From: Bordetella genomosp. 12
Lineage (GTDB): Bacteria; Pseudomonadota; Gammaproteobacteria; Burkholderiales; Burkholderiaceae_B
DNA length: 64,000 bases
Direction of reading: 5' to 3'
NCBI RefSeq assembly: GCF_002261355.1
Contig: NZ_NEVU01000003.1
Span: forward strand, 1,426,001-1,490,000
The notes beneath the pieces are model-generated. The model had not been told where the DNA came from. It did no database searches and saw only the letters and a list, made by a program, of their open reading frames with translations. Made by a program: the position numbers and the translations under genes. This document shows positions 1 through 64,000 of this stretch, piece by piece (the first letter of the stretch is position 1; every line of letters starts with the position of its first letter).

Positions 1-292
1 AGGGCGCCAGCGGCATCACCCCGGCGTTGTTGATCATCACGTCCACGCCGCCATGGCGTGCGACCGCATGATCGACCAATGCCTTGACCTGCTCGCGCTG
101 CGTCACATCCACCTGAAGTGCCGCCTCTTCCGGCAAACCCAGCTCGGCCGTCAGCGCGTGCAGGCGATCCAGCCTGCGCGCGCCGAGCACGACCTTCGCG
201 CCGGCCCGAACGAGATGACGCGCCGTTTCCGCGCCCAACCCGCTCGACGCGCCGGTGATCACCACCACCTTGTCCTTGATGTTCTCATGCAT
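1..292 (-). CDS. SDR family oxidoreductase, N-terminal part (cut by window edge)
   Basis: This is the first 97 codons of a short-chain dehydrogenase/reductase read leftwards off the window. The N-terminus shows the Rossmann nucleotide motif TGASSGLG near residues 14-21, and the NNAGVMPL segment that follows beta-4 in classical SDRs lies near the cut end. An ARR segment after beta-2 suggests NADP(H). The start ATG at 292 is preceded by an AAGGTGAG ribosome site. The catalytic YxxxK lies outside the window, so the substrate cannot be judged. It shares strand with the aldo-keto reductase and cupin genes upstream, a likely redox cluster. Confidence 0.9.
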
Positions 293-329
293 ATCGGTAT
301 CTCACCTTGAAATGAAGCAGTGCGCGGCC

Positions 330-1758
<1,429 letters not shown>

Positions 1759-1950
1759 GTTGGCTCCCATTCATGACGCGCAAGCGCGGATCCCTATGCC
1801 CGATGCGGGCCCGGCCCGATCGCCTCTTCGCTGAACGTCATGGTAGGCAGAAGCGCCACGCGGATACAGACCCCGGGGCCGCATGCACTCTTGAGCTGGA
1901 TTCATGAATCGCGTGGCCGGCCGCCCGGCCCGCGTCATGCGCGTGGCGCG

Positions 1951-2880
1951 TCAGCGACGCGCCGGGCCCGGCCGTTCAGGCGTATCCCGATGCCGCAATG
2001 CCTCGACCACCACCGCCAGCGCGCCAGAAGGATGGAGACGGCTGGGGTAATAGAGGTAATAGCCTGGATAGGGTTGGCACCATGCTTCCAGCACACGCAC
2101 CAGCGTTCCCGCGGCGAGGTCTTCCTGCACCATGTCCTCGGGCACGAAGGCCAGCCCGTACCCGGCGCGCGCCGCTCTCACGATGGGTGTACTGCTGTTG
2201 AACACCCACTGCCCCTCGACGCGGACCTTGACCGCCTTGCCCTGCTTTGCGAAGTCCCAGGGCAGGATGCCGCCATGGGTGGGCAAGCGCAGATTCACGC
2301 CCTGGTGCGCGGCCAGATCATGCGGCGAAGCCGGCTTGCGATACCTGGCGAAGTAATCCGGCGAGCCCACCACGGCCATACGCAGATCGGGGCTGATGCG
2401 CACGGCGATCATGTCCTTGGCCACCTGGTCGCCCAGCCGCACACCGGCGTCGAAGCGCTCTGACACAATATCCGACAGCGCATAATCGACGCTGATCTCG
2501 ACGCGGATGCCGGGATAGTCCCGCAGCACGGCCGCCAGCTTGGGCCACAGCACGCAATTGGCGGCGTGTTCCGCCGCGGTGATCCGGATCGTGCCGGCAG
2601 GCCTTGCCCCCAGGTCCCTGACAGCGTCGACCTCGGCGTCGATCTCATCAAAGCGGGGCGCGACCGCCGCGTAGAGTTGCTGGCCGGCCTCGGTCAGGGC
2701 CAGCCTGCGCGTCGTGCGCACCAGCAAACGTACGCCCAAACGCGCTTCCAGGCCTTTGACGGCGTGGCTCACCGCCGATGCCGTCACGTCCAGCCGAGCC
2801 GCCGCGCGCGTGAAACTGCCCTCGCGCACCACATGCAGCCAGGCGAGCACATCGCTGAACGGATCGGGGTGACGGGGCAT
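1951..2880 (-). CDS. LysR-family transcriptional regulator
   Basis: A 309-residue LysR regulator. Residues 8-66 form the winged helix-turn-helix (GSFTRAAARLDVTASAVSHA), followed by a type 2 periplasmic-binding-like effector domain. The C-terminal PGYYLYYPSR segment is typical of the LysR subgroup found beside SDR and quinone-reductase genes. Its start is 3 bp beyond the stop of the LysR gene at 2884-3786, so the two probably form one transcript. Either may control the cupin/AKR/SDR set downstream on the same strand. The target is inferred from position only. Confidence 0.93.
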   Translation of the reverse strand: MPRHPDPFSDVLAWLHVVREGSFTRAAARLDVTASAVSHAVKGLEARLGVRLLVRTTRRLALTEAGQQLYAAVAPRFDEIDAEVDAVRDLGARPAGTIRITAAEHAANCVLWPKLAAVLRDYPGIRVEISVDYALSDIVSERFDAGVRLGDQVAKDMIAVRISPDLRMAVVGSPDYFARYRKPASPHDLAAHQGVNLRLPTHGGILPWDFAKQGKAVKVRVEGQWVFNSSTPIVRAARAGYGLAFVPEDMVQEDLAAGTLVRVLEAWCQPYPGYYLYYPSRLHPSGALAVVVEALRHRDTPERPGPARR

Positions 2881-2883
2881 CGT

Positions 2884-3786
2884 CTACGGCGCGCCATCCG
2901 GGACGCGCAGCGCGTCGATCAGCACGGCCATGGCCGGCGACGGCGCACCCCGGCTTGGGTAGTAAAGGTGGTAGCCGGGAAACACCGGCGACCAATCGGC
3001 CAGCACCCTGACCAGACGGCCCCGGGCCAGATAGGGGCGCACCATGTCCTCCAGCACATAACCCAGCCCGAAACCGGCCAAGGCCGCATCGACGATCTGC
3101 GAGGGTTCGCTGAAGACCAATTGCCCATCGACGTGCGCATTGACGCGCCGCTTGCCCTTGGCCAGCTCCCAGGCATAGCGGCCGCCCTGGCTCATCAAAT
3201 GCAGATTGATGCAGGTGTGGCGGGTCAGGTCGCGAGGCGATCTGGGCGCGGGGTGCCGGGCCAGATAGTCGGGCGCGGCCACAATGGCCACGGGCAAGTC
3301 GGCGCCGATCCGCACCGCCACCGTGTCGCCCGTCACCATGTCGCCCGAGCGCACCCCCATGTCATAGCGTTCGGCGACGATATCCACCAGCCGGGCCTCG
3401 ACGATCACCTCGACCTTGATGTCCGGATAACGGGGCAGCAAGCGGGCCAGCCTGGGCCAGAGCACCGTGCGCGCGGCATGTTCGGTGGCGGTGATCCGCA
3501 CCGTGCCGGCCGGCTTGCCGCTGGCAGCGCCCGTGGCAAGCAAGGCGGCCTCGATCGCCTCGAATCGCGGCGCCACGTTCTGCAGCAGGCGCTCGCCGGC
3601 CTCGGTCGGCGCCACACTGCGTGTCGTACGCGTGAGCAACCTCAGGCCCAGCGCCGTCTCCAGCGCCCGGATGGTGTGGCTGAGCGCCGACTGCGACACG
3701 CCAAGCTGCGCCGCGGCACGCGTAAAACTCTTCGCGCGCGCCACCGCCATAAACGCCAACAGGTCGTGGTAACTCGCACCCGGCAT
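2884..3786 (-). CDS. LysR-family transcriptional regulator (tandem paralogue)
   Basis: A 300-residue LysR regulator with its helix-turn-helix near residues 20-40 (SFTRAAAQLGVSQSALSHTI). It is clearly paralogous to the next gene. Both share RTTRxxAxTEAG, AGTIRITAxEHAA and the PGYxLYYPSR C-terminus, so a tandem duplication is likely. It is the promoter-proximal member of the pair. No effector can be read from the sequence. Confidence 0.93.
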   Translation of the reverse strand: MPGASYHDLLAFMAVARAKSFTRAAAQLGVSQSALSHTIRALETALGLRLLTRTTRSVAPTEAGERLLQNVAPRFEAIEAALLATGAASGKPAGTVRITATEHAARTVLWPRLARLLPRYPDIKVEVIVEARLVDIVAERYDMGVRSGDMVTGDTVAVRIGADLPVAIVAAPDYLARHPAPRSPRDLTRHTCINLHLMSQGGRYAWELAKGKRRVNAHVDGQLVFSEPSQIVDAALAGFGLGYVLEDMVRPYLARGRLVRVLADWSPVFPGYHLYYPSRGAPSPAMAVLIDALRVPDGAP

Positions 3787-3883
3787 GGATGAACCCGGCT
3801 CAATAATCTGAGCCGATCTTACCAGCCGCCCATCAGGCTTGCCACGCGCGCGCGGCGGCCGCGCAACGCCGGCGCTGCGCCGT

Positions 3884-4708
3884 TTACGTCAGACGCCGGG
3901 TATCGGCCAGATCGCGGGCGCCCGTGCTTTCGACCCGCCAGGCCTGGCGTGCCTGGCCCAGCGCCAGCGCGCGCAACTGCTCGACGATGTGATATTGCGT
4001 CGGCATGTCTTCCCAGCGGGTGGGCAGAAAGCGCAGATGCGCCCGCGCAGTCTGTACCCGCGTCACCGTCAGTTGCCCGCCCTTGGGGGTCAAGGTGCAG
4101 TAGCAGGCGTCCGGCTCGGCGGCCGGGCCGGTGCCGGCGATGTACTTGAAATTCAGAATCCCGTCACCGGGCGCGGCCGGGCCGGCGTCCAGGGCCGCAT
4201 CGCTCAGCGTCTCGAAGTCATACTCCACGAAGCGATGCCCGAGCCAATCCAACGACGCGGTCCACGGCCCCTCATCCTGGCGGGCGGGATCGGCAATCGC
4301 GGCGTAGATCTTGTTGTAGCCCAGCTCCTCACGCCCGCTGATGATGGCATCCGGCATGTTCTCCCACAGCACCGTCAGGAAGTGCCCGCGCGCGGCGTCC
4401 TCCTTGCCGCGATAACGCACCGGCACTTTCACGCCGAACGTGTTGTAGCCCCGGCCGGCCAGCCAGGCCAGATTGCGCCATTGCTGCAACTCGATGCGAA
4501 CCACGGGCTCGCCGTCCAGTTCGAAGCCGGGCGGCAGCCAGGCGGCGATGCGGGCGGCATCGGCATCGAAATCCATCGCCCACAGCGTGCGGTCGGGCTG
4601 ATGCGACCAATCGAAGGGCTGGCCGTCCGGTCCTTGCCGCGGACCCGGGGTGGGTCCGAAATGGGCCGGCATGCGATAGAGCTGTTGCGCGTCGAAAACA
4701 AATGACAT
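3884..4708 (-). CDS. Acetoacetate decarboxylase-like protein
   Basis: A 274-residue protein with the acetoacetate decarboxylase (ADC) fold. The segment NMPDAIISGREELGYNK (about residues 117-133) corresponds to the ADC active-site region, with K133 in the place of the Schiff-base lysine. ADC superfamily members include decarboxylases and also aldolase-dehydratases or enzymes of unknown activity, so acetoacetate need not be the substrate. It stands alone on the minus strand, downstream of the Bug-receptor gene and about 80 bp away from it. The length is a little above classical ADC (about 245 residues) because of an N-terminal extension. Confidence 0.78.
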   Translation of the reverse strand: MSFVFDAQQLYRMPAHFGPTPGPRQGPDGQPFDWSHQPDRTLWAMDFDADAARIAAWLPPGFELDGEPVVRIELQQWRNLAWLAGRGYNTFGVKVPVRYRGKEDAARGHFLTVLWENMPDAIISGREELGYNKIYAAIADPARQDEGPWTASLDWLGHRFVEYDFETLSDAALDAGPAAPGDGILNFKYIAGTGPAAEPDACYCTLTPKGGQLTVTRVQTARAHLRFLPTRWEDMPTQYHIVEQLRALALGQARQAWRVESTGARDLADTRRLT

Positions 4709-4789
4709 CAGGCGACGGGTTCGGTTATGCAGAAAGGGAAGAGGCGTAAGCTAGGGGTAGCTGGCGGCGCTAGCGGCGCCGGCACGGGG

Positions 4790-5797
4790 TCACTCGGGTT
4801 TGATGCCTTTCTCGAGCGCGAGCTTGCGGAAATCCGCGTACTCGTCACGGACCTTCTGTTCGAAGGCGGCCCCGCCCGTCGGCGCGGGCTCGATGCCGAT
4901 ATTCAGCATGGCCTGACGCGTGGCCGGCTCCTGCATGGTGTCGGCGATCGCGCGCTCCAGCTTGGCCCGGACGTCCGCCGGCAAGCCTGCCGGCGCGGCA
5001 ATGCCCAGCCAACTGCTGATATCCATGGGATAGCCAGCCTCGGTCATGGTGGGCACATCGGGCAGCAGCGTCGAGCGCTTGGCCGTGGTCACCGCCAGCG
5101 CACGCACCTTATCCGACTTGACGTAGGGCGCGGCCACCACCACCGTGTCGAAGGTCATCGGTATCTGCCCGCCGATCAGGTCCGTCATCGCCGGTGAGCT
5201 GCCCTTGTAGGCCACCGACGTCATCTTGATGTCGGCCACCGAGTTGAGCGTCTCGCCCGCGAAATGCATGATGGATCCCGGCCCGAAAGAGCCATAGAAC
5301 ATCCGGCTGGGCTCCTGCTTGGCCTGCTGCACCAAGGCCTTGACGTCGTGATACGGCGTCTTGGGATGCGCCAGCAGAATCACCGGCATGGTGCCCGTCA
5401 AGCCCAGATAGTCGAAACTCTTGAGCGGGTCATAAGGCGTCTGCGTATTGACCGCCGGGTTCGCGGTGAAGGTAGACGGTCCCGTCAGCAGCAGCGTGTA
5501 TCCGTCGGCCGGTGAGCGCGCCACCTCCATCGCCCCGATCTGCGTAGCCGCCCCAGCGCGGTTCTCCACGATGACCGACTGCCCGAGGCGTTCGGCCAGG
5601 CGTGGCGCCAGCAGACGGCCGAGCGTGTCCGTCGTGCCTCCCGGCGGAAACGGCACCACCAAGCGGATGGGATGATCCGGATAGGCATCCTTGGCCTGGG
5701 CGGCCAGCGGGCTGAGGGTCAGGGTGGCCAGTGCGGCCGCGACGACGAAAGAACGCCGGGTGGCGAAGTACTTGTGCAATGCAGTCTCCATGAACAT
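4790..5797 (-). CDS. Bug-family (TctC) periplasmic substrate-binding receptor
   Basis: About 335 residues with an N-terminal twin-arginine-like start (ATRRSFVVAAAL) and likely cleavage after AQA near residue 36. The mature protein begins with YPDHPIRLVVPFPPGG, the first conserved loop of Bug receptors, followed by the VIVENRAGA and DGYTLL signatures. These receptors bind small carboxylates or related ligands in the periplasm and normally feed a TctAB permease; no permease gene lies nearby. The start was placed at 5797; ATG at 5791 is an alternative. The neighbouring dehydrogenase at 5873 is upstream on the same strand and probably shares a transcript. Confidence 0.92.
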   Translation of the reverse strand: MFMETALHKYFATRRSFVVAAALATLTLSPLAAQAKDAYPDHPIRLVVPFPPGGTTDTLGRLLAPRLAERLGQSVIVENRAGAATQIGAMEVARSPADGYTLLLTGPSTFTANPAVNTQTPYDPLKSFDYLGLTGTMPVILLAHPKTPYHDVKALVQQAKQEPSRMFYGSFGPGSIMHFAGETLNSVADIKMTSVAYKGSSPAMTDLIGGQIPMTFDTVVVAAPYVKSDKVRALAVTTAKRSTLLPDVPTMTEAGYPMDISSWLGIAAPAGLPADVRAKLERAIADTMQEPATRQAMLNIGIEPAPTGGAAFEQKVRDEYADFRKLALEKGIKPE

Positions 5798-5872
5798 ACC
5801 GCCAGCTCTCAGCCGGCTGTCTTTGTGGGTTCCAGGCGCGATCCGTCGCGCCATCGATCCGTTGCCGCCGGG

Positions 5873-6832
5873 TCAATTACCCAGCGCGGCGATCTCCGCC
5901 TTGACCTTCAACAGCTCCACCAGCAATCGATCCCGGCGCGCTTCCAGCGCCTGCATCGACAGCCCCTGTTGCGCCGCGCACGCGCCGTCGTGCAACTGCC
6001 CGCGCTCTTGCTCGCCCAGGCTGATGCGCTTGCTGCGGTCCGTGCTCGAGGCATCGCGCGCGGCAAACTTGGCGAAAGCGCCTGCCATGCCCGCGTCGCC
6101 CCCGGCCATATGGAAGGTCATGAAGGGCCCGACGAAAGGCCAGCGCATCCCGGGGCCCCAGGTGATCGCGCGATCGACGTCCTCCACCGAGGCCACGCCG
6201 TCGAGCACGAGCCGCGCGGCCTCGTTGAAAATCACGTACTGCAGGCGGTTGGCGACATGCCCATAAATCTCGCGGCGCAGCCGGATGGGCTCGCGTCCAA
6301 TCGCGCGATAAAAATCGGCGGCGAGGTCGAGCGCGGCGGGCGCCGTGGCCTTGCCGCCCACCAGCTCGACCAGCGGCACCAGATGCGGCGGATTGAAAGG
6401 ATGCGCCGTCAGGCATCGCTGCGGCCGCGTGCATGCCGATTGCATCACCGACATGGCCAGGGCCGACGTACTAGACGCGATGATGGCGCCCGCCTCGGCC
6501 GCCGCATCGATCTGCGCCAGGAGCTCGATCTTCAAAGCCTCGACTTCCGGCGCGTTCTCCTGAATCCAGCCGCAGCCGGCCACCGCCTCGGTCACCGTTG
6601 CGTGAAAACTGATCCGGTCGGGCGCGCCGGCGGGCGTCACCAACCCCAGCTCGACCAGCACCGGCCACACCTTGGCGACATAGGCGCGGGTCCGGCCGGC
6701 CGCCTCGGGATCGGGGTCCGTGGCCCGCACGGCAAAGCCTCGCGCGGCGAAATACGCCGCCCAGCTCATGCCGATCTGCCCCAGGCCAACAATGGCGGCC
6801 GGGCGTTGTTGTAGTTCTGTAAGCGTAAACAT
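5873..6832 (-). CDS. 3-hydroxyacyl-CoA dehydrogenase-family NAD-dependent dehydrogenase
   Basis: 319 residues, the length of the carnitine dehydrogenase/lambda-crystallin/L-gulonate dehydrogenase branch. The N-terminus has the NAD-binding GLGQIG (residues 16-21) with D39 ending beta-2. H144 in AHPFNPP is the catalytic histidine motif, and the C-terminal helical domain is intact. The start at 6832 has an AGGAGA site; an upstream in-frame ATG does not. It is divergent from the LysR gene at 6916 and upstream of a Bug receptor, which fits uptake and oxidation of a beta-hydroxy acid. The exact substrate cannot be fixed. Confidence 0.9.
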   Translation of the reverse strand: MFTLTELQQRPAAIVGLGQIGMSWAAYFAARGFAVRATDPDPEAAGRTRAYVAKVWPVLVELGLVTPAGAPDRISFHATVTEAVAGCGWIQENAPEVEALKIELLAQIDAAAEAGAIIASSTSALAMSVMQSACTRPQRCLTAHPFNPPHLVPLVELVGGKATAPAALDLAADFYRAIGREPIRLRREIYGHVANRLQYVIFNEAARLVLDGVASVEDVDRAITWGPGMRWPFVGPFMTFHMAGGDAGMAGAFAKFAARDASSTDRSKRISLGEQERGQLHDGACAAQQGLSMQALEARRDRLLVELLKVKAEIAALGN

Positions 6833-6853
6833 CAGGTCTCCTGCAGCCGCATT

Positions 6854-6869
6854 CTTCATCGGATCGAAG
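6854..6869. promoter_or_regulatory. Candidate LysR operator in divergent promoter region
   Basis: An imperfect dyad with CTTC/GAAG arms around TCATCGGATCGA lies midway between the divergent dehydrogenase and LysR genes. It resembles the T-N11-A boxes of LysR regulators. Only position and symmetry support it. Confidence 0.35.
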
Positions 6870-6915
6870 ATAATATGGTTCCTCAATCAATTCCTGATGG
6901 GAATATCCGGTATTT

Positions 6916-7821
6916 ATGCGTATCGAGGATGCGGACGTCTTCCTGAAGCTGGCCGAGCACCAGAACGTGCGCCGCACGGCCGAGCGTGTCGGCCTGACCC
7001 AATCCGCCGTGACCAAAGTTTTGCAGCGGCTCGAATTGGAATTCGGCCTGCCCCTGATGGAGCGCAGCGCCTCCGGCGTCGTCCTAACCAAGGCTGGGCA
7101 TCTGCTGCATGGCAAAGCCGCCGACCTCGTCGCTTCCTACGAAAGCCTGCGGCACGACATGGCGGCCGCGCAGTCTGCGCAAAAAGCCGTGGCGCGCGTG
7201 GGCATCATCCCCGCCTTGCTGGATGCCAAACTCCTGCCGGTGCTGGCCGTATGGCGCAAACAACATCCCGGCCAGTTCCTGCAGATCAGCGTCAAAGTCT
7301 CCGATGAACTCACCGAAATGGTCAGCCAGGGCGACCTGGACCTGGCCATCGGCTTTGCCCCGACGCCGCGCTCCGAACTGCAAGCCTTGGCCCTGGGTCC
7401 TCAGCGCTACCACGTGGTCGTGCGCGCCGGCCATCCCCTCACCCTGCCCGGCCGCTCGACCATGCAGGCCCTCGCCCAGGCCGAGTGGCTCCTGCCCGCG
7501 CCGTCTGTCGGTATGCGCCTGTGGGTCGAAAAAGCCTTTCTGGACCTGAACCTGCCCGCCCCCGTCACGGCCGTGCAGACCGACACCTCCACGGCCCAAT
7601 TCGCCAGCCTCATCCGCGCCAGCAACCTCATCACCGCGCTGATGACACCCATGTTCCTGTCGCCGGCCGGCAAAGGCCTGGTCGAACTGCCCTTCGACGC
7701 CGAATCCAGCATGCAACCGCTCGTGCTGCTGACCCGCCGCGCCGCCTACCTCTCGCCAGCCACCCTCGCCTTGCGCGATGCGCTGCACCGCGCGTTCATG
7801 GGAAATCCGGCGCCGGCATAA
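6916..7821 (+). CDS. LysR-family transcriptional regulator
   Basis: A 301-residue LysR regulator. The helix-turn-helix spans about residues 17-37 (NVRRTAERVGLTQSAVTKVL) and is followed by a complete effector domain. It is transcribed away from the 3-hydroxyacyl-CoA-dehydrogenase-like gene with 83 bp between the starts, the usual layout for a LysR gene that controls its divergent neighbour. It is therefore the likely regulator of the 6832-4790 pair. Codon use matches the surrounding core genome. Confidence 0.93.
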   Translation: MRIEDADVFLKLAEHQNVRRTAERVGLTQSAVTKVLQRLELEFGLPLMERSASGVVLTKAGHLLHGKAADLVASYESLRHDMAAAQSAQKAVARVGIIPALLDAKLLPVLAVWRKQHPGQFLQISVKVSDELTEMVSQGDLDLAIGFAPTPRSELQALALGPQRYHVVVRAGHPLTLPGRSTMQALAQAEWLLPAPSVGMRLWVEKAFLDLNLPAPVTAVQTDTSTAQFASLIRASNLITALMTPMFLSPAGKGLVELPFDAESSMQPLVLLTRRAAYLSPATLALRDALHRAFMGNPAPA

Positions 7822-7991
7822 GCCCGGAATGCGGACAAGGGCAAGACGGCGCGCACCGATACCCCAGCCGCTTCATCAAGGTGAGTCAAGCGAAGCGGGC
7901 TTAGCGCGCTCATGGACGGTGCGTTATGGACAACATTGCTGGTGGAGGCCAAGACCCCGCCTGCCCTGACCCGCTGCTCCCTGCCCGGCAC

Positions 7992-8017
7992 AAAAAAGGC
8001 CGGAGGTATCTCCGGCC
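7992..8017 (-). terminator. Rho-independent terminator
   Basis: A perfect 8-bp hairpin (GGCCGGAG, loop GTAT, CTCCGGCC) is followed on the minus strand by six T residues. It lies 34 bp past the stop of the Bug gene at 8051 and ends the minus-strand transcript that begins at 11,375. Confidence 0.85.
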
Positions 8018-8050
8018 GATCTTCACTCCGGCATGGCGAGCCGGCGCGTA

Positions 8051-9049
8051 CTATTGTTCGTCCGCCTTCGCAGCGGCGGCAAGCCCCTCGGTGTCTTTGG
8101 CAACACCGCGGACGAACTGATTGAATGCATCGACGGACGTCGAAGGTTGCGCTTCCATCCCCAGGGTTCCCAACTTCTCTTTGACCTCCGGATCCTTGAG
8201 AACAGCCGTGGAGACCTCATAGAGCTGCTCGACGATCTTCGGGTCCATCCCGGCCGGGCCATACAGACCATGCCACACGACAAAATCGTACCCCGGCAAT
8301 CCCGCCTCGGCAGAGGAAGGAATTCCCGGGAACAGCGCCGAAGGCGCGGCAGAGGTCAATCCCAACGCCTTGATACGGCCGGCAGTCACTAAAGGCATGA
8401 CGGTCGGAGGCGTCGCAAAGCTGATGTCCACATCGCCCGCGATGGTGGCCATTGCTGCCGGATTACCGCCCTTGTAGGGCACGTTAAGCAGCTTCACGTT
8501 GGCCGCGCGCATGAACTCCACCGCAGCGAGATGATTCGACGAGCCCACCCCTGCGCTTCCATGGGTAACGCGTCCGGGCTCCGCTTTGGCTTTGGCAATC
8601 AGATCCGCAAAACTCTTGATCGGACTGCTGTTCGCAGCGACAACCACCATGGGAAAAGTGACTAGCTTGTTGATGTGGCTGAAGCTCTTGATCCCATCGT
8701 AGGCCACTCCAGGGTAGAGCACTTTATCCATCCCATGAAGATTCATCATGCCGATGTACAAGGTGTAGCCATCCGGCTTGGCGCGCGCGACATAGCTGCT
8801 GGCGATGGTCGTCGCCGCGCCTGGCCGGTTCTCCACAATAATCGTTTGGTTCAGCTTCTGGCCCATTTTTTCGGCCAGTATGCGTCCCAATCCGTCGGCA
8901 GATCCGCCCGGTGCGAAGGGAACGACAAGGGTGATCGGATGATCGGGCCACGGTGCGGCGCTGGCCAGGCCAGAGACCATCGATATCGAGGTCATGACCA
9001 GGATCTTCGCAAGATGGCGGAATCCAAAGGAAGGCTTGAATGTGGACAT
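8051..9049 (-). CDS. Bug-family (TctC) periplasmic receptor
   Basis: 332 residues with a hydrophobic leader and probable cleavage after ASA near residue 32. The conserved stretches WPDHPITLVVPFAPGG, IIVENRPGA and KPDGYTLYIG are present. The start at 9049 (MSTFKPS) follows AAGAGAAAG; an in-frame codon farther upstream would overlap the preceding gene. It is the last gene of a three-gene minus-strand unit with the glutamate-cyclase-domain and PLP proteins and is followed by a strong terminator. Its ligand may therefore be the substrate of those enzymes, possibly an amino-acid derivative. Confidence 0.92.
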   Translation of the reverse strand: MSTFKPSFGFRHLAKILVMTSISMVSGLASAAPWPDHPITLVVPFAPGGSADGLGRILAEKMGQKLNQTIIVENRPGAATTIASSYVARAKPDGYTLYIGMMNLHGMDKVLYPGVAYDGIKSFSHINKLVTFPMVVVAANSSPIKSFADLIAKAKAEPGRVTHGSAGVGSSNHLAAVEFMRAANVKLLNVPYKGGNPAAMATIAGDVDISFATPPTVMPLVTAGRIKALGLTSAAPSALFPGIPSSAEAGLPGYDFVVWHGLYGPAGMDPKIVEQLYEVSTAVLKDPEVKEKLGTLGMEAQPSTSVDAFNQFVRGVAKDTEGLAAAAKADEQ

Positions 9050-9069
9050 ATGCTTTCTCTTAATGACTA

Positions 9070-10077
9070 TCAATACATGTTCTGCGCGATAAAGCGCTGG
9101 CCCAGCGTTTCAATGATCTGCACCAGCGCCAGGTGGGTGGCTGCCGGAATGCCGTCGACATTTGCATCGACGCAGTTGTCTACGGAGTTGATCAGGCCAA
9201 CGTCCACGCCACGACGAAGCAAATGCTCTTCGCGGCCGGGCGTATGGAGCATAGCGGGATTACGCAAGCGCGCGGCCAAGGCAGCCGCGATAGCCGTACA
9301 CCCCCAATTGCTGCATGCGGCCGTCACCAGGACGTCACACGCGGAGACCGCGCCGATCTTGGCGCCGTGCTTGACATTGCGAGCCACCACATCCGCGATG
9401 AGCCCCATGCCTATTTCGTTGCCACCGTCACCGATACAAAGCGTGGGGATGCCTTTGGTTAAAGCCAGATCGAAGATGTGGTCGATACGCGAGCGTCCTT
9501 GGCCGTAATCGATGGCGCGCATGCTGTAGTAAATACCGTCTTTTGCGCGGCCCACGCGCTCGGCGGAAATGAGCAAATCCGGCTTGATTCGAGCCAGCAA
9601 CGCTTCGGCTTCCTGGTCCGCATTGTCCGTGCGCACCGTGAATGTCTCGAAAGAAACAGTCGCGAGGCTGCCGTCTGCACTGGCCTTCTTCGCTTCGTCA
9701 TAGGCAAGCACGCAAAAGCCCGCAGCGGTAAAGATCGCCTTCAGGCCATCGACGAGAGTCTCCTCACAAACCACAACGTTGTGCGTTCCCAAGCCCAAGG
9801 TCAAGGCGCGAGCGAGAATTGCGGTGCCTGCCGGCCCATCATTCTCGCCGACACGCGGAGAGATCCACGCGCGAGAAACCGAGCCCGTCGTATAGAGCAC
9901 GGTCGCCCCTCGGGGCAGCTTGGCCAGCAACTCCGCAGCGGCCCCGACCGGCGAGTGACCGGAAAGCTTCTCACGGGAAGCGTCGAGCAAGGCTTCGACA
10001 CCTCGCCCTCCAATATCAATGTTGCTAAGCTGATCCAACCGCCGATCGAAGGCCGCGAGTGCTGAAGGCTGATTCAT
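9070..10077 (-). CDS. DUF4392 / D-glutamate cyclase C-terminal-like domain protein
   Basis: A 335-residue protein matching the family of the C-terminal half of mitochondrial D-glutamate cyclase (GLUCM-like, DUF4392). The telling segments are ISAERVGRAKDGIYYSMR, a CIGDGGNEIGMG glycine-rich loop and the ACSNWGCTAI motif. The family is thought to convert D-glutamate to 5-oxo-D-proline or to act on related compounds. Here it stands without the N-terminal DUF1445 domain of the vertebrate enzyme. Its start overlaps the stop of the PLP protein at 10,074 by four bases, which indicates coupling. The family call rests on recalled motifs; the substrate is inferred. Confidence 0.75.
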   Translation of the reverse strand: MNQPSALAAFDRRLDQLSNIDIGGRGVEALLDASREKLSGHSPVGAAAELLAKLPRGATVLYTTGSVSRAWISPRVGENDGPAGTAILARALTLGLGTHNVVVCEETLVDGLKAIFTAAGFCVLAYDEAKKASADGSLATVSFETFTVRTDNADQEAEALLARIKPDLLISAERVGRAKDGIYYSMRAIDYGQGRSRIDHIFDLALTKGIPTLCIGDGGNEIGMGLIADVVARNVKHGAKIGAVSACDVLVTAACSNWGCTAIAAALAARLRNPAMLHTPGREEHLLRRGVDVGLINSVDNCVDANVDGIPAATHLALVQIIETLGQRFIAQNMY

Positions 10078-11375
10078 TGCATATCCTTGCCCAGAATAAG
10101 TTGCGAGACGAGGCCCGGGTCGCTGACCAGAGGCGCCAAGGTATCCAACGAAGTTGAAAGCGCGTTGACCACCGTCGCCAGTCCACCAAGGCGAGCGATG
10201 CCGTCCGGAGTCGGACGTAGCCGCAGGGAGGCCTTTGCACCGGGTTGGCCGTGCGTATTCGTTGTAAGCACGCCGTGATCGCGCAGAAGAATGGCTCCCA
10301 GGGCCGAGGTCACTTCCGCCGGCACCAGGCTGGTGTCACCGGGTTGCAGGCCGGCGCGCTCCAGAACCATAGCGAAGACGTCGTCTTCAACGATGATTGG
10401 TCCCAGGTCGCTACGCTGCACCCGCTCTGCGCCGAATTCTTGTTCGAACAACTCGGTCAACTGCTGTCCCAGCCCGGCCTCCTCGCGAAGCCAGGCAGAT
10501 TCGAAAATCCCCAACGATTCGGTGACCGCCGCGACGATCGGAGCCCGCGCTTCGCTGCCGAATTCGGCGGCTTTTGCGGCGACCCGTTGAACGAGCGCAT
10601 CGAGGCCTACCAATAGACCCGCGCGCGGCCCTATCATCCCCGCCTTGTCGCAGTTGGTGATAACGAGGTGTGCCCCCATCACCAGCGCATGCGTACCGTT
10701 ATGCAGGATCGGTCGAATGCGTGCGCCGTAGGCGTCGTCGACCAGGCAGATCGTCCCGGCGTCGACAGCCATCTTTACCATCCCGGCGATCACGTCCTCG
10801 TCGAGCCGATCCAAATTACTGGACACGGTTGTGATCAACGTCAACGCCGGTTGCTGAACTCGAATGGCATCGCCGAATTCCTCTACCGTGTCGCACTCCA
10901 CGAGATCCACACGCGCGGCATAGCACCCGCGTGGCACGGATGCGTGCGATTTGCTTCCCTCAGGAACAGCGCTTACGACGGGACGCCCCCCAGATAAAGC
11001 GCCGATAGCCGCAATGAGGCCCCCACTGGTCCGATTAAAGAGTGCCGCGGAATGCCGGGGACGAGCGCCGCCGAGGTGGTTCACGCCGGCATCCTGGAAG
11101 GCCTCGTCGATCAGGCCGGGTCCGGTCCATTCATCACACAGAACAGGCATCCGCTCTGCCTGCATAGGGAACGCCCGAAGATTCCCCGTGAACACCCCGA
11201 TGGACTCGCTTCCCATTTCCGTCAAACGCTGCGTCGCGATGCGTTGTCCGTGCACCAGCCGCTGCCGCTCCTCCACGCTGGATTTGAGTATGTTTCCGCG
11301 CGCATATCCTACGGTACGGTCCAAGGGGTTGCCGTAACGGTCGGCCGGGACCTTCTCACTCGTGTTCTTCGCCAT
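10074..11375 (-). CDS. PLP-dependent SelA-like (fold type I) protein
   Basis: A 433-residue protein with the layout of the SelA/DgaE/MJ0158-like group of PLP enzymes. FNRTSGGLIAAI (about 113-124) fits the phosphate-binding site, LVDDAYGAR (211-219) carries the aspartate that contacts the pyridine nitrogen, and K244 in NCDKAG is the expected Schiff-base lysine. A role in selenocysteine synthesis is unlikely because no selB or tRNA-Sec is nearby; an amino-acid lyase, racemase or ammonia-lyase is more plausible. The start ATG at 11,375 is favoured over GTG at 11,384. It opens the operon with the glutamate-cyclase-domain and Bug genes, opposite a LysR gene. Confidence 0.72.
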   Translation of the reverse strand: MAKNTSEKVPADRYGNPLDRTVGYARGNILKSSVEERQRLVHGQRIATQRLTEMGSESIGVFTGNLRAFPMQAERMPVLCDEWTGPGLIDEAFQDAGVNHLGGARPRHSAALFNRTSGGLIAAIGALSGGRPVVSAVPEGSKSHASVPRGCYAARVDLVECDTVEEFGDAIRVQQPALTLITTVSSNLDRLDEDVIAGMVKMAVDAGTICLVDDAYGARIRPILHNGTHALVMGAHLVITNCDKAGMIGPRAGLLVGLDALVQRVAAKAAEFGSEARAPIVAAVTESLGIFESAWLREEAGLGQQLTELFEQEFGAERVQRSDLGPIIVEDDVFAMVLERAGLQPGDTSLVPAEVTSALGAILLRDHGVLTTNTHGQPGAKASLRLRPTPDGIARLGGLATVVNALSTSLDTLAPLVSDPGLVSQLILGKDMQ

Positions 11376-11456
11376 AATCGCCACTTCAAGGACAAGATTG
11401 GGCAGAATTTACGGGCGCTCGCCGAAATTTAGAACGACAGTTTGGCTAACAAGGGC

Positions 11457-11473
11457 CGTAAGATAAACTTACG
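11457..11473. promoter_or_regulatory. Inverted repeat, candidate LysR operator
   Basis: Perfect 6-bp arms CGTAAG and CTTACG flank ATAAA in the 135-bp region between the divergent PLP-protein and LysR starts. Size and position fit a LysR recognition site. This is inference. Confidence 0.5.
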
Positions 11474-11510
11474 CTCCTATAAAGGTGCCAAACGGCTGAG
11501 GGAACGGCTC

Positions 11511-12458
11511 ATGCTCAATCTGAATCGCCTGCGTCTTTTGCATGAGCTGGCTGCGCTCGGGTCGATTACCGCCGTCGCAAAATCGATGGGGTTGACGCGG
11601 CCAGCCATTTCCCAGCAACTGGCTTTGCTTGAGGAGGAAATCAAAGAACCCCTCCTGGACCGATCATCGCAGGGCGTGACTCTCACGCCTGCCGGAGAAC
11701 GGCTGGCCTTACGCGCAGCCGAGGTTTTCAACCTCGTCGAGCAAATCGAAAGTGATCTCCAGTCTGAAAGCGACTTTCTCACTGGAGAGGTCCGGGTTTC
11801 CGCCTTTGGATCGTTGGCTACCGGATTGGCCCCGCACGCATTTAGACAACTGCGTGCCAAGCATCCGCACATCTCCCTGATCTTCAACGAGACGGAATCA
11901 AACGCCGGACTCCGGGCTGTCGCCGCGCGGGAGATCGATCTCGCGGTTATTGACGAGTGGGCCGACATCATGCGCCCGGCGCGAGCGCTGCATTTCGCTC
12001 AACTCGGTGAAGATCGGTTCATGCTTGTCGTCGCGAGCGACCACCCCCTGGCCGGCCGCCGCAACGTGCGCCTGCAGGAGCTGAGCCAGGAAAAATGGGT
12101 CATCAATCAGGCGGCGCCGGCGTATCGCACGCACTTGATACGAGCGTGCCAGGCCGCGGGTTTCACGCCTATCGAGGTTTGCAACTGCAGCAATACCCCC
12201 GCGACCATCGAGTTTGTGCGGCAGATGGGGATGGTGACGGTGATCCCGAAAATGGGTCTCGGCTGGGCGGAGCGCCTGGGCGGGATAGCGATGGTCGGAC
12301 TCCAGCCCCCCATCCATCGGAAGATTCGTGTCGCCATGCTCCCCAATGCATTAGCCAGACCCGCCGTGAACGCGACGTTCCAAGCGCTGAAGGAAGCCGC
12401 CGAACACTGGCAAAAATCCGAGTCCCATCCGCCTCGCGACGTTTCTCCGGCCCCCTGA
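11511..12458 (+). CDS. LysR-family transcriptional regulator
   Basis: 315 residues from the ATG at 11,511, which follows a GAGGGA ribosome site. A TTG at 11,442 would add 23 atypical residues and run over the candidate operator. The helix-turn-helix is at about residues 17-37 (SITAVAKSMGLTRPAISQQL), followed by an intact effector domain. Being divergent from the PLP/glutamate-cyclase/Bug operon, it is its probable regulator. The C-terminal tail beyond residue 300 is proline-rich and non-conserved. Confidence 0.92.
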   Translation: MLNLNRLRLLHELAALGSITAVAKSMGLTRPAISQQLALLEEEIKEPLLDRSSQGVTLTPAGERLALRAAEVFNLVEQIESDLQSESDFLTGEVRVSAFGSLATGLAPHAFRQLRAKHPHISLIFNETESNAGLRAVAAREIDLAVIDEWADIMRPARALHFAQLGEDRFMLVVASDHPLAGRRNVRLQELSQEKWVINQAAPAYRTHLIRACQAAGFTPIEVCNCSNTPATIEFVRQMGMVTVIPKMGLGWAERLGGIAMVGLQPPIHRKIRVAMLPNALARPAVNATFQALKEAAEHWQKSESHPPRDVSPAP

Positions 12459-12580
12459 ACTCGCCTTTGCCTGGGCTCATACAGCGGCCGCTTACCATCG
12501 CGAAACAGGGGGGATAGCCTGGACTTCGCCCGCGGCAGACAGCCACGGACATTTGATTTATCCAGTCCGTAATAGCGAAC

Positions 12581-12733
12581 ATGCCGCGCAAACCGCCCAT
12601 CGTCTTCCCTCAAGAACACCGTCTCCCGTCCGCACTGGGAGAACGGCTGCGTCTGGCCCGCAAGCGACGCACGGCCGCCCGTGCCCAAGCGATCAAGCCG
12701 GCGCCAGCCGCAGACGACGAGGGCTCGACATAA
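12581..12733 (+). pseudogene. Truncated XRE-type regulator N-terminus
   Basis: A 50-codon frame begins MPRKPPIVFPQEHRL and continues LGERLRLARKRR, the usual opening of betaproteobacterial XRE helix-turn-helix regulators. After about residue 31 the expected DNA-binding helices are missing, and the frame ends within 20 codons. It looks like a deletion remnant. The rest of the stretch to 12,976 holds nothing else I recognise. Confidence 0.4.
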
Positions 12734-12976
12734 GCGCGCATGACGTCGCTCACTCGTCTTCTACAAGTGGCGCTAAGCCGCGGCATAAACCTATCGCTGA
12801 CCGCAACGATGCAGTACGCCCGCCCACCCGATTGGTGGACTGAAAATGCACTCGTGTGGAATGACTGCCGGTGGTCTTCCCGTACGTCAGCGGACTGAGC
12901 CGACTCGGAAGCCCCTGGAGATGCAAAAGCTTGATCCCTGACCGCCCGATCCTGAAATCTCGGAACAGCGGCGGAG

Positions 12977-13050
12977 TGGAGCGGGTGAAGGGAATCGAAC
13001 CCTCGTATGCAGCTTGGGAAGCTGCCGTTCTACCATTGAACTACACCCGC
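12977..13050 (-). tRNA. tRNA-Gly (CCC)
   Basis: A full cloverleaf can be folded on the minus strand. The acceptor stem is GCGGGTG with CACCCGC, and the anticodon arm is GCAGC-TTCCCAA-GCTGC with anticodon CCC. The T arm is GAGGG-TTCGATT-CCCTT, followed by discriminator T and an encoded CCA. Length 74 nt including CCA. Confidence 0.95.
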
Positions 13051-13177
13051 CTCGGGAGGCTGGCGCCGGCCGGGCGCGGGGCCCGGTTCAACGCAGGCGC
13101 GAATTATAGCTTGCTTTGGGCGGCTGAGGTGGCGCCTCGGGCACCGCCCCGCACACCCGCGGTCAGGCTGACGCCGC

Positions 13178-14137
13178 TCACTCGACCCAGGGCGTTTGCG
13201 CCCAGATCTGGCGCAGGCGGGCGTCGTCGCCTTGGAGGCGCTGTTGCCACTGCGGCCCATCCACATAGTCCATTTCCGTGAACTGCTGCTTCATCTGAGC
13301 CTGGAACTCCGGATTGGCGGCGACCTTGCCCAGCGCCTGGCGCAGCCTGCTGGCGACCTCGGCAGGCAGCCCTTTGGGCGCAACGATGCCGCGCTCCGAG
13401 GCAAAGACCAGATTCACCCCCAGTTCCTTGAAGGTGGGCACGTCCGGCGCCAGGGGGGAGCGCTTATCGCTCGCCTGAGCCAGCACCCGCATGCTCTTGC
13501 CGCTATAGGGCATGACTTCGCCCAGGTTCAGCCCGCCGATGACGGTATGGCCGCCCAGCACGGCGCTACGCAGCGGCCCGGCGCCGTTATAGGGCACATG
13601 GTTCAGTTTGACGCCCGTCAGGGCCTGAAACAGCACCAACGCCAGATGATCGTCCGTGCCCACGCCGGTCGATCCATAGCTCACGACATTGGGTTGGGCT
13701 CGCGCGGCGGAAACCAGCGCATCCAGGGTCTCATAGGGACTGTCGCTGGCCACGCTGAAGGCGCTGGGATCGCGCACCAGGTTGGCCAGGTAGGTGAAGT
13801 CTTCACCGGTAAAGCCCGCCTTGCGTTCGATCGGCAGCGACACCAGTCCGGGCATGTTGGTCATGGCCAGCGTATAGCCGTCGGGCTTGGCGCGCGCCAC
13901 ATAGGACAGCGCGATGGCACTCGAGGCGCCCGGTTTGTTCTGAACCACCACGGTGGTGCCGAGCTCCTTTTCCAGAAAAACGGCCAAGGAGCGGGCCGTC
14001 AGATCCGTGCCGCCGCCCGGCGCGAAGCCAACGACGAGTTCGATGGGCCGGTCAGGCCAGGCCCAGACGGGCGCGGCCGCGCAAAGGCCCGCCACCGAGA
14101 GCGCGACGCGCGCCAGAATATTGCATGAGAATGCCAT
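13178..14137 (-). CDS. Bug-family (TctC) periplasmic receptor
   Basis: 319 residues with a leader ending VWA near residue 26, then WPDRPIELVVGFAPGGGTD. VVVQNKPGA and KPDGYTLAM are the second and third conserved blocks. It is the promoter-distal gene of the nine-gene minus-strand cluster, 75 bp after the GlcD-like gene. The cluster holds two further receptors of this kind, so the three may bind different ligands or serve one pathway with different affinity. Confidence 0.92.
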   Translation of the reverse strand: MAFSCNILARVALSVAGLCAAAPVWAWPDRPIELVVGFAPGGGTDLTARSLAVFLEKELGTTVVVQNKPGASSAIALSYVARAKPDGYTLAMTNMPGLVSLPIERKAGFTGEDFTYLANLVRDPSAFSVASDSPYETLDALVSAARAQPNVVSYGSTGVGTDDHLALVLFQALTGVKLNHVPYNGAGPLRSAVLGGHTVIGGLNLGEVMPYSGKSMRVLAQASDKRSPLAPDVPTFKELGVNLVFASERGIVAPKGLPAEVASRLRQALGKVAANPEFQAQMKQQFTEMDYVDGPQWQQRLQGDDARLRQIWAQTPWVE

Positions 14138-14212
14138 TATTGATTGTCTCCATACCTCAGGTTGTCAGGCCGGTCGGCCATCAAGAAAGGACGCCAGCCC
14201 GCTCGCGTGCCG

Positions 14213-15634
14213 CTAGGCTGCCGGGCCGGCCGCGCCCGTAGACAGCACCTTGCCCGGATTCATCAGCCCCTGCGGATCCAGCGCATGTTTGATCCGGCGC
14301 ATCAGATCCATCTCCACCGCGCTTTTGTAGCGTTCGAGGTCGTCGACACGCCGCTGGCCGATGCCCTGTTCAGCGCTGATGGACCCGCCTGCCTGGTGCA
14401 CACGGTCATGCACGAATCGCTGGATTGCGGTCTGCGAGGCCTCCGGCGGGGGCAGCAGGTTGTAATGGAGATTGCCGTCGCCCAGGTGGCCGAACACCCG
14501 CATCGCCACGCCAGGAAACGCGGCAGCCAGGGCCTGATCGGTGGCGATCACGAAGTCGGGAATCCGCGACGCCGGCAGGGAGATGTCGTGTTTCACGCAA
14601 GCCGGGGCCTGAGCGAGCGCGAGCGTAATGCTTTCGCGCAGATGCCAGAATGCGGCGCTTTGCGCGCCGGAGACCGACACCGCCACATCCTCGGCCTCGC
14701 CGGCTTCCAGCGCCGCCGTCAGCACGGCCTCCAGCCGCGCTTGCGCATGCTGTTCGTCCTCGCTGTCGGAGAGCTCCAGCAGCGCGCACCAGGCGTCATC
14801 GGCCAGGGTGGCGAAGGGCAGACGCTGCTGCGGAAACGCGCGCATCACATCGCGCAAACAATGCGCCGACATGACCTCGAAAGCCGTCAGCGCCGCACCG
14901 AAGCCGGCGCGGGCGCGCTGCAACAGGAGCAACGCCTGCGGCAGGCCCGGCACCACGATCAGGGCGGTGCGTTGGGCCGCCGCCAAGGGAAAGAGTTTGA
15001 GTACCGCGGCAGTGATAATGCCCAGCGTGCCCTCGCTGCCGATATACAAATCCCGCAGGTCGTAGCCGGTGTTGTCTTTGCGCAGGCCGCGCAGACCGTC
15101 CCATACTTCGCCTTGCGGTGTGACGACCTCCAGACCCAACGCAAGCTCGCGCGCGTTGCCATAGCGCAGCACCTGCGTGCCGCCGGCATTGGTAGCCAGG
15201 TTACCGCCTAGGGTGCAACTGCCTTGCGCCCCCAGAGAGAGCGGAAACAAGCGGCCCGCGCGGCGGGCGGCCTCTTGAACAGTCTGCAGCACGCATCCAG
15301 CCTCGACCGTCATGGTGTCATTGTCCAGGTCCACTGCCCGGATGCGGTTCATGCGCGCCATAGACAACACCACGGCCGAGGCACTGGTATCCGGCGTGGC
15401 GGCGGCGACCTGGCCGGTATTGCCGCCCTGCGGCACGATGGGGACTCCGGCGGCCGCGCACAAGCGGACCACCTGGACCACTTCGCGGGTATCGGCGGGC
15501 CGCAGCACCGCCAGAGCCCGGCCGGTAAGGGTGCGGCGCCAGTCGGTGAGGTAAGGTTCGGCGTCCGGGCCCGTCAGCACATTCGGCGCGCCCAGACAGG
15601 CGATGAGGTTCGTCAACAAGGTCGCCTGGCTCAT
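14213..15634 (-). CDS. FAD-binding oxidoreductase, GlcD / D-2-hydroxyglutarate dehydrogenase type
   Basis: A 473-residue flavoprotein of the VAO/PCMH fold. The FAD-binding domain (residues 1-220) shows PQGGNTGQVAAATPD and the GSCTLGGNLATNAGGTQ loop. The C-terminal FAD-linked oxidase domain ends with FGHLGDGNLHYNLLPP and SAEQGIG, typical of D-lactate, glycolate and D-2-hydroxyglutarate dehydrogenases. Such enzymes oxidise a D-2-hydroxy acid to its 2-oxo acid and pass electrons to quinone or ETF. Its ATG overlaps the stop of the D-2-hydroxyacid dehydrogenase gene by four bases, so the two are co-translated. Confidence 0.92.
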   Translation of the reverse strand: MSQATLLTNLIACLGAPNVLTGPDAEPYLTDWRRTLTGRALAVLRPADTREVVQVVRLCAAAGVPIVPQGGNTGQVAAATPDTSASAVVLSMARMNRIRAVDLDNDTMTVEAGCVLQTVQEAARRAGRLFPLSLGAQGSCTLGGNLATNAGGTQVLRYGNARELALGLEVVTPQGEVWDGLRGLRKDNTGYDLRDLYIGSEGTLGIITAAVLKLFPLAAAQRTALIVVPGLPQALLLLQRARAGFGAALTAFEVMSAHCLRDVMRAFPQQRLPFATLADDAWCALLELSDSEDEQHAQARLEAVLTAALEAGEAEDVAVSVSGAQSAAFWHLRESITLALAQAPACVKHDISLPASRIPDFVIATDQALAAAFPGVAMRVFGHLGDGNLHYNLLPPPEASQTAIQRFVHDRVHQAGGSISAEQGIGQRRVDDLERYKSAVEMDLMRRIKHALDPQGLMNPGKVLSTGAAGPAA

Positions 15635-16596
15635 GCCTGCATCTCCCTGGCGGCGACGGGCGTGAGCAAGGCTCCGGTGCGCAGAAAGCTATCCACATTG
15701 TCAAAGACCAGGTCCGCCATCGCGGCGCGCGTCTCGTGCGTGGCACTGCCCACATGCGGCATCAGCGACACCTGGTCCAGGTCGGCGAATTCCGCGGCAT
15801 CGGTAGGCTCGCGCTCGAGCACATCCAGCCCCGCGCCGCCCAGCTCACCACTGCGCAGCGCGGCCAGGACCGCCGTCTGGTCCACCACGCTGCCGCGCGC
15901 GATATTCACCAGAATGCCTCGCGGCCCCAACGCGCGAATCACGGCGGCGTCCACCAGATGGCGCGTGGCTGCGCCGCCCACGCACGCCACGGCCAGGAAG
16001 TCGGCCCAGTCGGCCAGTTCCACCAGGGAGTGCGCATATCCATAGGGCGAATCCGGCCTCGGGCTGCGGTTGTGATAGCGCACCTGCATATCGAATCCAG
16101 TCGCGCGCCGGGCGATCGCCTCGCCGATGCGTCCCAGCCCAAGAATGCCCAGGCGCTTGCCCGACACCCGGGTCGTCACGGGAAACTGCCCCAGCGCGCG
16201 CCACTGACCGGTCTTCACATAGCGATCGCCGGCCGCCGTGCGCCGCGCGGCTGACAGCAAGAGCGCCCAGGCCAGGTCCGCCACGCAGTCGTCCAGCACA
16301 TCGGGCGTGACACTGACGCCGATGCCGCGCCGTGCCGCCTCGTGCAAGTCCAGCGTGTCGTGCCCGACGCCCCAACTGCACACGGCCTTCAGATCCGGCA
16401 ACGCATCAAACATGCCGCCAGTAAAGCCGTGGCGCACCGAAGTCACCGCAAGGCGAATCCCTGGCAACGCCGTGCCGAACGCGGCCAGCCCCCGGGGCTC
16501 GTGCCAGGTCTGCAGGACACGGCAGCGCTGCGCGAGCCGCGCATCGAAAGCCGGGCCCAGCGACGCCACCTGCACCACGTCGAAAGCGGCAGTCAC
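15631..16596 (-). CDS. D-2-hydroxyacid dehydrogenase (NAD(P)-dependent, GhrB/hydroxypyruvate reductase-like)
   Basis: 321 residues in the usual two-domain arrangement. The NAD(P) motif GLGRIG is near residue 154. The catalytic Arg lies in NIARGSVVD, the Glu in the following DVLEREP segment, and the His in LMPHVGSAT. The sugar-like NRSPR after beta-2 suggests NADPH use. It overlaps both neighbours by four bases (RraA-like upstream, GlcD-like downstream), so all three form one translational unit. Together they could interconvert 2-hydroxy and 2-oxo acids of defined stereochemistry; the real substrate is unknown. Confidence 0.92.
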   Translation of the reverse strand: MTAAFDVVQVASLGPAFDARLAQRCRVLQTWHEPRGLAAFGTALPGIRLAVTSVRHGFTGGMFDALPDLKAVCSWGVGHDTLDLHEAARRGIGVSVTPDVLDDCVADLAWALLLSAARRTAAGDRYVKTGQWRALGQFPVTTRVSGKRLGILGLGRIGEAIARRATGFDMQVRYHNRSPRPDSPYGYAHSLVELADWADFLAVACVGGAATRHLVDAAVIRALGPRGILVNIARGSVVDQTAVLAALRSGELGGAGLDVLEREPTDAAEFADLDQVSLMPHVGSATHETRAAMADLVFDNVDSFLRTGALLTPVAAREMQA

Positions 16597-17270
16597 GCAT
16601 GTTCTCCCGCGCGGGCCGGAATATAGTTGGCCGCGGCGGCAGCCTGCGCGAAGGACAGACCGTCGCGTATGCCCTGCTCCACTCGCTCATCGACCGCCAA
16701 GGCTTCCTGCGCCGCGGCCAGCACGTCCTGCAGGCGCGCGCGCGGTACGACGACCAGCCCCGTGTCGTCGCCGACCACGAGGTCGCCCTCGGCCACCTGC
16801 GCACCGCCTATCGTCACCGGCTCACCCATCGCCTGCAGCCGCAGCCGCGTCTTGCCGGTCAGCGGCGTGACGTGACGGCTGGCCAGCCACAGGCCCGTGG
16901 CCTGGATTTCGTCGACATCGCGGCAGGCGCCGTCGATGACCACCGCGGTCGCCTGGCGCTTGGACGCCGCCATCGACGCAATGCCGCCGAACGTGGAGAT
17001 ACACGTCCCCCCGGCGTCCACCATCAACACCCGCCCCGGGCCAGTCGCGGCCACGAGGCGGCCCACGGCGAAGTCGCTACGGTCGAAGTCCCCCAACCCG
17101 CCCCAGACGTGGCGCGCCGTGACGGCAAAGCCCGCCATGCGTCCTTGCCCCCCGCGACGCGTGATCCCCTGGACCACTCCCGCGATGCCCAGCGTGTCCA
17201 TGGCGTCGGCCCAGGTACTGGTTCCGATAAGGGCGCAGCGCGCCAAGAGATCTTGCTCGGAATGACTCAT
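16593..17270 (-). CDS. RraA-like / 4-hydroxy-4-methyl-2-oxoglutarate aldolase family protein
   Basis: 225 residues with the RraA/HMG-aldolase core. ATGPGRVLMVDAGG and TAVVIDGACRDVDEI supply the G-x20-R-D metal/substrate motif shared by class II pyruvate aldolases of this family. Such enzymes cleave 4-hydroxy-2-oxo acids or decarboxylate oxaloacetate, while RraA itself binds RNase E. In a catabolic operon the aldolase or decarboxylase role is more likely. It overlaps the D-2-hydroxyacid dehydrogenase start by four bases. Confidence 0.85.
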   Translation of the reverse strand: MSHSEQDLLARCALIGTSTWADAMDTLGIAGVVQGITRRGGQGRMAGFAVTARHVWGGLGDFDRSDFAVGRLVAATGPGRVLMVDAGGTCISTFGGIASMAASKRQATAVVIDGACRDVDEIQATGLWLASRHVTPLTGKTRLRLQAMGEPVTIGGAQVAEGDLVVGDDTGLVVVPRARLQDVLAAAQEALAVDERVEQGIRDGLSFAQAAAAANYIPARAGEHA

Positions 17271-17306
17271 TTTGCATTGACTCCGTCGGAATGGTTGTGT
17301 GGCCGG

Positions 17307-18281
17307 TCAGTCGATCTGCGCCCCCGAGAGCTTCACGCCCTCGGCCCAACGCTTCGCTTCTTCATTGATGAATGCCTGAAACGCCTGAGGCGAACTGTTG
17401 TTCACGTCGCCTCCCATCTCTTGCAGTTTCTTGGTCATCTCGGGCGTGGCCACGATCTTGGAGACATCCCGATAGATCTTCTGGCGCTGCTCGGCAGGCA
17501 TGCTCGATGGCGCGAACAGGCCGAACCAGGTCGCGGCCTCGAAGTCCTTCATTCCGGCCTCGGCCATCGTCGGCACCTGCGCGATGGCGTCGACACGGCG
17601 CGGATGCGCCAGCGCAATCGCGTTGAGCTTGCCGGCCTGAATGTGCGGCAGGGCCGCCGACAGCGTGACGAATGCCATCTGCACCTGACCGCCGATCAAA
17701 TCCGTCAGCATCGGCGCGTCACCGCGATACGGCACATGCACCAGTTTCAGTCCGGCCCGGGCCTTGAACAGCTCGCCAGTCAGATGCTGCGGCGTGCCGT
17801 TGCCGGTGGAGGCCATGCTCAAGCCATCGGGGGCCGCTTTGGCATAAGCGATCAGCTCGTCTAGATTCTTGACCGGCAAGGAGGGCGCGGTCACCAGCAC
17901 CAGCGGGATGGTGGCGGTCAGCGTCAGCGGCGCAAAGTCCTTCAAGGGGTCATAGTTCAGTTTTTTGTAGAGACTGGCGCTGATGGTGTGGGCCGCCGTG
18001 GTCATATATAGCGTGTAACCATCACCGGGAGAACGGGCCACCGCCTCGGCGGCCACCGTCGTGCCGGCGCCGGGCCGGTTGTTGATAATGACCTGCTGCC
18101 CCCATACCGCCGGCAGCTTCTCCGCGATCAGCCGCGCGATGACATCCGTGGCGCCGCCGGGGGGATACGGCACGATCAACGTCACCGGCTTGTCCGGATA
18201 GCCTGCCGCCCCCGCCGCGCCTGCACCGAAAATCAGCCCGATCGCGGCCAACATGCCTGCCATGCACTTGCGCTTATTCAT
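17307..18281 (-). CDS. Bug-family (TctC) periplasmic receptor
   Basis: 324 residues. The start at 18,281 (MNKRKCMAG) has an AGGAGA site, and a longer frame upstream has none. The leader ends near AGA at residue 25. Mature blocks are YPDKPVTLIVPYPPGGATD, VIINNRPGAG and GDGYTLYMT. It sits between the Ldh-type dehydrogenase and RraA-like genes in the minus-strand cluster, 34 bp from the former. Confidence 0.92.
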   Translation of the reverse strand: MNKRKCMAGMLAAIGLIFGAGAAGAAGYPDKPVTLIVPYPPGGATDVIARLIAEKLPAVWGQQVIINNRPGAGTTVAAEAVARSPGDGYTLYMTTAAHTISASLYKKLNYDPLKDFAPLTLTATIPLVLVTAPSLPVKNLDELIAYAKAAPDGLSMASTGNGTPQHLTGELFKARAGLKLVHVPYRGDAPMLTDLIGGQVQMAFVTLSAALPHIQAGKLNAIALAHPRRVDAIAQVPTMAEAGMKDFEAATWFGLFAPSSMPAEQRQKIYRDVSKIVATPEMTKKLQEMGGDVNNSSPQAFQAFINEEAKRWAEGVKLSGAQID

Positions 18282-18315
18282 TGCTCTGTCTCCTGTGGAT
18301 GTTTTTCTGCTCTGA

Positions 18316-19407
18316 CTACTGAAGGACGTAATCGGCCCCGCTGCGCGCGCAGATCTCACGGATATGCGCGTCCAGCCGGGCCGGGATCGGTATGCCCTCG
18401 CGCAGCCGCTGCTCGCGCGTGGCCATCTCGGGTTCGCCGGCCACCATCACGGGTTCGTCGGGGTCGGCCGGCGGGGTGGCATGCATCGTGTCGATGACGG
18501 CGTCCAGATCGCTCTCGAACTCTCCCTCGTCTCGAAATGCATCCGGATCGATGGCCATGAAGAAATGGCCGATGTTGTCGGGGTCGCCCGGCTTCTGCGT
18601 GCGATTCCGAATCGGGGAGAACGATGCGCCGGTCAAGGTGCCGCCCAATATGTGCACCATCATCGCCAGGCCATAGCCCTTGTGGCTGCCCAGTTCCAAT
18701 GAGCCGCCCAAGGGTGTCAACCCTCCCTCGGGCTGCCTGAACACGTAGTCCATGCCCGCCTGAGGATCGATGACCGGCTGGCCCGCCGGATCCACCACCC
18801 AGCCTGCGGGCATGGATGTGTCGTTGAGCTGATAGACCTTGACCTTGTTGGCGGCCACGGTGGTCGTCGACATATCCAGCACGAAGGCCGGGTTGCGGCC
18901 CGCGGGCGCCGCGAACGCCAAGGGATTGGTGCCCAGCACGGGGGCCGCTCCGCGAGGCGGCACCATCGTCATCCCTCGCGTGGCGGTGGTCACCAGGCCC
19001 ACGAGCCCGCGCGCACTGGCCATGCGCGCATACAGGCCCGCCGCGCCGAAATGATGCGAGTTCCGCACGCCCACCACGCCCACGCCGTGCTCCAACGCCT
19101 TGTCGGCGGCCAGTGTCATGGCCATGGCCGACACCGGATGGCCCAGCCCGGCGCCCCCGTCCAACAGGGCCGTACAGCCGCGATCGCGCACGACGCGCGG
19201 CCGGGACTGCAAAGACAGCATGCCGGTGTTGCGCATGTCCTCGTACATCATCAGCATGGATACCCCGTGCGAATCCACGCCCAGCAAGTCCGTTTCGACC
19301 ATGATGTCTGCGGCGGTCTGCGCCAGATCCGGCGCCATGCCCCAGGCATCGAGAATGACCAGTATCTGACGCTTTACTTTCCCGGCGTCCACAGTGATTG
19401 CGCTCAT
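18316..19407 (-). CDS. Ldh family (malate/L-lactate/ureidoglycolate-type) NAD(P) dehydrogenase
   Basis: 363 residues of the sulfolactate/malate/ureidoglycolate dehydrogenase superfamily, which uses a fold different from classical lactate dehydrogenase. RNSHHFGAAGLYA (about 118-130) carries the catalytic histidine, and PVLGTNPLAFAAP and LGSHKGYGLAMMV are further family signatures. The start at 19,407 follows GGGAGG; the upstream TTG is ignored. Enzymes of this family act on L-2-hydroxy acids, while the nearby D-2-hydroxyacid dehydrogenase and GlcD-like enzymes act on D forms. An inversion or mixed-stereochemistry pathway is possible. Confidence 0.9.
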   Translation of the reverse strand: MSAITVDAGKVKRQILVILDAWGMAPDLAQTAADIMVETDLLGVDSHGVSMLMMYEDMRNTGMLSLQSRPRVVRDRGCTALLDGGAGLGHPVSAMAMTLAADKALEHGVGVVGVRNSHHFGAAGLYARMASARGLVGLVTTATRGMTMVPPRGAAPVLGTNPLAFAAPAGRNPAFVLDMSTTTVAANKVKVYQLNDTSMPAGWVVDPAGQPVIDPQAGMDYVFRQPEGGLTPLGGSLELGSHKGYGLAMMVHILGGTLTGASFSPIRNRTQKPGDPDNIGHFFMAIDPDAFRDEGEFESDLDAVIDTMHATPPADPDEPVMVAGEPEMATREQRLREGIPIPARLDAHIREICARSGADYVLQ

Positions 19408-19452
19408 TGCCCCCCTCCCGCCCTGTTCGGCTGTCAAATTTCCGGCGTCGCG

Positions 19453-20418
19453 TTATTGCTTCTTCTGGCCCGCGGCGGCCAGAAGCTCGCCCCACAGCAC
19501 CGTCTGCGACGCAACGTAGTCGTTGAACGCTTGGGGCGTACGCGGCGCGGCTTGCTGGCCCTGCTTGGCAAAGAAGGCCGTCGCCTCCTCGCTTTGCAAG
19601 GCCTGCACGAAAGCCTGATTCAAACGCGCGACCACGGGCGCGGGGGTCGCGGCCGGCGCGAACAACCCACCCCAGGCCACGAACTCGTAGTCGGGCAGAC
19701 CGGATTGCGCCAGCGTGGGCGTGTCCGGCAAGGAGGCAACACGCTCGCGCGGCGTGACCGCCAGCGCGCGCAACTTGCCGGCATCGATGTAGGGGCGCGT
19801 CACGGAGATATCCGTGATCATGAAGTCCAACCGCCCGGCCAGCAGGTCCGTGATGGCTTGCGGCGTGCCTGCATAGGGGACGTCCACCGCCTGGATGTCC
19901 GCCATGCTTTTGAGCATCTGCGCGGCGGCCAGGCTGCCGGTGTTCCCGGTGCCGTAGTTGAGCTTGCCCGGATTCGCCTTGGCATAGGCAATGAGCTGCG
20001 CCACATCCTGCACCGGCAGGTCCGGCCGCACGACCAGCACCAAGGGGTTCATGGTGAATTGGGTGATCGCGGCGAAATCGTGCTCGGGGTCGTAGGCCAG
20101 CTTTTTGAACAGGTGTACGTTGGCCGATTGCGTGGAGTTGGTGCCCACCAACAGCGTGTAGCCGTCCGGCGCGGCGCGGCTGACTTCCGAGGCCGCAATA
20201 CTGCCCTGGGCCCCGGCCTTGTTCTCGACGATCACGCTTTGGCCCAAGGCTCTGCCGACGCGCTCACCCAGGAAGCGGGCCATGGCGTCGGTGGTGCTGC
20301 CCGCGGGAAATGGCACGACCAGACGAATGGGCCGCGCCGGGTAGTCCTCCGCGGCGCCTGCCGGCGCCGCCAGACCCACGGCCAGGCTCGCCGCCAGAAA
20401 CAGGGATGCAATTTTCAT
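19453..20418 (-). CDS. Bug-family (TctC) periplasmic receptor
   Basis: 321 residues starting MKIASLFLAA with an AGGAGA site. The long in-frame extension upstream of 20,418 is not coding in character. The leader is cleaved near AGA at residue 22. YPARPIRLVVPFPAGSTTD replaces the usual PPGG by PAGS, a common variant; VIVENKAGAQG and PDGYTLLVG follow. It is the third receptor of the 13-23 kb cluster, lying between the epimerase and Ldh-type genes. Confidence 0.92.
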   Translation of the reverse strand: MKIASLFLAASLAVGLAAPAGAAEDYPARPIRLVVPFPAGSTTDAMARFLGERVGRALGQSVIVENKAGAQGSIAASEVSRAAPDGYTLLVGTNSTQSANVHLFKKLAYDPEHDFAAITQFTMNPLVLVVRPDLPVQDVAQLIAYAKANPGKLNYGTGNTGSLAAAQMLKSMADIQAVDVPYAGTPQAITDLLAGRLDFMITDISVTRPYIDAGKLRALAVTPRERVASLPDTPTLAQSGLPDYEFVAWGGLFAPAATPAPVVARLNQAFVQALQSEEATAFFAKQGQQAAPRTPQAFNDYVASQTVLWGELLAAAGQKKQ

Positions 20419-20542
20419 AATGTTGTCTCCTCGTGGGCGCATCGGGTCCGCGTTCGAGGTGGCGGACCTGCGATGCTTTTCACTGTCCTGCCCCGGCGCT
20501 CTGCGGCGCCGTGTGGCGAATCGCTCTGGCCTGTCTGCTGCG

Positions 20543-21565
20543 CTAAGCGCTCTCCTGCGCCTCACGCCATGCCAGCAACCGGGAAACGCCCTCGGCCATG
20601 CTGACCTTGGGTTGCCAGCCGATTTTCTGACCCGCAAGGTCGTGGGGAATATGGAAAGCGCCGCCAGAGGTCAGGCGCACGGTGCCCGGCGGGTCCGGCT
20701 TGATCTCGGGCTGCAGATCGCTTTTGCAGTAATCGAGAACCAGCCGCACCAACTCGCCTGTCGTGATGGGCGCCGGGCCCGACACATTCACGGCCACGTC
20801 GGTCGCGTTGCTTTGAAAGGCCGCCACGTTGGCGCGCGCCACGTCTGACACGTGGACAAAGTGTTTGGTATCCGTGCCATCGCCGGGCAGCACCGGGCGT
20901 TCCCCTTTGCGCACCCGGTCATAGGTTTCCATGATGTAGAGCGAATTGGCCGCGCGGTAATGCTGACGCTCGCCGTATACGGTGGAATACCGCAACACCA
21001 CGTAATCCAGACCCGCCTTCTGGTAGTACTGACGGCAGAGCTGTTCACCCATGATCTTGGATGCGCCATACAGGATGGCGGCGGGCGGCGCCCCCACGGA
21101 ATGGAAGGGTCCGTTTTCCACCAAAGCCCCCGCGATGCCCGTGCCGTAACCGTAGACCGCATTGGAGGAAGCAAAGACGATCTTCTTGACCTTGTTGGCG
21201 CGGCAGGCTTCCAGCATGTTTTGTGCGCCACGGATGTTCACATCCACCGCCTGCCAGGGCGTCTGCGCGAAGCCCAGCGTCATATAGGCGGCCAGGTGCA
21301 GCACCCCGTCCACGCCTTCGGTAGCGGCCAACAGGTCAGGCAGGCGCATCAGATCGCCACGCACCACTTTGACGCGCGGGTTGTCCTTGAGATGCGCAAT
21401 CGCCTCGGGGGTGCCGAAAGCGAAATTGTCCAATAGCACCACCTCTCTGACGCCAGCCGCCAGCAGGGCGTCGGCGGTGTGGGAGCCCACCAGGCTGGCG
21501 GCGCCGGCGATCAGGATACGGGAGTCGGCCAGCGACAGCGCAATGCCTTTCTTTTCAGTCGTCAT
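20543..21565 (-). CDS. NAD-dependent epimerase/dehydratase (extended SDR)
   Basis: 340 residues of an extended SDR. The nucleotide loop is ILIAGAASLVGS near residues 17-28, the DNFAFGT acidic end of beta-2 indicates NAD, and the active site has S in ASSNAVYGYG and YGASK as YxxxK. The C-terminus resembles UDP-sugar epimerases, but the catabolic setting suggests oxidation or epimerisation of a free sugar acid or similar compound. It begins 6 bp after the ALDH stop, so translation is likely coupled. Confidence 0.88.
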   Translation of the reverse strand: MTTEKKGIALSLADSRILIAGAASLVGSHTADALLAAGVREVVLLDNFAFGTPEAIAHLKDNPRVKVVRGDLMRLPDLLAATEGVDGVLHLAAYMTLGFAQTPWQAVDVNIRGAQNMLEACRANKVKKIVFASSNAVYGYGTGIAGALVENGPFHSVGAPPAAILYGASKIMGEQLCRQYYQKAGLDYVVLRYSTVYGERQHYRAANSLYIMETYDRVRKGERPVLPGDGTDTKHFVHVSDVARANVAAFQSNATDVAVNVSGPAPITTGELVRLVLDYCKSDLQPEIKPDPPGTVRLTSGGAFHIPHDLAGQKIGWQPKVSMAEGVSRLLAWREAQESA

Positions 21566-21571
21566 AGATGT

Positions 21572-23047
21572 TCAAAGTCCCAAGGGTTTGTCGTGCATGC
21601 CCCAATACAGGCTCTTGACCTGGCTATACAGGCGCAGGCCGTGCAGGCCTTTCTCGCGCCCGATGCCGCTGGCCTTGAAGCCGCCGAATGGCGTGGCGAT
21701 GTGCGATTGCTTATAGGTGTTGATCCAGATCGAACCGGCTTCGATTTCGCGGGCCACGCGCCAGGCGCGCGCATAGTCGCCCGTCCACATGCCCGCAGCC
21801 AGACCGAAGGCGGTGTCGTTGGCTTGGCCGACGACATCCTCCTCATCCTCGAAGGGCAAGGCCACGAGCACGGGGCCGAATATTTCTTCCTGGCAGACGC
21901 GCGCGCCGTTGCCCAAGCCATCGATCACCGTGGGCAGATAAAACCAGCCGTTGGCCAGTTCTTGCTGGGCGGGCGGCGCTCCGCCGACCAGCACGCGGCC
22001 GCCTTCGGCGCGCCCGATATCGACGTAGCCGGCGACCTTGTCACGATGCGCCCGCGAAACGAGCGGTCCCATCTGGGTGGCGGGATCGTCGGGCAGACCG
22101 ACCCGGATCTGCCGCGTGCGCTCCACCAGCGCATCCATGAAGCGCCCATAGATGGACTTCTGCACGAACAGCCTGGAACCGGCCACGCAACTCTGCCCGG
22201 CCGAACCGAAAATGCCCGATACGACCCCGGCCACCGCACGCTCCAGGTCGGCGTCCTCGAACACCATATGCGGCGACTTTCCGCCCAGTTCCAGGCCGAC
22301 CGGAATCAGGCGCTGGCCAGCAATACCGCCGATCGCGCGCCCGGTTTCAGTGCCGCCCGTAAACGACACCATCCGCACCCCGGGATGCCGTACCAGCGCC
22401 GCGCCCACGTCCTCGCCATAACCGGGCAGCACCGTCAGCAGCCCTTCCGGAAGGCCCGCCTCCGTGCAGATGCGTGCCAGCTCCAGCGCCAGTTGCGGTG
22501 TTTCCTCGGAAGGCTTGATCAGCACCGCATTCCCCGCGGCCAGGGCGGGCGCGGCTTTCTGCGCCTCATTCATGATGGGCGAGTTCCACGGCGTAATGGC
22601 GGCAATGACGCCGAAGGGCTCGGCCAGCGCCATCGAAAAGTACTCTCCCCGGGGCGAGGTCATTTCGTTCTGCCAGGTCTCGCACACCGCGGCGTAATAC
22701 CGGAAATGCCCGGCCGCGCTGTCGACCATGTTCAGGCACTCCTTCCACGGCTTACCGCTGTCGAGCATCTGCAGGCGGGCCAGGGGTTCGCGCTCGGCGG
22801 ACAGGCGGCGCCCGATCTCGTACAGCGTGGCGGCGCGCTGATCCGGACGCAGCTTGCGCCAGGGCTTGTGCCGGTAGGCTTCCCAGGCAATGCCGACCGC
22901 CGTATCCACGTCCTCTGGCAGGGCGCGGGTGACGATGCCGGCGATGCTGCCATCGGCCGGGTTGATGGAGGTAATGACGGCGTCGCCGTCGTGGCTCAGG
23001 CGCCAGTTGGCGCCCAGCCGGAAGGGCTTGTTGCTTGGTGCGTCCAT
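21572..23047 (-). CDS. Aldehyde dehydrogenase family protein
   Basis: 491 residues, a full-length ALDH. The catalytic Cys lies in GSAGQSCVAGSR and the general base Glu in LELGGKSP. The cofactor segment is SFTGGTETGRAIG and the C-terminal FGGFKASGIGREKG is intact. The start ATG at 23,047 was chosen because the extra upstream codons run through the divergent LysR gene. It is the first gene of the 23,047-13,178 cluster and faces the LysR gene across 93 bp containing a clear inverted repeat. The substrate is probably an aldehyde made by the downstream enzymes. Confidence 0.93.
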   Translation of the reverse strand: MDAPSNKPFRLGANWRLSHDGDAVITSINPADGSIAGIVTRALPEDVDTAVGIAWEAYRHKPWRKLRPDQRAATLYEIGRRLSAEREPLARLQMLDSGKPWKECLNMVDSAAGHFRYYAAVCETWQNEMTSPRGEYFSMALAEPFGVIAAITPWNSPIMNEAQKAAPALAAGNAVLIKPSEETPQLALELARICTEAGLPEGLLTVLPGYGEDVGAALVRHPGVRMVSFTGGTETGRAIGGIAGQRLIPVGLELGGKSPHMVFEDADLERAVAGVVSGIFGSAGQSCVAGSRLFVQKSIYGRFMDALVERTRQIRVGLPDDPATQMGPLVSRAHRDKVAGYVDIGRAEGGRVLVGGAPPAQQELANGWFYLPTVIDGLGNGARVCQEEIFGPVLVALPFEDEEDVVGQANDTAFGLAAGMWTGDYARAWRVAREIEAGSIWINTYKQSHIATPFGGFKASGIGREKGLHGLRLYSQVKSLYWGMHDKPLGL

Positions 23048-23101
23048 AACGTCTCGGAATCCGGAAGGGCTTCGACAGACGTCATCATCGGGCGGCCAAT
23101 T

Positions 23102-23129
23102 ATTAGATACAAATAGATATTTATCTAAT
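23102..23129. promoter_or_regulatory. LysR operator-like inverted repeat
   Basis: Perfect 8-bp arms ATTAGATA (23,102-23,109) and TATCTAAT (23,122-23,129) enclose 12 bp that repeat the AGATA half-site. The AT-rich dyad lies in the divergent ALDH/LysR promoter region, just upstream of the LysR ATG. It is the best candidate for the LysR binding site that switches on the 23-13 kb cluster. Confidence 0.65.
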
Positions 23130-23140
23130 ATTCTTAGTCT

Positions 23141-24091
23141 ATGGCTATCAATATCAAATACCGGCCGCTCAAGGCCTTCCTGCTGGCGGTGGATACCGGC
23201 TCCTTCACGCACGCAGCCAACCATCTCGGCGTGACGCAACCGTCTTTCACGGCATTGATTCAGGACCTGGAAGAAGTCCTGGGCCTGCGTCTCTTCGAGC
23301 GCACCACGCGCAGCATCAGCCTGACCTCGGCCGGCCAGGATTTCTACGCGCGCGTGCAACGCCCCATCGCCGACCTGGAAGAGGCCTATCGCAGCCTCGC
23401 AGACCTGGCCGCCGTGCGGCGCGGCAACGTGGCGCTCGGGGCCTTGCCCTCGACCGCGCTCAGCCTGCTGCCTGCCGCGACCGGCACCCTGCGCCTGGCG
23501 CATCCGGCGCTCAAGGTGCGCGTGGTCGAAGCGCACAACGACGAGCTGGTGACGCTGCTGCGCACCAACCAGATCGAATTCGCGGTGGCCGCGCAGGCCG
23601 AACCCATGCCCGATCTGACCTTCACCCCCCTGGGCGAAGACTGCTTCTGCGCGGTGTATCCGGCCGGCCATCCGCTCGATGACGAGTCCGGCACGCTGCA
23701 TTGGCGCGACGTATTGCGGTACGACCTGATTCTGCTGTCACAAGGCTCCAACGCGCGCCAGCAATTCGACCGCGCCGTGCGCGACGAGGTCGACGCGCCA
23801 GCCACCGCCTTGCGCTATGACGTCACGCATATGGGCACCGCCGCTGGCATGGTGCGGCAGGGCTTAGGGGTGAGCGTGCTGCCGCGCCTGGCGCTGCCCG
23901 AGCTCAATCTGTCGGGGCTGCGCTGCACCCCGCTCGGCGATGCCTCCGCGCGCCGCTATATCGGGCTGCTCCACCGCCGCGACCGTTCCCTGTCGCCGGC
24001 GGCCCAGGCGTTGATTGCGCAGCTGGGTAAGGCGATGGCTGCCATACAGCCGCGCCTGCTGCCGCTGCCGGCGCTACCGCCCGCCGGATGA
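23141..24091 (+). CDS. LysR-family transcriptional regulator
   Basis: 316 residues with the winged helix at residues 8-66 (SFTHAANHLGVTQPSFTALI) and a type 2 periplasmic-binding effector domain. It is transcribed away from the ALDH-led cluster. Control of that cluster in response to its substrate is the simplest reading. The C-terminal 15 residues are leucine/proline-rich and probably disordered. Confidence 0.93.
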   Translation: MAINIKYRPLKAFLLAVDTGSFTHAANHLGVTQPSFTALIQDLEEVLGLRLFERTTRSISLTSAGQDFYARVQRPIADLEEAYRSLADLAAVRRGNVALGALPSTALSLLPAATGTLRLAHPALKVRVVEAHNDELVTLLRTNQIEFAVAAQAEPMPDLTFTPLGEDCFCAVYPAGHPLDDESGTLHWRDVLRYDLILLSQGSNARQQFDRAVRDEVDAPATALRYDVTHMGTAAGMVRQGLGVSVLPRLALPELNLSGLRCTPLGDASARRYIGLLHRRDRSLSPAAQALIAQLGKAMAAIQPRLLPLPALPPAG

Positions 24092-24116
24092 GGCTGCCTC
24101 GCGGCAGACGCCCCCC

Positions 24117-24497
24117 TCAATCCGCGCGTTCCGAAATCTCGATCAGGTTCAGGTCCGGGTCGCGCAGGTAGATGGAGCGCAGGGCGTGCACGGCGCCGGT
24201 GCGGCGCACCGGGCCTTCGATGATGGTGGCGCCCTTGGCCGAGAGCTGGGCGATGACGTCATCGAGCGGGATGGCGGCGATAAAGCACAGGTCCAACGCG
24301 CCCGGGACGGGCAGATGCGCCTTGGGCTCGAACTCACTACCCTTGATGTGCAGGTTGATTTTCTGGTTGCCGAACCGGAAGGCTTTGCGGCCCTGGCCAA
24401 AGCGCTCCAGGGTCATGCCCAGCAGCCCGACGTAGAAATCCACGCAGGCGGTTTCGTTGGCGGTGGTCAGGACGAGGTGGTCGAGATGATCGATCAT
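24117..24497 (-). CDS. VOC family (glyoxalase/bleomycin-resistance fold) protein
   Basis: 126 residues with one complete VOC module. It opens MIDHLDHLVLTTAN (H7 as a likely metal ligand) and ends YLRDPDLNLIEIS, whose Glu is the other usual ligand. It resembles the small lactoylglutathione-lyase-like proteins of unknown substrate. It is convergent with the LysR gene at 24,091 and 62 bp from the next minus-strand LysR gene, with no clear operon partner. Confidence 0.88.
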   Translation of the reverse strand: MIDHLDHLVLTTANETACVDFYVGLLGMTLERFGQGRKAFRFGNQKINLHIKGSEFEPKAHLPVPGALDLCFIAAIPLDDVIAQLSAKGATIIEGPVRRTGAVHALRSIYLRDPDLNLIEISERAD

Positions 24498-24559
24498 GAG
24501 GCGCTACCGGTGGTGGGTCCGCCACGATGGTAGCGCCTGGCCGGCGTGCCGGCCACCGG

Positions 24560-25447
24560 CTACGCCGGCTTGACGAAATGCTCGCGCACGATGGCCAGGG
24601 TGCGCTCGGCCAGGGGCGAGCCGTGGCGGGCCGGCCAGATGAGCTGGCTGCGCGAACGCGCCTCATGATCGAAGTGGAGAAAGCGCGTGCCGGCCAGACG
24701 GCTGCGCGCCATGCAGGCCGGCACGATGGATACGCCCAGGCCTTGGGAGACCAGGGAACACACGCTCAACCAGTGCCTGACCTCATGGCGCACGGCCGGA
24801 TGAAACCCCGCCGCCACGCACAACGACAGCACGGTCTCGTGATAGCTGGGCGACGCTTCGCGCGCGAAAAAAATGAAGTCGTCGTCGACCAGTTCGCGCA
24901 GCTCGAGCTTGCGCCGCGCCGCCAGCGGATGCCCCTGCGGCAGGCAGACCACGAAGGGCTCGGCCATGAGGTCCAGGCTGCAGACTTCGGGCGGCAGGGG
25001 GTTGGCATGAACGAAGCCCAGGTCGAGTTCGCCGCGCTGGATGGCCTCGATCTGGTCGTGCGAATTGCGCTCCTGCAAAACTTGTTCGACCCCGGGCAGT
25101 TGCAGCCGCAACTGGGCCAGCACGTCGGGCAGGCCCCGGTACAGCATGGAGCCCACGAAGCCGATGCGGCAACGCCCCTGCAAGCCCGCATCGACGCGCT
25201 GCACCAGCAGGCTGATCTCTTCCGACTGGCGCAGCAGCGCCTGGGCCTGGCCGTAGAGCACCTGCCCGGCCGGTGTCAGCGCCACATGCCGGCTATTGCG
25301 CTCGAGCAGACGCACGCCCATTTGCTCCTCGAGCTGGCGGATGGCGTACGACAGCGGCGGCTGCGAAATATGCAGGCGCCGCGCGGCCCGGCCGAAGTGG
25401 CGCTCTTCGGCCACGGCGATGAAGTAACGCAGCAGGCGCAGTTCCAT
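24560..25447 (-). CDS. LysR-family transcriptional regulator (CatM/BenM type)
   Basis: 295 residues beginning MELRLLRYFIAVAEERHFGR, which is characteristic of the BenM/CatM/CbnR branch. The recognition helix is RLHISQPPLSYAI. It is divergent from the acyl-CoA dehydrogenase gene at 25,551, separated by 103 bp of AT-rich sequence. It probably controls the acyl-CoA dehydrogenase/Bug/CoA-transferase genes to its right. The inducer is unknown. Confidence 0.93.
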   Translation of the reverse strand: MELRLLRYFIAVAEERHFGRAARRLHISQPPLSYAIRQLEEQMGVRLLERNSRHVALTPAGQVLYGQAQALLRQSEEISLLVQRVDAGLQGRCRIGFVGSMLYRGLPDVLAQLRLQLPGVEQVLQERNSHDQIEAIQRGELDLGFVHANPLPPEVCSLDLMAEPFVVCLPQGHPLAARRKLELRELVDDDFIFFAREASPSYHETVLSLCVAAGFHPAVRHEVRHWLSVCSLVSQGLGVSIVPACMARSRLAGTRFLHFDHEARSRSQLIWPARHGSPLAERTLAIVREHFVKPA

Positions 25448-25550
25448 AAGTCTCCGTCGATATTCTTTTTGTATTGATTGACATTAAAACAGTATTTGTA
25501 TGGATCGATAAGCCGGCGCACCATCGAGCCAACCGACCTCTGGAATCGTC

Positions 25551-27227
25551 ATGCCCGAACAGACCGCCGTCCCGGACTCCCGGGGCCAGAACCTTTTCGA
25601 TGTGGATCCCTATGCCGCGCCCATGGCGGCGTGCTATCTGCCCGCGGATCTCTATGCCCATCTGCTGCCGCATCTGCGCCGGCTGGGCGAACTGGCGGGC
25701 GGCCGGATGGACGAGCTGGCCATGACGGCCGACCACCATGCGCCCACCCTGTCGGTGCGCCATCGCAGTGGCGCGGACGAGTCGCGCCTGGAAAAACACC
25801 CCGCCTACGTGGAGCTGGAACGCCTGGCCTACAGCGAATTCGGCTTGGCGGCGCTGTCGCACCGCGCCGGGGTGCTGGGCTGGTCCCAACCCATGCCGGC
25901 GGCGGCCAAATATGCCTTGAGCCACCTGTTCGTGCAGGCCGAGTTCGGCCTGTGCTGCCCGGTGAGCATGACGGATTCGCTGGCGCGCACGCTGCGCCGC
26001 TATGGTGACCCCGCCCTCGTCGAGCAGGTCGTGCCGCAGGTCACCAGCCTGGACTTCGACACCCTGCGCCAGGGCGCCATGTTCATGACCGAACAGGGCG
26101 CGGGCTCGGACGTCAGCGCCACCGCGACCGAGGCGCACCTGGACGAAGACGGCACCTGGCGCTTGAGCGGCGACAAATGGTTCTGCTCCAATCCCGACGC
26201 GGGCTTTGCCATGGTGCTGGCCCGCAGCGAAAGCGATCCCGGCCTCAAGGGCGTGTCGCTGTTTCTGCTGCCGCGCGACCTGCCCGACGGCACGCACAAT
26301 CACTATCGCATTCTGCGCTTGAAAGACAAGCTGGGCACGCGCTCGATGGCCAGCGGCGAAATCCGCCTGGAAGGCGCGCGCGCCTGGCTGGTGGGCGAAC
26401 GCGGCCGCGGCTTCAAGCAGATGGCCGACATGATCAACAACTCGCGTCTGTCCAACGGCATGCGTGCGGCCGGCCTCATGCGCCGGGCCGTGAGCGAGGC
26501 CATGTTCGTGGCGCGCGAGCGCCAGGCCTTCGGCCGCTCGCTGGTGGATATGCCCCTGATGCGCCGCCAGCTCGCCAAGATGATGCTCTGGACCGAACAG
26601 GCCCGCAGCGTGATGTACCAGACCGCCCAGGCGCTGGCGCAGGCCGAAGCCGGCCAGGCCAGCCCGGCCCTGGCGCGTATCATGACGCCGCTCATCAAGT
26701 TCCGCGCCTGCCGCGATGCGCGCAAAGTCACCGGCGACGCCATGGAAGTGCGCGGTGGCTGCGGCTATATCGAAGAATGGGTCGAGCCGCGTTTGATGCG
26801 CGACGCCCATCTGGGTTCGATCTGGGAAGGCACGAGCAATATCGTGGCGCTGGATGTGCTGCGCGCCATCCGCCGCGAAGACGCCTTGCCCGCGCTGCGC
26901 GCCCATGTGGACGCCCTGCTGCAAGCCGGCCGCCCCTGCGACGCGGCCTTGGCCGAGCGCCAGCGCCAGGCGCTGGATGCGGCGTTCGCCTTGGCCGATC
27001 ATGCGGCGCAGGGGCAGCGTGATGAGCTGGCCCGCCAGGCGGCCTCGGCGCTGTACCACGCGCTGTCGCTGGCCGCGCTGCGCTGGGAGGCCCGGCTGCC
27101 GGCGCTGGCCGGCCGCGCCCTGCTGGCCGATCAGGTGCTGCGTCATCGCCTGCTGCCGCGCGACCCTTGCGCCCCGGAAGAAAACGAAGATGCGCTGAAT
27201 CAGCGCGTATTGCAGGCCCAGGCCTGA
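25551..27227 (+). CDS. Acyl-CoA dehydrogenase, AidB-like
   Basis: 558 residues, longer than ordinary acyl-CoA dehydrogenases and of AidB length. The middle domain has MTEQGAGSDVSAT, then WFCSNPDA for flavin contact. The C-terminal domain holds RGGCGYIEEW and GSIWEGTSNI, with Glu in the usual catalytic-base area. AidB-like proteins carry FAD and may oxidise acyl-CoA thioesters; E. coli AidB also binds DNA. Here, with a Bug receptor and a CoA-transferase directly downstream, an acyl-CoA oxidation role is more probable. Confidence 0.88.
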   Translation: MPEQTAVPDSRGQNLFDVDPYAAPMAACYLPADLYAHLLPHLRRLGELAGGRMDELAMTADHHAPTLSVRHRSGADESRLEKHPAYVELERLAYSEFGLAALSHRAGVLGWSQPMPAAAKYALSHLFVQAEFGLCCPVSMTDSLARTLRRYGDPALVEQVVPQVTSLDFDTLRQGAMFMTEQGAGSDVSATATEAHLDEDGTWRLSGDKWFCSNPDAGFAMVLARSESDPGLKGVSLFLLPRDLPDGTHNHYRILRLKDKLGTRSMASGEIRLEGARAWLVGERGRGFKQMADMINNSRLSNGMRAAGLMRRAVSEAMFVARERQAFGRSLVDMPLMRRQLAKMMLWTEQARSVMYQTAQALAQAEAGQASPALARIMTPLIKFRACRDARKVTGDAMEVRGGCGYIEEWVEPRLMRDAHLGSIWEGTSNIVALDVLRAIRREDALPALRAHVDALLQAGRPCDAALAERQRQALDAAFALADHAAQGQRDELARQAASALYHALSLAALRWEARLPALAGRALLADQVLRHRLLPRDPCAPEENEDALNQRVLQAQA

Positions 27228-27280
27228 CCCCCGCGCGGCGGCTCGATCCGCCGCGTGTCCATAACGACAGGAGACACTCC

Positions 27281-28258
27281 ATGCCACGCATGACCCTACG
27301 CCGCCTGGGCGCGGCGCTCGCCCTGGGAGCCTGCCTGATCGGCGGCGCGCAGGCGGCCTACCCCGACCACCCCGTCACGCTCGTCGTCCCCTTCCCGCCG
27401 GGCGGCCCGACCGACGCCATGGCGCGCCGGTTGGCCGAAGGCCTGAAAGACCAGCTCGGCCAGACTGTCGTGGTGGAGAACCGCGGCGGCGCCGGCGGCA
27501 ACATCGGCGCCGAGTATGTCGCGCGCGCCAAACCCGATGGCTACACGCTGTTGTTCGGCACGTCGGGCCCGCTGGCCATCAATGTCAGCCTGTACAAAAA
27601 CCAGGGCTATGACCCGCGCACCAGTTTCACGCCCATCGTGCGCATCGGCCATCTGCCCAACATCCTGGTCGTGCATCCTTCGGTGCCCGCGCACAACGAG
27701 CAAGAGCTCATCGCGTATGCGCGCAGCCACCCCGAGCAACTGAGCTATGCGTCGTCGGGCAATGGCGCCTCCTCGCATCTGGCCGGCGTCCTCTTTAACA
27801 ACATGGCGCAGACGCGCATCCTGCACGTGCCCTACAAAGGCACGGGCCCGGCGCTCAACGATCTGGTGGGCGGCCAGGTGTCCATGTCCTTCACCGACAT
27901 CCTGACGGCCCTGCCCTTTGTGCAATCGGGCAAGCTGCGCCCCATCGGGCTGGCCAGCGCCGAACGCTCCGCCTCGCTGCCCGATCTGCCCACGTTGGCC
28001 GAACAAGGCCTGCCGGGCTACGACGTGAGCGTGTTCTTCGGCATCGTCGCGCCCAAGGGCACGCCGCCCGAGATCGTCGACAAGCTCAACAAGGCCTTCA
28101 TCAATACGCTGGACTCGGCCGCCGTCAACGAAACGCTCACCCGGCAAGGCATCGTGCCCGCCAAAGAGCGCAGCCCCCAGGCCCTGCAGACCTTCATCAA
28201 TGAAGAAGTGGACAAATGGGGCAAGGTCATCCACGAAGCCAATATTTCCATCGACTGA
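27281..28258 (+). CDS. Bug-family (TctC) periplasmic receptor
   Basis: 325 residues from ATG 27,281, which follows GACAGGAGAC. An upstream frame overlaps the acyl-CoA dehydrogenase end. The leader is cleaved after AQA near residue 26. YPDHPVTLVVPFPPGGPTD, VVVENRGGAGG and KPDGYTLLFG are the conserved blocks. Its stop is separated by a single base from the CoA-transferase ATG at 28,260, so uptake and CoA activation of the same acid are likely linked. Confidence 0.93.
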   Translation: MPRMTLRRLGAALALGACLIGGAQAAYPDHPVTLVVPFPPGGPTDAMARRLAEGLKDQLGQTVVVENRGGAGGNIGAEYVARAKPDGYTLLFGTSGPLAINVSLYKNQGYDPRTSFTPIVRIGHLPNILVVHPSVPAHNEQELIAYARSHPEQLSYASSGNGASSHLAGVLFNNMAQTRILHVPYKGTGPALNDLVGGQVSMSFTDILTALPFVQSGKLRPIGLASAERSASLPDLPTLAEQGLPGYDVSVFFGIVAPKGTPPEIVDKLNKAFINTLDSAAVNETLTRQGIVPAKERSPQALQTFINEEVDKWGKVIHEANISID

Positions 28259-28259
28259 C

Positions 28260-29420
28260 ATGAACGCATCCGCTCTGCCCCAAGGCGCCCTGGCCGGCTG
28301 CCGAGTCATTGATCTGTCGCGCGTGCTGGGCGGCCCTTACTGCACCCAGATGCTGGCCGACCATGGCGCCGATGTCCTCAAGATCGAGCCGCCCGACGGC
28401 GACGAGACGCGCGGCTGGGGCCCGCCGTTTGCCGACGGCGTGGCGGGAGGCTCGGCCTCCTACTTCGCCGGCGTCAACCGCAACAAGCGCGGCATCACAC
28501 TGAACCTGGCGCGGCCCGAAGGGCGTGCCTTTCTGCTCGGGCTGCTGGCCGACGCCGATGTCGTGGTGGAGAACTTCAAGCCCGGCACCATGGAAAAATG
28601 GGGCTTGGGCTATGAGCGCCTGAAGGCCGACTTCCCGCGCCTGATCCATTGCCGCGTCAGCGGCTTTGGCGGCGACGGCCCCCTGGGCGGCCTGCCGGGT
28701 TACGACGCCTGCGCGCAAGCCATGTGCGGCCTGATGAGTGTCAATGGCGAGCGCGACGGCCCGCCCACGCGCGTGGGCCTGCCCGTGGTGGACATGGTCA
28801 CGGGCCTGAACGCCGCCTCGGCCATTCTGCTGGCGCTCTACGAACGCGAGCGCAGCGGCCTGGGCCAGTTTCTGGACATCACGCTGTATGACTGCGCCAT
28901 CTCGCTGCTGCACCCGCATGCGGCCAATTACTTCTATGGCGGCCAGGTCCCCCAGCGCAGCGGCAATGCCCATCCCAACATCGCGCCCTACGAAACCTTC
29001 GCCACCGCAGCCGGCGAGATTTTCCTGGCCGTGGGCAACAACCGCCAGTTCGCGGGCCTGTGCGAGACCCTGGGCGCGCCCGAACTCGCCAGCGACCCAC
29101 GCTTTGCCGATAACGCCGCACGCCTGACCCATCGCCCGGCGCTGCGCGAGGCCTTGAGCGGCCTGCTGCGTGCGCACCAGGCCGCCGAGCTGGCAGAACG
29201 CCTGCTCAAGCACGGGGTGCCGGCCGCGGCCGTGCAGGATGTCGCCGAAGTCCTCGATCATCCCCATACGCACCACCGGGGCATGGTGCTCGAAGACGCA
29301 AGCTATCGCGGCATCGCCAGCCCCATCAAACTGTCGCGCACCCCGGCCAGCCTGCGTCGCGCGCCGCCGGCCAAGGGCGAGGCCAACGCCGAGCTCGGCG
29401 TGCCCCCCGAAGCAGCCTGA
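28260..29420 (+). CDS. CoA-transferase family III (CaiB/BaiF)
   Basis: 386 residues. The family III hallmarks are the opening RVIDLSRVLGGPYCTQ, VNRNKRGITLNL and the LPGYDACAQAMCG segment, whose Asp is the acyl-anhydride-forming nucleophile of formyl-CoA transferase relatives. It would move CoA from a donor thioester onto the carboxylic acid delivered through the Bug receptor, making the substrate for the acyl-CoA dehydrogenase. Translation is probably coupled to the Bug gene. Confidence 0.92.
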   Translation: MNASALPQGALAGCRVIDLSRVLGGPYCTQMLADHGADVLKIEPPDGDETRGWGPPFADGVAGGSASYFAGVNRNKRGITLNLARPEGRAFLLGLLADADVVVENFKPGTMEKWGLGYERLKADFPRLIHCRVSGFGGDGPLGGLPGYDACAQAMCGLMSVNGERDGPPTRVGLPVVDMVTGLNAASAILLALYERERSGLGQFLDITLYDCAISLLHPHAANYFYGGQVPQRSGNAHPNIAPYETFATAAGEIFLAVGNNRQFAGLCETLGAPELASDPRFADNAARLTHRPALREALSGLLRAHQAAELAERLLKHGVPAAAVQDVAEVLDHPHTHHRGMVLEDASYRGIASPIKLSRTPASLRRAPPAKGEANAELGVPPEAA

Positions 29421-29477
29421 ACCCCGGGATCCGCCCCCCGATTTTCCGGGGCGGCGGCTCCCACTACAATCCGGGTT

Positions 29478-31225
<1,748 letters not shown>

Positions 31226-31230
31226 TTGAT

Positions 31231-31431
31231 ATGCAGATCACGCTCAACGGCCAGGCGCGCGAGTTGCCGGCCGGCACCACCGTTCTCGGCCTGCTCGACA
31301 CCCTCGGTTATACGGGCAAGCGCGTCGCGGTCGAGCGCAATGGCGACATCGTGCCCAAAAGCCAACACGCCGGCACCCCGCTGGCCGACGGCGACCAGGT
31401 GGAAATCGTCGTGGCCGTCGGCGGCGGCTGA
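31231..31431 (+). CDS. thiS: Sulfur carrier protein ThiS
   Basis: 66 residues with the beta-grasp opening MQITLNGQARELPAGTTV and the diglycine C-terminus (VAVGGG) that is adenylated and thiocarboxylated during thiazole synthesis. It is too short for most gene finders but unmistakable. It starts 5 bp after pip. Its usual partner thiG is not next to it; the following gene is a BON-LysM protein with its own leader. Confidence 0.93.
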   Translation: MQITLNGQARELPAGTTVLGLLDTLGYTGKRVAVERNGDIVPKSQHAGTPLADGDQVEIVVAVGGG

Positions 31432-31505
31432 GCCCGGCAGGCTAGCAAGCTGTTACAACCTCGTCATTTCGCCGACATGCCTGCTTGACCATAATCGGTC
31501 CTAGC

Positions 31506-31527
31506 GCCGGGGTCAGCCGACCCCGGC
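31506..31527 (+). terminator. Hairpin between thiS and the BON-LysM gene
   Basis: Perfect 9-bp arms GCCGGGGTC and GACCCCGGC around AGCC. No T tract follows, so it may be a weak terminator or mRNA-stabilising element. Confidence 0.35.
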
Positions 31528-31564
31528 CCTCGTTGTCATCAACAACCGGAAAAGGGACAAGACC

Positions 31565-32011
31565 ATGGGCCTGCTCAGTTTCATCAAGGATGTCGGCGAA
31601 AAACTCTTTGGCGCCAGCGAAGCCAAGGCCGCCACGGCGGAAGAACTGAAGAAAGAACTCGACAAGCATGGTTTGTCGGCCTCCAACCTCGACATCAGCG
31701 TCAATGGCGATACCGTCACGGTCAGCGGCGAAGCCGCCTCGACCGAAGAGGCCGAAAAAATCGCGCTCGCCCTGGGCAATACCGTGGGCGTGGCCAAGGT
31801 GGACAACCAGCTCACGGCCAAGCAGGCCGCCCCCGAAGCCAAGATGTACACCGTGCAAAAGGGCGACACGCTGTGGAAGATCGCCGAAGCGCAATATGGC
31901 AAAGGCAAGGGCGGCCAGTACAACGTCATCTTCGAGGCCAACAAGCCCATGCTCAGCGACCCGGACAAGATCTATCCGGGGCAGGTGCTGCGCATCCCCC
32001 CGCTGTCGTAA
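31565..32011 (+). CDS. kbp: BON and LysM domain protein (Kbp/YgaU-like)
   Basis: 148 residues with the same two-domain build as E. coli Kbp (YgaU). A BON domain covers about residues 20-90 (ISVNGDTVTVSGEA), and a C-terminal LysM domain covers 97-146 (YTVQKGDTLWKIAE to PGQVLRIP). Kbp binds potassium in the cytoplasm. No signal peptide is visible, in line with that family. A ribosome site AAGGGAC precedes the ATG, and a strong terminator follows at 32,095. Confidence 0.9.
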   Translation: MGLLSFIKDVGEKLFGASEAKAATAEELKKELDKHGLSASNLDISVNGDTVTVSGEAASTEEAEKIALALGNTVGVAKVDNQLTAKQAAPEAKMYTVQKGDTLWKIAEAQYGKGKGGQYNVIFEANKPMLSDPDKIYPGQVLRIPPLS

Positions 32012-32094
32012 ACCGCATTCAGATCGGGCCGGCCGACCCCGCAGCGTTGGCTGGCCTGTGCCGGCGCGGGCTATCCCGTCAGTGCCGGCGGATT

Positions 32095-32123
32095 CGGCCA
32101 AACGCGATGTTTGGCCGTTTTTT
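32095..32123 (+). terminator. Rho-independent terminator
   Basis: A perfect 9-bp stem (CGGCCAAAC, loop GCGAT, GTTTGGCCG) is followed by six T. It ends the plus-strand BON-LysM transcript; ffh converges from the other side. Confidence 0.9.
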
Positions 32124-32158
32124 ATGCGCCGCGCGGGCCGCGCGCGGCGCCGGCGCGA

Positions 32159-33571
32159 TCAACGGCCAAAGCCGCCGAAGCGCCCCATGCCCTTCAGGCC
32201 GCCCATGGCGCGCATCATCTTGGCCATGCCGCCTTTTTTCATCTGCTTCATCATGCCCTGCATCTGCTCGAACTGATTGAGCAGGCGGTTGACTTCCTGC
32301 ACCGGCACGCCAGCGCCGGCGGCGATGCGGCGTTTGCGCGACGCCTTGATGAGCTCGGGCTTGGCGCGCTCGCCAGCCGTCATCGAGTTCAGGATGCCTT
32401 CGGTGCGGCGCAATTGCTTTTCGGCCTGGCCGCCCTGCAACTGGCCCGCGGCCTGTTGAAACTGCGACGGCAGCTTCTCCAGCAGGGAGTTCATGTCGCC
32501 CAGTTTCTTGACCTGGCCCAGTTGCTCGCGGAAATCGTTCAGGTCGAACTTATCGCCCGACTTGATCTTCTTGGCGAGCTTCTCGGCCTCGGCGATATCG
32601 ATGTTCTTCTGCGCCTGCTCGACCAGCGACACGATGTCGCCCATGCCCAGCACGCGTTGCGCCATCCGCTCGGGATGGAAAGCCTGCAGGCCGTCGAGTT
32701 TTTCGGAGACCCCGACGAACTTCAAGGGCTTGCCGGTGATGTGCCGCACCGACAGCGCCGCGCCGCCGCGCGCATCGCCATCGAGCTTGGTCAGCACCAC
32801 GCCGGTCAGGGGCAAGGCATCGGCAAAGGCGCGCGCGGTGTTGACCGCATCCTGGCCCTGCATGGCGTCGACGACGAACAGCGTTTCCACCGGCTTGACC
32901 AGCGCGTGCAGCGCGGCGATCTCGCGCATCATGGCTTCGTCGATGCCCAGGCGGCCGGCCGTATCGACGATCAGCACGTCATAGTGATGGCGGCGGGCAT
33001 GCTCGACCGCGTTGCGGGCGATGTCTTCGGGCTTCTGGCTCGGATCCGACGGCAGGAAATCCACCCCCACCTGGGCGGCCACGCTCTTGAGCTGGTCGAT
33101 GGCCGCGGGACGATAGACGTCGGCCGACACCACCAGGACCTTTTTCTTGCCGGTCTTGCGCCCGCCCTGGGTGTGTTCGCCCTCGGACAGCCAGCGAGCC
33201 AGCTTGCCGGTCGTGGTCGTCTTGCCCGCGCCCTGCAGGCCGGCCATGAGGATGACGGCCGGCGGCTGCACGGCCAGCGACAGCTCGCCGCTGCCCGGCC
33301 CCAGATCGCCGCCCATGAGGGAGGTCAGTTCTTTGTGCACCACCCCGACCAGGGCCTGACCCGGCGTCAGGCTGGAGGAGACCTCCTCGCCCAGGGCCCT
33401 CTCTTTGACGCGGGCGACGAAGTCGCGCACCACGGGCAGGGCCACGTCGGCTTCCAGCAGCGCCATGCGCACTTCGCGCAGCATCTCCTGGGTGTTGGCC
33501 TCGGTCAGGCGGGCTTCGCCGCGCAGCGTCTTGACGACGCGCGACAGGCGTTGAGTAAGGTTATCGAGCAT
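32159..33571 (-). CDS. ffh: Signal recognition particle protein Ffh
   Basis: 470 residues. An N-domain four-helix bundle is followed by the GTPase domain with G1 GLQGAGKTTTTGKLA, DTAGR and TKLDGDARGGAALS. A methionine-rich M domain near the C-terminus (FEQMQGMMKQMKKGGM) binds 4.5S RNA and signal sequences. The length is slightly above E. coli Ffh. It is divergent from the CcsA-like gene at 33,689, an arrangement common in proteobacteria. Confidence 0.97.
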   Translation of the reverse strand: MLDNLTQRLSRVVKTLRGEARLTEANTQEMLREVRMALLEADVALPVVRDFVARVKERALGEEVSSSLTPGQALVGVVHKELTSLMGGDLGPGSGELSLAVQPPAVILMAGLQGAGKTTTTGKLARWLSEGEHTQGGRKTGKKKVLVVSADVYRPAAIDQLKSVAAQVGVDFLPSDPSQKPEDIARNAVEHARRHHYDVLIVDTAGRLGIDEAMMREIAALHALVKPVETLFVVDAMQGQDAVNTARAFADALPLTGVVLTKLDGDARGGAALSVRHITGKPLKFVGVSEKLDGLQAFHPERMAQRVLGMGDIVSLVEQAQKNIDIAEAEKLAKKIKSGDKFDLNDFREQLGQVKKLGDMNSLLEKLPSQFQQAAGQLQGGQAEKQLRRTEGILNSMTAGERAKPELIKASRKRRIAAGAGVPVQEVNRLLNQFEQMQGMMKQMKKGGMAKMMRAMGGLKGMGRFGGFGR

Positions 33572-33688
33572 GAGAGGCGTTTCCGCTTAAACTAATTGAT
33601 TGAACGGGACCGCGCTGGCCGCAAAGGCCGGCAGCGGGCGATGTCAGCGGGTGACATTTGCCCTGCTCCCACCCAGACAACGGTTTTT

Positions 33689-34531
33689 ATGTCATCAGGC
33701 ATTGTATTTCACGCCGTGGCCGCACTGGTCTACGCCGTGCTTGGCGCCTCGATGTGGCGCCGCCTGCAGCAGGCCGGCAGCGTCGAGCAGACCGGCAAAA
33801 TCGCCCGGATCTGCCTGCTCGGCGCCTTGGTCGTGCATGGATACGCCCTGCGCGAGGCCATGTTGGGGACAGATCATATCTTCATCGGTTGGGCCCTGGC
33901 CCTGTCGGCGGCCATGTGGCTGGGTCTGATCATGTTCTGGATAGAGAGCCTGTTCATCCGCATCGACGGCGTGCAATTGCTGCTATTGCCCGCCGCCACG
34001 CTGGCGACCCTGCTGGCCGCCCTCTTTCCGCAGGGAGTGGCCGTGCCGCATGCGGGCACCCCCTGGTTGCGCATACACCTTATCATCGCTTTGGCCGCCT
34101 ATGGCCTGATCACCATCGCGGCGCTGCACGCCATGCTCATGGCGCTGCTGGATCGCCACCTGCACCGCCCGCTCGATGCGCCCGCCGCGCGCAGCATCAT
34201 CGGCCGGGTGCTGGACGCCCAGCCGCCGCTGCTGGTGCAAGAGCAACTGCTGTTTCGCATCATCTTCATCGGTTTTCTGGTGCTCAGCGCGGCGGTGGCC
34301 ACCGGTTCGGTAGCATCCATCCTGCTGACCGGCCGCATCCTGCCCTTTGACCACAAAACCATCTTTACCCTGCTGTCCTGGCTGACCTTCGGCGGCCTGC
34401 TGGTGGGCCGCCAGGCGCGCGGCTGGCGCGGCCGGGTGGCGCTGCGCTGGACGGTGGCGGGCTTTTGCTTTCTGATCCTCGCCTATACCGGCAGCCGGTT
34501 CGTGCTGGAAATGATTCTGCATCGGAGTTGA
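33689..34531 (+). CDS. CcsA/YpjD-family inner-membrane cytochrome c assembly-like protein
   Basis: 280 residues with about eight hydrophobic segments. It belongs to the cytochrome c assembly (CcsA/CcmC-like) family and, by its place beside ffh, corresponds to E. coli YpjD. Conserved histidines in the periplasmic loops (for example in RIHLIIALAAYG) could contact haem. The start ATG at 33,689 begins with a membrane helix; the upstream extension is not hydrophobic. Its exact role in haem or cytochrome biogenesis is not established. Confidence 0.85.
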   Translation: MSSGIVFHAVAALVYAVLGASMWRRLQQAGSVEQTGKIARICLLGALVVHGYALREAMLGTDHIFIGWALALSAAMWLGLIMFWIESLFIRIDGVQLLLLPAATLATLLAALFPQGVAVPHAGTPWLRIHLIIALAAYGLITIAALHAMLMALLDRHLHRPLDAPAARSIIGRVLDAQPPLLVQEQLLFRIIFIGFLVLSAAVATGSVASILLTGRILPFDHKTIFTLLSWLTFGGLLVGRQARGWRGRVALRWTVAGFCFLILAYTGSRFVLEMILHRS

Positions 34532-34536
34532 CGCTG

Positions 34537-34794
34537 GTGGGCAAGATAATTTTCTGGTTCTTCGCCATCCTGGTCGTGCTGACCGTCTGGCGCATGCTCA
34601 ACGCGCGCAACGGCCGCAGCCCGCGCGCCGGCGCCGCGCCGCGCCGCCCGGGCGGGCCGCCCGCGGCCAAGGCCGCCGAGCCCATGGTGCGCTGCACACA
34701 CTGCGGCATCCATGTGCCTCGCTCCGAGGCCGTGCTGCAAAACGGCCAGACCTGGTGCAGCCTCGAACACGCCCGGCTGGGGCCGCCGCGATAG
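34537..34794 (+). CDS. PP0621-family small membrane-anchored zinc-ribbon-like protein
   Basis: 85 residues. An N-terminal helix (IIFWFFAILVVLTVW) is followed by a basic Arg/Pro/Gly linker and then MVRCTHCGIHVPR...CSLEH, a likely C-x2-C...C-x3-H zinc site. It matches the PP0621 family found after ypjD-like genes. The GTG at 34,537 is chosen because GGAG lies eight bases upstream; a TTG at 34,528 is the alternative. Function unknown. Confidence 0.8.
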   Translation: MGKIIFWFFAILVVLTVWRMLNARNGRSPRAGAAPRRPGGPPAAKAAEPMVRCTHCGIHVPRSEAVLQNGQTWCSLEHARLGPPR

Positions 34795-34848
34795 GCAAGC
34801 TGCGGTCGGGCCTGCATAATGCGGCTTGACCCTGAACTGCCTTGCGCC

Positions 34849-35427
34849 ATGTCTTTGCAACTGGATCGCCACGGCTGGCTGCGTCCCGCCGCCGCCGTCA
34901 CGCGACTGCCCTCGCCCAATGTCGACGCCCGCCCGCCCCACACGCAGGTCTGCCTGCTGGTGGTGCACAACATCACCCTGCCGCCCGGCGAATTCGGCGG
35001 GCCTTATGTCGCCGACCTCTTCCTGAACCGCCTCGACCTGGACACCCACCCCTGGTTCGCCCGGCTGGCCGGGCTGCGCGTGAGCGCGCATTTCTTCATC
35101 CGCCGCGACGGCAGCATCGTGCAGTTCGCCTCCGTGTATGACCGCGCCTGGCATGCCGGCGTCTCGCGCTTTGAAGGCCGCGAGCGTTGCAATGATTTCT
35201 CGGTGGGGGTCGAGCTCGAGGGCACCGACCATCGGCCCTACACCGATGCACAGTACGCCACCCTGAGCGAGCTGGCCCAGCGCCTGCGCGCGCGGCTGCC
35301 CTTGCGCGCGGCCTGGGGCCATGAAGACATCGCCCCTGGACGCAAAACCGATCCGGGTCCCGCTTTCGATTGGCCGCGCTTTGCGCGCGGCGCAGGCTTT
35401 CCGCGGCGCGCCCTGCCGCCGCGCTAA
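34849..35427 (+). CDS. ampD: 1,6-anhydro-N-acetylmuramyl-L-alanine amidase AmpD
   Basis: 192 residues of the amidase_2 fold. Zinc ligands are visible as H in VVHNITLPPGEFGG, the second H in HAGVSRFEGRERCN and D in GRKTDPGPAFDW. The DFSVGVELEGTD segment is typical of AmpD, which recycles muropeptides in the cytosol and indirectly represses AmpC-type beta-lactamase. The start at 34,849 (MSLQLDRHGW) fits the family N-terminus. Confidence 0.95.
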   Translation: MSLQLDRHGWLRPAAAVTRLPSPNVDARPPHTQVCLLVVHNITLPPGEFGGPYVADLFLNRLDLDTHPWFARLAGLRVSAHFFIRRDGSIVQFASVYDRAWHAGVSRFEGRERCNDFSVGVELEGTDHRPYTDAQYATLSELAQRLRARLPLRAAWGHEDIAPGRKTDPGPAFDWPRFARGAGFPRRALPPR

Positions 35428-35442
35428 CTCCAAGGACAGACC

Positions 35443-36063
35443 ATGCTGAAGATCTGGGGACGGCTAAGCTCCGTCAACGTACAGAAAGTCGTCTGGGCCG
35501 TGCGCGAACTGGCGCTGCCCCACACCCTGACCGAAGCCGGCGGGGCCTTCGGCGGCCTGGATACCCCGGAGTACGGCCGCATGAACCCCAACCGGCGCGT
35601 GCCGGTCATCGACGACGGCGGCTTCGTGCTGTGGGAGTCCAACGCCATCGTGCGCTACCTGGCCGCGCGCTATGGCGCGGGCTCGCTATGGCCCGCCGAC
35701 CCGTGCGTGCGCGCCGACGCCGACCGCTGGATGGATTGGCAAACTACCGAATGGCAGCCGGCTCAAGGCCCGGCCTTTCTGGGGCTGATCCGCACCCCCG
35801 AAGACAAGCGTGACGCCAGCGCCATCGCGCTGTCCGTCAAGCGGGCGACGGCTTGCGCACTGCTGCTGGATCAGGCGCTGCAAGGCCGCGACTTCATCGC
35901 CGGCCCGCAATTCACCATGGGTGACATCCCCCTGGGTTGCGCCACGCACCGCTGGTTCGGCTTGCCCATCGAGCGGCCCGACACGCCCCATCTGGCGGCC
36001 TGGTACCGCCGCCTGATGATGCGCCCGGCCGTCCAGGGCGTGCTGACGCTGCCCCTGAGCTAA
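35443..36063 (+). CDS. Glutathione S-transferase family protein
   Basis: 206 residues. The N-terminal thioredoxin-like domain has NVQKVVWAVRELAL, the cis-proline RVPVIDDG and ESNAIVRYLAARYG, which bind glutathione. The C-terminal helical domain includes FTMGDIPLGCATHRW, where GDI is the N-capping-box region. It is 15 bp after ampD and convergent with livF. The substrate is unknown. Confidence 0.92.
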   Translation: MLKIWGRLSSVNVQKVVWAVRELALPHTLTEAGGAFGGLDTPEYGRMNPNRRVPVIDDGGFVLWESNAIVRYLAARYGAGSLWPADPCVRADADRWMDWQTTEWQPAQGPAFLGLIRTPEDKRDASAIALSVKRATACALLLDQALQGRDFIAGPQFTMGDIPLGCATHRWFGLPIERPDTPHLAAWYRRLMMRPAVQGVLTLPLS

Positions 36064-36071
36064 GCACCTGG

Positions 36072-36092
36072 GGCGGCAGGCCGCCTGCCGCC
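36072..36092. terminator. Hairpin between convergent GST and livF genes
   Basis: A perfect 8-bp stem (GGCGGCAG / CTGCCGCC, loop GCCGC) occupies the 32-bp gap between the two stops. It has no T tract and could act on both strands. Confidence 0.4.
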
Positions 36093-36095
36093 CGC

Positions 36096-36815
36096 CTACA
36101 TCCCCAGATAGGCTTGCCGCACCTCATCGGAGGCGGCCAGCGCCTCGGCCCCGCCTTCCAGGGCGATGCGCCCGCTTTGCATGACATAGGCGCGGGTGGC
36201 CACCTCCAGCGCCTGGTTCATGTTCTGCTCGACCAGCAGCACCGACAGACCATCATCGCGGTTCAGCGCGGCCAGCGCGTCGAAAACCTGCTCCACCAGC
36301 AAGGGCGACAGGCCCAGGCTGGGCTCGTCGATCAGCAACAGACGCGGCCCGCTCATGAGCGCGCGCCCGATGGCCAGCATCTGGCGCTCGCCGCCGGACA
36401 TCGTGCCAGCCAGTTGTTCCTCGCGCTCCTTCAGGCGCGGAAACAGCCGATAGACCCGCTCCAGCCGCTCGGCGAACACGGCCGCGTCGCGCACGGTGTA
36501 GGCGCCCAGGCGCAGGTTCTGCGCCACCGACTGGCGCGCGAACACCCGCGCGCCTTCCGGAATGAGGGCAATCCCCTGAGCCACCAGATGCTGCGGCGGC
36601 GTGCCGGTGATCTCGCGCCCCTCGAACCGCACCCGGCCGCTCTTGGGCCGCACCGCGCCCACGATGGCCATCAAAGTGCTGGACTTGCCCGCGCCGTTGG
36701 CGCCCAGCAGCGCCGTGATCTCGCCGGCCCTCACTTGCAAGGACACATCCCGCACCGCCTGCACGCCGCCATAGGCCACGCTCAGGTTCTCCACTTCGAG
36801 CATCATCTCAGACAC
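36096..36815 (-). CDS. livF: Branched-chain amino-acid-type ABC transporter ATPase LivF
   Basis: 239 residues. The Walker A is GANGAGKSS, the signature is MSGGERQMLAIGRAL and the Walker B is LLLIDEPSLGLSP. It is the second ATPase of the HAAT (hydrophobic amino acid) transporter and the last gene of the minus-strand set. Its start overlaps the livG stop by 8 bp. Which ligand the system carries is not shown by the ATPase. Confidence 0.95.
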   Translation of the reverse strand: MSEMMLEVENLSVAYGGVQAVRDVSLQVRAGEITALLGANGAGKSSTLMAIVGAVRPKSGRVRFEGREITGTPPQHLVAQGIALIPEGARVFARQSVAQNLRLGAYTVRDAAVFAERLERVYRLFPRLKEREEQLAGTMSGGERQMLAIGRALMSGPRLLLIDEPSLGLSPLLVEQVFDALAALNRDDGLSVLLVEQNMNQALEVATRAYVMQSGRIALEGGAEALAASDEVRQAYLGM

Positions 36816-37530
36816 GATGCTTTCTCCCCAGATAGGCTTCGATCACGGCGGGATGGCGCACGATCTCCTGCGGCGGGCCTTCGGCAATCATCTGCCCGAA
36901 ATTCAGCACCAGCACGCGCTGCGCCAGCCGCATCACCACCTCGAGCACATGCTCGACGATGATGAGCGTCACGCCCGCAGCATGTATGCCGCGCAGGATC
37001 TCCGCCAGCGCAATGGCTTCGGAAGGGTTGAGCCCGCCGGCCACCTCATCGAGCAGCAGCATGCGCGGCTCGGTGGCCAGCGCACGCGCCAGCTCGACCC
37101 GCTTCTGCCCGGCGACGTTCAGCCCCGCGGCCTTGACATCATGCCGGTCGGCCAGGCCCACGAGCTCCAGCACCCGCATGGCTTCGCGGCGCGCATCGGC
37201 CAGCCGCGGATGCCGCAGCAAAGCCCCCACCATGGCGTTTTCCAGCACCGTCATCTGGCCGAAACTGCGCGGGATCTGGTACGTGCGCACCAGCCCCAGC
37301 GCGGCGACCTGCTCGGGCTGCTTGCCGGCCAGCGACTCGCCATTGAAAACCACCGTGCCCGAGGTCGGCTCATGGTGGCCCACCAGCCCATTGAACAGCG
37401 TGCTCTTGCCCGCGCCATTGGGGCCGATGATGGCGACGATCTCGCCTTCCTCGACCGACAGCGAAATATCCTTGTTGGCGACCAGACCGCCAAAGCGCTT
37501 GGTCAGGTCCTTGACTTCAAGTAGTGCCAC
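36808..37530 (-). CDS. livG: Branched-chain amino-acid-type ABC transporter ATPase LivG
   Basis: 240 residues. The Walker A is GPNGAGKST and the Walker B is MLLLDEVAGGLNPSE, with the HAAT-specific C-terminal extension FGQMIAEGPPQEI. The signature reads LNVAGQKRVELARAL in place of LSYGQQR, a tolerated variant. It overlaps the livM stop by 14 bp and livF by 8 bp, as expected for coupled translation of a fixed-ratio complex. Confidence 0.95.
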   Translation of the reverse strand: MALLEVKDLTKRFGGLVANKDISLSVEEGEIVAIIGPNGAGKSTLFNGLVGHHEPTSGTVVFNGESLAGKQPEQVAALGLVRTYQIPRSFGQMTVLENAMVGALLRHPRLADARREAMRVLELVGLADRHDVKAAGLNVAGQKRVELARALATEPRMLLLDEVAGGLNPSEAIALAEILRGIHAAGVTLIIVEHVLEVVMRLAQRVLVLNFGQMIAEGPPQEIVRHPAVIEAYLGRKHRV

Positions 37531-38512
37531 GACGCCTCCTCAGGGTCACCAGGCCACCCGGCAGAAAGAGCGTGACCAGCAAAATGGCCAGGCCGAAGAT
37601 CAGCAGATCCAGCCCCAGGCCCGAACTGCCCCAGGCCACCCGCGTGCCTTCGGACAAGGGCAAGAGCAGCGCCGCGCCCAGCCAGGGCCCCACCAGCGTG
37701 CCCACGCCGCCCAGAATGGTGACCAGCACCACCTGCACCGACATGGTCAGGCTGAACATGGACTCCGGATCGATGAAGCCCACGTACATGGCAAAGAAGC
37801 CGCCCCACACGCCGGTCATGCCCGCCGACATCACGAAGGCCAGCATTTTGTAGCGGTCCGCCGGCACGCCCAGGCTGCGCGCGGCGGCCTCGTCGCCATT
37901 GATTGCGCGCCAGTAAAAACCCGTGCGCGAATGCACCAGCAGATAGGTGCACAGAAAGGTCAGGAAAGCCAGGCCCACCGCGATCCAGTAGTAAGGCACT
38001 TTGGTGCGAAACAGCAGCATCCAGGGCGCATCGGCAATCGGCGCTTCCAGGCCCACCGCGCCGCCGGCCCACTCCCAGTTCACCATCAGCAGCAATCCGA
38101 TCTGCAGCAAGGCGATCGTGGCCATCGCGAAGTAATGGCCCGACAAGCGCAAGGTGGGGCCGCCCACCAGCCAGGCCAGCGCGGCGCTGATTACCCCGCC
38201 CAGCGGGATGCCCAACAAGGGCGTGAGCTTCAGGTGCTGCAAGAGCAACAGCGTGGTGTAGGCGCCCACGCCCACGAACACGCCATGCCCGAAAGAAATG
38301 CGCCCCAAAAAGCCGCCCACCAGATTCCAGCACGCGCCCAGCGCGCCGAACATAATGGCCAGCAGCAGCACCTGCAAGGTGAAGGCATCGCGCACCACCA
38401 GCGGCACCAGCGCCAGCAGCAGCGCCACCACCAGGGCGAGCGCCATGGGCCATTTGGGCAGGCCGGCCTCGCCGGGCGCCAGAGTGTGTTTGTCTGTTTG
38501 CGTCATCTGCAT
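37517..38512 (-). CDS. livM: Branched-chain amino-acid-type ABC transporter permease LivM
   Basis: 331 residues with about ten hydrophobic helices. The LivM signature region is EAAARSLGVPADRYK followed by AFVMSAGMTGVWGGFFA, the coupling segment of this permease family. The start ATG overlaps the livH stop region (GGTGGTGAGATG), and a second ATG two codons on is an alternative. Confidence 0.94.
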   Translation of the reverse strand: MQMTQTDKHTLAPGEAGLPKWPMALALVVALLLALVPLVVRDAFTLQVLLLAIMFGALGACWNLVGGFLGRISFGHGVFVGVGAYTTLLLLQHLKLTPLLGIPLGGVISAALAWLVGGPTLRLSGHYFAMATIALLQIGLLLMVNWEWAGGAVGLEAPIADAPWMLLFRTKVPYYWIAVGLAFLTFLCTYLLVHSRTGFYWRAINGDEAAARSLGVPADRYKMLAFVMSAGMTGVWGGFFAMYVGFIDPESMFSLTMSVQVVLVTILGGVGTLVGPWLGAALLLPLSEGTRVAWGSSGLGLDLLIFGLAILLVTLFLPGGLVTLRRRRGTT

Positions 38513-38513
38513 C

Positions 38514-39407
38514 TCACCACCGCCCGAACAGCCCGCGCGGGCGATACCACAGCACCAGGATGAAGAGGATGAACACGCTCACCGTCTTGAGCGCCGGCGC
38601 CACGAAATAGCCCGTCATCGCCTCGATCAGGCCGATCAGAATCCCGGCGATAAAGGCCCCCGGCAACGAGCCGAAGCCGCCCATGCACACCGCCACGAAG
38701 GCCAGCAGGCCGAACACCGTCCCCACCGACGGAAACACATAAAAGAACGTCGTCAACAGCGCGCCGGCCAGACCCACGGCCGCGCTGCCCAGCATCCACA
38801 CCTGGGCGTTGACGCGGTCGGGAGAAATCCCCACCAAGGCAGCAACCTGACGATCCTCGGCCACCGCCTGCAAGGCATGGCCCCAGCGCGTGCGATACAC
38901 CAGAAAAAACAGCGCCACCACCATGGCCAGCGCCACCAGCCCGGTGACGACCTGCGGGCGTCCCAGCGAGACCCCGCCCAGCGTCACGCTGCCCGAAATC
39001 AGCGTATCCGGCAGGCTGCGATAGTCCGGCGAGAAGGCGATGAAAGCCAGTTGGCGCAGCACCAGGCCCAGCCCGAAGGTGGCCAGAATCACCGCCATCG
39101 CCGGGCCCTTCTGCAAGCGCTTGATGATGAGGGCGTAGGTCAGAAAACCCACAAAAGCCAGCAGGATGGCCACCAGCGGCGCCGAGAATGTCGGATCCAG
39201 GTGGCCCAGCGTGAACATCCAATAGGCCGCATACATCCCCAGCATCAGAAACTCGCCATGGGCGAAATTGATGACGTCGGTAATGCCCCATATCAAGGCC
39301 AGGCCCACGGCAACGGCTGCATAGATCAGCCCGTTGAACAGGCCCGCCGAAAGCGCTTCAAACATATCGAACTCCCCGAGGCGGCCCCGCGCGGCCGCCT
39401 CCGTCAC
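38514..39407 (-). CDS. livH: Branched-chain amino-acid-type ABC transporter permease LivH
   Basis: 297 residues, a multi-span permease with GLALIWGITDVINFAHGEF, the hallmark of LivH, and ALVGISPDRVNAQVWMLGSA in the coupling loop. It follows livK by 9 bp and is coupled to livM. The first 14 residues before MFEALSAG are atypical, so translation may begin at ATG 39,366 instead. Confidence 0.93.
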   Translation of the reverse strand: MTEAAARGRLGEFDMFEALSAGLFNGLIYAAVAVGLALIWGITDVINFAHGEFLMLGMYAAYWMFTLGHLDPTFSAPLVAILLAFVGFLTYALIIKRLQKGPAMAVILATFGLGLVLRQLAFIAFSPDYRSLPDTLISGSVTLGGVSLGRPQVVTGLVALAMVVALFFLVYRTRWGHALQAVAEDRQVAALVGISPDRVNAQVWMLGSAAVGLAGALLTTFFYVFPSVGTVFGLLAFVAVCMGGFGSLPGAFIAGILIGLIEAMTGYFVAPALKTVSVFILFILVLWYRPRGLFGRW

Positions 39408-39416
39408 GCAAGAGGT

Positions 39417-40670
39417 TTATTTCCAGCTAAAGGGCAGCGTGGGCAGATTCTTGTCGGTGCGATACTTCTCGGGCCAGACCGTCTGATAGCTGCTGCCCTT
39501 GAGCTCGAGAATGAGGCCGGCGCCCTTGGTGTTCTGCCCCTTGTCGTCGAACTTCACGCCCGCCCAGGGCATGGCCACTTGCGACTCGCCCAGGTCGGTG
39601 GCGATCAATGCCTTGCGGATCGCTTCCGGATCGGTCGAACCCGCCCGGTTGATGGCATCGGCCAGCACCAGCACGCCCTGCATGGAGCGCGCGTTGTTAC
39701 CGTTTAGCTCCTTGCCGGTCTTGGCCTTGTACATATCGTTGATCTTCTTCAGCCCCGCCTTGGCCGCGGCCACGTCGCTGCCCCAGACATCGCGCGACAG
39801 GACGCCCTGCACCTGCGGGCCGACTTCCTGCACAAAGCGAGAATCGATAAAGCCCGCGTCATTGGCCAGGAAAACGGGCGGCGCGTACTTGCTCTCGCGC
39901 ATGGTGCGCACGAACAGCATCGCGTCGGAGGTGTAGCTGGCGAAGATCGCCACATCCGGCTTGGCGGCGGCCAGCTTCTGCACTTCGGCCGTCACCGAGG
40001 CCGAGCCCGCGCTATAGGCAATATTGGCCACCAATTGGCGGTTGTACTGCTTGGCGAACTTCTCCACCGCCTTGTACGTGTTCACGCCAAAGTCGGTGTT
40101 CTCGTACACCACGGCGATCTTGGCCGTGGGCACGGCCTTGATGCCATCGAGAAACTGCATCATGTTCTCGACGAAGGTGTCGTCATTGGGCGAGGTCCGG
40201 AAGAACCACTTGTAGCCGCGCTCGGTAAGATCCGGGCTGCTGGATTCGCCGTTGACATATGGGATGCCGCGCTGCTCGGCAATGCGGCTGGCCGTCTTGG
40301 TCACGGCCGACTGATAGGCGCCGGTCAAGGCCACGACTTTTTCCTGATCCAGCAGCCGCTGCGCATCGGCCATGCCCACCTCGGGCTTGCCTTGCGAGTC
40401 GCCGAAAATCACTTCCAGCTTGGCGCCGCCCAGCCCGGGCAGGCCGCTGCCGGCGGCCAGGGGGATCCCTTCGAGCTCCGGATGCGGATTGTTGATGATA
40501 TCGACGGCCAGCTCGACGGCGGCCTTGATTTCCGCGCCGGTGGACGCCAGCGCCCCGCTCAGCGGGTAAATGGCGCCGATGCGCACCGTCTTGTCCTGCG
40601 CCTGCGCGCCAAAAGCCGCGCATGCCAGCGCCAGGGCCGCGGCTGCACCCGCGTAGCGTTTCATCTTCAT
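39417..40670 (-). CDS. Periplasmic substrate-binding protein of HAAT ABC transporter (LivK type)
   Basis: 417 residues with a signal peptide cleaved after AQA near residue 23 (AAAALALACAAFGAQA). The mature protein is a type I periplasmic binding protein starting KTVRIGAIYPLSGALASTG. The ATG at 40,670 follows AGGAGTCG; the longer frame lacks a leader. Ligand residues differ enough among these proteins that amino acids, short amides, urea or aromatic acids are all possible. Its place after a D-glutamate-cyclase-family gene hints at an amino-acid derivative. Confidence 0.93.
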   Translation of the reverse strand: MKMKRYAGAAAALALACAAFGAQAQDKTVRIGAIYPLSGALASTGAEIKAAVELAVDIINNPHPELEGIPLAAGSGLPGLGGAKLEVIFGDSQGKPEVGMADAQRLLDQEKVVALTGAYQSAVTKTASRIAEQRGIPYVNGESSSPDLTERGYKWFFRTSPNDDTFVENMMQFLDGIKAVPTAKIAVVYENTDFGVNTYKAVEKFAKQYNRQLVANIAYSAGSASVTAEVQKLAAAKPDVAIFASYTSDAMLFVRTMRESKYAPPVFLANDAGFIDSRFVQEVGPQVQGVLSRDVWGSDVAAAKAGLKKINDMYKAKTGKELNGNNARSMQGVLVLADAINRAGSTDPEAIRKALIATDLGESQVAMPWAGVKFDDKGQNTKGAGLILELKGSSYQTVWPEKYRTDKNLPTLPFSWK

Positions 40671-40717
40671 CACTCGACTCCTGAAAAATACTTCTGTGTA
40701 GAAAGCAGATCGGGAGC

Positions 40718-40764
40718 GCCACGCCGGAAAGCGGCGTGGCACCTGGCCACGGGAATCCCGTGGC
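40718..40764 (-). promoter_or_regulatory. Tandem hairpins in the leader of the ABC operon
   Basis: Two stable hairpins lie side by side upstream of the substrate-binding-protein gene. One has 9-bp arms GCCACGCCG/CGGCGTGGC with loop GAAAG; the other has 8-bp arms GCCACGGG/CCCGTGGC. On the minus-strand RNA both share the GCCACG core. They could be an attenuator, mRNA stabiliser or part of a terminator after the upstream gene; there is no T tract. Confidence 0.45.
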
Positions 40765-40849
40765 ATGAAGCCTTGTCGCCTCTCGTCCTTTGAAGGATCG
40801 TTGGTTTAAGCAAAGCGGATGCAAGCGCCGGCCATCCGGCCGGCGCGGG

Positions 40850-41638
40850 TCAAAGAATGGCCACGCGGCTGTTGAGCCAATCGGTCACCAGCATATGGCC
40901 CGGCGCGTGCGTGATGCAGAACTCCGGCTTGACGGCCGCCACCACGGACTGTGGCGTCACCCCGCAAGCCCAGAACACCGGCACCTCGCCCGCGCGTATC
41001 TCGACGGCATCACCATAGTCGGGTCGATTGATGTCGGCAATCCCGATAAGCGAGGGGTCGCCAAAATGCACCGGCGCCCCATGCACCGACGGAAAACGCG
41101 AGGTCACCTGGATGGCGCGGATGGCATCGGCGGCCTTCATCGGCCGCATGGACACCACCAGCGGCCCGCCAAAGACACCGGCCTGATGCGTGGGCACATT
41201 GGTGCGGTACATGGGCACGTTGCAGCCCTGCTCGATGTGGCGCACCGGCAGGCCGTTGTCCAGCATCGCCTCTTCAAACGAGAACGAACACCCGATCGCG
41301 AACGTCACCAGATCATCGCGCCAGACATCGCGCACATCGGTGGGCTCGGCCACCAGCTCGCCGTCCTTCCAGACGCGATAGCGCGCCACGTCGGTGCGGA
41401 TATCGATGTCTTCGCCCAGCAGCGGCAAGCTGGGATCGCCCGGCTCGGACATGGCCAGCAGCGGGCAGGGCTTGGGATTCATCTGGCAGAAGTGCAGAAA
41501 ATCCGCGGCCAGCGCACGCGGCAGAATGGCCAGATTGGCCTGCACATGGCCGGGCGCGACATTGGCCGTCGGGCCGGTATGGATGCCATTGCGCGCATCC
41601 AGGCGCGCCTGATAGGCAAGCTTGGCGGACGATGCCAT
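40850..41638 (-). CDS. DUF1445 / D-glutamate cyclase family protein (putative hydro-lyase)
   Basis: 262 residues of the UPF0317/DUF1445 family, annotated as putative hydro-lyase and, from the vertebrate enzyme, as D-glutamate cyclase. Visible family segments are [12 protein letters not shown], the [12 protein letters not shown] motif and the C-terminal FWACGVTPQ and [12 protein letters not shown]. The start at 41,638 ([10 protein letters not shown]) is preferred over an upstream ATG. It lies between a LysR gene and the ABC transporter genes, all on the minus strand, so it may act on the imported compound. The reaction is inferred from the family. Confidence 0.85.
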
Positions 41639-41770
41639 GACGATTTCCCTTGTGATGTTATTGGGCTTAGTGGGCGCATTGCACCTCAAGCCATCACAAG
41701 CGTCTAATCACATCTTGCGATACGGGCCGATCAGGTTTTCTTATCAGGGTGAAACCCTTAAGGGAAAACA

Positions 41771-42691
41771 CTAGCGCGCAGCCGCCGCGCTGGCCCGCCG
41801 CTCGCTATCGGCGTGCGCGATCTCCTGCGCCATGCGGGCCACCACCTCGGGCACATGGCCGTCCGGCCCGCGCATCCAGCTCGCCGTGTAATGCAAAGGC
41901 GGCAGGTCCGGCGCCTTGACCTGCAGCATGCGCAGCTCGCCCTGGTTGAGCTCTTCGCGCAGAAAAATCGGCGCGATCACCGCCGTGCCGATGCCGTCCA
42001 TGGCCATGCGCACGATCACACTCAGCGCCGAACTGCCGTACATGCGCGGCGCCTGCACGCCCGCCTCCTGCAGCGCCTGCCGCACCGCGCGGTGCGGCTC
42101 GGTCGTCGCGCTATACGTAATGAACGGCCATTGCGCCAGATGCTTGAGCGCCACCGGCTGGCGCCCGACTTTCAGTTTGGGGCTGGCCAACCACGACAAG
42201 GGGTAGTCGCACAGAAACAGATTCTCGGCTCGTTCATCGCGCAGCGGGCCCAGCAGAAAGGCCAGATCGATCTGGTGCGACGTCAGCTGCGTCTCCAGCG
42301 CGGTGGTCGTGTCGACCTGGATCTCCACCATGAGCGCCGGATACACATCATGCAGCCGCTCCATGAAGCGCGGCAGCCAGGTATGCACCAAGGTCTCGGA
42401 CACCCCCAAGCGCAGCGTGCCGCTCATCACATTCTTGGCCACCGCGGCGGCCTGCATATCGTGGCGCATCTGCAGCATGCGTTCGGCGTGCGAGAGCAGC
42501 TCCTGGCCCTTGGCCGTGAGGCGGATGCCGCGTGTGTCGCGCTCGAACAAGCGCACCTTGAGGTCGGCCTCCAGGCTGGCGATGCGTTGCGAAATGGCCG
42601 GCTGCGTGGCGTTGAGTTTCTCGGCCGCCGCCCGAAAGCCGCCCAGCGTGGCCACCCAGAAAAACGTCTCGATATTGCGCAGATCTATCAT
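41771..42691 (-). CDS. LysR-family transcriptional regulator
   Basis: 306 residues starting MIDLRNIETFFWVATLGGF. The helix-turn-helix is RAAAEKLNATQPAISQRI. The start at 42,691 was chosen because the 27 residues added by an upstream frame are not family-like and approach the htpG terminator. It reads in the same direction as the DUF1445 and liv-type genes, with 132 bp before DUF1445 that probably hold their promoter. It is the likely regulator of that set. Confidence 0.92.
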   Translation of the reverse strand: MIDLRNIETFFWVATLGGFRAAAEKLNATQPAISQRIASLEADLKVRLFERDTRGIRLTAKGQELLSHAERMLQMRHDMQAAAVAKNVMSGTLRLGVSETLVHTWLPRFMERLHDVYPALMVEIQVDTTTALETQLTSHQIDLAFLLGPLRDERAENLFLCDYPLSWLASPKLKVGRQPVALKHLAQWPFITYSATTEPHRAVRQALQEAGVQAPRMYGSSALSVIVRMAMDGIGTAVIAPIFLREELNQGELRMLQVKAPDLPPLHYTASWMRGPDGHVPEVVARMAQEIAHADSERRASAAAAR

Positions 42692-42762
42692 CGCGGCGGC
42701 TATCCGATCCGGAAACCCGCATTCTAGAACGCCGCGCCCGCTCTGGCCGCATCGGCACCCCC

Positions 42763-42796
42763 AAAAACGCAACGGACCCCATAGGGTCCGTTGCGT
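42763..42796 (-). terminator. Rho-independent terminator of htpG
   Basis: A perfect 13-bp stem (ACGCAACGGACCC / GGGTCCGTTGCGT, 4-nt loop) is followed on the minus strand by a run of T. It sits 26 bp past the htpG stop. Confidence 0.93.
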
Positions 42797-42822
42797 GGCA
42801 TGCGCCGGGCGGCTGACGCGGC

Positions 42823-44715
42823 CTACACCTTCAGCAAGAGGGCATTCAAGCGCTTGACGAAAGCCGCCGGGTCGGCGATCTGCGCGCCTTCGGCCAGCAA
42901 CGCCTGATCCAGCAGCAATTGCGCCCAGGCCGGGAAATCGGCTTCGGGCACGTCGCGGATGCGGGCGATGAGGGCGTGCTCCGGATTGATCTCCAGCACC
43001 GGCTTGACCTCGGGGGCCTCCTGCCCGGCCGCCTTGAGCATGCGCAGCAGATGCGGGCTAAGATCATTCTGGCCCACCACCACGCATGCCGGCGAATCCA
43101 CCAGGCGCAGCGTCACACGCACTTCCTTGACCTGCTCGCCCAACGCCGCCTGCAGGCGCTCGACCAGCGGCTTGAAGGACTCGGCCACCTCGGTTTGCTT
43201 TTTCTTTTCTTCCTCGTCGGCCAGATCGGCCAGATCCAGGCCGCCCTTGGCCACCGACACCAGCGACTTGCCGTCGAACTCGCGCAGGTGCGAGAGCATC
43301 CACTCGTCCACCCGATCCCACAACAGCAGCACCTCGATGCCCTTTTTGCGGAAAATCTCCAGATGCGGGCTGTTGCTGGCCGCCGAGAAACTGTCGGCCG
43401 TCACGTAATAAATCTTGTCCTGGCCGTCTTTCAGGCGGCCCAGATAATCGGCCAGCGACACCGTCTGCGCCGCATCGCCCGACTGCGTCGACGCAAAACG
43501 CAGCAGCTTGGCGATGCGTTCCTGGTTGGACGGATCTTCGCCCACGCCTTCCTTGAGCACCTGGCCGAACTCGTTCCAGAAGGCCGCGTAATCGTCCTTG
43601 CGGTTCTCGGCCAGATCTTCCAGCAACGACAGAATGCGCTTGGCCGAGCCCTCGCGGATGGCGCGCACATCGCGGCTTTCCTGCAGAATCTCGCGCGACA
43701 CGTTCAGCGGCAGATCCGCCGAATCGATCACCCCGCGCACAAAGCGCAGATAGGCCGGCAGCAATTGCTCGGCGTCGTCCATGATGAACACGCGCTTGAC
43801 GTAGAGCTTGACCCCGCGGCGCGCATCGCGGTCCCACAGATCGAACGGCGCCTGGCGCGGCACATAGAGCAACTGCGTGTACTCGCTGCGGCCCTCGACG
43901 CGGTTGTGCGTCCAGGCCAGCGGATCCTCGAAATCATGCGACACGGTCTTGTAGAACTCGCGATACTGCTCGTCGCTGATCTCGCCCTTGCTGCGCGTCC
44001 ACAGCGCATTGGCCTGGTTGACCGTCTCCCACTCGTCGCGCACGACCTGCTCGCCCTTGTCGGCGTCCCATTCCTCTTTCTTCATCTGGATGGGCAGCGA
44101 AATATGGTCGGAATAGCGGCGCAGAATCTCGCGCAGCTTCCAGCCATTGAGAAACTCGTCTTCGTCGGCGCGCAAATGCAGCACCACATCCGTGCCGCGG
44201 CCGGCCTTCTCGGCCGGCGCAATCGAAAACTCGCCCTGGCCGTCCGACTCCCAGCGGATCGCCGCATCAGCGCCGGCGCGGCGGCTCAACACGCTGACCT
44301 TGTCGGCCACGATGAAAGACGAATAAAAGCCCACGCCAAACTGGCCGATAAGCTGCGCGTCCTTCTGCTTGTCGCCCGTCAGTTGCGAGAAAAACTCCCG
44401 CGTGCCCGAGCGCGCGATCGTGCCCAGATTGGCGATGGCCTCCTCGCGCGACAGGCCGATGCCGTTGTCGGAGATGGTGATCGTGCGGGCGTCCTTGTCG
44501 TAACTCACCCGGATGGCCAGCTCGCCGTCGCCGGCCAGCAGATCCGGCTGGTCGATGGCCTCAAAGCGCAGCTTGTCGCAGGCATCCGACGCGTTGGAGA
44601 CCAACTCGCGCAGAAAGATCTCCTTGTTGCTATACAAGGAATGGATCATCAGGTGCAGCAACTGCTTGACCTCGGCCTGGAATCCCAGGGTTTCGGACGT
44701 GGCGTTTTGAGTCAT
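42823..44715 (-). CDS. htpG: Chaperone HtpG (Hsp90)
   Basis: 630 residues. The GHKL ATPase domain has [31 protein letters not shown] and [11 protein letters not shown]. The middle domain includes [13 protein letters not shown] with the conserved Arg that contacts ATP gamma-phosphate. A C-terminal dimerisation domain follows. It is a cytosolic ATP-dependent chaperone, transcribed alone with its own terminator. Typical length and no anomalies. Confidence 0.97.
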
Positions 44716-44898
44716 GGTGGTGATCGTTGGCTAAATGGATAGTGAAAAGGCGGTCTCCCGCCAGGCCCTCTGGACATGGGGGTGGCTCGGACAATTTCAA
44801 GAGTCTAGCGCCTGCCCCGCAGGCCTCGCCCGCGGGCCTCCTACCCGGAAATCGGTAAAATCCCGCACTTTCGTCGCCCACCTACCGCTCTTTTGACC

Positions 44899-46278
44899 AT
44901 GAGCTCCGCTCCCCTCTCCGCATCCCAGCCCGCCTCGGCCGCCGGCGACCTCGTCTACGGCCCCAACGACCGCCCCTCCACGCCCGTCACCTTTATCGCC
45001 GCCCTGCAGCATCTGCTGGCCATCCTGGTGCCCATCGTCACCCCCGGCCTGCTCATCTGCCAGGCCCTGGGCGTGCCAAGCCGCGACACCACCCTCATCG
45101 TCTCGATGTCGCTGGTCATCTCCGGCATCGCCACCTACGTCCAGTGCCGCCGCTTCGGCCCCTTTGGCGCCGGCCTGCTCATCGTGCAGGGCACGAGCTT
45201 TAACTTCGTCGGCCCCCTGATCGCCGGCGGCAGCCTCATGGTCAAGCAAGGCACGCCGGTCGAAGCCGTCATGGCCGCCATCTTCGGCGTCGTCATCGCC
45301 GGCTCCTTCGTCGAAATGGGCATCTCCCGCATCCTGCCCTTCGTCAAACGCCTCATCACCCCCCTGGTCACCGGCATCGTCGTGCTGCTCATCGGCCTGA
45401 CCCTCATCAAAGTCGGCCTCATCAGCATGGGCGGCGGCTTTGCCGCCATGCAGAACGGCACCTTCGCCAACAGCGACAACCTCCTGCTCTCCGGCCTGGT
45501 GCTGGGCACCATCATCGTGCTCAACCGCGTGCCCGTCACCTGGGTGCGCAGCGCCGCCCTGGTCATCGCCCTGGCCATCGGCTACCTGGCCGCCGCCTAC
45601 CTCGGCCGCCTGGACCTGAGCAGCGCCCGCGACGCCGCCCTCTTCCAGGTGCCCGTGCCCCTGCACTTCGGTCTGTCCTTCTCCTGGCCGCTCTTCGTGC
45701 CCATGCTCATCATCTACCTGGTCACCTCGCTGGAAGCCATCGGCGACATCACCGCCACCAGCCAGGTCTCGCGCCAGCCCGTGCAGGGCCCGCAATGGAT
45801 GCAGCGCATCAAAGGCGGCGTACTGGTCAACGGCGCCAACTCCCTGCTGGCCGGCGTCTTCAACACCTTCCCCAGCTCCGTCTTCGCCCAGAACAACGGC
45901 GTCATCCAGCTCACCGGCATCGCCAGCCGCCGCGTCGGCATCTGGATTGCCGCCATGCTCATCATCCTGGGCCTGTTCCCCAGCGTGGCCGGCATCCTCC
46001 AGGCCGTGCCCGAACCCGTCCTGGGCGGCGCCGCCATGGTCATGTTCGGCGCCGTGGCCGCCTCCGGCATCAACATCCTGGCCGGCATCCGCCTGGACCG
46101 CCGCGCCCTGCTCATCATCGCCGTCTCCCTGGCGCTGGGCCTGGGCGTCTCGCAAGTGCCCGAGTTCCTCGCCCACATGCCCCACGCCCTCAAAAGCGTC
46201 CTCGAATCCGGCGTGGCCACCGGCGGCATCTGCGCCCTGCTGATGAACTGGTTCCTCCCCGAACCCCGCCAGGACTGA
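44899..46278 (+). CDS. Nucleobase:cation symporter-2 family permease (uracil-xanthine type)
   Basis: 459 residues with about 12-14 membrane segments. FIAALQHLLAILVPIVTPG contains the conserved QH of TM1. SLEAIGDITATSQVS is the family motif with the substrate-binding Glu, and FNTFPSSVFAQNNG matches the NAT signature region. It imports a purine or uracil with cations. The ATG at 44,899 is used; a TTG two codons earlier is possible. It is transcribed alone just before the tRNA-Leu that bounds the island. The DNA is extremely rich in C-ending codons. Confidence 0.92.
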   Translation: MSSAPLSASQPASAAGDLVYGPNDRPSTPVTFIAALQHLLAILVPIVTPGLLICQALGVPSRDTTLIVSMSLVISGIATYVQCRRFGPFGAGLLIVQGTSFNFVGPLIAGGSLMVKQGTPVEAVMAAIFGVVIAGSFVEMGISRILPFVKRLITPLVTGIVVLLIGLTLIKVGLISMGGGFAAMQNGTFANSDNLLLSGLVLGTIIVLNRVPVTWVRSAALVIALAIGYLAAAYLGRLDLSSARDAALFQVPVPLHFGLSFSWPLFVPMLIIYLVTSLEAIGDITATSQVSRQPVQGPQWMQRIKGGVLVNGANSLLAGVFNTFPSSVFAQNNGVIQLTGIASRRVGIWIAAMLIILGLFPSVAGILQAVPEPVLGGAAMVMFGAVAASGINILAGIRLDRRALLIIAVSLALGLGVSQVPEFLAHMPHALKSVLESGVATGGICALLMNWFLPEPRQD

Positions 46279-46398
46279 CCCGCCCGCCAGCGGGCGCGCG
46301 GCCCACCCCGCCGCCCCGCTGGCAAACTCGCCAGGATCACGTATAATGGCGGACTTTCTTGCCAGCCTGACCTGATTCAACAGGGCAGCGCATCCCCC

Positions 46399-46483
46399 GC
46401 CCGGGTGGTGAAATTGGTAGACGCAGGGGACTCAAAATCCCCCGCCGCAAGGCGTGCCGGTTCGATTCCGGCCCCGGGCACCA
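46399..46483 (+). tRNA. tRNA-Leu (CAA), intact, island insertion site
   Basis: The acceptor GCCCGGG pairs with CCCGGGC. The anticodon arm is GGGGA-CTCAAAA-TCCCC with anticodon CAA. A long variable arm (CGCCGCAAGGCG region), T arm GCCGG-TTCGATT-CCGGC and an encoded CCA complete it. Length 85 nt. An integrase gene begins 141 bp downstream, so its 3' end is the presumed attachment site. Confidence 0.95.
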
Positions 46484-46624
46484 CTTAAAAATCCCTAGTA
46501 TTTACAAGCATCTAGCGCGATTTTTAGTCTTTCCCTAGCACTAGGGGATTTTCCAAGTTTGTGAGCCAGGTACAGTTTCGGTACAGTGGCGAAGCACCGA
46601 GCGTACTTTTCGGAGCTTTAGCAC

Positions 46625-47692
46625 ATGGCTACCCTCGTCAAGACCCCCTCAGGCACCTGGAAAGCCGTCATTCGCAAGACAGGCTGGCCAACTTCGTCCA
46701 AAACATTTCGTACCAAACGCGACGCTGAAGATTGGGCACGGCGGACAGAAGACGAAATGGTGCGCGGCGTCTACATTCAGCGCGCTCCAGGCGAGCGCAT
46801 GACGCTAGAGTCGGCCCTGACCCGCTACCTGCGCGAAGTCACCCCCACCAAACGCGAATCCACCCGCGCCTCAGAGCTCAAGAAAGCCCAGCCGCTACTC
46901 AAACACCTTGGCAAATACTCGCTCGCTGCCTTGAGCGCCGATATCGTCGCCCAATACCGCGACATGCGGCTGGCAGGCGATCCCGACGAAAACGGCAAGC
47001 CAGTGCCGCGCAGCAACAACACCGTGCGCCTGGAGCTGGCACTACTCAGCCACCTATTCACCATCGCCATCAAAGAATGGGGCTTGGGTCTGCCCTTCAA
47101 TCCCGTCTCTCAGATTCGCCGCCCGGCTCCCGGCGCAGGTCGCAATCGCAGGCTGACACTCGCAGAAAATAAACGGCTGTTAGCCGCCGTCGATGCCTAC
47201 TCCAACCCCATGTTCAGTTGGATCGTGCGCATCGCCCTGGAAACCGGCATGCGGCTCTCCGAGATCGGTGGCCTGCGCCTCGGTCAAGTAGACCTGCAAA
47301 AACGCGTCGTGCGCCTGGATATCACCAAGAACTCATCGCCACGCACCGTACCACTCACCAAAGCGGCGACGGCGGCATTTCAGGCGGCGATGGATAACCC
47401 CACTCGACCACCAGAAACCGATCTGGTGTTCTTTGGTGAACCGGGGCGTGATGGTGTACGACGGCCGTATCTATTCGACAAGGCCTGGACGGATGCGAAG
47501 AAAGAGGCGGGACTGACGGACTTCCGGTTTCATGATCTGAGACATGAAGCAGTTAGCCGGTTGGTGGAGGCAGGGTTATCCGATCAGGAAGTGGCGGCGA
47601 TCAGCGGGCATAAGAGTATGCAGATGCTGAAGCGGTATACGCATTTAAGGGCTGAGGATTTGGTGGGGAAGCTGGATAAGTTGGATTGCTGA
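46625..47692 (+). CDS. int: Tyrosine-type site-specific integrase
   Basis: 355 residues. An N-terminal DNA-binding region (about 1-60, with KTFRTKRDAEDWARRTEDEM) and a SAM-like core-binding domain (60-160) precede the catalytic domain. That domain has R in LETGMRLSEIGGL, HDLRHEAVSRL as the H-x-x-R box, H in ISGHKS and the nucleophile Y in LKRYTHLR. It would recombine the tRNA-Leu 3' end with the element's attP. It reads away from the tRNA, the usual layout of integrative elements. GC falls sharply after it. Confidence 0.95.
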   Translation: MATLVKTPSGTWKAVIRKTGWPTSSKTFRTKRDAEDWARRTEDEMVRGVYIQRAPGERMTLESALTRYLREVTPTKRESTRASELKKAQPLLKHLGKYSLAALSADIVAQYRDMRLAGDPDENGKPVPRSNNTVRLELALLSHLFTIAIKEWGLGLPFNPVSQIRRPAPGAGRNRRLTLAENKRLLAAVDAYSNPMFSWIVRIALETGMRLSEIGGLRLGQVDLQKRVVRLDITKNSSPRTVPLTKAATAAFQAAMDNPTRPPETDLVFFGEPGRDGVRRPYLFDKAWTDAKKEAGLTDFRFHDLRHEAVSRLVEAGLSDQEVAAISGHKSMQMLKRYTHLRAEDLVGKLDKLDC

Positions 47693-47749
47693 GCGTCGGC
47701 TATCGGCCAGAAGCGGCCGTTCGTGAGAGTCGGCTTTCGGTTACTAAAA

Positions 47750-49060
47750 ATGGGAAATAAAGACGTGTCTGAGAATCGGCGCCCTTACCATTACGCAGAG
47801 CTTGACCTGCTTCATGCGGCGGAGCTCCTTCATCAAGTCAAGGCTGACTCTGCACGTCTCGACCTTGTGCACGAACTTCAGCGTCATCTCATTCGCTGCA
47901 TCGTACGCACCGAATTGCGAGTGCTGCGCCTGCGGCGTAGGCGAAAAAGCCTTCCGCAGAAAGACGACCAACGCGCCACAAAGGAGCAGGCGCAAGCGCG
48001 CAAGGCCGGATTGAGGGCGCTACGCGAGAGGGAAGAACAATTGCTGCATCTCTTGTTTCTCTGGCGATGTTTTGGTGACGGCATCGCTTTCATCTACCAG
48101 TCGAAGTACAGCCTCAAACACACCTATTATGACGCGACCTATAACGTGAAGGCTCCGGCAGGTTTCATCACCGAGCATGGTCGGCTCAAACGAGGTTTTG
48201 CTCGTGAGTATCGCATCCTGTGTTCCGGCATCAAACACAACGTTCCAGTTGTCCTATGTGACCTTACGAATGTGATCCGCTACGGTGATGTGTGTGCTCT
48301 TGGCGCAGAGGATCCTTGCCTTATCGAAGTAAAGACTTCGCGCAATCGAAACGCTCGAACGGATAGGCAAGCCAAGCTGCTTCAGGAGTTGACAAACTTC
48401 TATGTTAACGACGGCGCCTCTAATTTTCGAGGAATTACAAACGTCCTTCGTGTCGCGACGATGGCTGAAGAGGTGGATCACCGGAGTGTTTTGAATGCGT
48501 GTATTGAGGCCGGAATGCGGACAGGTTGGAACACGGCAACACCAGAGCCAGGTCTGACCTACTTAGTGTGCTCAGTGATGGACGAAGCGAGGTTTAAACA
48601 GCACGGGACCACACCGTCGACCGTGGTTTACTTTCTCTCGGCCCAACCCGACTACCTGCCGAGCTATCCGTTCACGCTGTCGATGGAACCCGCGAATAGC
48701 GTCGCATTCATGCAGCAGGCTTTCGGACTGGTGGTGTTTATAGATATGAAGAACGTTAAGGCCTCTTTCGCTAGGTGTGGCGTCGAAGCGACCGTAATCA
48801 TGGACGGTACCCATTCTGTCCAAATTACCAAGACTCCGCACAACCTCATCATGGGCGTTCAGCGTATTAGCGAACAAATGCTTGGCCGCGTGGCAACCGA
48901 GTTCCTTTCTATTGAATCGTTCGCGGATGAGATGTCCCAGATGCTCGATGTTGAGCTTGGACCTCCAATGACCCTCGACGAGGCGTTGGCCCTACCTGGT
49001 GTGGCCACAGAGGTGCCCCGTGAATGGAATGAGGTAGTGGACTTCTGGGAGCGGAAATGA
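47750..49060 (+). CDS. Predicted PD-(D/E)xK nuclease-like protein, possible defence gene
   Basis: 436 residues with no family I recognise end to end. Residues 178-195 read YGDVCALGAEDPCLIEVK, where D180, E193 and K195 fit the PD-(D/E)xK nuclease core, with a Q207 helix after it. The N-terminal 100 residues are basic and helical. The C-terminal half has no recognised motif. It follows the integrase by 57 bp and precedes an HNH protein gene by 229 bp, in AT-richer DNA than the flanks. Nuclease genes next to integrases are often anti-phage cargo; that role is inference. The start is uncertain, with a GTG at 47,723 possible. Confidence 0.6.
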   Translation: MGNKDVSENRRPYHYAELDLLHAAELLHQVKADSARLDLVHELQRHLIRCIVRTELRVLRLRRRRKSLPQKDDQRATKEQAQARKAGLRALREREEQLLHLLFLWRCFGDGIAFIYQSKYSLKHTYYDATYNVKAPAGFITEHGRLKRGFAREYRILCSGIKHNVPVVLCDLTNVIRYGDVCALGAEDPCLIEVKTSRNRNARTDRQAKLLQELTNFYVNDGASNFRGITNVLRVATMAEEVDHRSVLNACIEAGMRTGWNTATPEPGLTYLVCSVMDEARFKQHGTTPSTVVYFLSAQPDYLPSYPFTLSMEPANSVAFMQQAFGLVVFIDMKNVKASFARCGVEATVIMDGTHSVQITKTPHNLIMGVQRISEQMLGRVATEFLSIESFADEMSQMLDVELGPPMTLDEALALPGVATEVPREWNEVVDFWERK

Positions 49061-49289
49061 GCAGCCTTCTCCCTTGCGCCCACTGCGGTGGGAAGGCGTT
49101 CTACAGTTAATGACCGTTTTGCGGCTCCCAGTTTGCGAGCGTGGAAGTCTCCATGGGGTCGAAAGCGGGCGTCCGGCCTAGTCTGCTATCTGCCAAGAGC
49201 AACTTCAGCTTTCCAATTCATTAAGGAACTTTGCACTTACTATTAGCCAACCTGCCAATGCACGACAAGAACAAACGGGAGTCTAATGC

Positions 49290-49994
49290 ATGAACTTCTA
49301 CGATTGGATGCTTTACAAAGGGCTATCAAAGTCCTCTGCACGCAGTTACGACGGGGCGCTCCGTGGCGTACTGTCAGAGTGGGCGATGAATAGCGACCTG
49401 ATTTCAGGCCCTCTGATCGCGTTGAGTAGTTCTTCGGCCTTTGATGCCCTTTCCCCAAGAATCCAGGAGCTACCTATCTTCAAAGAGCGAAACATGCGTG
49501 GGCACCACATGTATAGCGCTACATTGTCGCAATTCGCTGCATACCTAGCGAGCAACGGCAGCGATGACATGCAAGCCGACCTTGAACAGATCATCGGCGA
49601 TCCGAGCATGACCATGACTGAAAAGACAGCACTGATCAAGTCAAGGGTCGGTCAGGGAACGTTTCGGGACAAGGTGCTACGCCACTGGACCTGCTGTGCT
49701 GTGACGGGTTTCAGCGACACATCCCTCCTCATTGCATCTCACATCAAGCCGTGGAAGAAATCAACGAATAGTGAAAGACTGGACGAATGGAACGGATTGC
49801 TTTTTTCGCCAAATTTGGACAAAGCGTTTGACAAAGGATTTATCACATTTGAGACAAGTGGCTCAATTCGCATCTCACCATTTTTCAACGAGGCTGCGAA
49901 ACTTGGCATCATGCCTTCGATGAAGATCGCCCTGAAACCTCAGCACGAGATGTACATGGCTCACCATCGCGTGGAGGAGTTCAAGGGCAATTAG
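49290..49994 (+). CDS. HNH-family endonuclease-like protein
   Basis: 234 residues. The C-terminal half is an HNH_2-type nuclease domain with C-AVTG (136-140), ASHIKPW (149-155) including H151, then N168 in WNGLLFSPNLDKAFDKG. The third position is Asp rather than His, as in many restriction-like HNH_2 proteins. The N-terminal 110 residues resemble no domain I can name; the opening FYDWMLYKGLSKSSARSY recalls the core-binding part of tyrosine recombinases. It may pair with the preceding nuclease-like gene as a restriction or defence unit. A GGGAG site lies upstream. Confidence 0.75.
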   Translation: MNFYDWMLYKGLSKSSARSYDGALRGVLSEWAMNSDLISGPLIALSSSSAFDALSPRIQELPIFKERNMRGHHMYSATLSQFAAYLASNGSDDMQADLEQIIGDPSMTMTEKTALIKSRVGQGTFRDKVLRHWTCCAVTGFSDTSLLIASHIKPWKKSTNSERLDEWNGLLFSPNLDKAFDKGFITFETSGSIRISPFFNEAAKLGIMPSMKIALKPQHEMYMAHHRVEEFKGN

Positions 49995-50127
49995 TAACCT
50001 GCAATCAGGAGGCTGGGCATCTAAGTCAATCAAGCATAAATCCGCTACTCACTCCTTACGTGTTGACTGACCTCCGTAAGTCGAAATTAGTCTTTCACCA
50101 ATGAGCATATGGGTAGTATAAAAATAC

Positions 50128-50443
50128 TGGTGCCCGAGGCCAGAATCGAACTGGCACGCCTTGCGGCGGGGGATTTTCTTACCGCTTCGGCTTTCGTCGC
50201 CGTCGCTTGGCAAGCAACGTTCGCGGTCTGGAGCACGCCTTCACCTTAGCCTTTCGACCTTAGGTGCCCGCCGTCTGCTCTCTACACCTTCCTGGCGGTC
50301 AATCACCAGGCTTGGCTCGGTATTAGCTCGGACACGTAAATCCAGGGCCTTCGCCGAGTTTGACGGGCTTCACTTCATGGGTTTCCCCTTGAAGGCTCAA
50401 ATTGGTCTGAGTCCCCTGCGTCTACCAATTTCACCACTCGGGC
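50128..50443 (-). tRNA. tRNA-Leu (CAA) interrupted by a group I intron
   Basis: On the minus strand exon 1 (50,443-50,409) runs from GCCCGAG to GGGGACTC, and exon 2 (50,177-50,128) from AAAATCCCC to CTCGGGCACCA. Joined, they give an 85-nt tRNA-Leu with anticodon CAA, interrupted between positions 34 and 35. Compared with the intact gene at 46,399 it has paired changes in the acceptor stem (GCCCGAG/CTCGGGC) and the T stem (GCCAG/CTGGC). These keep pairing, so the spliced RNA should be functional. It lies inside the island in the opposite orientation to the bounding tRNA. Confidence 0.93.
50178..50408 (-). ncRNA. Group I intron (IC3-like) in tRNA-Leu anticodon loop
   Basis: The intron is 231 nt and ends in G. 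Its internal guide TTTGAGCC pairs with the 5' exon end (CTC with GAG). P2 is CTTCA/TGAAG capped by GGG-GAAA-CCC. A GCCCGTC segment can form P3 with the later GACGG..GGGC. GAGCCAAGCC is the P/Q core. GTAGAGAGCAGACGG and GTGCTCCAGACC form P7 (GAGCA/TGCTC), the guanosine site. P6 is CCTGG/CCAGG and a P9-type stem follows. No open reading frame for a homing endonuclease fits inside. The splice site follows C, giving C-G instead of the usual U-G pair. Confidence 0.88.
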
Positions 50444-50976
50444 ACACGACCGAAATGTAGCATCAAAAGCAGGCTGAAAATGCGCTGATTCGCGCCAAAT
50501 TTCATTAAAATCAATGCCTTCCGTAATCAAGCGCAATCTAGCGTAAGGCTGAACGAAACACCTGCCACGGCGTCGCCTCGATCACGCAGAATATGGCTTT
50601 TGGACGCGGCCCCTAAAGTACAAAACACGGCCACAGATAAGGCCAAAATCGAAGCAAACCGGGCCTAAGAATACTCAGCCCACCGCTGACAGCCCACGAA
50701 TTTCGCCAAGAACCCTCAGGGATTTGTACATTAAGGGCCATCCCGTCTTGTTGATTCATGCCCCACTCACGGCCTCAGCGATATCCATGTTTTTCATCTG
50801 TTGCGGCAGCAACCAACAGCCTCGCAGAGCAAGATTCCGTTGAGCCTCGGGCGAATAAGGGGGGGTGTTGTCGCGATAGGGTGCGCAGCAGCGTATGGCT
50901 ACAACACATATCTTGCCATTTGCAGCAAGGCAACAAGATGCAAAGGAATGCGATTTAGGAAAACCGAATTTCTAAA
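50444..50976. other. Non-coding stretch between tRNA-Leu and iterons
   Basis: No convincing gene. Short frames here lack ribosome sites and coding character. The first 60 bases must hold the promoter of the minus-strand tRNA-Leu. The last 30 bases become AT-rich before the iteron array. Confidence 0.6.
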
Positions 50977-51092
50977 TTGCCTTGTTGTGCATTAAGTTGC
51001 CTTCAGTTGCCCTGAATTGCCTTTACGGAGGGCCGCAGCGCATGAAATTGCCTTGAGTTGCCCTGAGTTGCGTTCATTCGCATTGAATTGCC
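50977..51092. repeat. 10-bp iteron array (TTGCC repeats), candidate replication origin
   Basis: TTGCC-type repeats of consensus TTGCCYTSAR start at 50,977, 50,997, 51,007, 51,017, 51,048, 51,058, 51,068 (TTGCG) and 51,088, with a degenerate unit near 51,078. Within each of two clusters the spacing is 10 bp or a multiple of it, so units face one side of the helix. A 31-bp spacer with GGAGGGCCGC separates the clusters. The array ends 16 bp from the stop of the TraK-like gene. Such iterons usually bind a Rep or partition protein. Confidence 0.7.
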
Positions 51093-51107
51093 TTCATGCC
51101 CCGAGCG

Positions 51108-51446
51108 TCAGATAAGGTCGTCGTCCAGGCGGTTTGAACGATGCCCAGACACCGGCATTGCATCCTCCCTGCCCACGCAGGATGCAGCCGTTCGGTATGC
51201 ATGCCCCGCCAATGCCCCTAAACGGGCCTCAGAGCCCTTCAAACGCTTTGGTTGACCCCTGACATACCGTGCGACGTAACGCGTGAACTGGCTGTAGCTC
51301 ATGACGCCCAGAGCGTCTCTGTGCGCATCGTAGATGGTCATCAGGGTGTGACCCGCGTCGAACAGGCTGCGTATCGCCCCTAGACGAGCCAGAAAGGCCA
51401 CGCGAGCGGCCCCGCGATGTTGCTTACCCATCTTCGCGCCGATCAT
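51108..51446 (-). CDS. TraK-like small basic protein of an integrative element
   Basis: 112 residues, strongly basic. The core GAARVAFLARLGAIRSLFDAG and YSQFTRYVARYV resemble the small TraK-type DNA-binding proteins of mobilisable plasmids and integrative elements, which bind the transfer origin. Its start overlaps the stop of the replication-like gene by four bases, so it is the last gene of a three-gene operon and ends next to the iterons. The family assignment is from pattern memory and moderate. Confidence 0.6.
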   Translation of the reverse strand: MIGAKMGKQHRGAARVAFLARLGAIRSLFDAGHTLMTIYDAHRDALGVMSYSQFTRYVARYVRGQPKRLKGSEARLGALAGHAYRTAASCVGREDAMPVSGHRSNRLDDDLI

Positions 51447-52057
51447 CCGCGTGAGGCCATGGATCGTTTTGTTTGGTGCTGCCGATCTACCGCAACACGA
51501 ATGCGCGCCTTGAAGGCACTCATGCTCTCTCCGGGTTGAGCGTTGAGCTTTAGCAACCGTCCTGTCGCGATGATGCCCTCATCGCTTTCCCACCACCCTG
51601 ACGGCAAGGGTTCGCCTATTTCCTTTGAAAAAGGAAATACCTCCCCCACCCCCACCCCCTCCCCCGGTCTGGGTATTGATTTATAAGCACTTTTTGCAAT
51701 TGTGGATAACTTCCGGCTTTTTATGCGGTCTAAAGATGTCCACAGGGCACCTCTCGCGCTGGGGGTACGGAAGTTCAACCAGCGGGGCCAAGACAGCACA
51801 AAAACCTCCCCGGTTTCGCTATCGAGCGCCACGAGCTTGCGGCGCTCAAACTCGCGCAAAGCCTCTTCCAGCACCGCAATCGGTAACGACAGGTCGGCCG
51901 CCGCACGAGGCCGTGGCAGGAAATAGCAACCGCAGGCGCTGGCATCCGGCGAAAAAAACAGATACGCCCCAATGAGCTTTTGATCCGGCAGCAAATTGCT
52001 GATCGCAGGCCACGCCAACAGGTTGCACGGCACAGCCCTTGTGTCCACCGCGCTCAT
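51443..52057 (-). CDS. Replication-like winged-helix protein of an integrative element
   Basis: 204 residues. The N-terminal part (about 15-95) looks like a winged helix: a helical segment LPIAVLEEALREFERRKLV and a wing VALDSETGEVFVLSWPRW, as in phage and plasmid replication initiators. A basic linker around SLDRIKSRKL and the glycine-rich PGEGVGVGEV follow, with a C-terminal helical region. That linker is encoded by an exceptional G5N repeat beside a perfect hairpin. It overlaps both neighbours by four bases. The replication role is inferred from layout and nearby iterons. Confidence 0.55.
   Translation of the reverse strand: MSAVDTRAVPCNLLAWPAISNLLPDQKLIGAYLFFSPDASACGCYFLPRPRAAADLSLPIAVLEEALREFERRKLVALDSETGEVFVLSWPRWLNFRTPSARGALWTSLDRIKSRKLSTIAKSAYKSIPRPGEGVGVGEVFPFSKEIGEPLPSGWWESDEGIIATGRLLKLNAQPGESMSAFKARIRVAVDRQHQTKRSMASRG
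51618..51665 (-). other. Perfect hairpin plus G-quadruplex motif inside the replication-like gene
   Basis: 51,618-51,638 is a 9-bp perfect hairpin (ATTTCCTTT, loop GAA, AAAGGAAAT). From 51,643 to 51,665 the plus strand has four runs of five C separated by single bases, so the coding strand reads G5N repeated four times. This is both a textbook G-quadruplex motif and a slippage-prone tract. Confidence 0.8.
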
Positions 52058-52377
52058 ACAGCCGCTCCAGGAGCCTCCAGGCCTGTCCGCATGGTCTTAC
52101 CTGCCTGACGCGGCGTTAACGCGCCAGAAGCCGCCTGAGGGGCTTCTGCGTGGCACAAGTAGGTAGCAATATCCGTTGTTCGGAAATACACCCGCCGCCC
52201 GATCTTCACGCGGGCCTCGCAGATTCTCAGCGCATAGGGCTGCGAAGTGCGTAACGCGACCCGCAAACCGTCAGCACTGCGGTGCAGCAGCTCGGCCAAC
52301 TGCTGCAAGCTAAGCAGCGGCCCGTACTTTTGATGCAGATTGCTTTCCAAGGCTTGCTGGCTGTGCGCATTGTTCAT
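52054..52377 (-). CDS. Helix-turn-helix DNA-binding protein (AlpA/excisionase-like)
   Basis: 107 residues from ATG 52,377, which has an AAGGA site. Residues 20-70 form a MerR/AlpA-like helix-turn-helix (LSLQQLAELLHRSADGLRVAL) followed by the wing KIGRRVYFRTTDIATYL, the usual end of excisionase-type domains. Such proteins control excision or the neighbouring replication genes of integrative elements. It is first in the three-gene operon and divergent from the gene at 52,497. Confidence 0.7.
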   Translation of the reverse strand: MNNAHSQQALESNLHQKYGPLLSLQQLAELLHRSADGLRVALRTSQPYALRICEARVKIGRRVYFRTTDIATYLCHAEAPQAASGALTPRQAGKTMRTGLEAPGAAV

Positions 52378-52496
52378 TCTGAATCCTTTCGGTGTCATTC
52401 GATAGGTATAGAAGTTACGCGTAAGCACTGCCCTTGAAAGACCTAAAATATGACAGTAAGGTTGACGAACATCGGTTGGCACCTACATCGAAAGAC

Positions 52497-53381
52497 ATGA
52501 CACCAATAGAGGCCAAAAAAATCATCGTGTGCGATGGCTGCCCAAGCACCGTCGCGGCAGCCGTGCGTCGTTTCGAACAAGCCTGCACGCCCTCATACAC
52601 CACAGCCTCACGCCGCTACTCAATCTGGAGCTTGCTGCGTGAGCAGATGGACGCCCCGGTCGCAGAGGCGCTGCAAGCAGCGAAGCTGCCCAACCTGCTG
52701 GGTCACTCATTCTCGCGCTGGCTAGAACTGGGCTGCGAACGCGGAGAAAGAGTGCGACTCGAAAGGCTCGGCAAAAACATACGAGCCTTGCAACGCGCCT
52801 TCAAATCTGAGTTTTATCCCGGCCTACATGCCTTACTGGATACGCTATGCGAAGTGGGATTTTTTGTCCTGTCGCGCACACCTCGAATATCCGTTGGCGT
52901 GTCCAAAGAGAAAGCCTCCCAAGCCGTCAACTATGGACGCCGCCAATCGTCTGAATATCCCTTTTGCGAGTTATGCTGGAAACAATCCATGCGTGCTGTT
53001 GCAGAAGAAAAAGCAAAGAAATTATCCGCAGGCACGCGTGTGCCGCTGGCCGAAATCATACGTTTTAGCAGCCGCTTTTGTGCCGACCATAACCCCTCCG
53101 ACCCCGCTTCACGCTATCGCGTAGACCATCGCTATCGGCAACGATTTCAAGATGAAGTAAAACGACAGTGGGGACTAGTGAGAGGCAAGCAAGCGCCGTG
53201 GACTCACACCCCCGATGAATGGGCAGTCCGCATGCAAGCGTACGGATTGGCGCGAGTACCCGACGAAACACGAGCCGATGAAATGCGCCGCATGGCCGCG
53301 CAAGGCACACCAAGAAAAGCCATCGCCGAACACTTCGGCGTCAGCCGCCAAGCCGTTCACAAGGCGCTCAAGCGCGTTTAA
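52497..53381 (+). CDS. Uncharacterised island protein with Cys-rich centre and C-terminal HTH
   Basis: 294 residues from ATG 52,497; a TTG at 52,434 is a longer option. The middle has YPFCELCWKQS and, about 40 residues later, RFCADHNP, a likely zinc site. The end (AAQGTPRKAIAEHFGVSRQAVHKALKR) is a clear helix-turn-helix like those of resolvases. I do not recognise the family. It is divergent from the AlpA-like operon and 24 bp before the HigA-like gene. It could regulate the element or be a recombination accessory factor. Confidence 0.7.
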   Translation: MTPIEAKKIIVCDGCPSTVAAAVRRFEQACTPSYTTASRRYSIWSLLREQMDAPVAEALQAAKLPNLLGHSFSRWLELGCERGERVRLERLGKNIRALQRAFKSEFYPGLHALLDTLCEVGFFVLSRTPRISVGVSKEKASQAVNYGRRQSSEYPFCELCWKQSMRAVAEEKAKKLSAGTRVPLAEIIRFSSRFCADHNPSDPASRYRVDHRYRQRFQDEVKRQWGLVRGKQAPWTHTPDEWAVRMQAYGLARVPDETRADEMRRMAAQGTPRKAIAEHFGVSRQAVHKALKRV

Positions 53382-53405
53382 ATCGGTGAGAAAGGAGAAA
53401 CCCAC

Positions 53406-53639
53406 ATGCCGCCCAAAGTACATCCTGGCGAGATTATCAAGAAGGACATCATGGAACCGTTGGGGCTGGATTTAGAGACGGCTGCGGGACTTTTTGGTGT
53501 ACAGCCAGAGGTGTTGGCTAGGGTTATCGCGGGGCAATGTGCTGTCACTCAGGAGCTTGCTGTCGGGCTTGCGAAGCAAGGGCATGGCACTGAGCGGATG
53601 TGGTTTGCGTTGCAGAAGGCAACTAGTGCACGGACTTAG
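53406..53639 (+). CDS. HigA-like antitoxin/XRE protein, orphan
   Basis: 77 residues opening MPPKVHPGEIIKKDIMEPLGL, nearly the consensus of the HigA addiction-module antitoxin family. The helix-turn-helix is unusual: LETAAGLFGVQPEVLARVIAG. The tail KATSART is short, since HigA usually runs to about 95-100 residues. No HigB toxin gene lies upstream or downstream. It follows the preceding gene by 24 bp with GAAAGGAG as ribosome site. It may be a solitary regulator or the remainder of a toxin-antitoxin pair. Confidence 0.75.
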   Translation: MPPKVHPGEIIKKDIMEPLGLDLETAAGLFGVQPEVLARVIAGQCAVTQELAVGLAKQGHGTERMWFALQKATSART

Positions 53640-53960
53640 AACCCAGAAAATCGCGAGTCCAACCTACTTCAGATACACGACAAAACACTGATTCACTTGC
53701 AGCTGCGAAAAATCATAGCAATGCGCTCAAGCCAGATGAAAAATTTCCGATTTCAAGTTATTTTTCAGCATTTTTCCGAGAAAAAAAACAATGGCCTATG
53801 CTAGATTTCACTGCCCAGGTGCCGTCGGAACCTAATGAGGCAAAGGAAGCATAAGAGCAACGCAAAGGCAAATTTAGAACAAACCCGGAAAGCACCAAGC
53901 ATACGCCTAGCACCTGCTTTACAAAGAAAATCCCCTTCGGTTTGAATGAATTCTTAGCCG
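53640..53960. other. AT-rich intergenic stretch
   Basis: No gene seen. The region is clearly AT-rich compared with the chromosome and carries poly-A runs (for example near 53,782). It separates the HigA-like gene from the convergent minus-strand membrane-protein genes. Confidence 0.6.
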
Positions 53961-54359
53961 CTAGAGCATTGAATTTTTGTATGCTAAAATCGCACTATCC
54001 TTACTGCTGGCATCAAGTGTTTTGACTACCCGGAAGTTAGATTTCTCAAGCTTCTTACGTCTCCAAGCGTTTCCGTATGCGCCAAAAACTATATGGATTG
54101 CTAGGCCAACAATCGCAACAACCCCTCCAATAACTGATATTGTTTCAGCATAGCTACCAGATGCATTTCTTTGCATTTGCTCAATAATAGACATAAGCAT
54201 CTGAAGAAACAGTTCAATTGGCAGAAGAATCACTCCAATAAGCCACAGCTGTGCAAAAAATGCCCATATTGAGCCAAAGAAAAAAGCTGGCCATGACCAG
54301 CCATTCTTTACGACCCGATAGGCTCCATTGCTTCCTTCGTATACGTTAAAAGATCTCAT
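53961..54359 (-). CDS. DUF2628-family membrane protein
   Basis: 132 residues. VKNGWSWPAFFFGSIWAFFAQLW (about 17-39) is the DUF2628 signature, followed by two more hydrophobic helices (LIGVILLPIELFLQML and VIGGVVAIVGLAIHIVFGAYG) and a basic RRKKLE tail. It is an inner-membrane protein of unknown role. It is AT-rich island DNA. Its ATG lies 22 bp after a GTTAG sequence that might belong to an attC-like site. Confidence 0.8.
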   Translation of the reverse strand: MRSFNVYEGSNGAYRVVKNGWSWPAFFFGSIWAFFAQLWLIGVILLPIELFLQMLMSIIEQMQRNASGSYAETISVIGGVVAIVGLAIHIVFGAYGNAWRRKKLEKSNFRVVKTLDASSKDSAILAYKNSML

Positions 54360-54615
54360 TTAGGTTTCTCTATTGTTGTGCTGCTAACGCCGTATATTTT
54401 TGATCTGTCCCAGCTTAGGCATCGAGAGCCCGGCTTGCGCGCCCGATAACGTATTGGTGTTAGAGCAACCGTATCAGCAGGGAGCGCATACCGGATCTCG
54501 CGCCCTGCGCTCGAACAGTGGCACGAGGATAAACTTCGCACCGATAAGACAAGGGCATCTGTATCTTGATTTGACGAAAAACTCCTTATGGAGTTGTTAG
54601 ACGACGTTTTCGTCG
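54360..54615. other. Intergenic region with hairpins and attC-like core sequences
   Basis: Two perfect hairpins lie at 54,580-54,595 (AACTCC-TTAT-GGAGTT) and 54,600-54,617 (GACGACG-TTTT-CGTCGTC), directly after the stop of the minus-strand gene at 54,616. On the minus strand GTCTAAC occurs near the start and CGTTAGCA near the end, which recalls integron attC cores, although the 221-bp distance is too long for one standard site. I treat the frame at 54,356-54,619 as non-coding. Confidence 0.4.
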
Positions 54616-54969
54616 TCAATGCCTCATCATGCGATTCATGTCATCAAGCACGCGTTTCGTTACATCTGAGTCACGCTCGACGGTAATAATGGTTCCGCCG
54701 CTTGTGTCTCGGATGAATACGACGAAATAAACGGAGGCATCTATTACGATTTTTGCGGATGCACTCTCATGATCAGCAGCGGTAGCTCCCTTAGAGAGGG
54801 CATACGATTTTGCTGCCTCATAGTAGAGGTCTGGGAAAGTTGAGTAGCCCACGCCAGATGAAACCATTCTTTTTACCCTTGATTCGACTGCCGTATCTCT
54901 CCGTGTCTTGGAAGATGCGAAAAAATACACAATGCCAGCAACGGCGAGGATGAGCAGAAAAACCCCCAT
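54616..54969 (-). CDS. Small single-span membrane protein, unknown
   Basis: 117 residues. MGVFLLILAVAGIVYFF is an N-terminal membrane anchor, followed by a basic KTRRD stop-transfer and a soluble domain of about 95 residues with no family I recognise. It follows the gene ending at 54,975 by 5 bp, so the two share a transcript. The DNA is AT-richer than the chromosome. A strong hairpin follows its stop. Confidence 0.65.
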   Translation of the reverse strand: MGVFLLILAVAGIVYFFASSKTRRDTAVESRVKRMVSSGVGYSTFPDLYYEAAKSYALSKGATAADHESASAKIVIDASVYFVVFIRDTSGGTIITVERDSDVTKRVLDDMNRMMRH

Positions 54970-54974
54970 GTTTA

Positions 54975-55301
54975 TCAGCGCCTCATGTATTGGCGAATAG
55001 CGGAGAACGCAACACGATCTTCGTTGCTGGACATGCGTGTGCCAGAAAGAGACTCAAAACCTTTGAACTTGAAAACCATGAAGGTTTTGATCTTTAGGCT
55101 GGTTATGTAGGATGAATCATCGGGGCAGGTAACCATGATTTTCATCATCCCGCCTTGGCAAACCACATCTATGGACTCATCAAACCAATGGCTTCGCCCA
55201 CAGGCGCATTGGAAGTTGTCCCGGTAGATGGACATGTTCATGGTGTTTGACGCAGCATTACCGAAATCATTCATAAAGCCGTCGAAGCTCAACATCTTCA
55301 T
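54975..55301 (-). CDS. Hypothetical protein with CxC and Cys-rich segment
   Basis: 108 residues from ATG 55,301, which has an excellent AAGGAGGA site. The extra residues of a longer frame upstream cross this ribosome site. The sequence FQCACGRSHWFDESIDVVC suggests a metal-binding or zinc-ribbon-like fold. No family recognised. It is the first gene of the small two- or three-gene minus-strand group with the membrane proteins. Confidence 0.65.
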   Translation of the reverse strand: MKMLSFDGFMNDFGNAASNTMNMSIYRDNFQCACGRSHWFDESIDVVCQGGMMKIMVTCPDDSSYITSLKIKTFMVFKFKGFESLSGTRMSSNEDRVAFSAIRQYMRR

Positions 55302-56193
55302 CTTTGCTGTTCCTCCTTCAGGTGTAGCGACCTTTCTCTTGATCGAAAGAATTGTAATGGTTTGTGAACAAATTGGGCGCATCACGTCATGTATTTGAAC
55401 TGGCCTCCGAATGTGATCAGCTGCCAGTGATAGCCGTAGCCCACCCTAACGTCCTATTTTTCATGGACGACATAGCCCATTGTGAGTCATCAGTGCGCTT
55501 CATCGAGCGCGCCATTCAAGGTGCTCCTGACTCGCCGTCATGAGTTCGACGCCTTGTTGTTTTGGCACAGCAGTACGTATCTAGGCGCGGTAGGCACTCG
55601 GCCAAGCCGGTCGTCATACCACTTCACGTATCTCCACGGCACGATGCCGTATTCGACGTGTGCCGAGTCAACCCCGTGTGCAGACTGACTTTGCGCGCAC
55701 CGGGGTACCACGCCCTTTTATCTCACCTTCCGCCGCTTCAAGCGCCACAGCACGCAAACTCGGTATGGAGGAGGCGCGGCCTGCGCAGTGGAGGCCGCGC
55801 AGAGGCAGACGCGAACGCACGCCCAATGACGCGCTGAAATGCGCCATGATGACTTGACGGTGGAAAGTGCCAATGCCATCGGCAACGCTCGCGGCCAGCG
55901 TGGCTTTTAAATGCTGCCGCCCTGCGCACTGGGTCGTCTCCCGTGTGAACGTAGCGCATAAACATCGCCACGGTCTTGTGCACAGTCCGCTACATCCCAA
56001 CTAACACCAGGCACCAGCTGCCCCATGCCCCCCCGCAATACCAAACCCACACCTCGGTACAGTACAAGTACACACATCAGTTCCCGACGATTTCGCTAAA
56101 ATACGATAAGCAACTGATTTAAAACTACTTTCCCCTACCCCAAGCTACGCTCGGTTTCGTACCACTTCCCTAGACCAGCACCTTAAATCGCCA
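55302..56193. other. Degraded region without intact genes
   Basis: About 890 bp hold only fragments. The minus strand at about 55,560-55,680 can be read as EYGIVPWRYVKWYDDRLGR and then stops. An integrase-like fragment lies at 55,915-55,983. Near 56,070 short GTACA-type repeats occur. It looks like a decayed junction between two insertions. Confidence 0.5.
55915..55983 (-). pseudogene. Fragment of a tyrosine recombinase C-terminus
   Basis: The minus strand reads HKTVAMFMRYVHTGDDPVRR, which resembles the end of phage-type integrases, where the Y in MRYVH is the nucleophile. The upstream catalytic boxes are absent, so it is a remnant. Only this short match supports the call. Confidence 0.4.
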
Positions 56194-56466
56194 ACTCAAA
56201 ATCACCCGCCGAAAGGCGGGAATGTTCGAGTTGGCCCCGGGCATCACTAGAATCCATAGTATTTAAGAGCAGCTAGCGCGATCTTTTATATTTTTCGTAG
56301 CACGTGGGATTTTTCCCAGTTTGCCAGCCGGATATCGCGGCAACGTGCCGCCCGTACGCTTGGGAGCCCTCTTATCTCGCTGAGCCCCTGGCAAATGCAT
56401 TACGCTTTAGCCCGCCCTGACCCGTTAGTGCGCGAAGCCAGACCCACCAAACGCGAATCCACGCCC
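56194..56466 (+). pseudogene. Relic of tRNA-Leu 3' end, attachment region and integrase 5' end
   Basis: The block ACTCAAAATC...CCCCGGGCATCACT (56,194-56,247) is a decayed copy of the tRNA-Leu anticodon-to-3' end at 46,430-46,484. The homology continues through the spacer (TAGTATTTA, CTAGCGCGAT, GGGATTTT) and then into integrase coding sequence (CCACCAAACGCGAATCCAC at 56,445). The order and direction are the same as at the left end. It is a broken older att-int module and gives the island's right limit. Confidence 0.8.
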
Positions 56467-56508
56467 ACTATAAATGCTGAATTACCGTCGTCAGATTTAA
56501 CCGTTGTT

Positions 56509-57639
56509 CTATTCGGATTCGCTGCTTGTATTACGGAGTACGTAGTATGTACTTCGCCCACCCGGGGAAGATTTGTCCAGGATGTGATGCTGAAGAAGCT
56601 CCGTGATGTCTCGAAGAGCGGTGTCCTGCGAGCATTTGGCCAACGCAGCCCATTTGCGAGTCGTCAGCTTGCCTTCAAATCCGTCCAACAGTCGATTCAA
56701 CACCTTGATCTGCCGCTCATTCATCGGAATGGTTGCCGCATGCCGCCAGAACTTCGCCTTGGCGAATACTAGATCGAGGAGGCCATGAGCCTGTTCGATG
56801 GCTTTTAGCAGGGTGGACAGAAACCACGTCAGCCACTGCGTCACATCCATGCCGCCCTTTTGCGTGTGTTCAAGGATGTCGTAATAGGCTTTGCGTTCCC
56901 GCTGGATCTGAGCGGATAAACTGTAAAACCGTTGTGGGCTGCCTTCGGCACGCGTCAGCAGTAGGTCGCCAATGGCACGTGCGATGCGGCCGTTGCCGTC
57001 GTCGAAAGGGTGCAACGTGACAAACCAGAGGTGGCCCAGACCCGCGCGAATGAGAGCAGGCTCTGTTGGTGCTGCGTTATTAAGCCATGCGAGGAAGCGG
57101 GCCATTTCGGCCGGTAACCGGCTGGCGGGCGGCGCCTCGAAATGCACCCTTTCTCTTCCAATAGAGCCGGAGATGACCTGCATGGGCCCGGTGCTGTCGT
57201 CTCGCCACTGGCCCACCTTGATGGCAGTGATACCAGAGTAGCCGGTAGGGAATAGCGCCGCATGCCAGCCGAATAAGCGCTCGGCAGTGAGAGGAGCCGC
57301 GGCTTTGCTGGTAGCGTCCAAAATCATGTCAACGATGCCGTCGACATGACGGTCTGCGGGGGCCAATGCACCGATATCGACGCCTAAGCGACGTGCGACA
57401 GCAGATCGGACCGAGACGACGTTGAGCGTGTCGCCTTCAATGGCGCTGGTTTGAACGACGTCTTCGGTCAGGGCCGCCAAGTTCGCTTCGCCGCGCATAG
57501 CCGTGCCGACGTCTGCTAGACGGCCCAGCAATAGGCCTTGCGCACGACTGACGGCCGCCAACGGCTCTGCCAAGGCGGCATGGTCGTAGCGCCAATCGGG
57601 CCAGTGCGGCGATTGCCATAAGTATTCACCGCGATTCAT
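56509..57639 (-). CDS. Fic family protein (AMP-transferase type)
   Basis: 376 residues. The Fic motif HPFDDGNGRIAR (H210 to R221) is complete, so nucleotide transfer from ATP to a target hydroxyl is expected. TSAIEG at residues 64-69 matches the (S/T)xxxE(G/N) inhibitory helix of class II Fic proteins, so activity is probably self-restrained. The C-terminal part contains a winged-helix-like segment (LTTRKWAALAKCSQDTALRDI). It lies just outside the relic integrase and could be cargo of the older insertion. The target is unknown. Confidence 0.92.
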   Translation of the reverse strand: MNRGEYLWQSPHWPDWRYDHAALAEPLAAVSRAQGLLLGRLADVGTAMRGEANLAALTEDVVQTSAIEGDTLNVVSVRSAVARRLGVDIGALAPADRHVDGIVDMILDATSKAAAPLTAERLFGWHAALFPTGYSGITAIKVGQWRDDSTGPMQVISGSIGRERVHFEAPPASRLPAEMARFLAWLNNAAPTEPALIRAGLGHLWFVTLHPFDDGNGRIARAIGDLLLTRAEGSPQRFYSLSAQIQRERKAYYDILEHTQKGGMDVTQWLTWFLSTLLKAIEQAHGLLDLVFAKAKFWRHAATIPMNERQIKVLNRLLDGFEGKLTTRKWAALAKCSQDTALRDITELLQHHILDKSSPGGRSTYYVLRNTSSESE

Positions 57640-57916
57640 GCGGTGATTGTGGGCACTTTAGACCGCCATTACATCCCGACACATCGATAATCCCCTCATT
57701 CTTAGCAGCTGAGATCCAGGTGGACTATTTCGGGACAACGCATTCGCGTGACCCTTGTTCATGCCCCACCCTCTCGCAAGCGCTGGAATCGCTGCGCTCC
57801 CCGGGGCGATTCACTGAGCCGTGGCGCGCAGTCTAAAGGCCGTTTCAGGGGCGCTTATGGCGGCCGAGGCTCAGCAACGTAAAATCTCAGGTTTCCAGCG
57901 TCCCTATGCGTGCCTT

Positions 57917-58207
57917 ATGAATCTTGATCGACTGCGTCGCGAGTTTCCTGACTTCGACATCACCACCCTGCCGCCGCTGCCCGAAGGTTATTTCGACGCG
58001 TCGAGTTTTATCGATGCCGCGCCTTCGTTCGAGAACGAGGAAGGCAGTTTGAAGGTGTTTGTCGACTACGCCAACTATGCCGACCGCGCCTCCGGCAGGA
58101 GCCAGCGTTTCTGCGTGTCGCGCTTCGACGAGGAAGAAGGCGACTTCGAAGATGTCGCGCTGTCGACGAACGATTGGGCCGAGGTGCTGCGCTTTTTGAG
58201 CGCCTGA
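57917..58207 (+). CDS. Hypothetical acidic protein
   Basis: 96 residues from ATG 57,917 (MNLDRLRREFPDFDI), acidic, with no cysteine-rich, membrane or enzyme motif. A longer frame from 57,821 begins with unlike sequence. There is no clear ribosome site, which lowers confidence, but codon use and the balanced composition look coding. I recognise no family. Confidence 0.55.
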   Translation: MNLDRLRREFPDFDITTLPPLPEGYFDASSFIDAAPSFENEEGSLKVFVDYANYADRASGRSQRFCVSRFDEEEGDFEDVALSTNDWAEVLRFLSA

Positions 58208-58562
58208 CTTCCCGGGCCAGGAGCGCCCGGTTGGCGCTCCTGCTGCCGGACGGTCTATGCCACGCCCGCGAGCGCTTTCTGGTCCTGCTTCACTCAGGAT
58301 CTGAGACGGCCTTAGCTCACGCGTTTGGGGTGGGCATCAATGCTGTGGGCAGACCGCAGGGCGCAAGCATGCCCGGTCCAGGCGGCATGAGGCGCACAGC
58401 GGGGATCCGTTATGAGGCGCGCCAGATCGCACGCAACGATAGGCGGAAGGATCGGCCGCCGGGGTGGGCGATGCATGGCTCAAGACTTCGCCCGGCCTGA
58501 GAAGCCAGGCGGGACGATGGTTGGAGTCGTCTCCAACTGCCTGCCGTCACCGCCGATGCGGA
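58208..58562. other. Intergenic stretch, nothing recognised
   Basis: 355 bp between convergent genes. Several overlapping frames exist but none has a start context or familiar sequence. No strong terminator was found. Confidence 0.5.
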
Positions 58563-59009
58563 TCAGACCTCCTGCTCGTTTTTCAGACGCACCAAGGCTT
58601 GGCGTAGGGCGTCGGGCAAGGGCGTGGGCCGGCGTGTCTGCGCGTCGACGTACACATGCACAAAGTGGCCCTGTGCGCTGGCCTGTTGGTCTCCGGCGCG
58701 GAACACACCGAGTTCGTAGCGCACGCTGGATTTGCCCATACTGGCCACGCGCAGGCCTATTTCCAATGCATCCGGGAAGGCGACAGATGAAAAATAGCTG
58801 CACCCGGTATCGACCACCAAACCAATGACTGGGCTGCTGCCGATGCGCAGCACGCCCTGCTCCATGAGGTACTGATTCACGGCGGTGTCGAAGTAGGAGT
58901 AGTAGACGACGTTATTGACATGGCCATAGACGTCGTTGTCCATCCACCGCGTTGCGATCGGCTGAAAATGCACGTAGTCGATGCGAGCCGAAGGTTGTTG
59001 CCTACTCAT
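58563..59009 (-). CDS. Acyl-CoA thioesterase, hotdog fold (4HBT/YbgC-like)
   Basis: 148 residues from ATG 59,009. TRWMDNDVYGHVNNVVYYSYFDTA contains the D/HVN active-site motif of 4-hydroxybenzoyl-CoA-thioesterase-type hotdog proteins (key residues D and H in DVYGHVNN). It hydrolyses an acyl-CoA thioester. The gene overlaps the GntR stop by 8 bp, so the regulator and thioesterase are co-transcribed. It probably belongs to the CoA pathway encoded at 60,465-64,000. Confidence 0.9.
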   Translation of the reverse strand: MSRQQPSARIDYVHFQPIATRWMDNDVYGHVNNVVYYSYFDTAVNQYLMEQGVLRIGSSPVIGLVVDTGCSYFSSVAFPDALEIGLRVASMGKSSVRYELGVFRAGDQQASAQGHFVHVYVDAQTRRPTPLPDALRQALVRLKNEQEV

Positions 59010-59733
59010 GTGTATTAGTACCCGTTCGGTGAGAGGCCGGATAGGCCAAATCGTGGCTCGCCAACATCTGCTCGGGCAAGGTCGACACAAACTCGGCAAA
59101 GCCCTTACCGCTGATGGCGATGTGGTCGATCATCGCGGATTGCGCCGCCTGCTCGTCTCCCGACAGGATGGCTTGGGTAATCCGCTCGTGGTCTTGCGCC
59201 GATTGCAGCATGCGCCCGGGCAACTGAAAGGGATTGCGCCGATAGCTCTGCGTACGGCGCCGGATGAGCCGCAATTGCTCGGCCAGGTAGCGATTGCAGC
59301 AGCCCTGGTAGAGCGCTTCATGAAAGTCGGCATTGGCCTGGCCATAAGCGGAGATCTCGCCGCTTTGGGCATGAACGAGACACGCGTTCATGGCCTCGAT
59401 CATGGTCTGGCGCCAGGGATCCTGGATCCGGCGCGCGGCCAGCTTGGCACAAGCGCCCTCCATCTCCGCCAGCAACTCGAACATCGCGCGCAGCTCGGCA
59501 ATCGACATGCGCGCCACGAAGATGCCCTGTCGCGGCACGATCTGAACCTGCCCCTGCAGCGCCAGTTGCTGCAGGGCCTCGCGCACGGGCGTACGAGAGA
59601 CCTCGAAACGTTCTGCCAGCGCGCGCTCGTCGAGCGTATCGCCAGGTAAGAGGACGCCGTTATCGATCTCCGCTTCGAGCTCCGTAACGATGTCTGCGGC
59701 CAGGCCGCGCTTCTTTTTGGGTAAGGTGATCAT
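59002..59733 (-). CDS. GntR-family (FCD domain) transcriptional regulator
   Basis: 243 residues from ATG 59,733 (MITLPKKKRGLAAD). The winged helix has LDERALAERFEVSRTPVREAL, the GntR signature. The FCD ligand domain includes the metal-binding pattern D/H in FELLAEMEGACAKLAA, NADFHEALYQ and the later His. The upstream frame is not used because it lies in clearly non-coding sequence. It probably binds the TGGTATACCA palindrome at 60,405 and controls the operon starting at 60,465. The ligand is probably a carboxylic acid. Confidence 0.9.
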   Translation of the reverse strand: MITLPKKKRGLAADIVTELEAEIDNGVLLPGDTLDERALAERFEVSRTPVREALQQLALQGQVQIVPRQGIFVARMSIAELRAMFELLAEMEGACAKLAARRIQDPWRQTMIEAMNACLVHAQSGEISAYGQANADFHEALYQGCCNRYLAEQLRLIRRRTQSYRRNPFQLPGRMLQSAQDHERITQAILSGDEQAAQSAMIDHIAISGKGFAEFVSTLPEQMLASHDLAYPASHRTGTNTHE

Positions 59734-60370
59734 GATAGGAAGGCGAGCGGGGCGCCGTGCGAAGCCCCTGGCAAAGCAAGCATGAAACTTGGCGTGTGGG
59801 TGGCCAACAGCAAGGGCGTCCCACTGCGGGCAGCCAAGCCAGGTCTGCGCGTCACGGCCGCCCCGGACCTCCGGTGAGCAGCCATGCCGGCGAGGACTCG
59901 ACACACGGCAAGCGGCGCGGTGTCGAGGTCGGAATGGGTGGCGACGATTGTACCGAAGTGACTCACAGCGACGGCTCCGCCCATCGCGTCGACCGCAGCA
60001 AAGCGCATGCCTTCTCACCCTTGCTCCTCGTCACGTGGCCTTGCCGCTTTTGGCCGCAGCCACGCCGACGGTCAGGGACCTGCGCCCGGGTCCCGGGGAC
60101 TCAAGCCGCGTCAAGACCCGGCTGCGCAACCGCACTAAGCCCCCAGCGACCCGCCCCACTGCATGCCTCCCCTTGAATGCAATCCCGCCGCCATGCCAGG
60201 CGCGGCGTCCTGACGCGCCCGCTGCATCCGCGGACGTGCCCCCGTCCCTGGCGCGGCAAGCGCCCTGCCCGCCTCGTCATGCTGCGAGCGCCTGTCGTCC
60301 AGACGCCCGGATAGCCCGCAAAGGCTAGGCATGGACAGGCAGCAGCATGCCCCGCCTCGTGCGGCTGGTG
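59734..60370. other. Long intergenic region between GntR and the crotonase operon
   Basis: No gene found in about 640 bp. Open frames here are high-GC artefacts full of Arg, Pro and Ser. The right end leads into the operator region. The length is unusual for this compact genome and may hold a deleted gene. Confidence 0.5.
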
Positions 60371-60390
60371 TATTGGTAGTTCCACTAATA
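60371..60390. promoter_or_regulatory. Imperfect palindrome, second GntR-type site
   Basis: TATTGGTAG and CCACTAATA form 9-bp arms with two mismatches around TT. It lies 15 bp left of the perfect palindrome and shares the GGT/ACC-like core, so it may be a weaker operator. Confidence 0.4.
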
Positions 60391-60404
60391 ATTCACACCA
60401 CCGA

Positions 60405-60420
60405 TCGTGGTATACCACGA
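60405..60420. promoter_or_regulatory. Perfect 16-bp palindrome, probable GntR/FCD operator
   Basis: TCGTGGTATACCACGA is self-complementary and contains TGGTATACCA, the usual core of FCD-type GntR operators. It sits 45 bp upstream of the crotonase start, overlapping the probable promoter. The regulator at 59,002-59,733 is the nearest candidate to bind it. Confidence 0.75.
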
Positions 60421-60464
60421 GGATATTTTCGAATACCATTAATGCTCATAACTCGGGTTCAGCC

Positions 60465-61253
60465 ATGACGATCGATACCTCCACCCCTCCTTTGCTCTCC
60501 ATTGACGGGCCCGTCGCCACCTTGCGGCTGAACCGCCCCGCCCAGGCCAACCGTATTGAGCCCGCCGACCTGCCCGTGCTACTGCAGCATTGCGAGCGCA
60601 TCGCCCGGGACAGCGCCATCCGGGCGGTCATCCTGACGGGCACCGGCAAGCATTTCAGCGCCGGCTATGACTTGACCAGCATTCTGCAAAGTGTCGAAGA
60701 AGATCCCCACGCACGGCATGCCGTCAATCCTTTCGGCACCATGGTGGACACGCTGGAAGCGTTGCCCCAGCCGGTCATCTGCGCATTGAATGGCGGCGTT
60801 TACGGCGGCGCGACGGATCTGGCCCTGGCCTGCGATCTGCGCCTCGGCGTGCCCCACAGCAAGATGTTCATGCCCGCGGCGCGGCTGGGCCTGCATTACT
60901 ACTTGAGCGGTATGCGGCGCTATGTATCGCGCCTGGGCTTTAACACCGCCAAGCGCCTGTTCCTGTTCGCGGAAGAGATGGACGCAGCACAAATGCTGAG
61001 CACGGGCTTCATCGAGCGCATCGTCCCCGCGGAACAACTCGAGCAGGCCGCGCGCGAGGCCGCGCATGCCGCCGCGGCGATGGCGCCGCTGGCCGTGCGC
61101 GGCATGAAGGCCGCGCTCAACGCGCTGGCTCAGGACAAGCTCGATCCCGAGCAGTTCGCCGCGACAGAGACCCAATGCCTGCGTTCGGCGGACATCCAGG
61201 AAGGCGTGACGGCCTGGCAGCAAAAACGCGCGCCGGTCTTTCATTCCCGTTAG
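60465..61253 (+). CDS. Enoyl-CoA hydratase/isomerase-family protein with altered active site
   Basis: 262 residues of the crotonase fold. The oxyanion-hole segments HFSAGYDL and NGGVYGGATDL are present. The two catalytic glutamates of enoyl-CoA hydratase are not. The first is replaced by D118 and the second by A138 (MPAARLG). A simple hydratase role is therefore unlikely; an isomerase, thioesterase or C-C hydrolase on a CoA ester is possible. It is the first gene of the operon with Bug, CoA-transferase and Fe-ADH, behind the GntR-type palindrome. Confidence 0.85.
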   Translation: MTIDTSTPPLLSIDGPVATLRLNRPAQANRIEPADLPVLLQHCERIARDSAIRAVILTGTGKHFSAGYDLTSILQSVEEDPHARHAVNPFGTMVDTLEALPQPVICALNGGVYGGATDLALACDLRLGVPHSKMFMPAARLGLHYYLSGMRRYVSRLGFNTAKRLFLFAEEMDAAQMLSTGFIERIVPAEQLEQAAREAAHAAAAMAPLAVRGMKAALNALAQDKLDPEQFAATETQCLRSADIQEGVTAWQQKRAPVFHSR

Positions 61254-61323
61254 GTTTTTTGCACGACTCTGGCATCCCGCCATTCACACCTATATCAATA
61301 ACCTCATACGAGGAGACAAAACC

Positions 61324-62301
61324 ATGCGTGTCAAACACGTATTCCCCCTGTTGACTGCGCTGGCCGCAACGGCCATGGCCTGCCTGCCGGCGGGCGCGTC
61401 GGCGGCCTATCCGGACCGCCCCATCAAGCTGCTCGTGGGCTACACCCCGGGCGGCGCGGCCGATGCGGCGGCGCGCTCGATCACCCCGCTCATGAGCGAG
61501 CTGCTCGGCCAATCCGTCGTGGTGGAGTACAAGCCCGGCGCGGGCGGCGCCATTGCGGCCGAAGCAACCATGCGGGCAGAACCTGACGGCTACACCTTGC
61601 ACCTGATCGATTCGGGCGCGATGGTCGTGCTGCCCCATATCCGCAAGACCAATTTCGATCCGCTCAAATCATTCAAGCCGATAGGCACCGCAGCCGCCGG
61701 CGGCCTGGTTCTCGCCGTCCATCCCTCGCTGCCGGCCAAGACCTTGCCGGAATTCATTGCGCTGCTGCGCAAATCGCCGGACCAGTACAGCTATGCGACG
61801 TCCGGTGTGGGCGGCGGCGGCCATGTGGCGGCCGAACAGTTCAAGATCGAAACCGGTCTAGGCATGCAGCACGTGGCCTACCGTGGAGGCGGCCCGGCCA
61901 TGGCGGATCTGATGGGCGGCCAGATCTCCGTCGGTATGTCCACGCTGGCCCCCGCCATCCCGCAGATAAAAGCCAACAAGATCCGCGCCCTGGGCGTGAC
62001 GTCGCTGAACCGCGCCTCTGCTCTGCCCGATGTGCCCACCATCGCCGAACAAGGCTATCCCGGTTTCGAGGCGCTCAACTGGTATGCCCTTGTCGGCCCG
62101 GCGGGACTGCCAGATGACATCGTGGCCAAGCTCAATCAGGTTCTCGCGCAGACGCTGGCCTCGCAGAAGGTGCAAGACCTCCTGCGAGAGCAGGGCCTGG
62201 ACGCCGTGCCAGATAGCCCGGCCCAATTGACCGAGCGTGTACGCGCAGATCTGGACAAATGGGGCAAGGTCATCAAGACCGCGGACATCAAGGCCGAGTA
62301 A
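61324..62301 (+). CDS. Bug-family (TctC) periplasmic receptor
   Basis: 325 residues with an AGGAG site. The leader is cleaved after ASA near residue 27. YPDRPIKLLVGYTPGGAAD, VVVEYKPGAGG and PDGYTLHLI are the conserved blocks; the PPGG loop is TPGG here. It lies between the crotonase-like gene (70-bp gap) and the CoA-transferase gene (22-bp gap). It probably imports the acid that the transferase activates. Confidence 0.93.
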   Translation: MRVKHVFPLLTALAATAMACLPAGASAAYPDRPIKLLVGYTPGGAADAAARSITPLMSELLGQSVVVEYKPGAGGAIAAEATMRAEPDGYTLHLIDSGAMVVLPHIRKTNFDPLKSFKPIGTAAAGGLVLAVHPSLPAKTLPEFIALLRKSPDQYSYATSGVGGGGHVAAEQFKIETGLGMQHVAYRGGGPAMADLMGGQISVGMSTLAPAIPQIKANKIRALGVTSLNRASALPDVPTIAEQGYPGFEALNWYALVGPAGLPDDIVAKLNQVLAQTLASQKVQDLLREQGLDAVPDSPAQLTERVRADLDKWGKVIKTADIKAE

Positions 62302-62323
62302 AGCCACAAGCACAAGGAACAAG

Positions 62324-63550
62324 ATGGAAACGAACGATACCCGTCCGCTAGCCGGGGTAAAGGTCCTCGAACTCGCCCAGATCATGGCCGGCCCCACCTG
62401 CGGCATGATGCTCGCCGACCTCGGTGCGGATGTCATCAAGGTCGAGAAGCTCCCGCATGGCGATGACTCGCGGCTCTACACCGGCGCAGGCGGCCAAGCC
62501 CTGCCGGCGCCGTTTGTCATGCTCAACCGCAACAAGCGCGGCATGGCGGTGAACCTGAAGCTGCCTGCCGGGCGCGATGTGCTGCAGCGCATGGTCCAAG
62601 GCAGCGATGTGTTTCTCGAGAACTACCGCAAGGGCACGATGGACAAGCTGGGCCTGGGTTGGGAAGCGCTCAGCGCCATCAATCCGGCGCTTGTCTATTG
62701 CAGCATCTCGGGCTATGGCCGCACGGGGCCCTACGCGGATAAGGGCGGCTTTGATCTGATCGCGCAGGCCTATGCCGGCCTGATGAGCGTAACGGGCGAG
62801 AAGGATGGCCCGCCGCTCAAACCCGGCAACTCCGTGGCCGACATCAATGCCGGCGTCATGGCCGTGGTCGGCGTACTCTCCGCGTTGCTGCACCGCGCCC
62901 GTAGCGGCCGCGGCCAATTCGTCGAGACCTCGCTCATCGAAGTCTCCCTGCAGCAGATGTACTGGTTTGCCTCGATGTTTTTCCAAACGGGCAAAGTCCC
63001 CGGCGCATCGGGATCGGCCCATCCGCTGACCGCGCCCTACCAGGCGTTTCGAACGCGCGACAGCTGGCTCGTCCTCGGCGGGGCCAATCAGGCCAATTGG
63101 GAGCGTATCGCCGATCTGCTGGGGCACCCGGAATGGAAAAGCGACCCGCGGTTTGTCACCAACGCCGACCGCAAGGCGAACGAAGCCGAGCTCGCTGCAG
63201 CCATCAGCCTCGAACTGGCCAACGATGACACGGCCAACTGGGTCGCGCGTTTCGATGGCGCCGGCATCCCCGCCGGGCCGGTACACAATATCGAGCAGGC
63301 CTTGAATCATCCGCAGACGCAGGCGCGCGACATGGTCATCAAAGTGGAGCACCCTATCGCCGGCACCGGCCATAGCCTCGCTCTGCCCGTCAAACTGTCG
63401 GCAACGCCCGCCCGCGTGACCCACCCGGCCCCCTTGCTGGGCGAGAACACGCGTGAGATTCTGCGTGAGTATGCGTTTCGAGACGACGAAATCGACGACC
63501 TGGTGCGCCAAGGCGCGGTCGCCGAGCACGCCAGCCCTTGCATGGCCTAG
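62324..63550 (+). CDS. CoA-transferase family III (CaiB/BaiF)
   Basis: 408 residues from ATG 62,324 (METNDTRPLAG), preceded by AAGGAAC. It shows VKVLELAQIMAGPTCGMMLADLG, LNRNKRGMAVNL and the KGGFDLIAQAYAG segment with the nucleophilic Asp. It is related to, but distinct from, the transferase at 28,260. It would transfer CoA to the imported acid. The following Fe-ADH starts 26 bp after its stop. Confidence 0.92.
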   Translation: METNDTRPLAGVKVLELAQIMAGPTCGMMLADLGADVIKVEKLPHGDDSRLYTGAGGQALPAPFVMLNRNKRGMAVNLKLPAGRDVLQRMVQGSDVFLENYRKGTMDKLGLGWEALSAINPALVYCSISGYGRTGPYADKGGFDLIAQAYAGLMSVTGEKDGPPLKPGNSVADINAGVMAVVGVLSALLHRARSGRGQFVETSLIEVSLQQMYWFASMFFQTGKVPGASGSAHPLTAPYQAFRTRDSWLVLGGANQANWERIADLLGHPEWKSDPRFVTNADRKANEAELAAAISLELANDDTANWVARFDGAGIPAGPVHNIEQALNHPQTQARDMVIKVEHPIAGTGHSLALPVKLSATPARVTHPAPLLGENTREILREYAFRDDEIDDLVRQGAVAEHASPCMA

Positions 63551-63576
63551 CTGCCCACTTAAACCGGGACTCTTGC

Positions 63577-64000
63577 ATGAATGCCTTTCAATTTAATACC
63601 ACGGGCTCCATCGTCTTTGGCGAAGGGGCTGCGAGCCGGCTGGGCGAGCTGGTCCACCCGCGCGGGCGACGCGTTTTGCTCGTCACGGACCCCGGTGTCA
63701 TGCGCGCCGGCCTGGTGACGCCCATTCGGGATGCGCTGGATCAACAGGGTTTAACGCATCACCTGTTCGACGAGGTCGAGGCCGATCCGCCGGAAGCCCT
63801 CGTGCTCCGTGCCGCGCAAGCAGCCAGGCAAGCTCAAGTCGATGTGGTGCTGGGCATCGGCGGCGGCTCATCCTTGGATGTCGCCAAGCTGGTCGCGCTC
63901 CTGTTAGGCAGCGAACAATCCTTGACGGACATGTACGGGGTGAATCAAGCCCGCGGCCAGCGCCTGCCCTTGATTCTGGTTCCCACGACAGCCGGAACCG
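63577..64000 (+). CDS. Iron-containing alcohol dehydrogenase, N-terminal part (cut by window end)
   Basis: The first 141 codons, beginning MNAFQFNTTGSIVFGEG. VVLGIGGGSSLDVAK near residues 90-104 is the group III/Fe-ADH NAD-binding motif, and LPLILVPTTAGT closes the visible part. The opening resembles maleylacetate-reductase and lactaldehyde-type members. The metal ligands lie beyond the window. It shares the operon with the CoA-transferase and presumably oxidises or reduces an intermediate of that pathway. Confidence 0.9.
   Translation, partial: MNAFQFNTTGSIVFGEGAASRLGELVHPRGRRVLLVTDPGVMRAGLVTPIRDALDQQGLTHHLFDEVEADPPEALVLRAAQAARQAQVDVVLGIGGGSSLDVAKLVALLLGSEQSLTDMYGVNQARGQRLPLILVPTTAGT

Follow-up and report, generated by a model that had tools for sequence, protein, structure and literature searches.

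The window analysed here, a stretch of 64,000 nucleotides from Bordetella genomosp. 12, contains on its minus strand a tRNA-Leu(CAA) gene with an interrupted anticodon, situated inside an integrative element that itself targets tRNA-Leu(CAA). This raises the question of what interrupts the gene, and why an element should carry an interrupted copy of its own target. The initial annotation had described two exons separated after C34 by a group I intron of 231 nt; the coordinates of exons and insert, and the ARAGORN call of the joined window exons as tRNA-Leu(caa), agree with this split. The gene has the following parts:

50128 to 50443, minus: whole interrupted gene; 85 nt with the exons joined
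50409 to 50443, minus: tRNA-Leu(CAA) 5' exon, 35 nt, with C34 as its last base
50178 to 50408, minus: group I intron, 231 nt, P1-P9, G at the 3' end; RF00028 29.6 bits, plus covariation
50396 to 50398, minus: intron guide GAG; the G at 50398 is opposite C34 at 50409, giving C-G and not U.G
50276 to 50280, minus: 5' strand of P7, GAGCA; partner TGCTC at 50231-50235, 5 pairs, 100% paired in 43 sequences
50128 to 50177, minus: tRNA-Leu(CAA) 3' exon, 50 nt including CCA

Compared with the uninterrupted tRNA-Leu(CAA) at 46399-46483, the exons differ at four positions (6, 61, 71 and 76), which by eye pair as 6-76 (acceptor stem) and 61-71 (T stem); in both pairs G-C has become A-T. When its RNA is folded on its own, the gene has a higher stability than its shuffled versions (z -3.07, 0 of 100 shuffles). 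No protein gene is evident within the 231-nt intron, and no consensus promoter was found upstream of the interrupted gene. As had been anticipated for an ordinary tRNA scan, default ARAGORN missed the gene at 50128-50443; the Rfam tRNA model missed it as well, both reporting the copy at 46399-46483.

The same genome contains a second intron, 81% identical, in its own tRNA-Leu(UAA) (G000:C1:892965-893274, that is L005 7966-8275), with a U.G splice site. As no uninterrupted UAA gene in this genome matched the exact pattern, the intron-bearing gene may be its only tRNA-Leu(UAA). All 15 genomes of the genus match the whole query, mainly through the exons; full intron copies are present in seven, G006 gives a weak match to the intron core only, and chromosomal UAA introns come and go within this one genus (5/15 genomes with one). 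Searched with only the intron (E 1e-6), 79 of the 268 family genomes gave matches, at 87 places among the matches listed. The non-identical family copies readable by script number 78 (56 UAA, 22 CAA); the copies of G005, G011 and G013 are UAA and stand outside this count. A pattern scan of GTDB contigs yielded at least 120 stretches, all taken as loci, of which 22 passed the intron filter and 19 were kept after removal of L159, a non-tRNA, and of L054 and L142, both truncated by an end. CAA introns were also found in Burkholderiaceae, Comamonadaceae, Lysobacterales and other gamma- and betaproteobacterial MAGs.

With duplicates removed, the intron tree comprised 98 sequences, 60 UAA and 38 CAA. 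The family UAA introns form one clade of 56 (support 95/93). Clade A contains 21 CAA rows (support 83/94), and a further clade of 15 CAA rows (support 98/95) unites the window's kind with several gamma- and betaproteobacterial copies that have no element end. Two CAA introns, L091 and L088, the latter from an alphaproteobacterial MAG, lie outside both. L127, a MAG in the CAA set, bears the label Mycobacterium, probably through a binning error.

Further matches were seen in plasmids and phages. At E 0.001, 1282 plasmid records matched the window gene; two of them (L008, pCTX-M3, and L011, each at 3990-4295) contain, ~0.7 kb from aac(3)-IId, a tRNA-Leu(UAA) that is unannotated and has an intron of 211-213 nt, a proximity seen in these two. 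In an uncultured phage (LR756511, 595 kb; L012 1850-2160), a frame that by eye resembles an HNH nuclease enters the 3' half of such an intron and the tRNA-Leu 3' exon. Gordonia phage Daredevil (NC_048021.1 41896-41970; L260 3001-3075) has a 75-base match to the intron core (76%, E 1e-5) adjoining its integrase; the available text of PMC10865867 names this phage as being without its replacement tRNA.

The intron structure was evaluated in an alignment of 43 of 47 sequences, the most distant ones (L088, L009, L010 and L008) having been excluded before alignment. The P2 helix with its GAAA loop, P3, the GAGCCAAGCC stretch, the P7 GAGCA/TGCTC pairing and the terminal G, all noted at the outset, are present, as are the core helices P3, P4, P6, P7 and P8. 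Since the P1-P9 structure was itself taken from the consensus fold of these 43 sequences and a drawing by eye, the share of paired cells, 96.0% of 2482 compared with a shuffled mean of 89.2%, is biased toward the structure. Changes on both sides were found for 24 of 58 pairs (shuffled mean 16.1), and the covariation of 0.259 compares with 0.136 in shuffles; none of 500 shuffles came as high in paired cells, double changes or covariation, and sliding the structure by 1-3 columns left 30-44% paired. The covariation resides mostly in P2, P5, P6a and P9, while P4, P6 and P7 hardly vary, so that the support for P7 and P6 is pairing, not covariation. In P1, the exon sequence CUC or CUU faces the guide GAG, and 99.5% of the P1 cells are paired. 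A U.G pair at the 5' splice site is near-universal in group I introns, with exceptions, and C-G has been described for a few. Here U.G was found in 60/60 UAA copies and C-G in 38/38 CAA copies, which therefore lack this group I hallmark. The terminal G is present in 98/98 copies, a count that is not independent because the extraction rule required it.

In the Rfam check proposed for 50128-50443, no RF00028 hit exceeded the threshold, which is one of the two refuting outcomes named at the outset. RF00028 matched the insert with E 1.7e-5 in 801 bases (2.3e-5 in the whole genome), and at 29.6 bits the match remained below the gathering score of 50, which is a curation threshold and not a biological feature. 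Among 19 relatives (67-kb search, E 0.01) the model found five, the best at 37.5 bits and none above the gathering score. It serves this intron group poorly, and the proposed test should not rest on it. The tRNA calls behaved more uniformly: with joined exons, ARAGORN called all 98 genes tRNA-Leu with the expected anticodon; in their interrupted form it found 0/98 by default and rightly named 96/98 with its intron option. tRNAscan-SE, in the words of its authors in the available text of PMC8450103, was not designed to detect group I introns.

Together, the sub-threshold RF00028 match and the covariation in 43 aligned relatives uphold the group I identity, and at the sequence level 50128-50443 is confirmed as a tRNA-Leu(CAA) gene on the minus strand, interrupted between C34 and A35 by a group I intron. 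The intron probably splices itself out, which would restore a normal anticodon loop. A chance resemblance to group I introns is ruled out by the homologues and the covariation, and the many homologous introns likewise rule out a lone curiosity. An assembly artefact is unlikely, as the same arrangement recurs in many genomes.

The gene had also been placed on a mobile island, and the ends and the integrase of an integrative element were indeed found around it. This element, here called type B, has the following features:

46431 to 56246: integrative element, type B, ~9.8 kb, both ends identified
46399 to 46483, plus: intact tRNA-Leu(CAA) at the element's left end, core CTCAAAA at 46431-46437
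46625 to 47692, plus: type B tyrosine integrase, 355 aa, Phage_integrase E 3.3e-34
47723 to 49060, plus: 445-aa protein without a Pfam match, in the element
49290 to 49994, plus: HNH_2 endonuclease-like protein, in the element, E 2.1e-12
50818 to 50918, minus: traJ-II RNA of an IncP-type transfer region, 59.0 bits, gathering score 40
51108 to 51446, minus: DUF5338 protein, in the element
56195 to 56246, plus: right end, CTCAAAA and a decayed tRNA 3' half, 78% identical

The integrase adjoins the intact tRNA, and the intron-bearing gene lies inside the element in the opposite orientation. This order of intact tRNA, integrase and inverted intron-bearing tRNA was found in all seven loci closely examined, the window included; the integrases of the six others are 86-97% identical at the amino acid level (that of G090 is cut to 185 aa), and the introns of the seven loci show 81-91% identity. 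G101 fits the order by its coordinates. In G185 the order is absent: a different contig bears the intact gene, and an integrase of this kind was not found. The 197 bp upstream of the right end share 74% identity with the corresponding far end in G001, whose element is related but lacks the intron-bearing gene. Relatives of the type B integrase occur in 44 of 268 family genomes, only eight of which contain the intron-bearing gene; hence, this cargo is optional. All nine type B genomes keep an intact tRNA-Leu(CAA). In tRNA-dependent integration the host tRNA is not rebuilt, a feature that the window element fails to show, 46399-46483 being intact, and the window copy is redundant because the genome keeps this intact gene. 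As to other features nearby, no traJ gene follows the traJ-II RNA (50818-50918, minus), the next feature being the intron-bearing tRNA, and a tRNA-Val(gac) reported by ARAGORN at 60064-60145 (minus) is unsupported by Rfam and probably false.

A second kind of element, type A, is found in Bordetella ansorpii (G002, NZ_FKIF01000006), G008 and others, where the host tRNA-Leu(CAA) is broken. This same-genus genome also bears on the betaproteobacterial host named by the initial annotation, which is indicated by kinship only. At the type A left end, the host 5' half is joined to AAAAATAGG or a similar end, AAAA(A/G)(T/G)AGG, and a complete intron-bearing tRNA-Leu(CAA) follows 191-201 nt further inside (257 nt in L114). 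The displaced 3' half lies on the same strand and contig, at a distance of 66.8 kb in G002, 28.4 kb in G008, 73.4 kb in G088, 25.5 kb in G098, 48.1 kb in G204 and 77.5 kb in G205. A reading of the left end as a tRNA with a 226-bp insertion is ruled out by displacements of up to 77 kb. The 7-nt anticodon loop CTCAAAA is the core common to both ends; the host tRNA halves stay apart and are not rebuilt, and the intron splits the same core as CTC|AAAA. Some left ends follow other sequence (G176, G186, G230, a second copy in G002, and L127), and in G204 the left end abuts what by eye resembles the right end of a B-like element, not a tRNA 5' half. A candidate 13.8-kb type A element in G197 has a type B right end and was omitted from the type A lengths. 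Just inside the right end, seven genomes encode a tyrosine integrase that has an arm-binding domain and measures 450 aa in G002; these proteins are 67-100% identical, and the match between type A and type B integrases is 24%. Transfer genes were examined in G008 among the seven, and its VirB8, CagX and TrbI identify a conjugative element. The G008 element also encodes a Gabija pair (L165 5461-8954; GajA E 5.7e-301, GajB E 1e-274), with PIN and HEPN proteins near it. In L116, a Lysobacterales MAG, the broken host half differs in sequence from the carried tRNA, so the carried gene is foreign. The junctions of L268, L272 and L289 follow GGGGGACTC in non-tRNA sequence and are perhaps a secondary site or another element type. 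Viral contigs searched by pattern gave two matches, both uninterrupted tRNA genes.

The intron is consistently present at type A ends. A left-end pattern that ignores the intron gave 13 matches in 268 family genomes, a single one among 399 order genomes and none among 369 class genomes, the sets overlapping slightly. Inside 11 of these 14 matches there is an intron-bearing CAA gene, and inside none an uninterrupted one. As for the other three, L267 is cut by the contig end, L272 continues into other sequence after ~130 nt, and L266, from a 0.8-Mb genome, was rejected as an apparent chance match. Type A elements thus carry the tRNA of their target at 11/11 informative ends, which are not 11 independent trials since the elements share descent. 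Conversely, a type A end lies no more than 330 nt away from 16 of the 21 clade A genes; L093, L118, L121, L122 and L177 lack one at that distance.

To judge by sequence patterns, the carried gene often has no intact counterpart in its host. Among the 12 family genomes with a clade A intron, the pattern found an intact tRNA-Leu(CAA) in two, G176 and G186, and none in the other ten; 16 of 17 genomes reached via CAA-intron loci gave no match to a looser pattern, the two matches in G226 being displaced halves. As a control, this pattern was run on 120 order genomes at least 95% complete; it matched 103, including a few chance matches, which puts its miss rate at up to a seventh. The Fisher p of ~1e-12 (G226 matches counted as none) serves as a guide only: the genome sets are related, and the 17 consist mostly of MAGs for which no completeness is given. 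No intact tRNA-Leu(CAA) was found by these patterns in 26 distinct genomes with an intron-bearing gene, which looks like the only tRNA-Leu(CAA) of these genomes; this lends indirect support to the idea that an integrant may need the carried tRNA to survive. CAA introns also occur in MAG contigs without a recognised element end nearby (L057, L058, L060, L091, L124, L149, L150 and L152); in these gamma- and betaproteobacterial loci the only tRNA-Leu(CAA) found is intron-bearing, and here too the intron might be a protection against integration.

Binding by tyrosine integrases involves two arms on either side of a short overlap; in anticodon-loop sites the stem supplies the arms and the 7-nt loop the overlap. 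The elements described here attach at the CTCAAAA anticodon loop of tRNA-Leu(CAA). Type A integration splits the host gene at the loop, with the intron-bearing gene just inside the left end as the likely substitute; type B integration restores the host gene and leaves the intron-bearing gene as an optional extra. An element carrying its own target tRNA would thereby bring a target for its own integrase. The intron would prevent this by splitting the 7-nt overlap 3/4 and placing the anticodon-stem arms ~230 bp apart; as it cuts the core and separates the arms, these integrases should be unable to use the carried gene for attachment, and splicing would give a normal anticodon loop in the RNA.

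Our preferred reading, to which we assign a probability of about 0.7, is that a spliced intron-bearing gene rides on elements targeting the anticodon loop, replaces the broken gene in the case of type A, and itself escapes as a target. It starts from the anatomy of the gene, the covariation, the element context and the finding, by pattern, of no other tRNA-Leu(CAA) in most type A hosts. The further proposal that the intron is a shield against site-specific recombination, and thereby has a selected function for a bacterial group I intron, is tentative, and we would put it at a little under even odds. We infer the loss of attachment-site function, and also that this loss is the reason why the intron is kept. 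A shield fits type A well, and G204 agrees with it: a type A element sits at a displaced site there, and the intron-bearing copy 4.5 kb away is untouched. For type B it would explain why an extra copy is safe, not why it is carried; our guess is that the copy insures its host in case a type A element breaks the host gene. The redundant window copy and the cargo in only 8 of the 44 type B integrase genomes speak against the preferred reading, as do the sub-threshold RF00028 score, the missing consensus promoter and the common descent of the 11 type A cases. The element-free CAA introns and the 5 of 21 clade A genes without a type A end within 330 nt mean that the intron is not bound to elements.

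The element-free CAA introns would also suit a passenger, that is, elements that captured an already interrupted tRNA-Leu(CAA) with an intron that is harmless, splices and spreads without any role in integration. Chromosomal tRNA-Leu(UAA) genes across the family have introns at the same position, CAA introns occur in genes not recognisably on elements, and their falling largely into two clades means that few captures would be needed. Against a passenger, the intron is lost in 0/11 informative type A ends, while chromosomal UAA introns come and go within the genus (5/15 genomes), and the gene is interrupted precisely within the core at which both element types attach. As type A shares descent, neither retention nor position is decisive, and we regard a passenger as a real possibility that falls somewhat short of an even chance.

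That the window gene is a decayed relic, a non-functional leftover of tandem insertions with splicing lost, appears improbable. An intact tRNA-Leu(CAA) lies 4 kb away, the right end of the element is decayed and no consensus promoter was found, all in favour of a leftover; however, the P3 and P7 core helices and the splice ends are intact, the exon differences are compensatory, and the same order is kept in 7/7 loci with introns 81-91% identical. We consider it still less probable, to the point of being very unlikely, that the gene is a spare making up for tRNA-Leu(CAA) lost to toxins or defence nucleases, with an intron that delays exposure of the anticodon loop. The G008 element with its PIN and HEPN proteins and Gabija pair would suit such a role; why an element should carry precisely the tRNA with the attachment core as its loop is left unexplained.

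Known group I introns in bacterial tRNAs include those of tRNA-Leu(UAA) in cyanobacteria, tRNA-Ile(CAU) in Azoarcus and tRNA-Arg(CCU) in Agrobacterium; tRNA-fMet introns have cyanobacterial hosts, and tRNA-Ile(CAU) introns have hosts including Burkholderia and Acidovorax. Small bacterial group I introns are usually regarded as neutral or selfish. Cases in tRNA-fMet and Ile2 appear in the available text of PMC8450103, and one in tRNA-Arg in that of PMC4596401. The present intron resembles these in being short, without a protein gene, in the anticodon loop, and in its core pairs and terminal G, and it shares position 34/35 with the tRNA-Leu(UAA) intron; unlike them, it has the anticodon CAA and a C-G 5' splice site and is carried on elements that attach to the same gene. 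In the literature searched, with subscription papers largely outside its scope and sources available in part, we found no published tRNA-Leu(CAA) group I intron and no link of tRNA introns to element attachment. The initial annotation named no tRNA-Leu(CAA) case in this group. The intron is not unique, 38 CAA introns having been collected.

Replacement of a broken host tRNA by a phage-carried one is known, tRNA-Leu(CAA) included and without introns; in the tRNA-dependent lysogeny of actinobacteriophages, phage Gaia has tRNA-Leu-CAA and an 8-bp core (available text of PMC10865867, in which the word "intron" appears in a reference title only). As far as that text describes the system, type A resembles it in having a short core inside a host tRNA that is left unrepaired, together with a carried tRNA of the same isotype; it differs in being a conjugative element, in Proteobacteria, whose carried tRNA has an intron in the core. 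The window element in turn resembles integrative elements that rebuild the tRNA 3' half, with the integrase beside the intact tRNA and a displaced 3' half at the far end, and differs from them by also carrying a second, intron-bearing copy of its own target. What is new is therefore the element context of the intron-bearing gene, as tRNA introns and carried replacement tRNAs were already known. The interpretation of the initial annotation is supported as a whole, to which we add that the island targets the same tRNA and that sister elements use the intron-bearing gene to replace the broken one.

The case extends tRNA-dependent integration from phages to conjugative elements, and the 38 CAA introns provide a natural series with C-G at the 5' splice site. 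In 26 genomes, moreover, the gene that looks like the sole tRNA-Leu(CAA) escapes default tRNA annotation. If the intron does act as a shield, there would be a testable reason for its retention: the attachment site would be hidden in the DNA, and the intron gone in the RNA.
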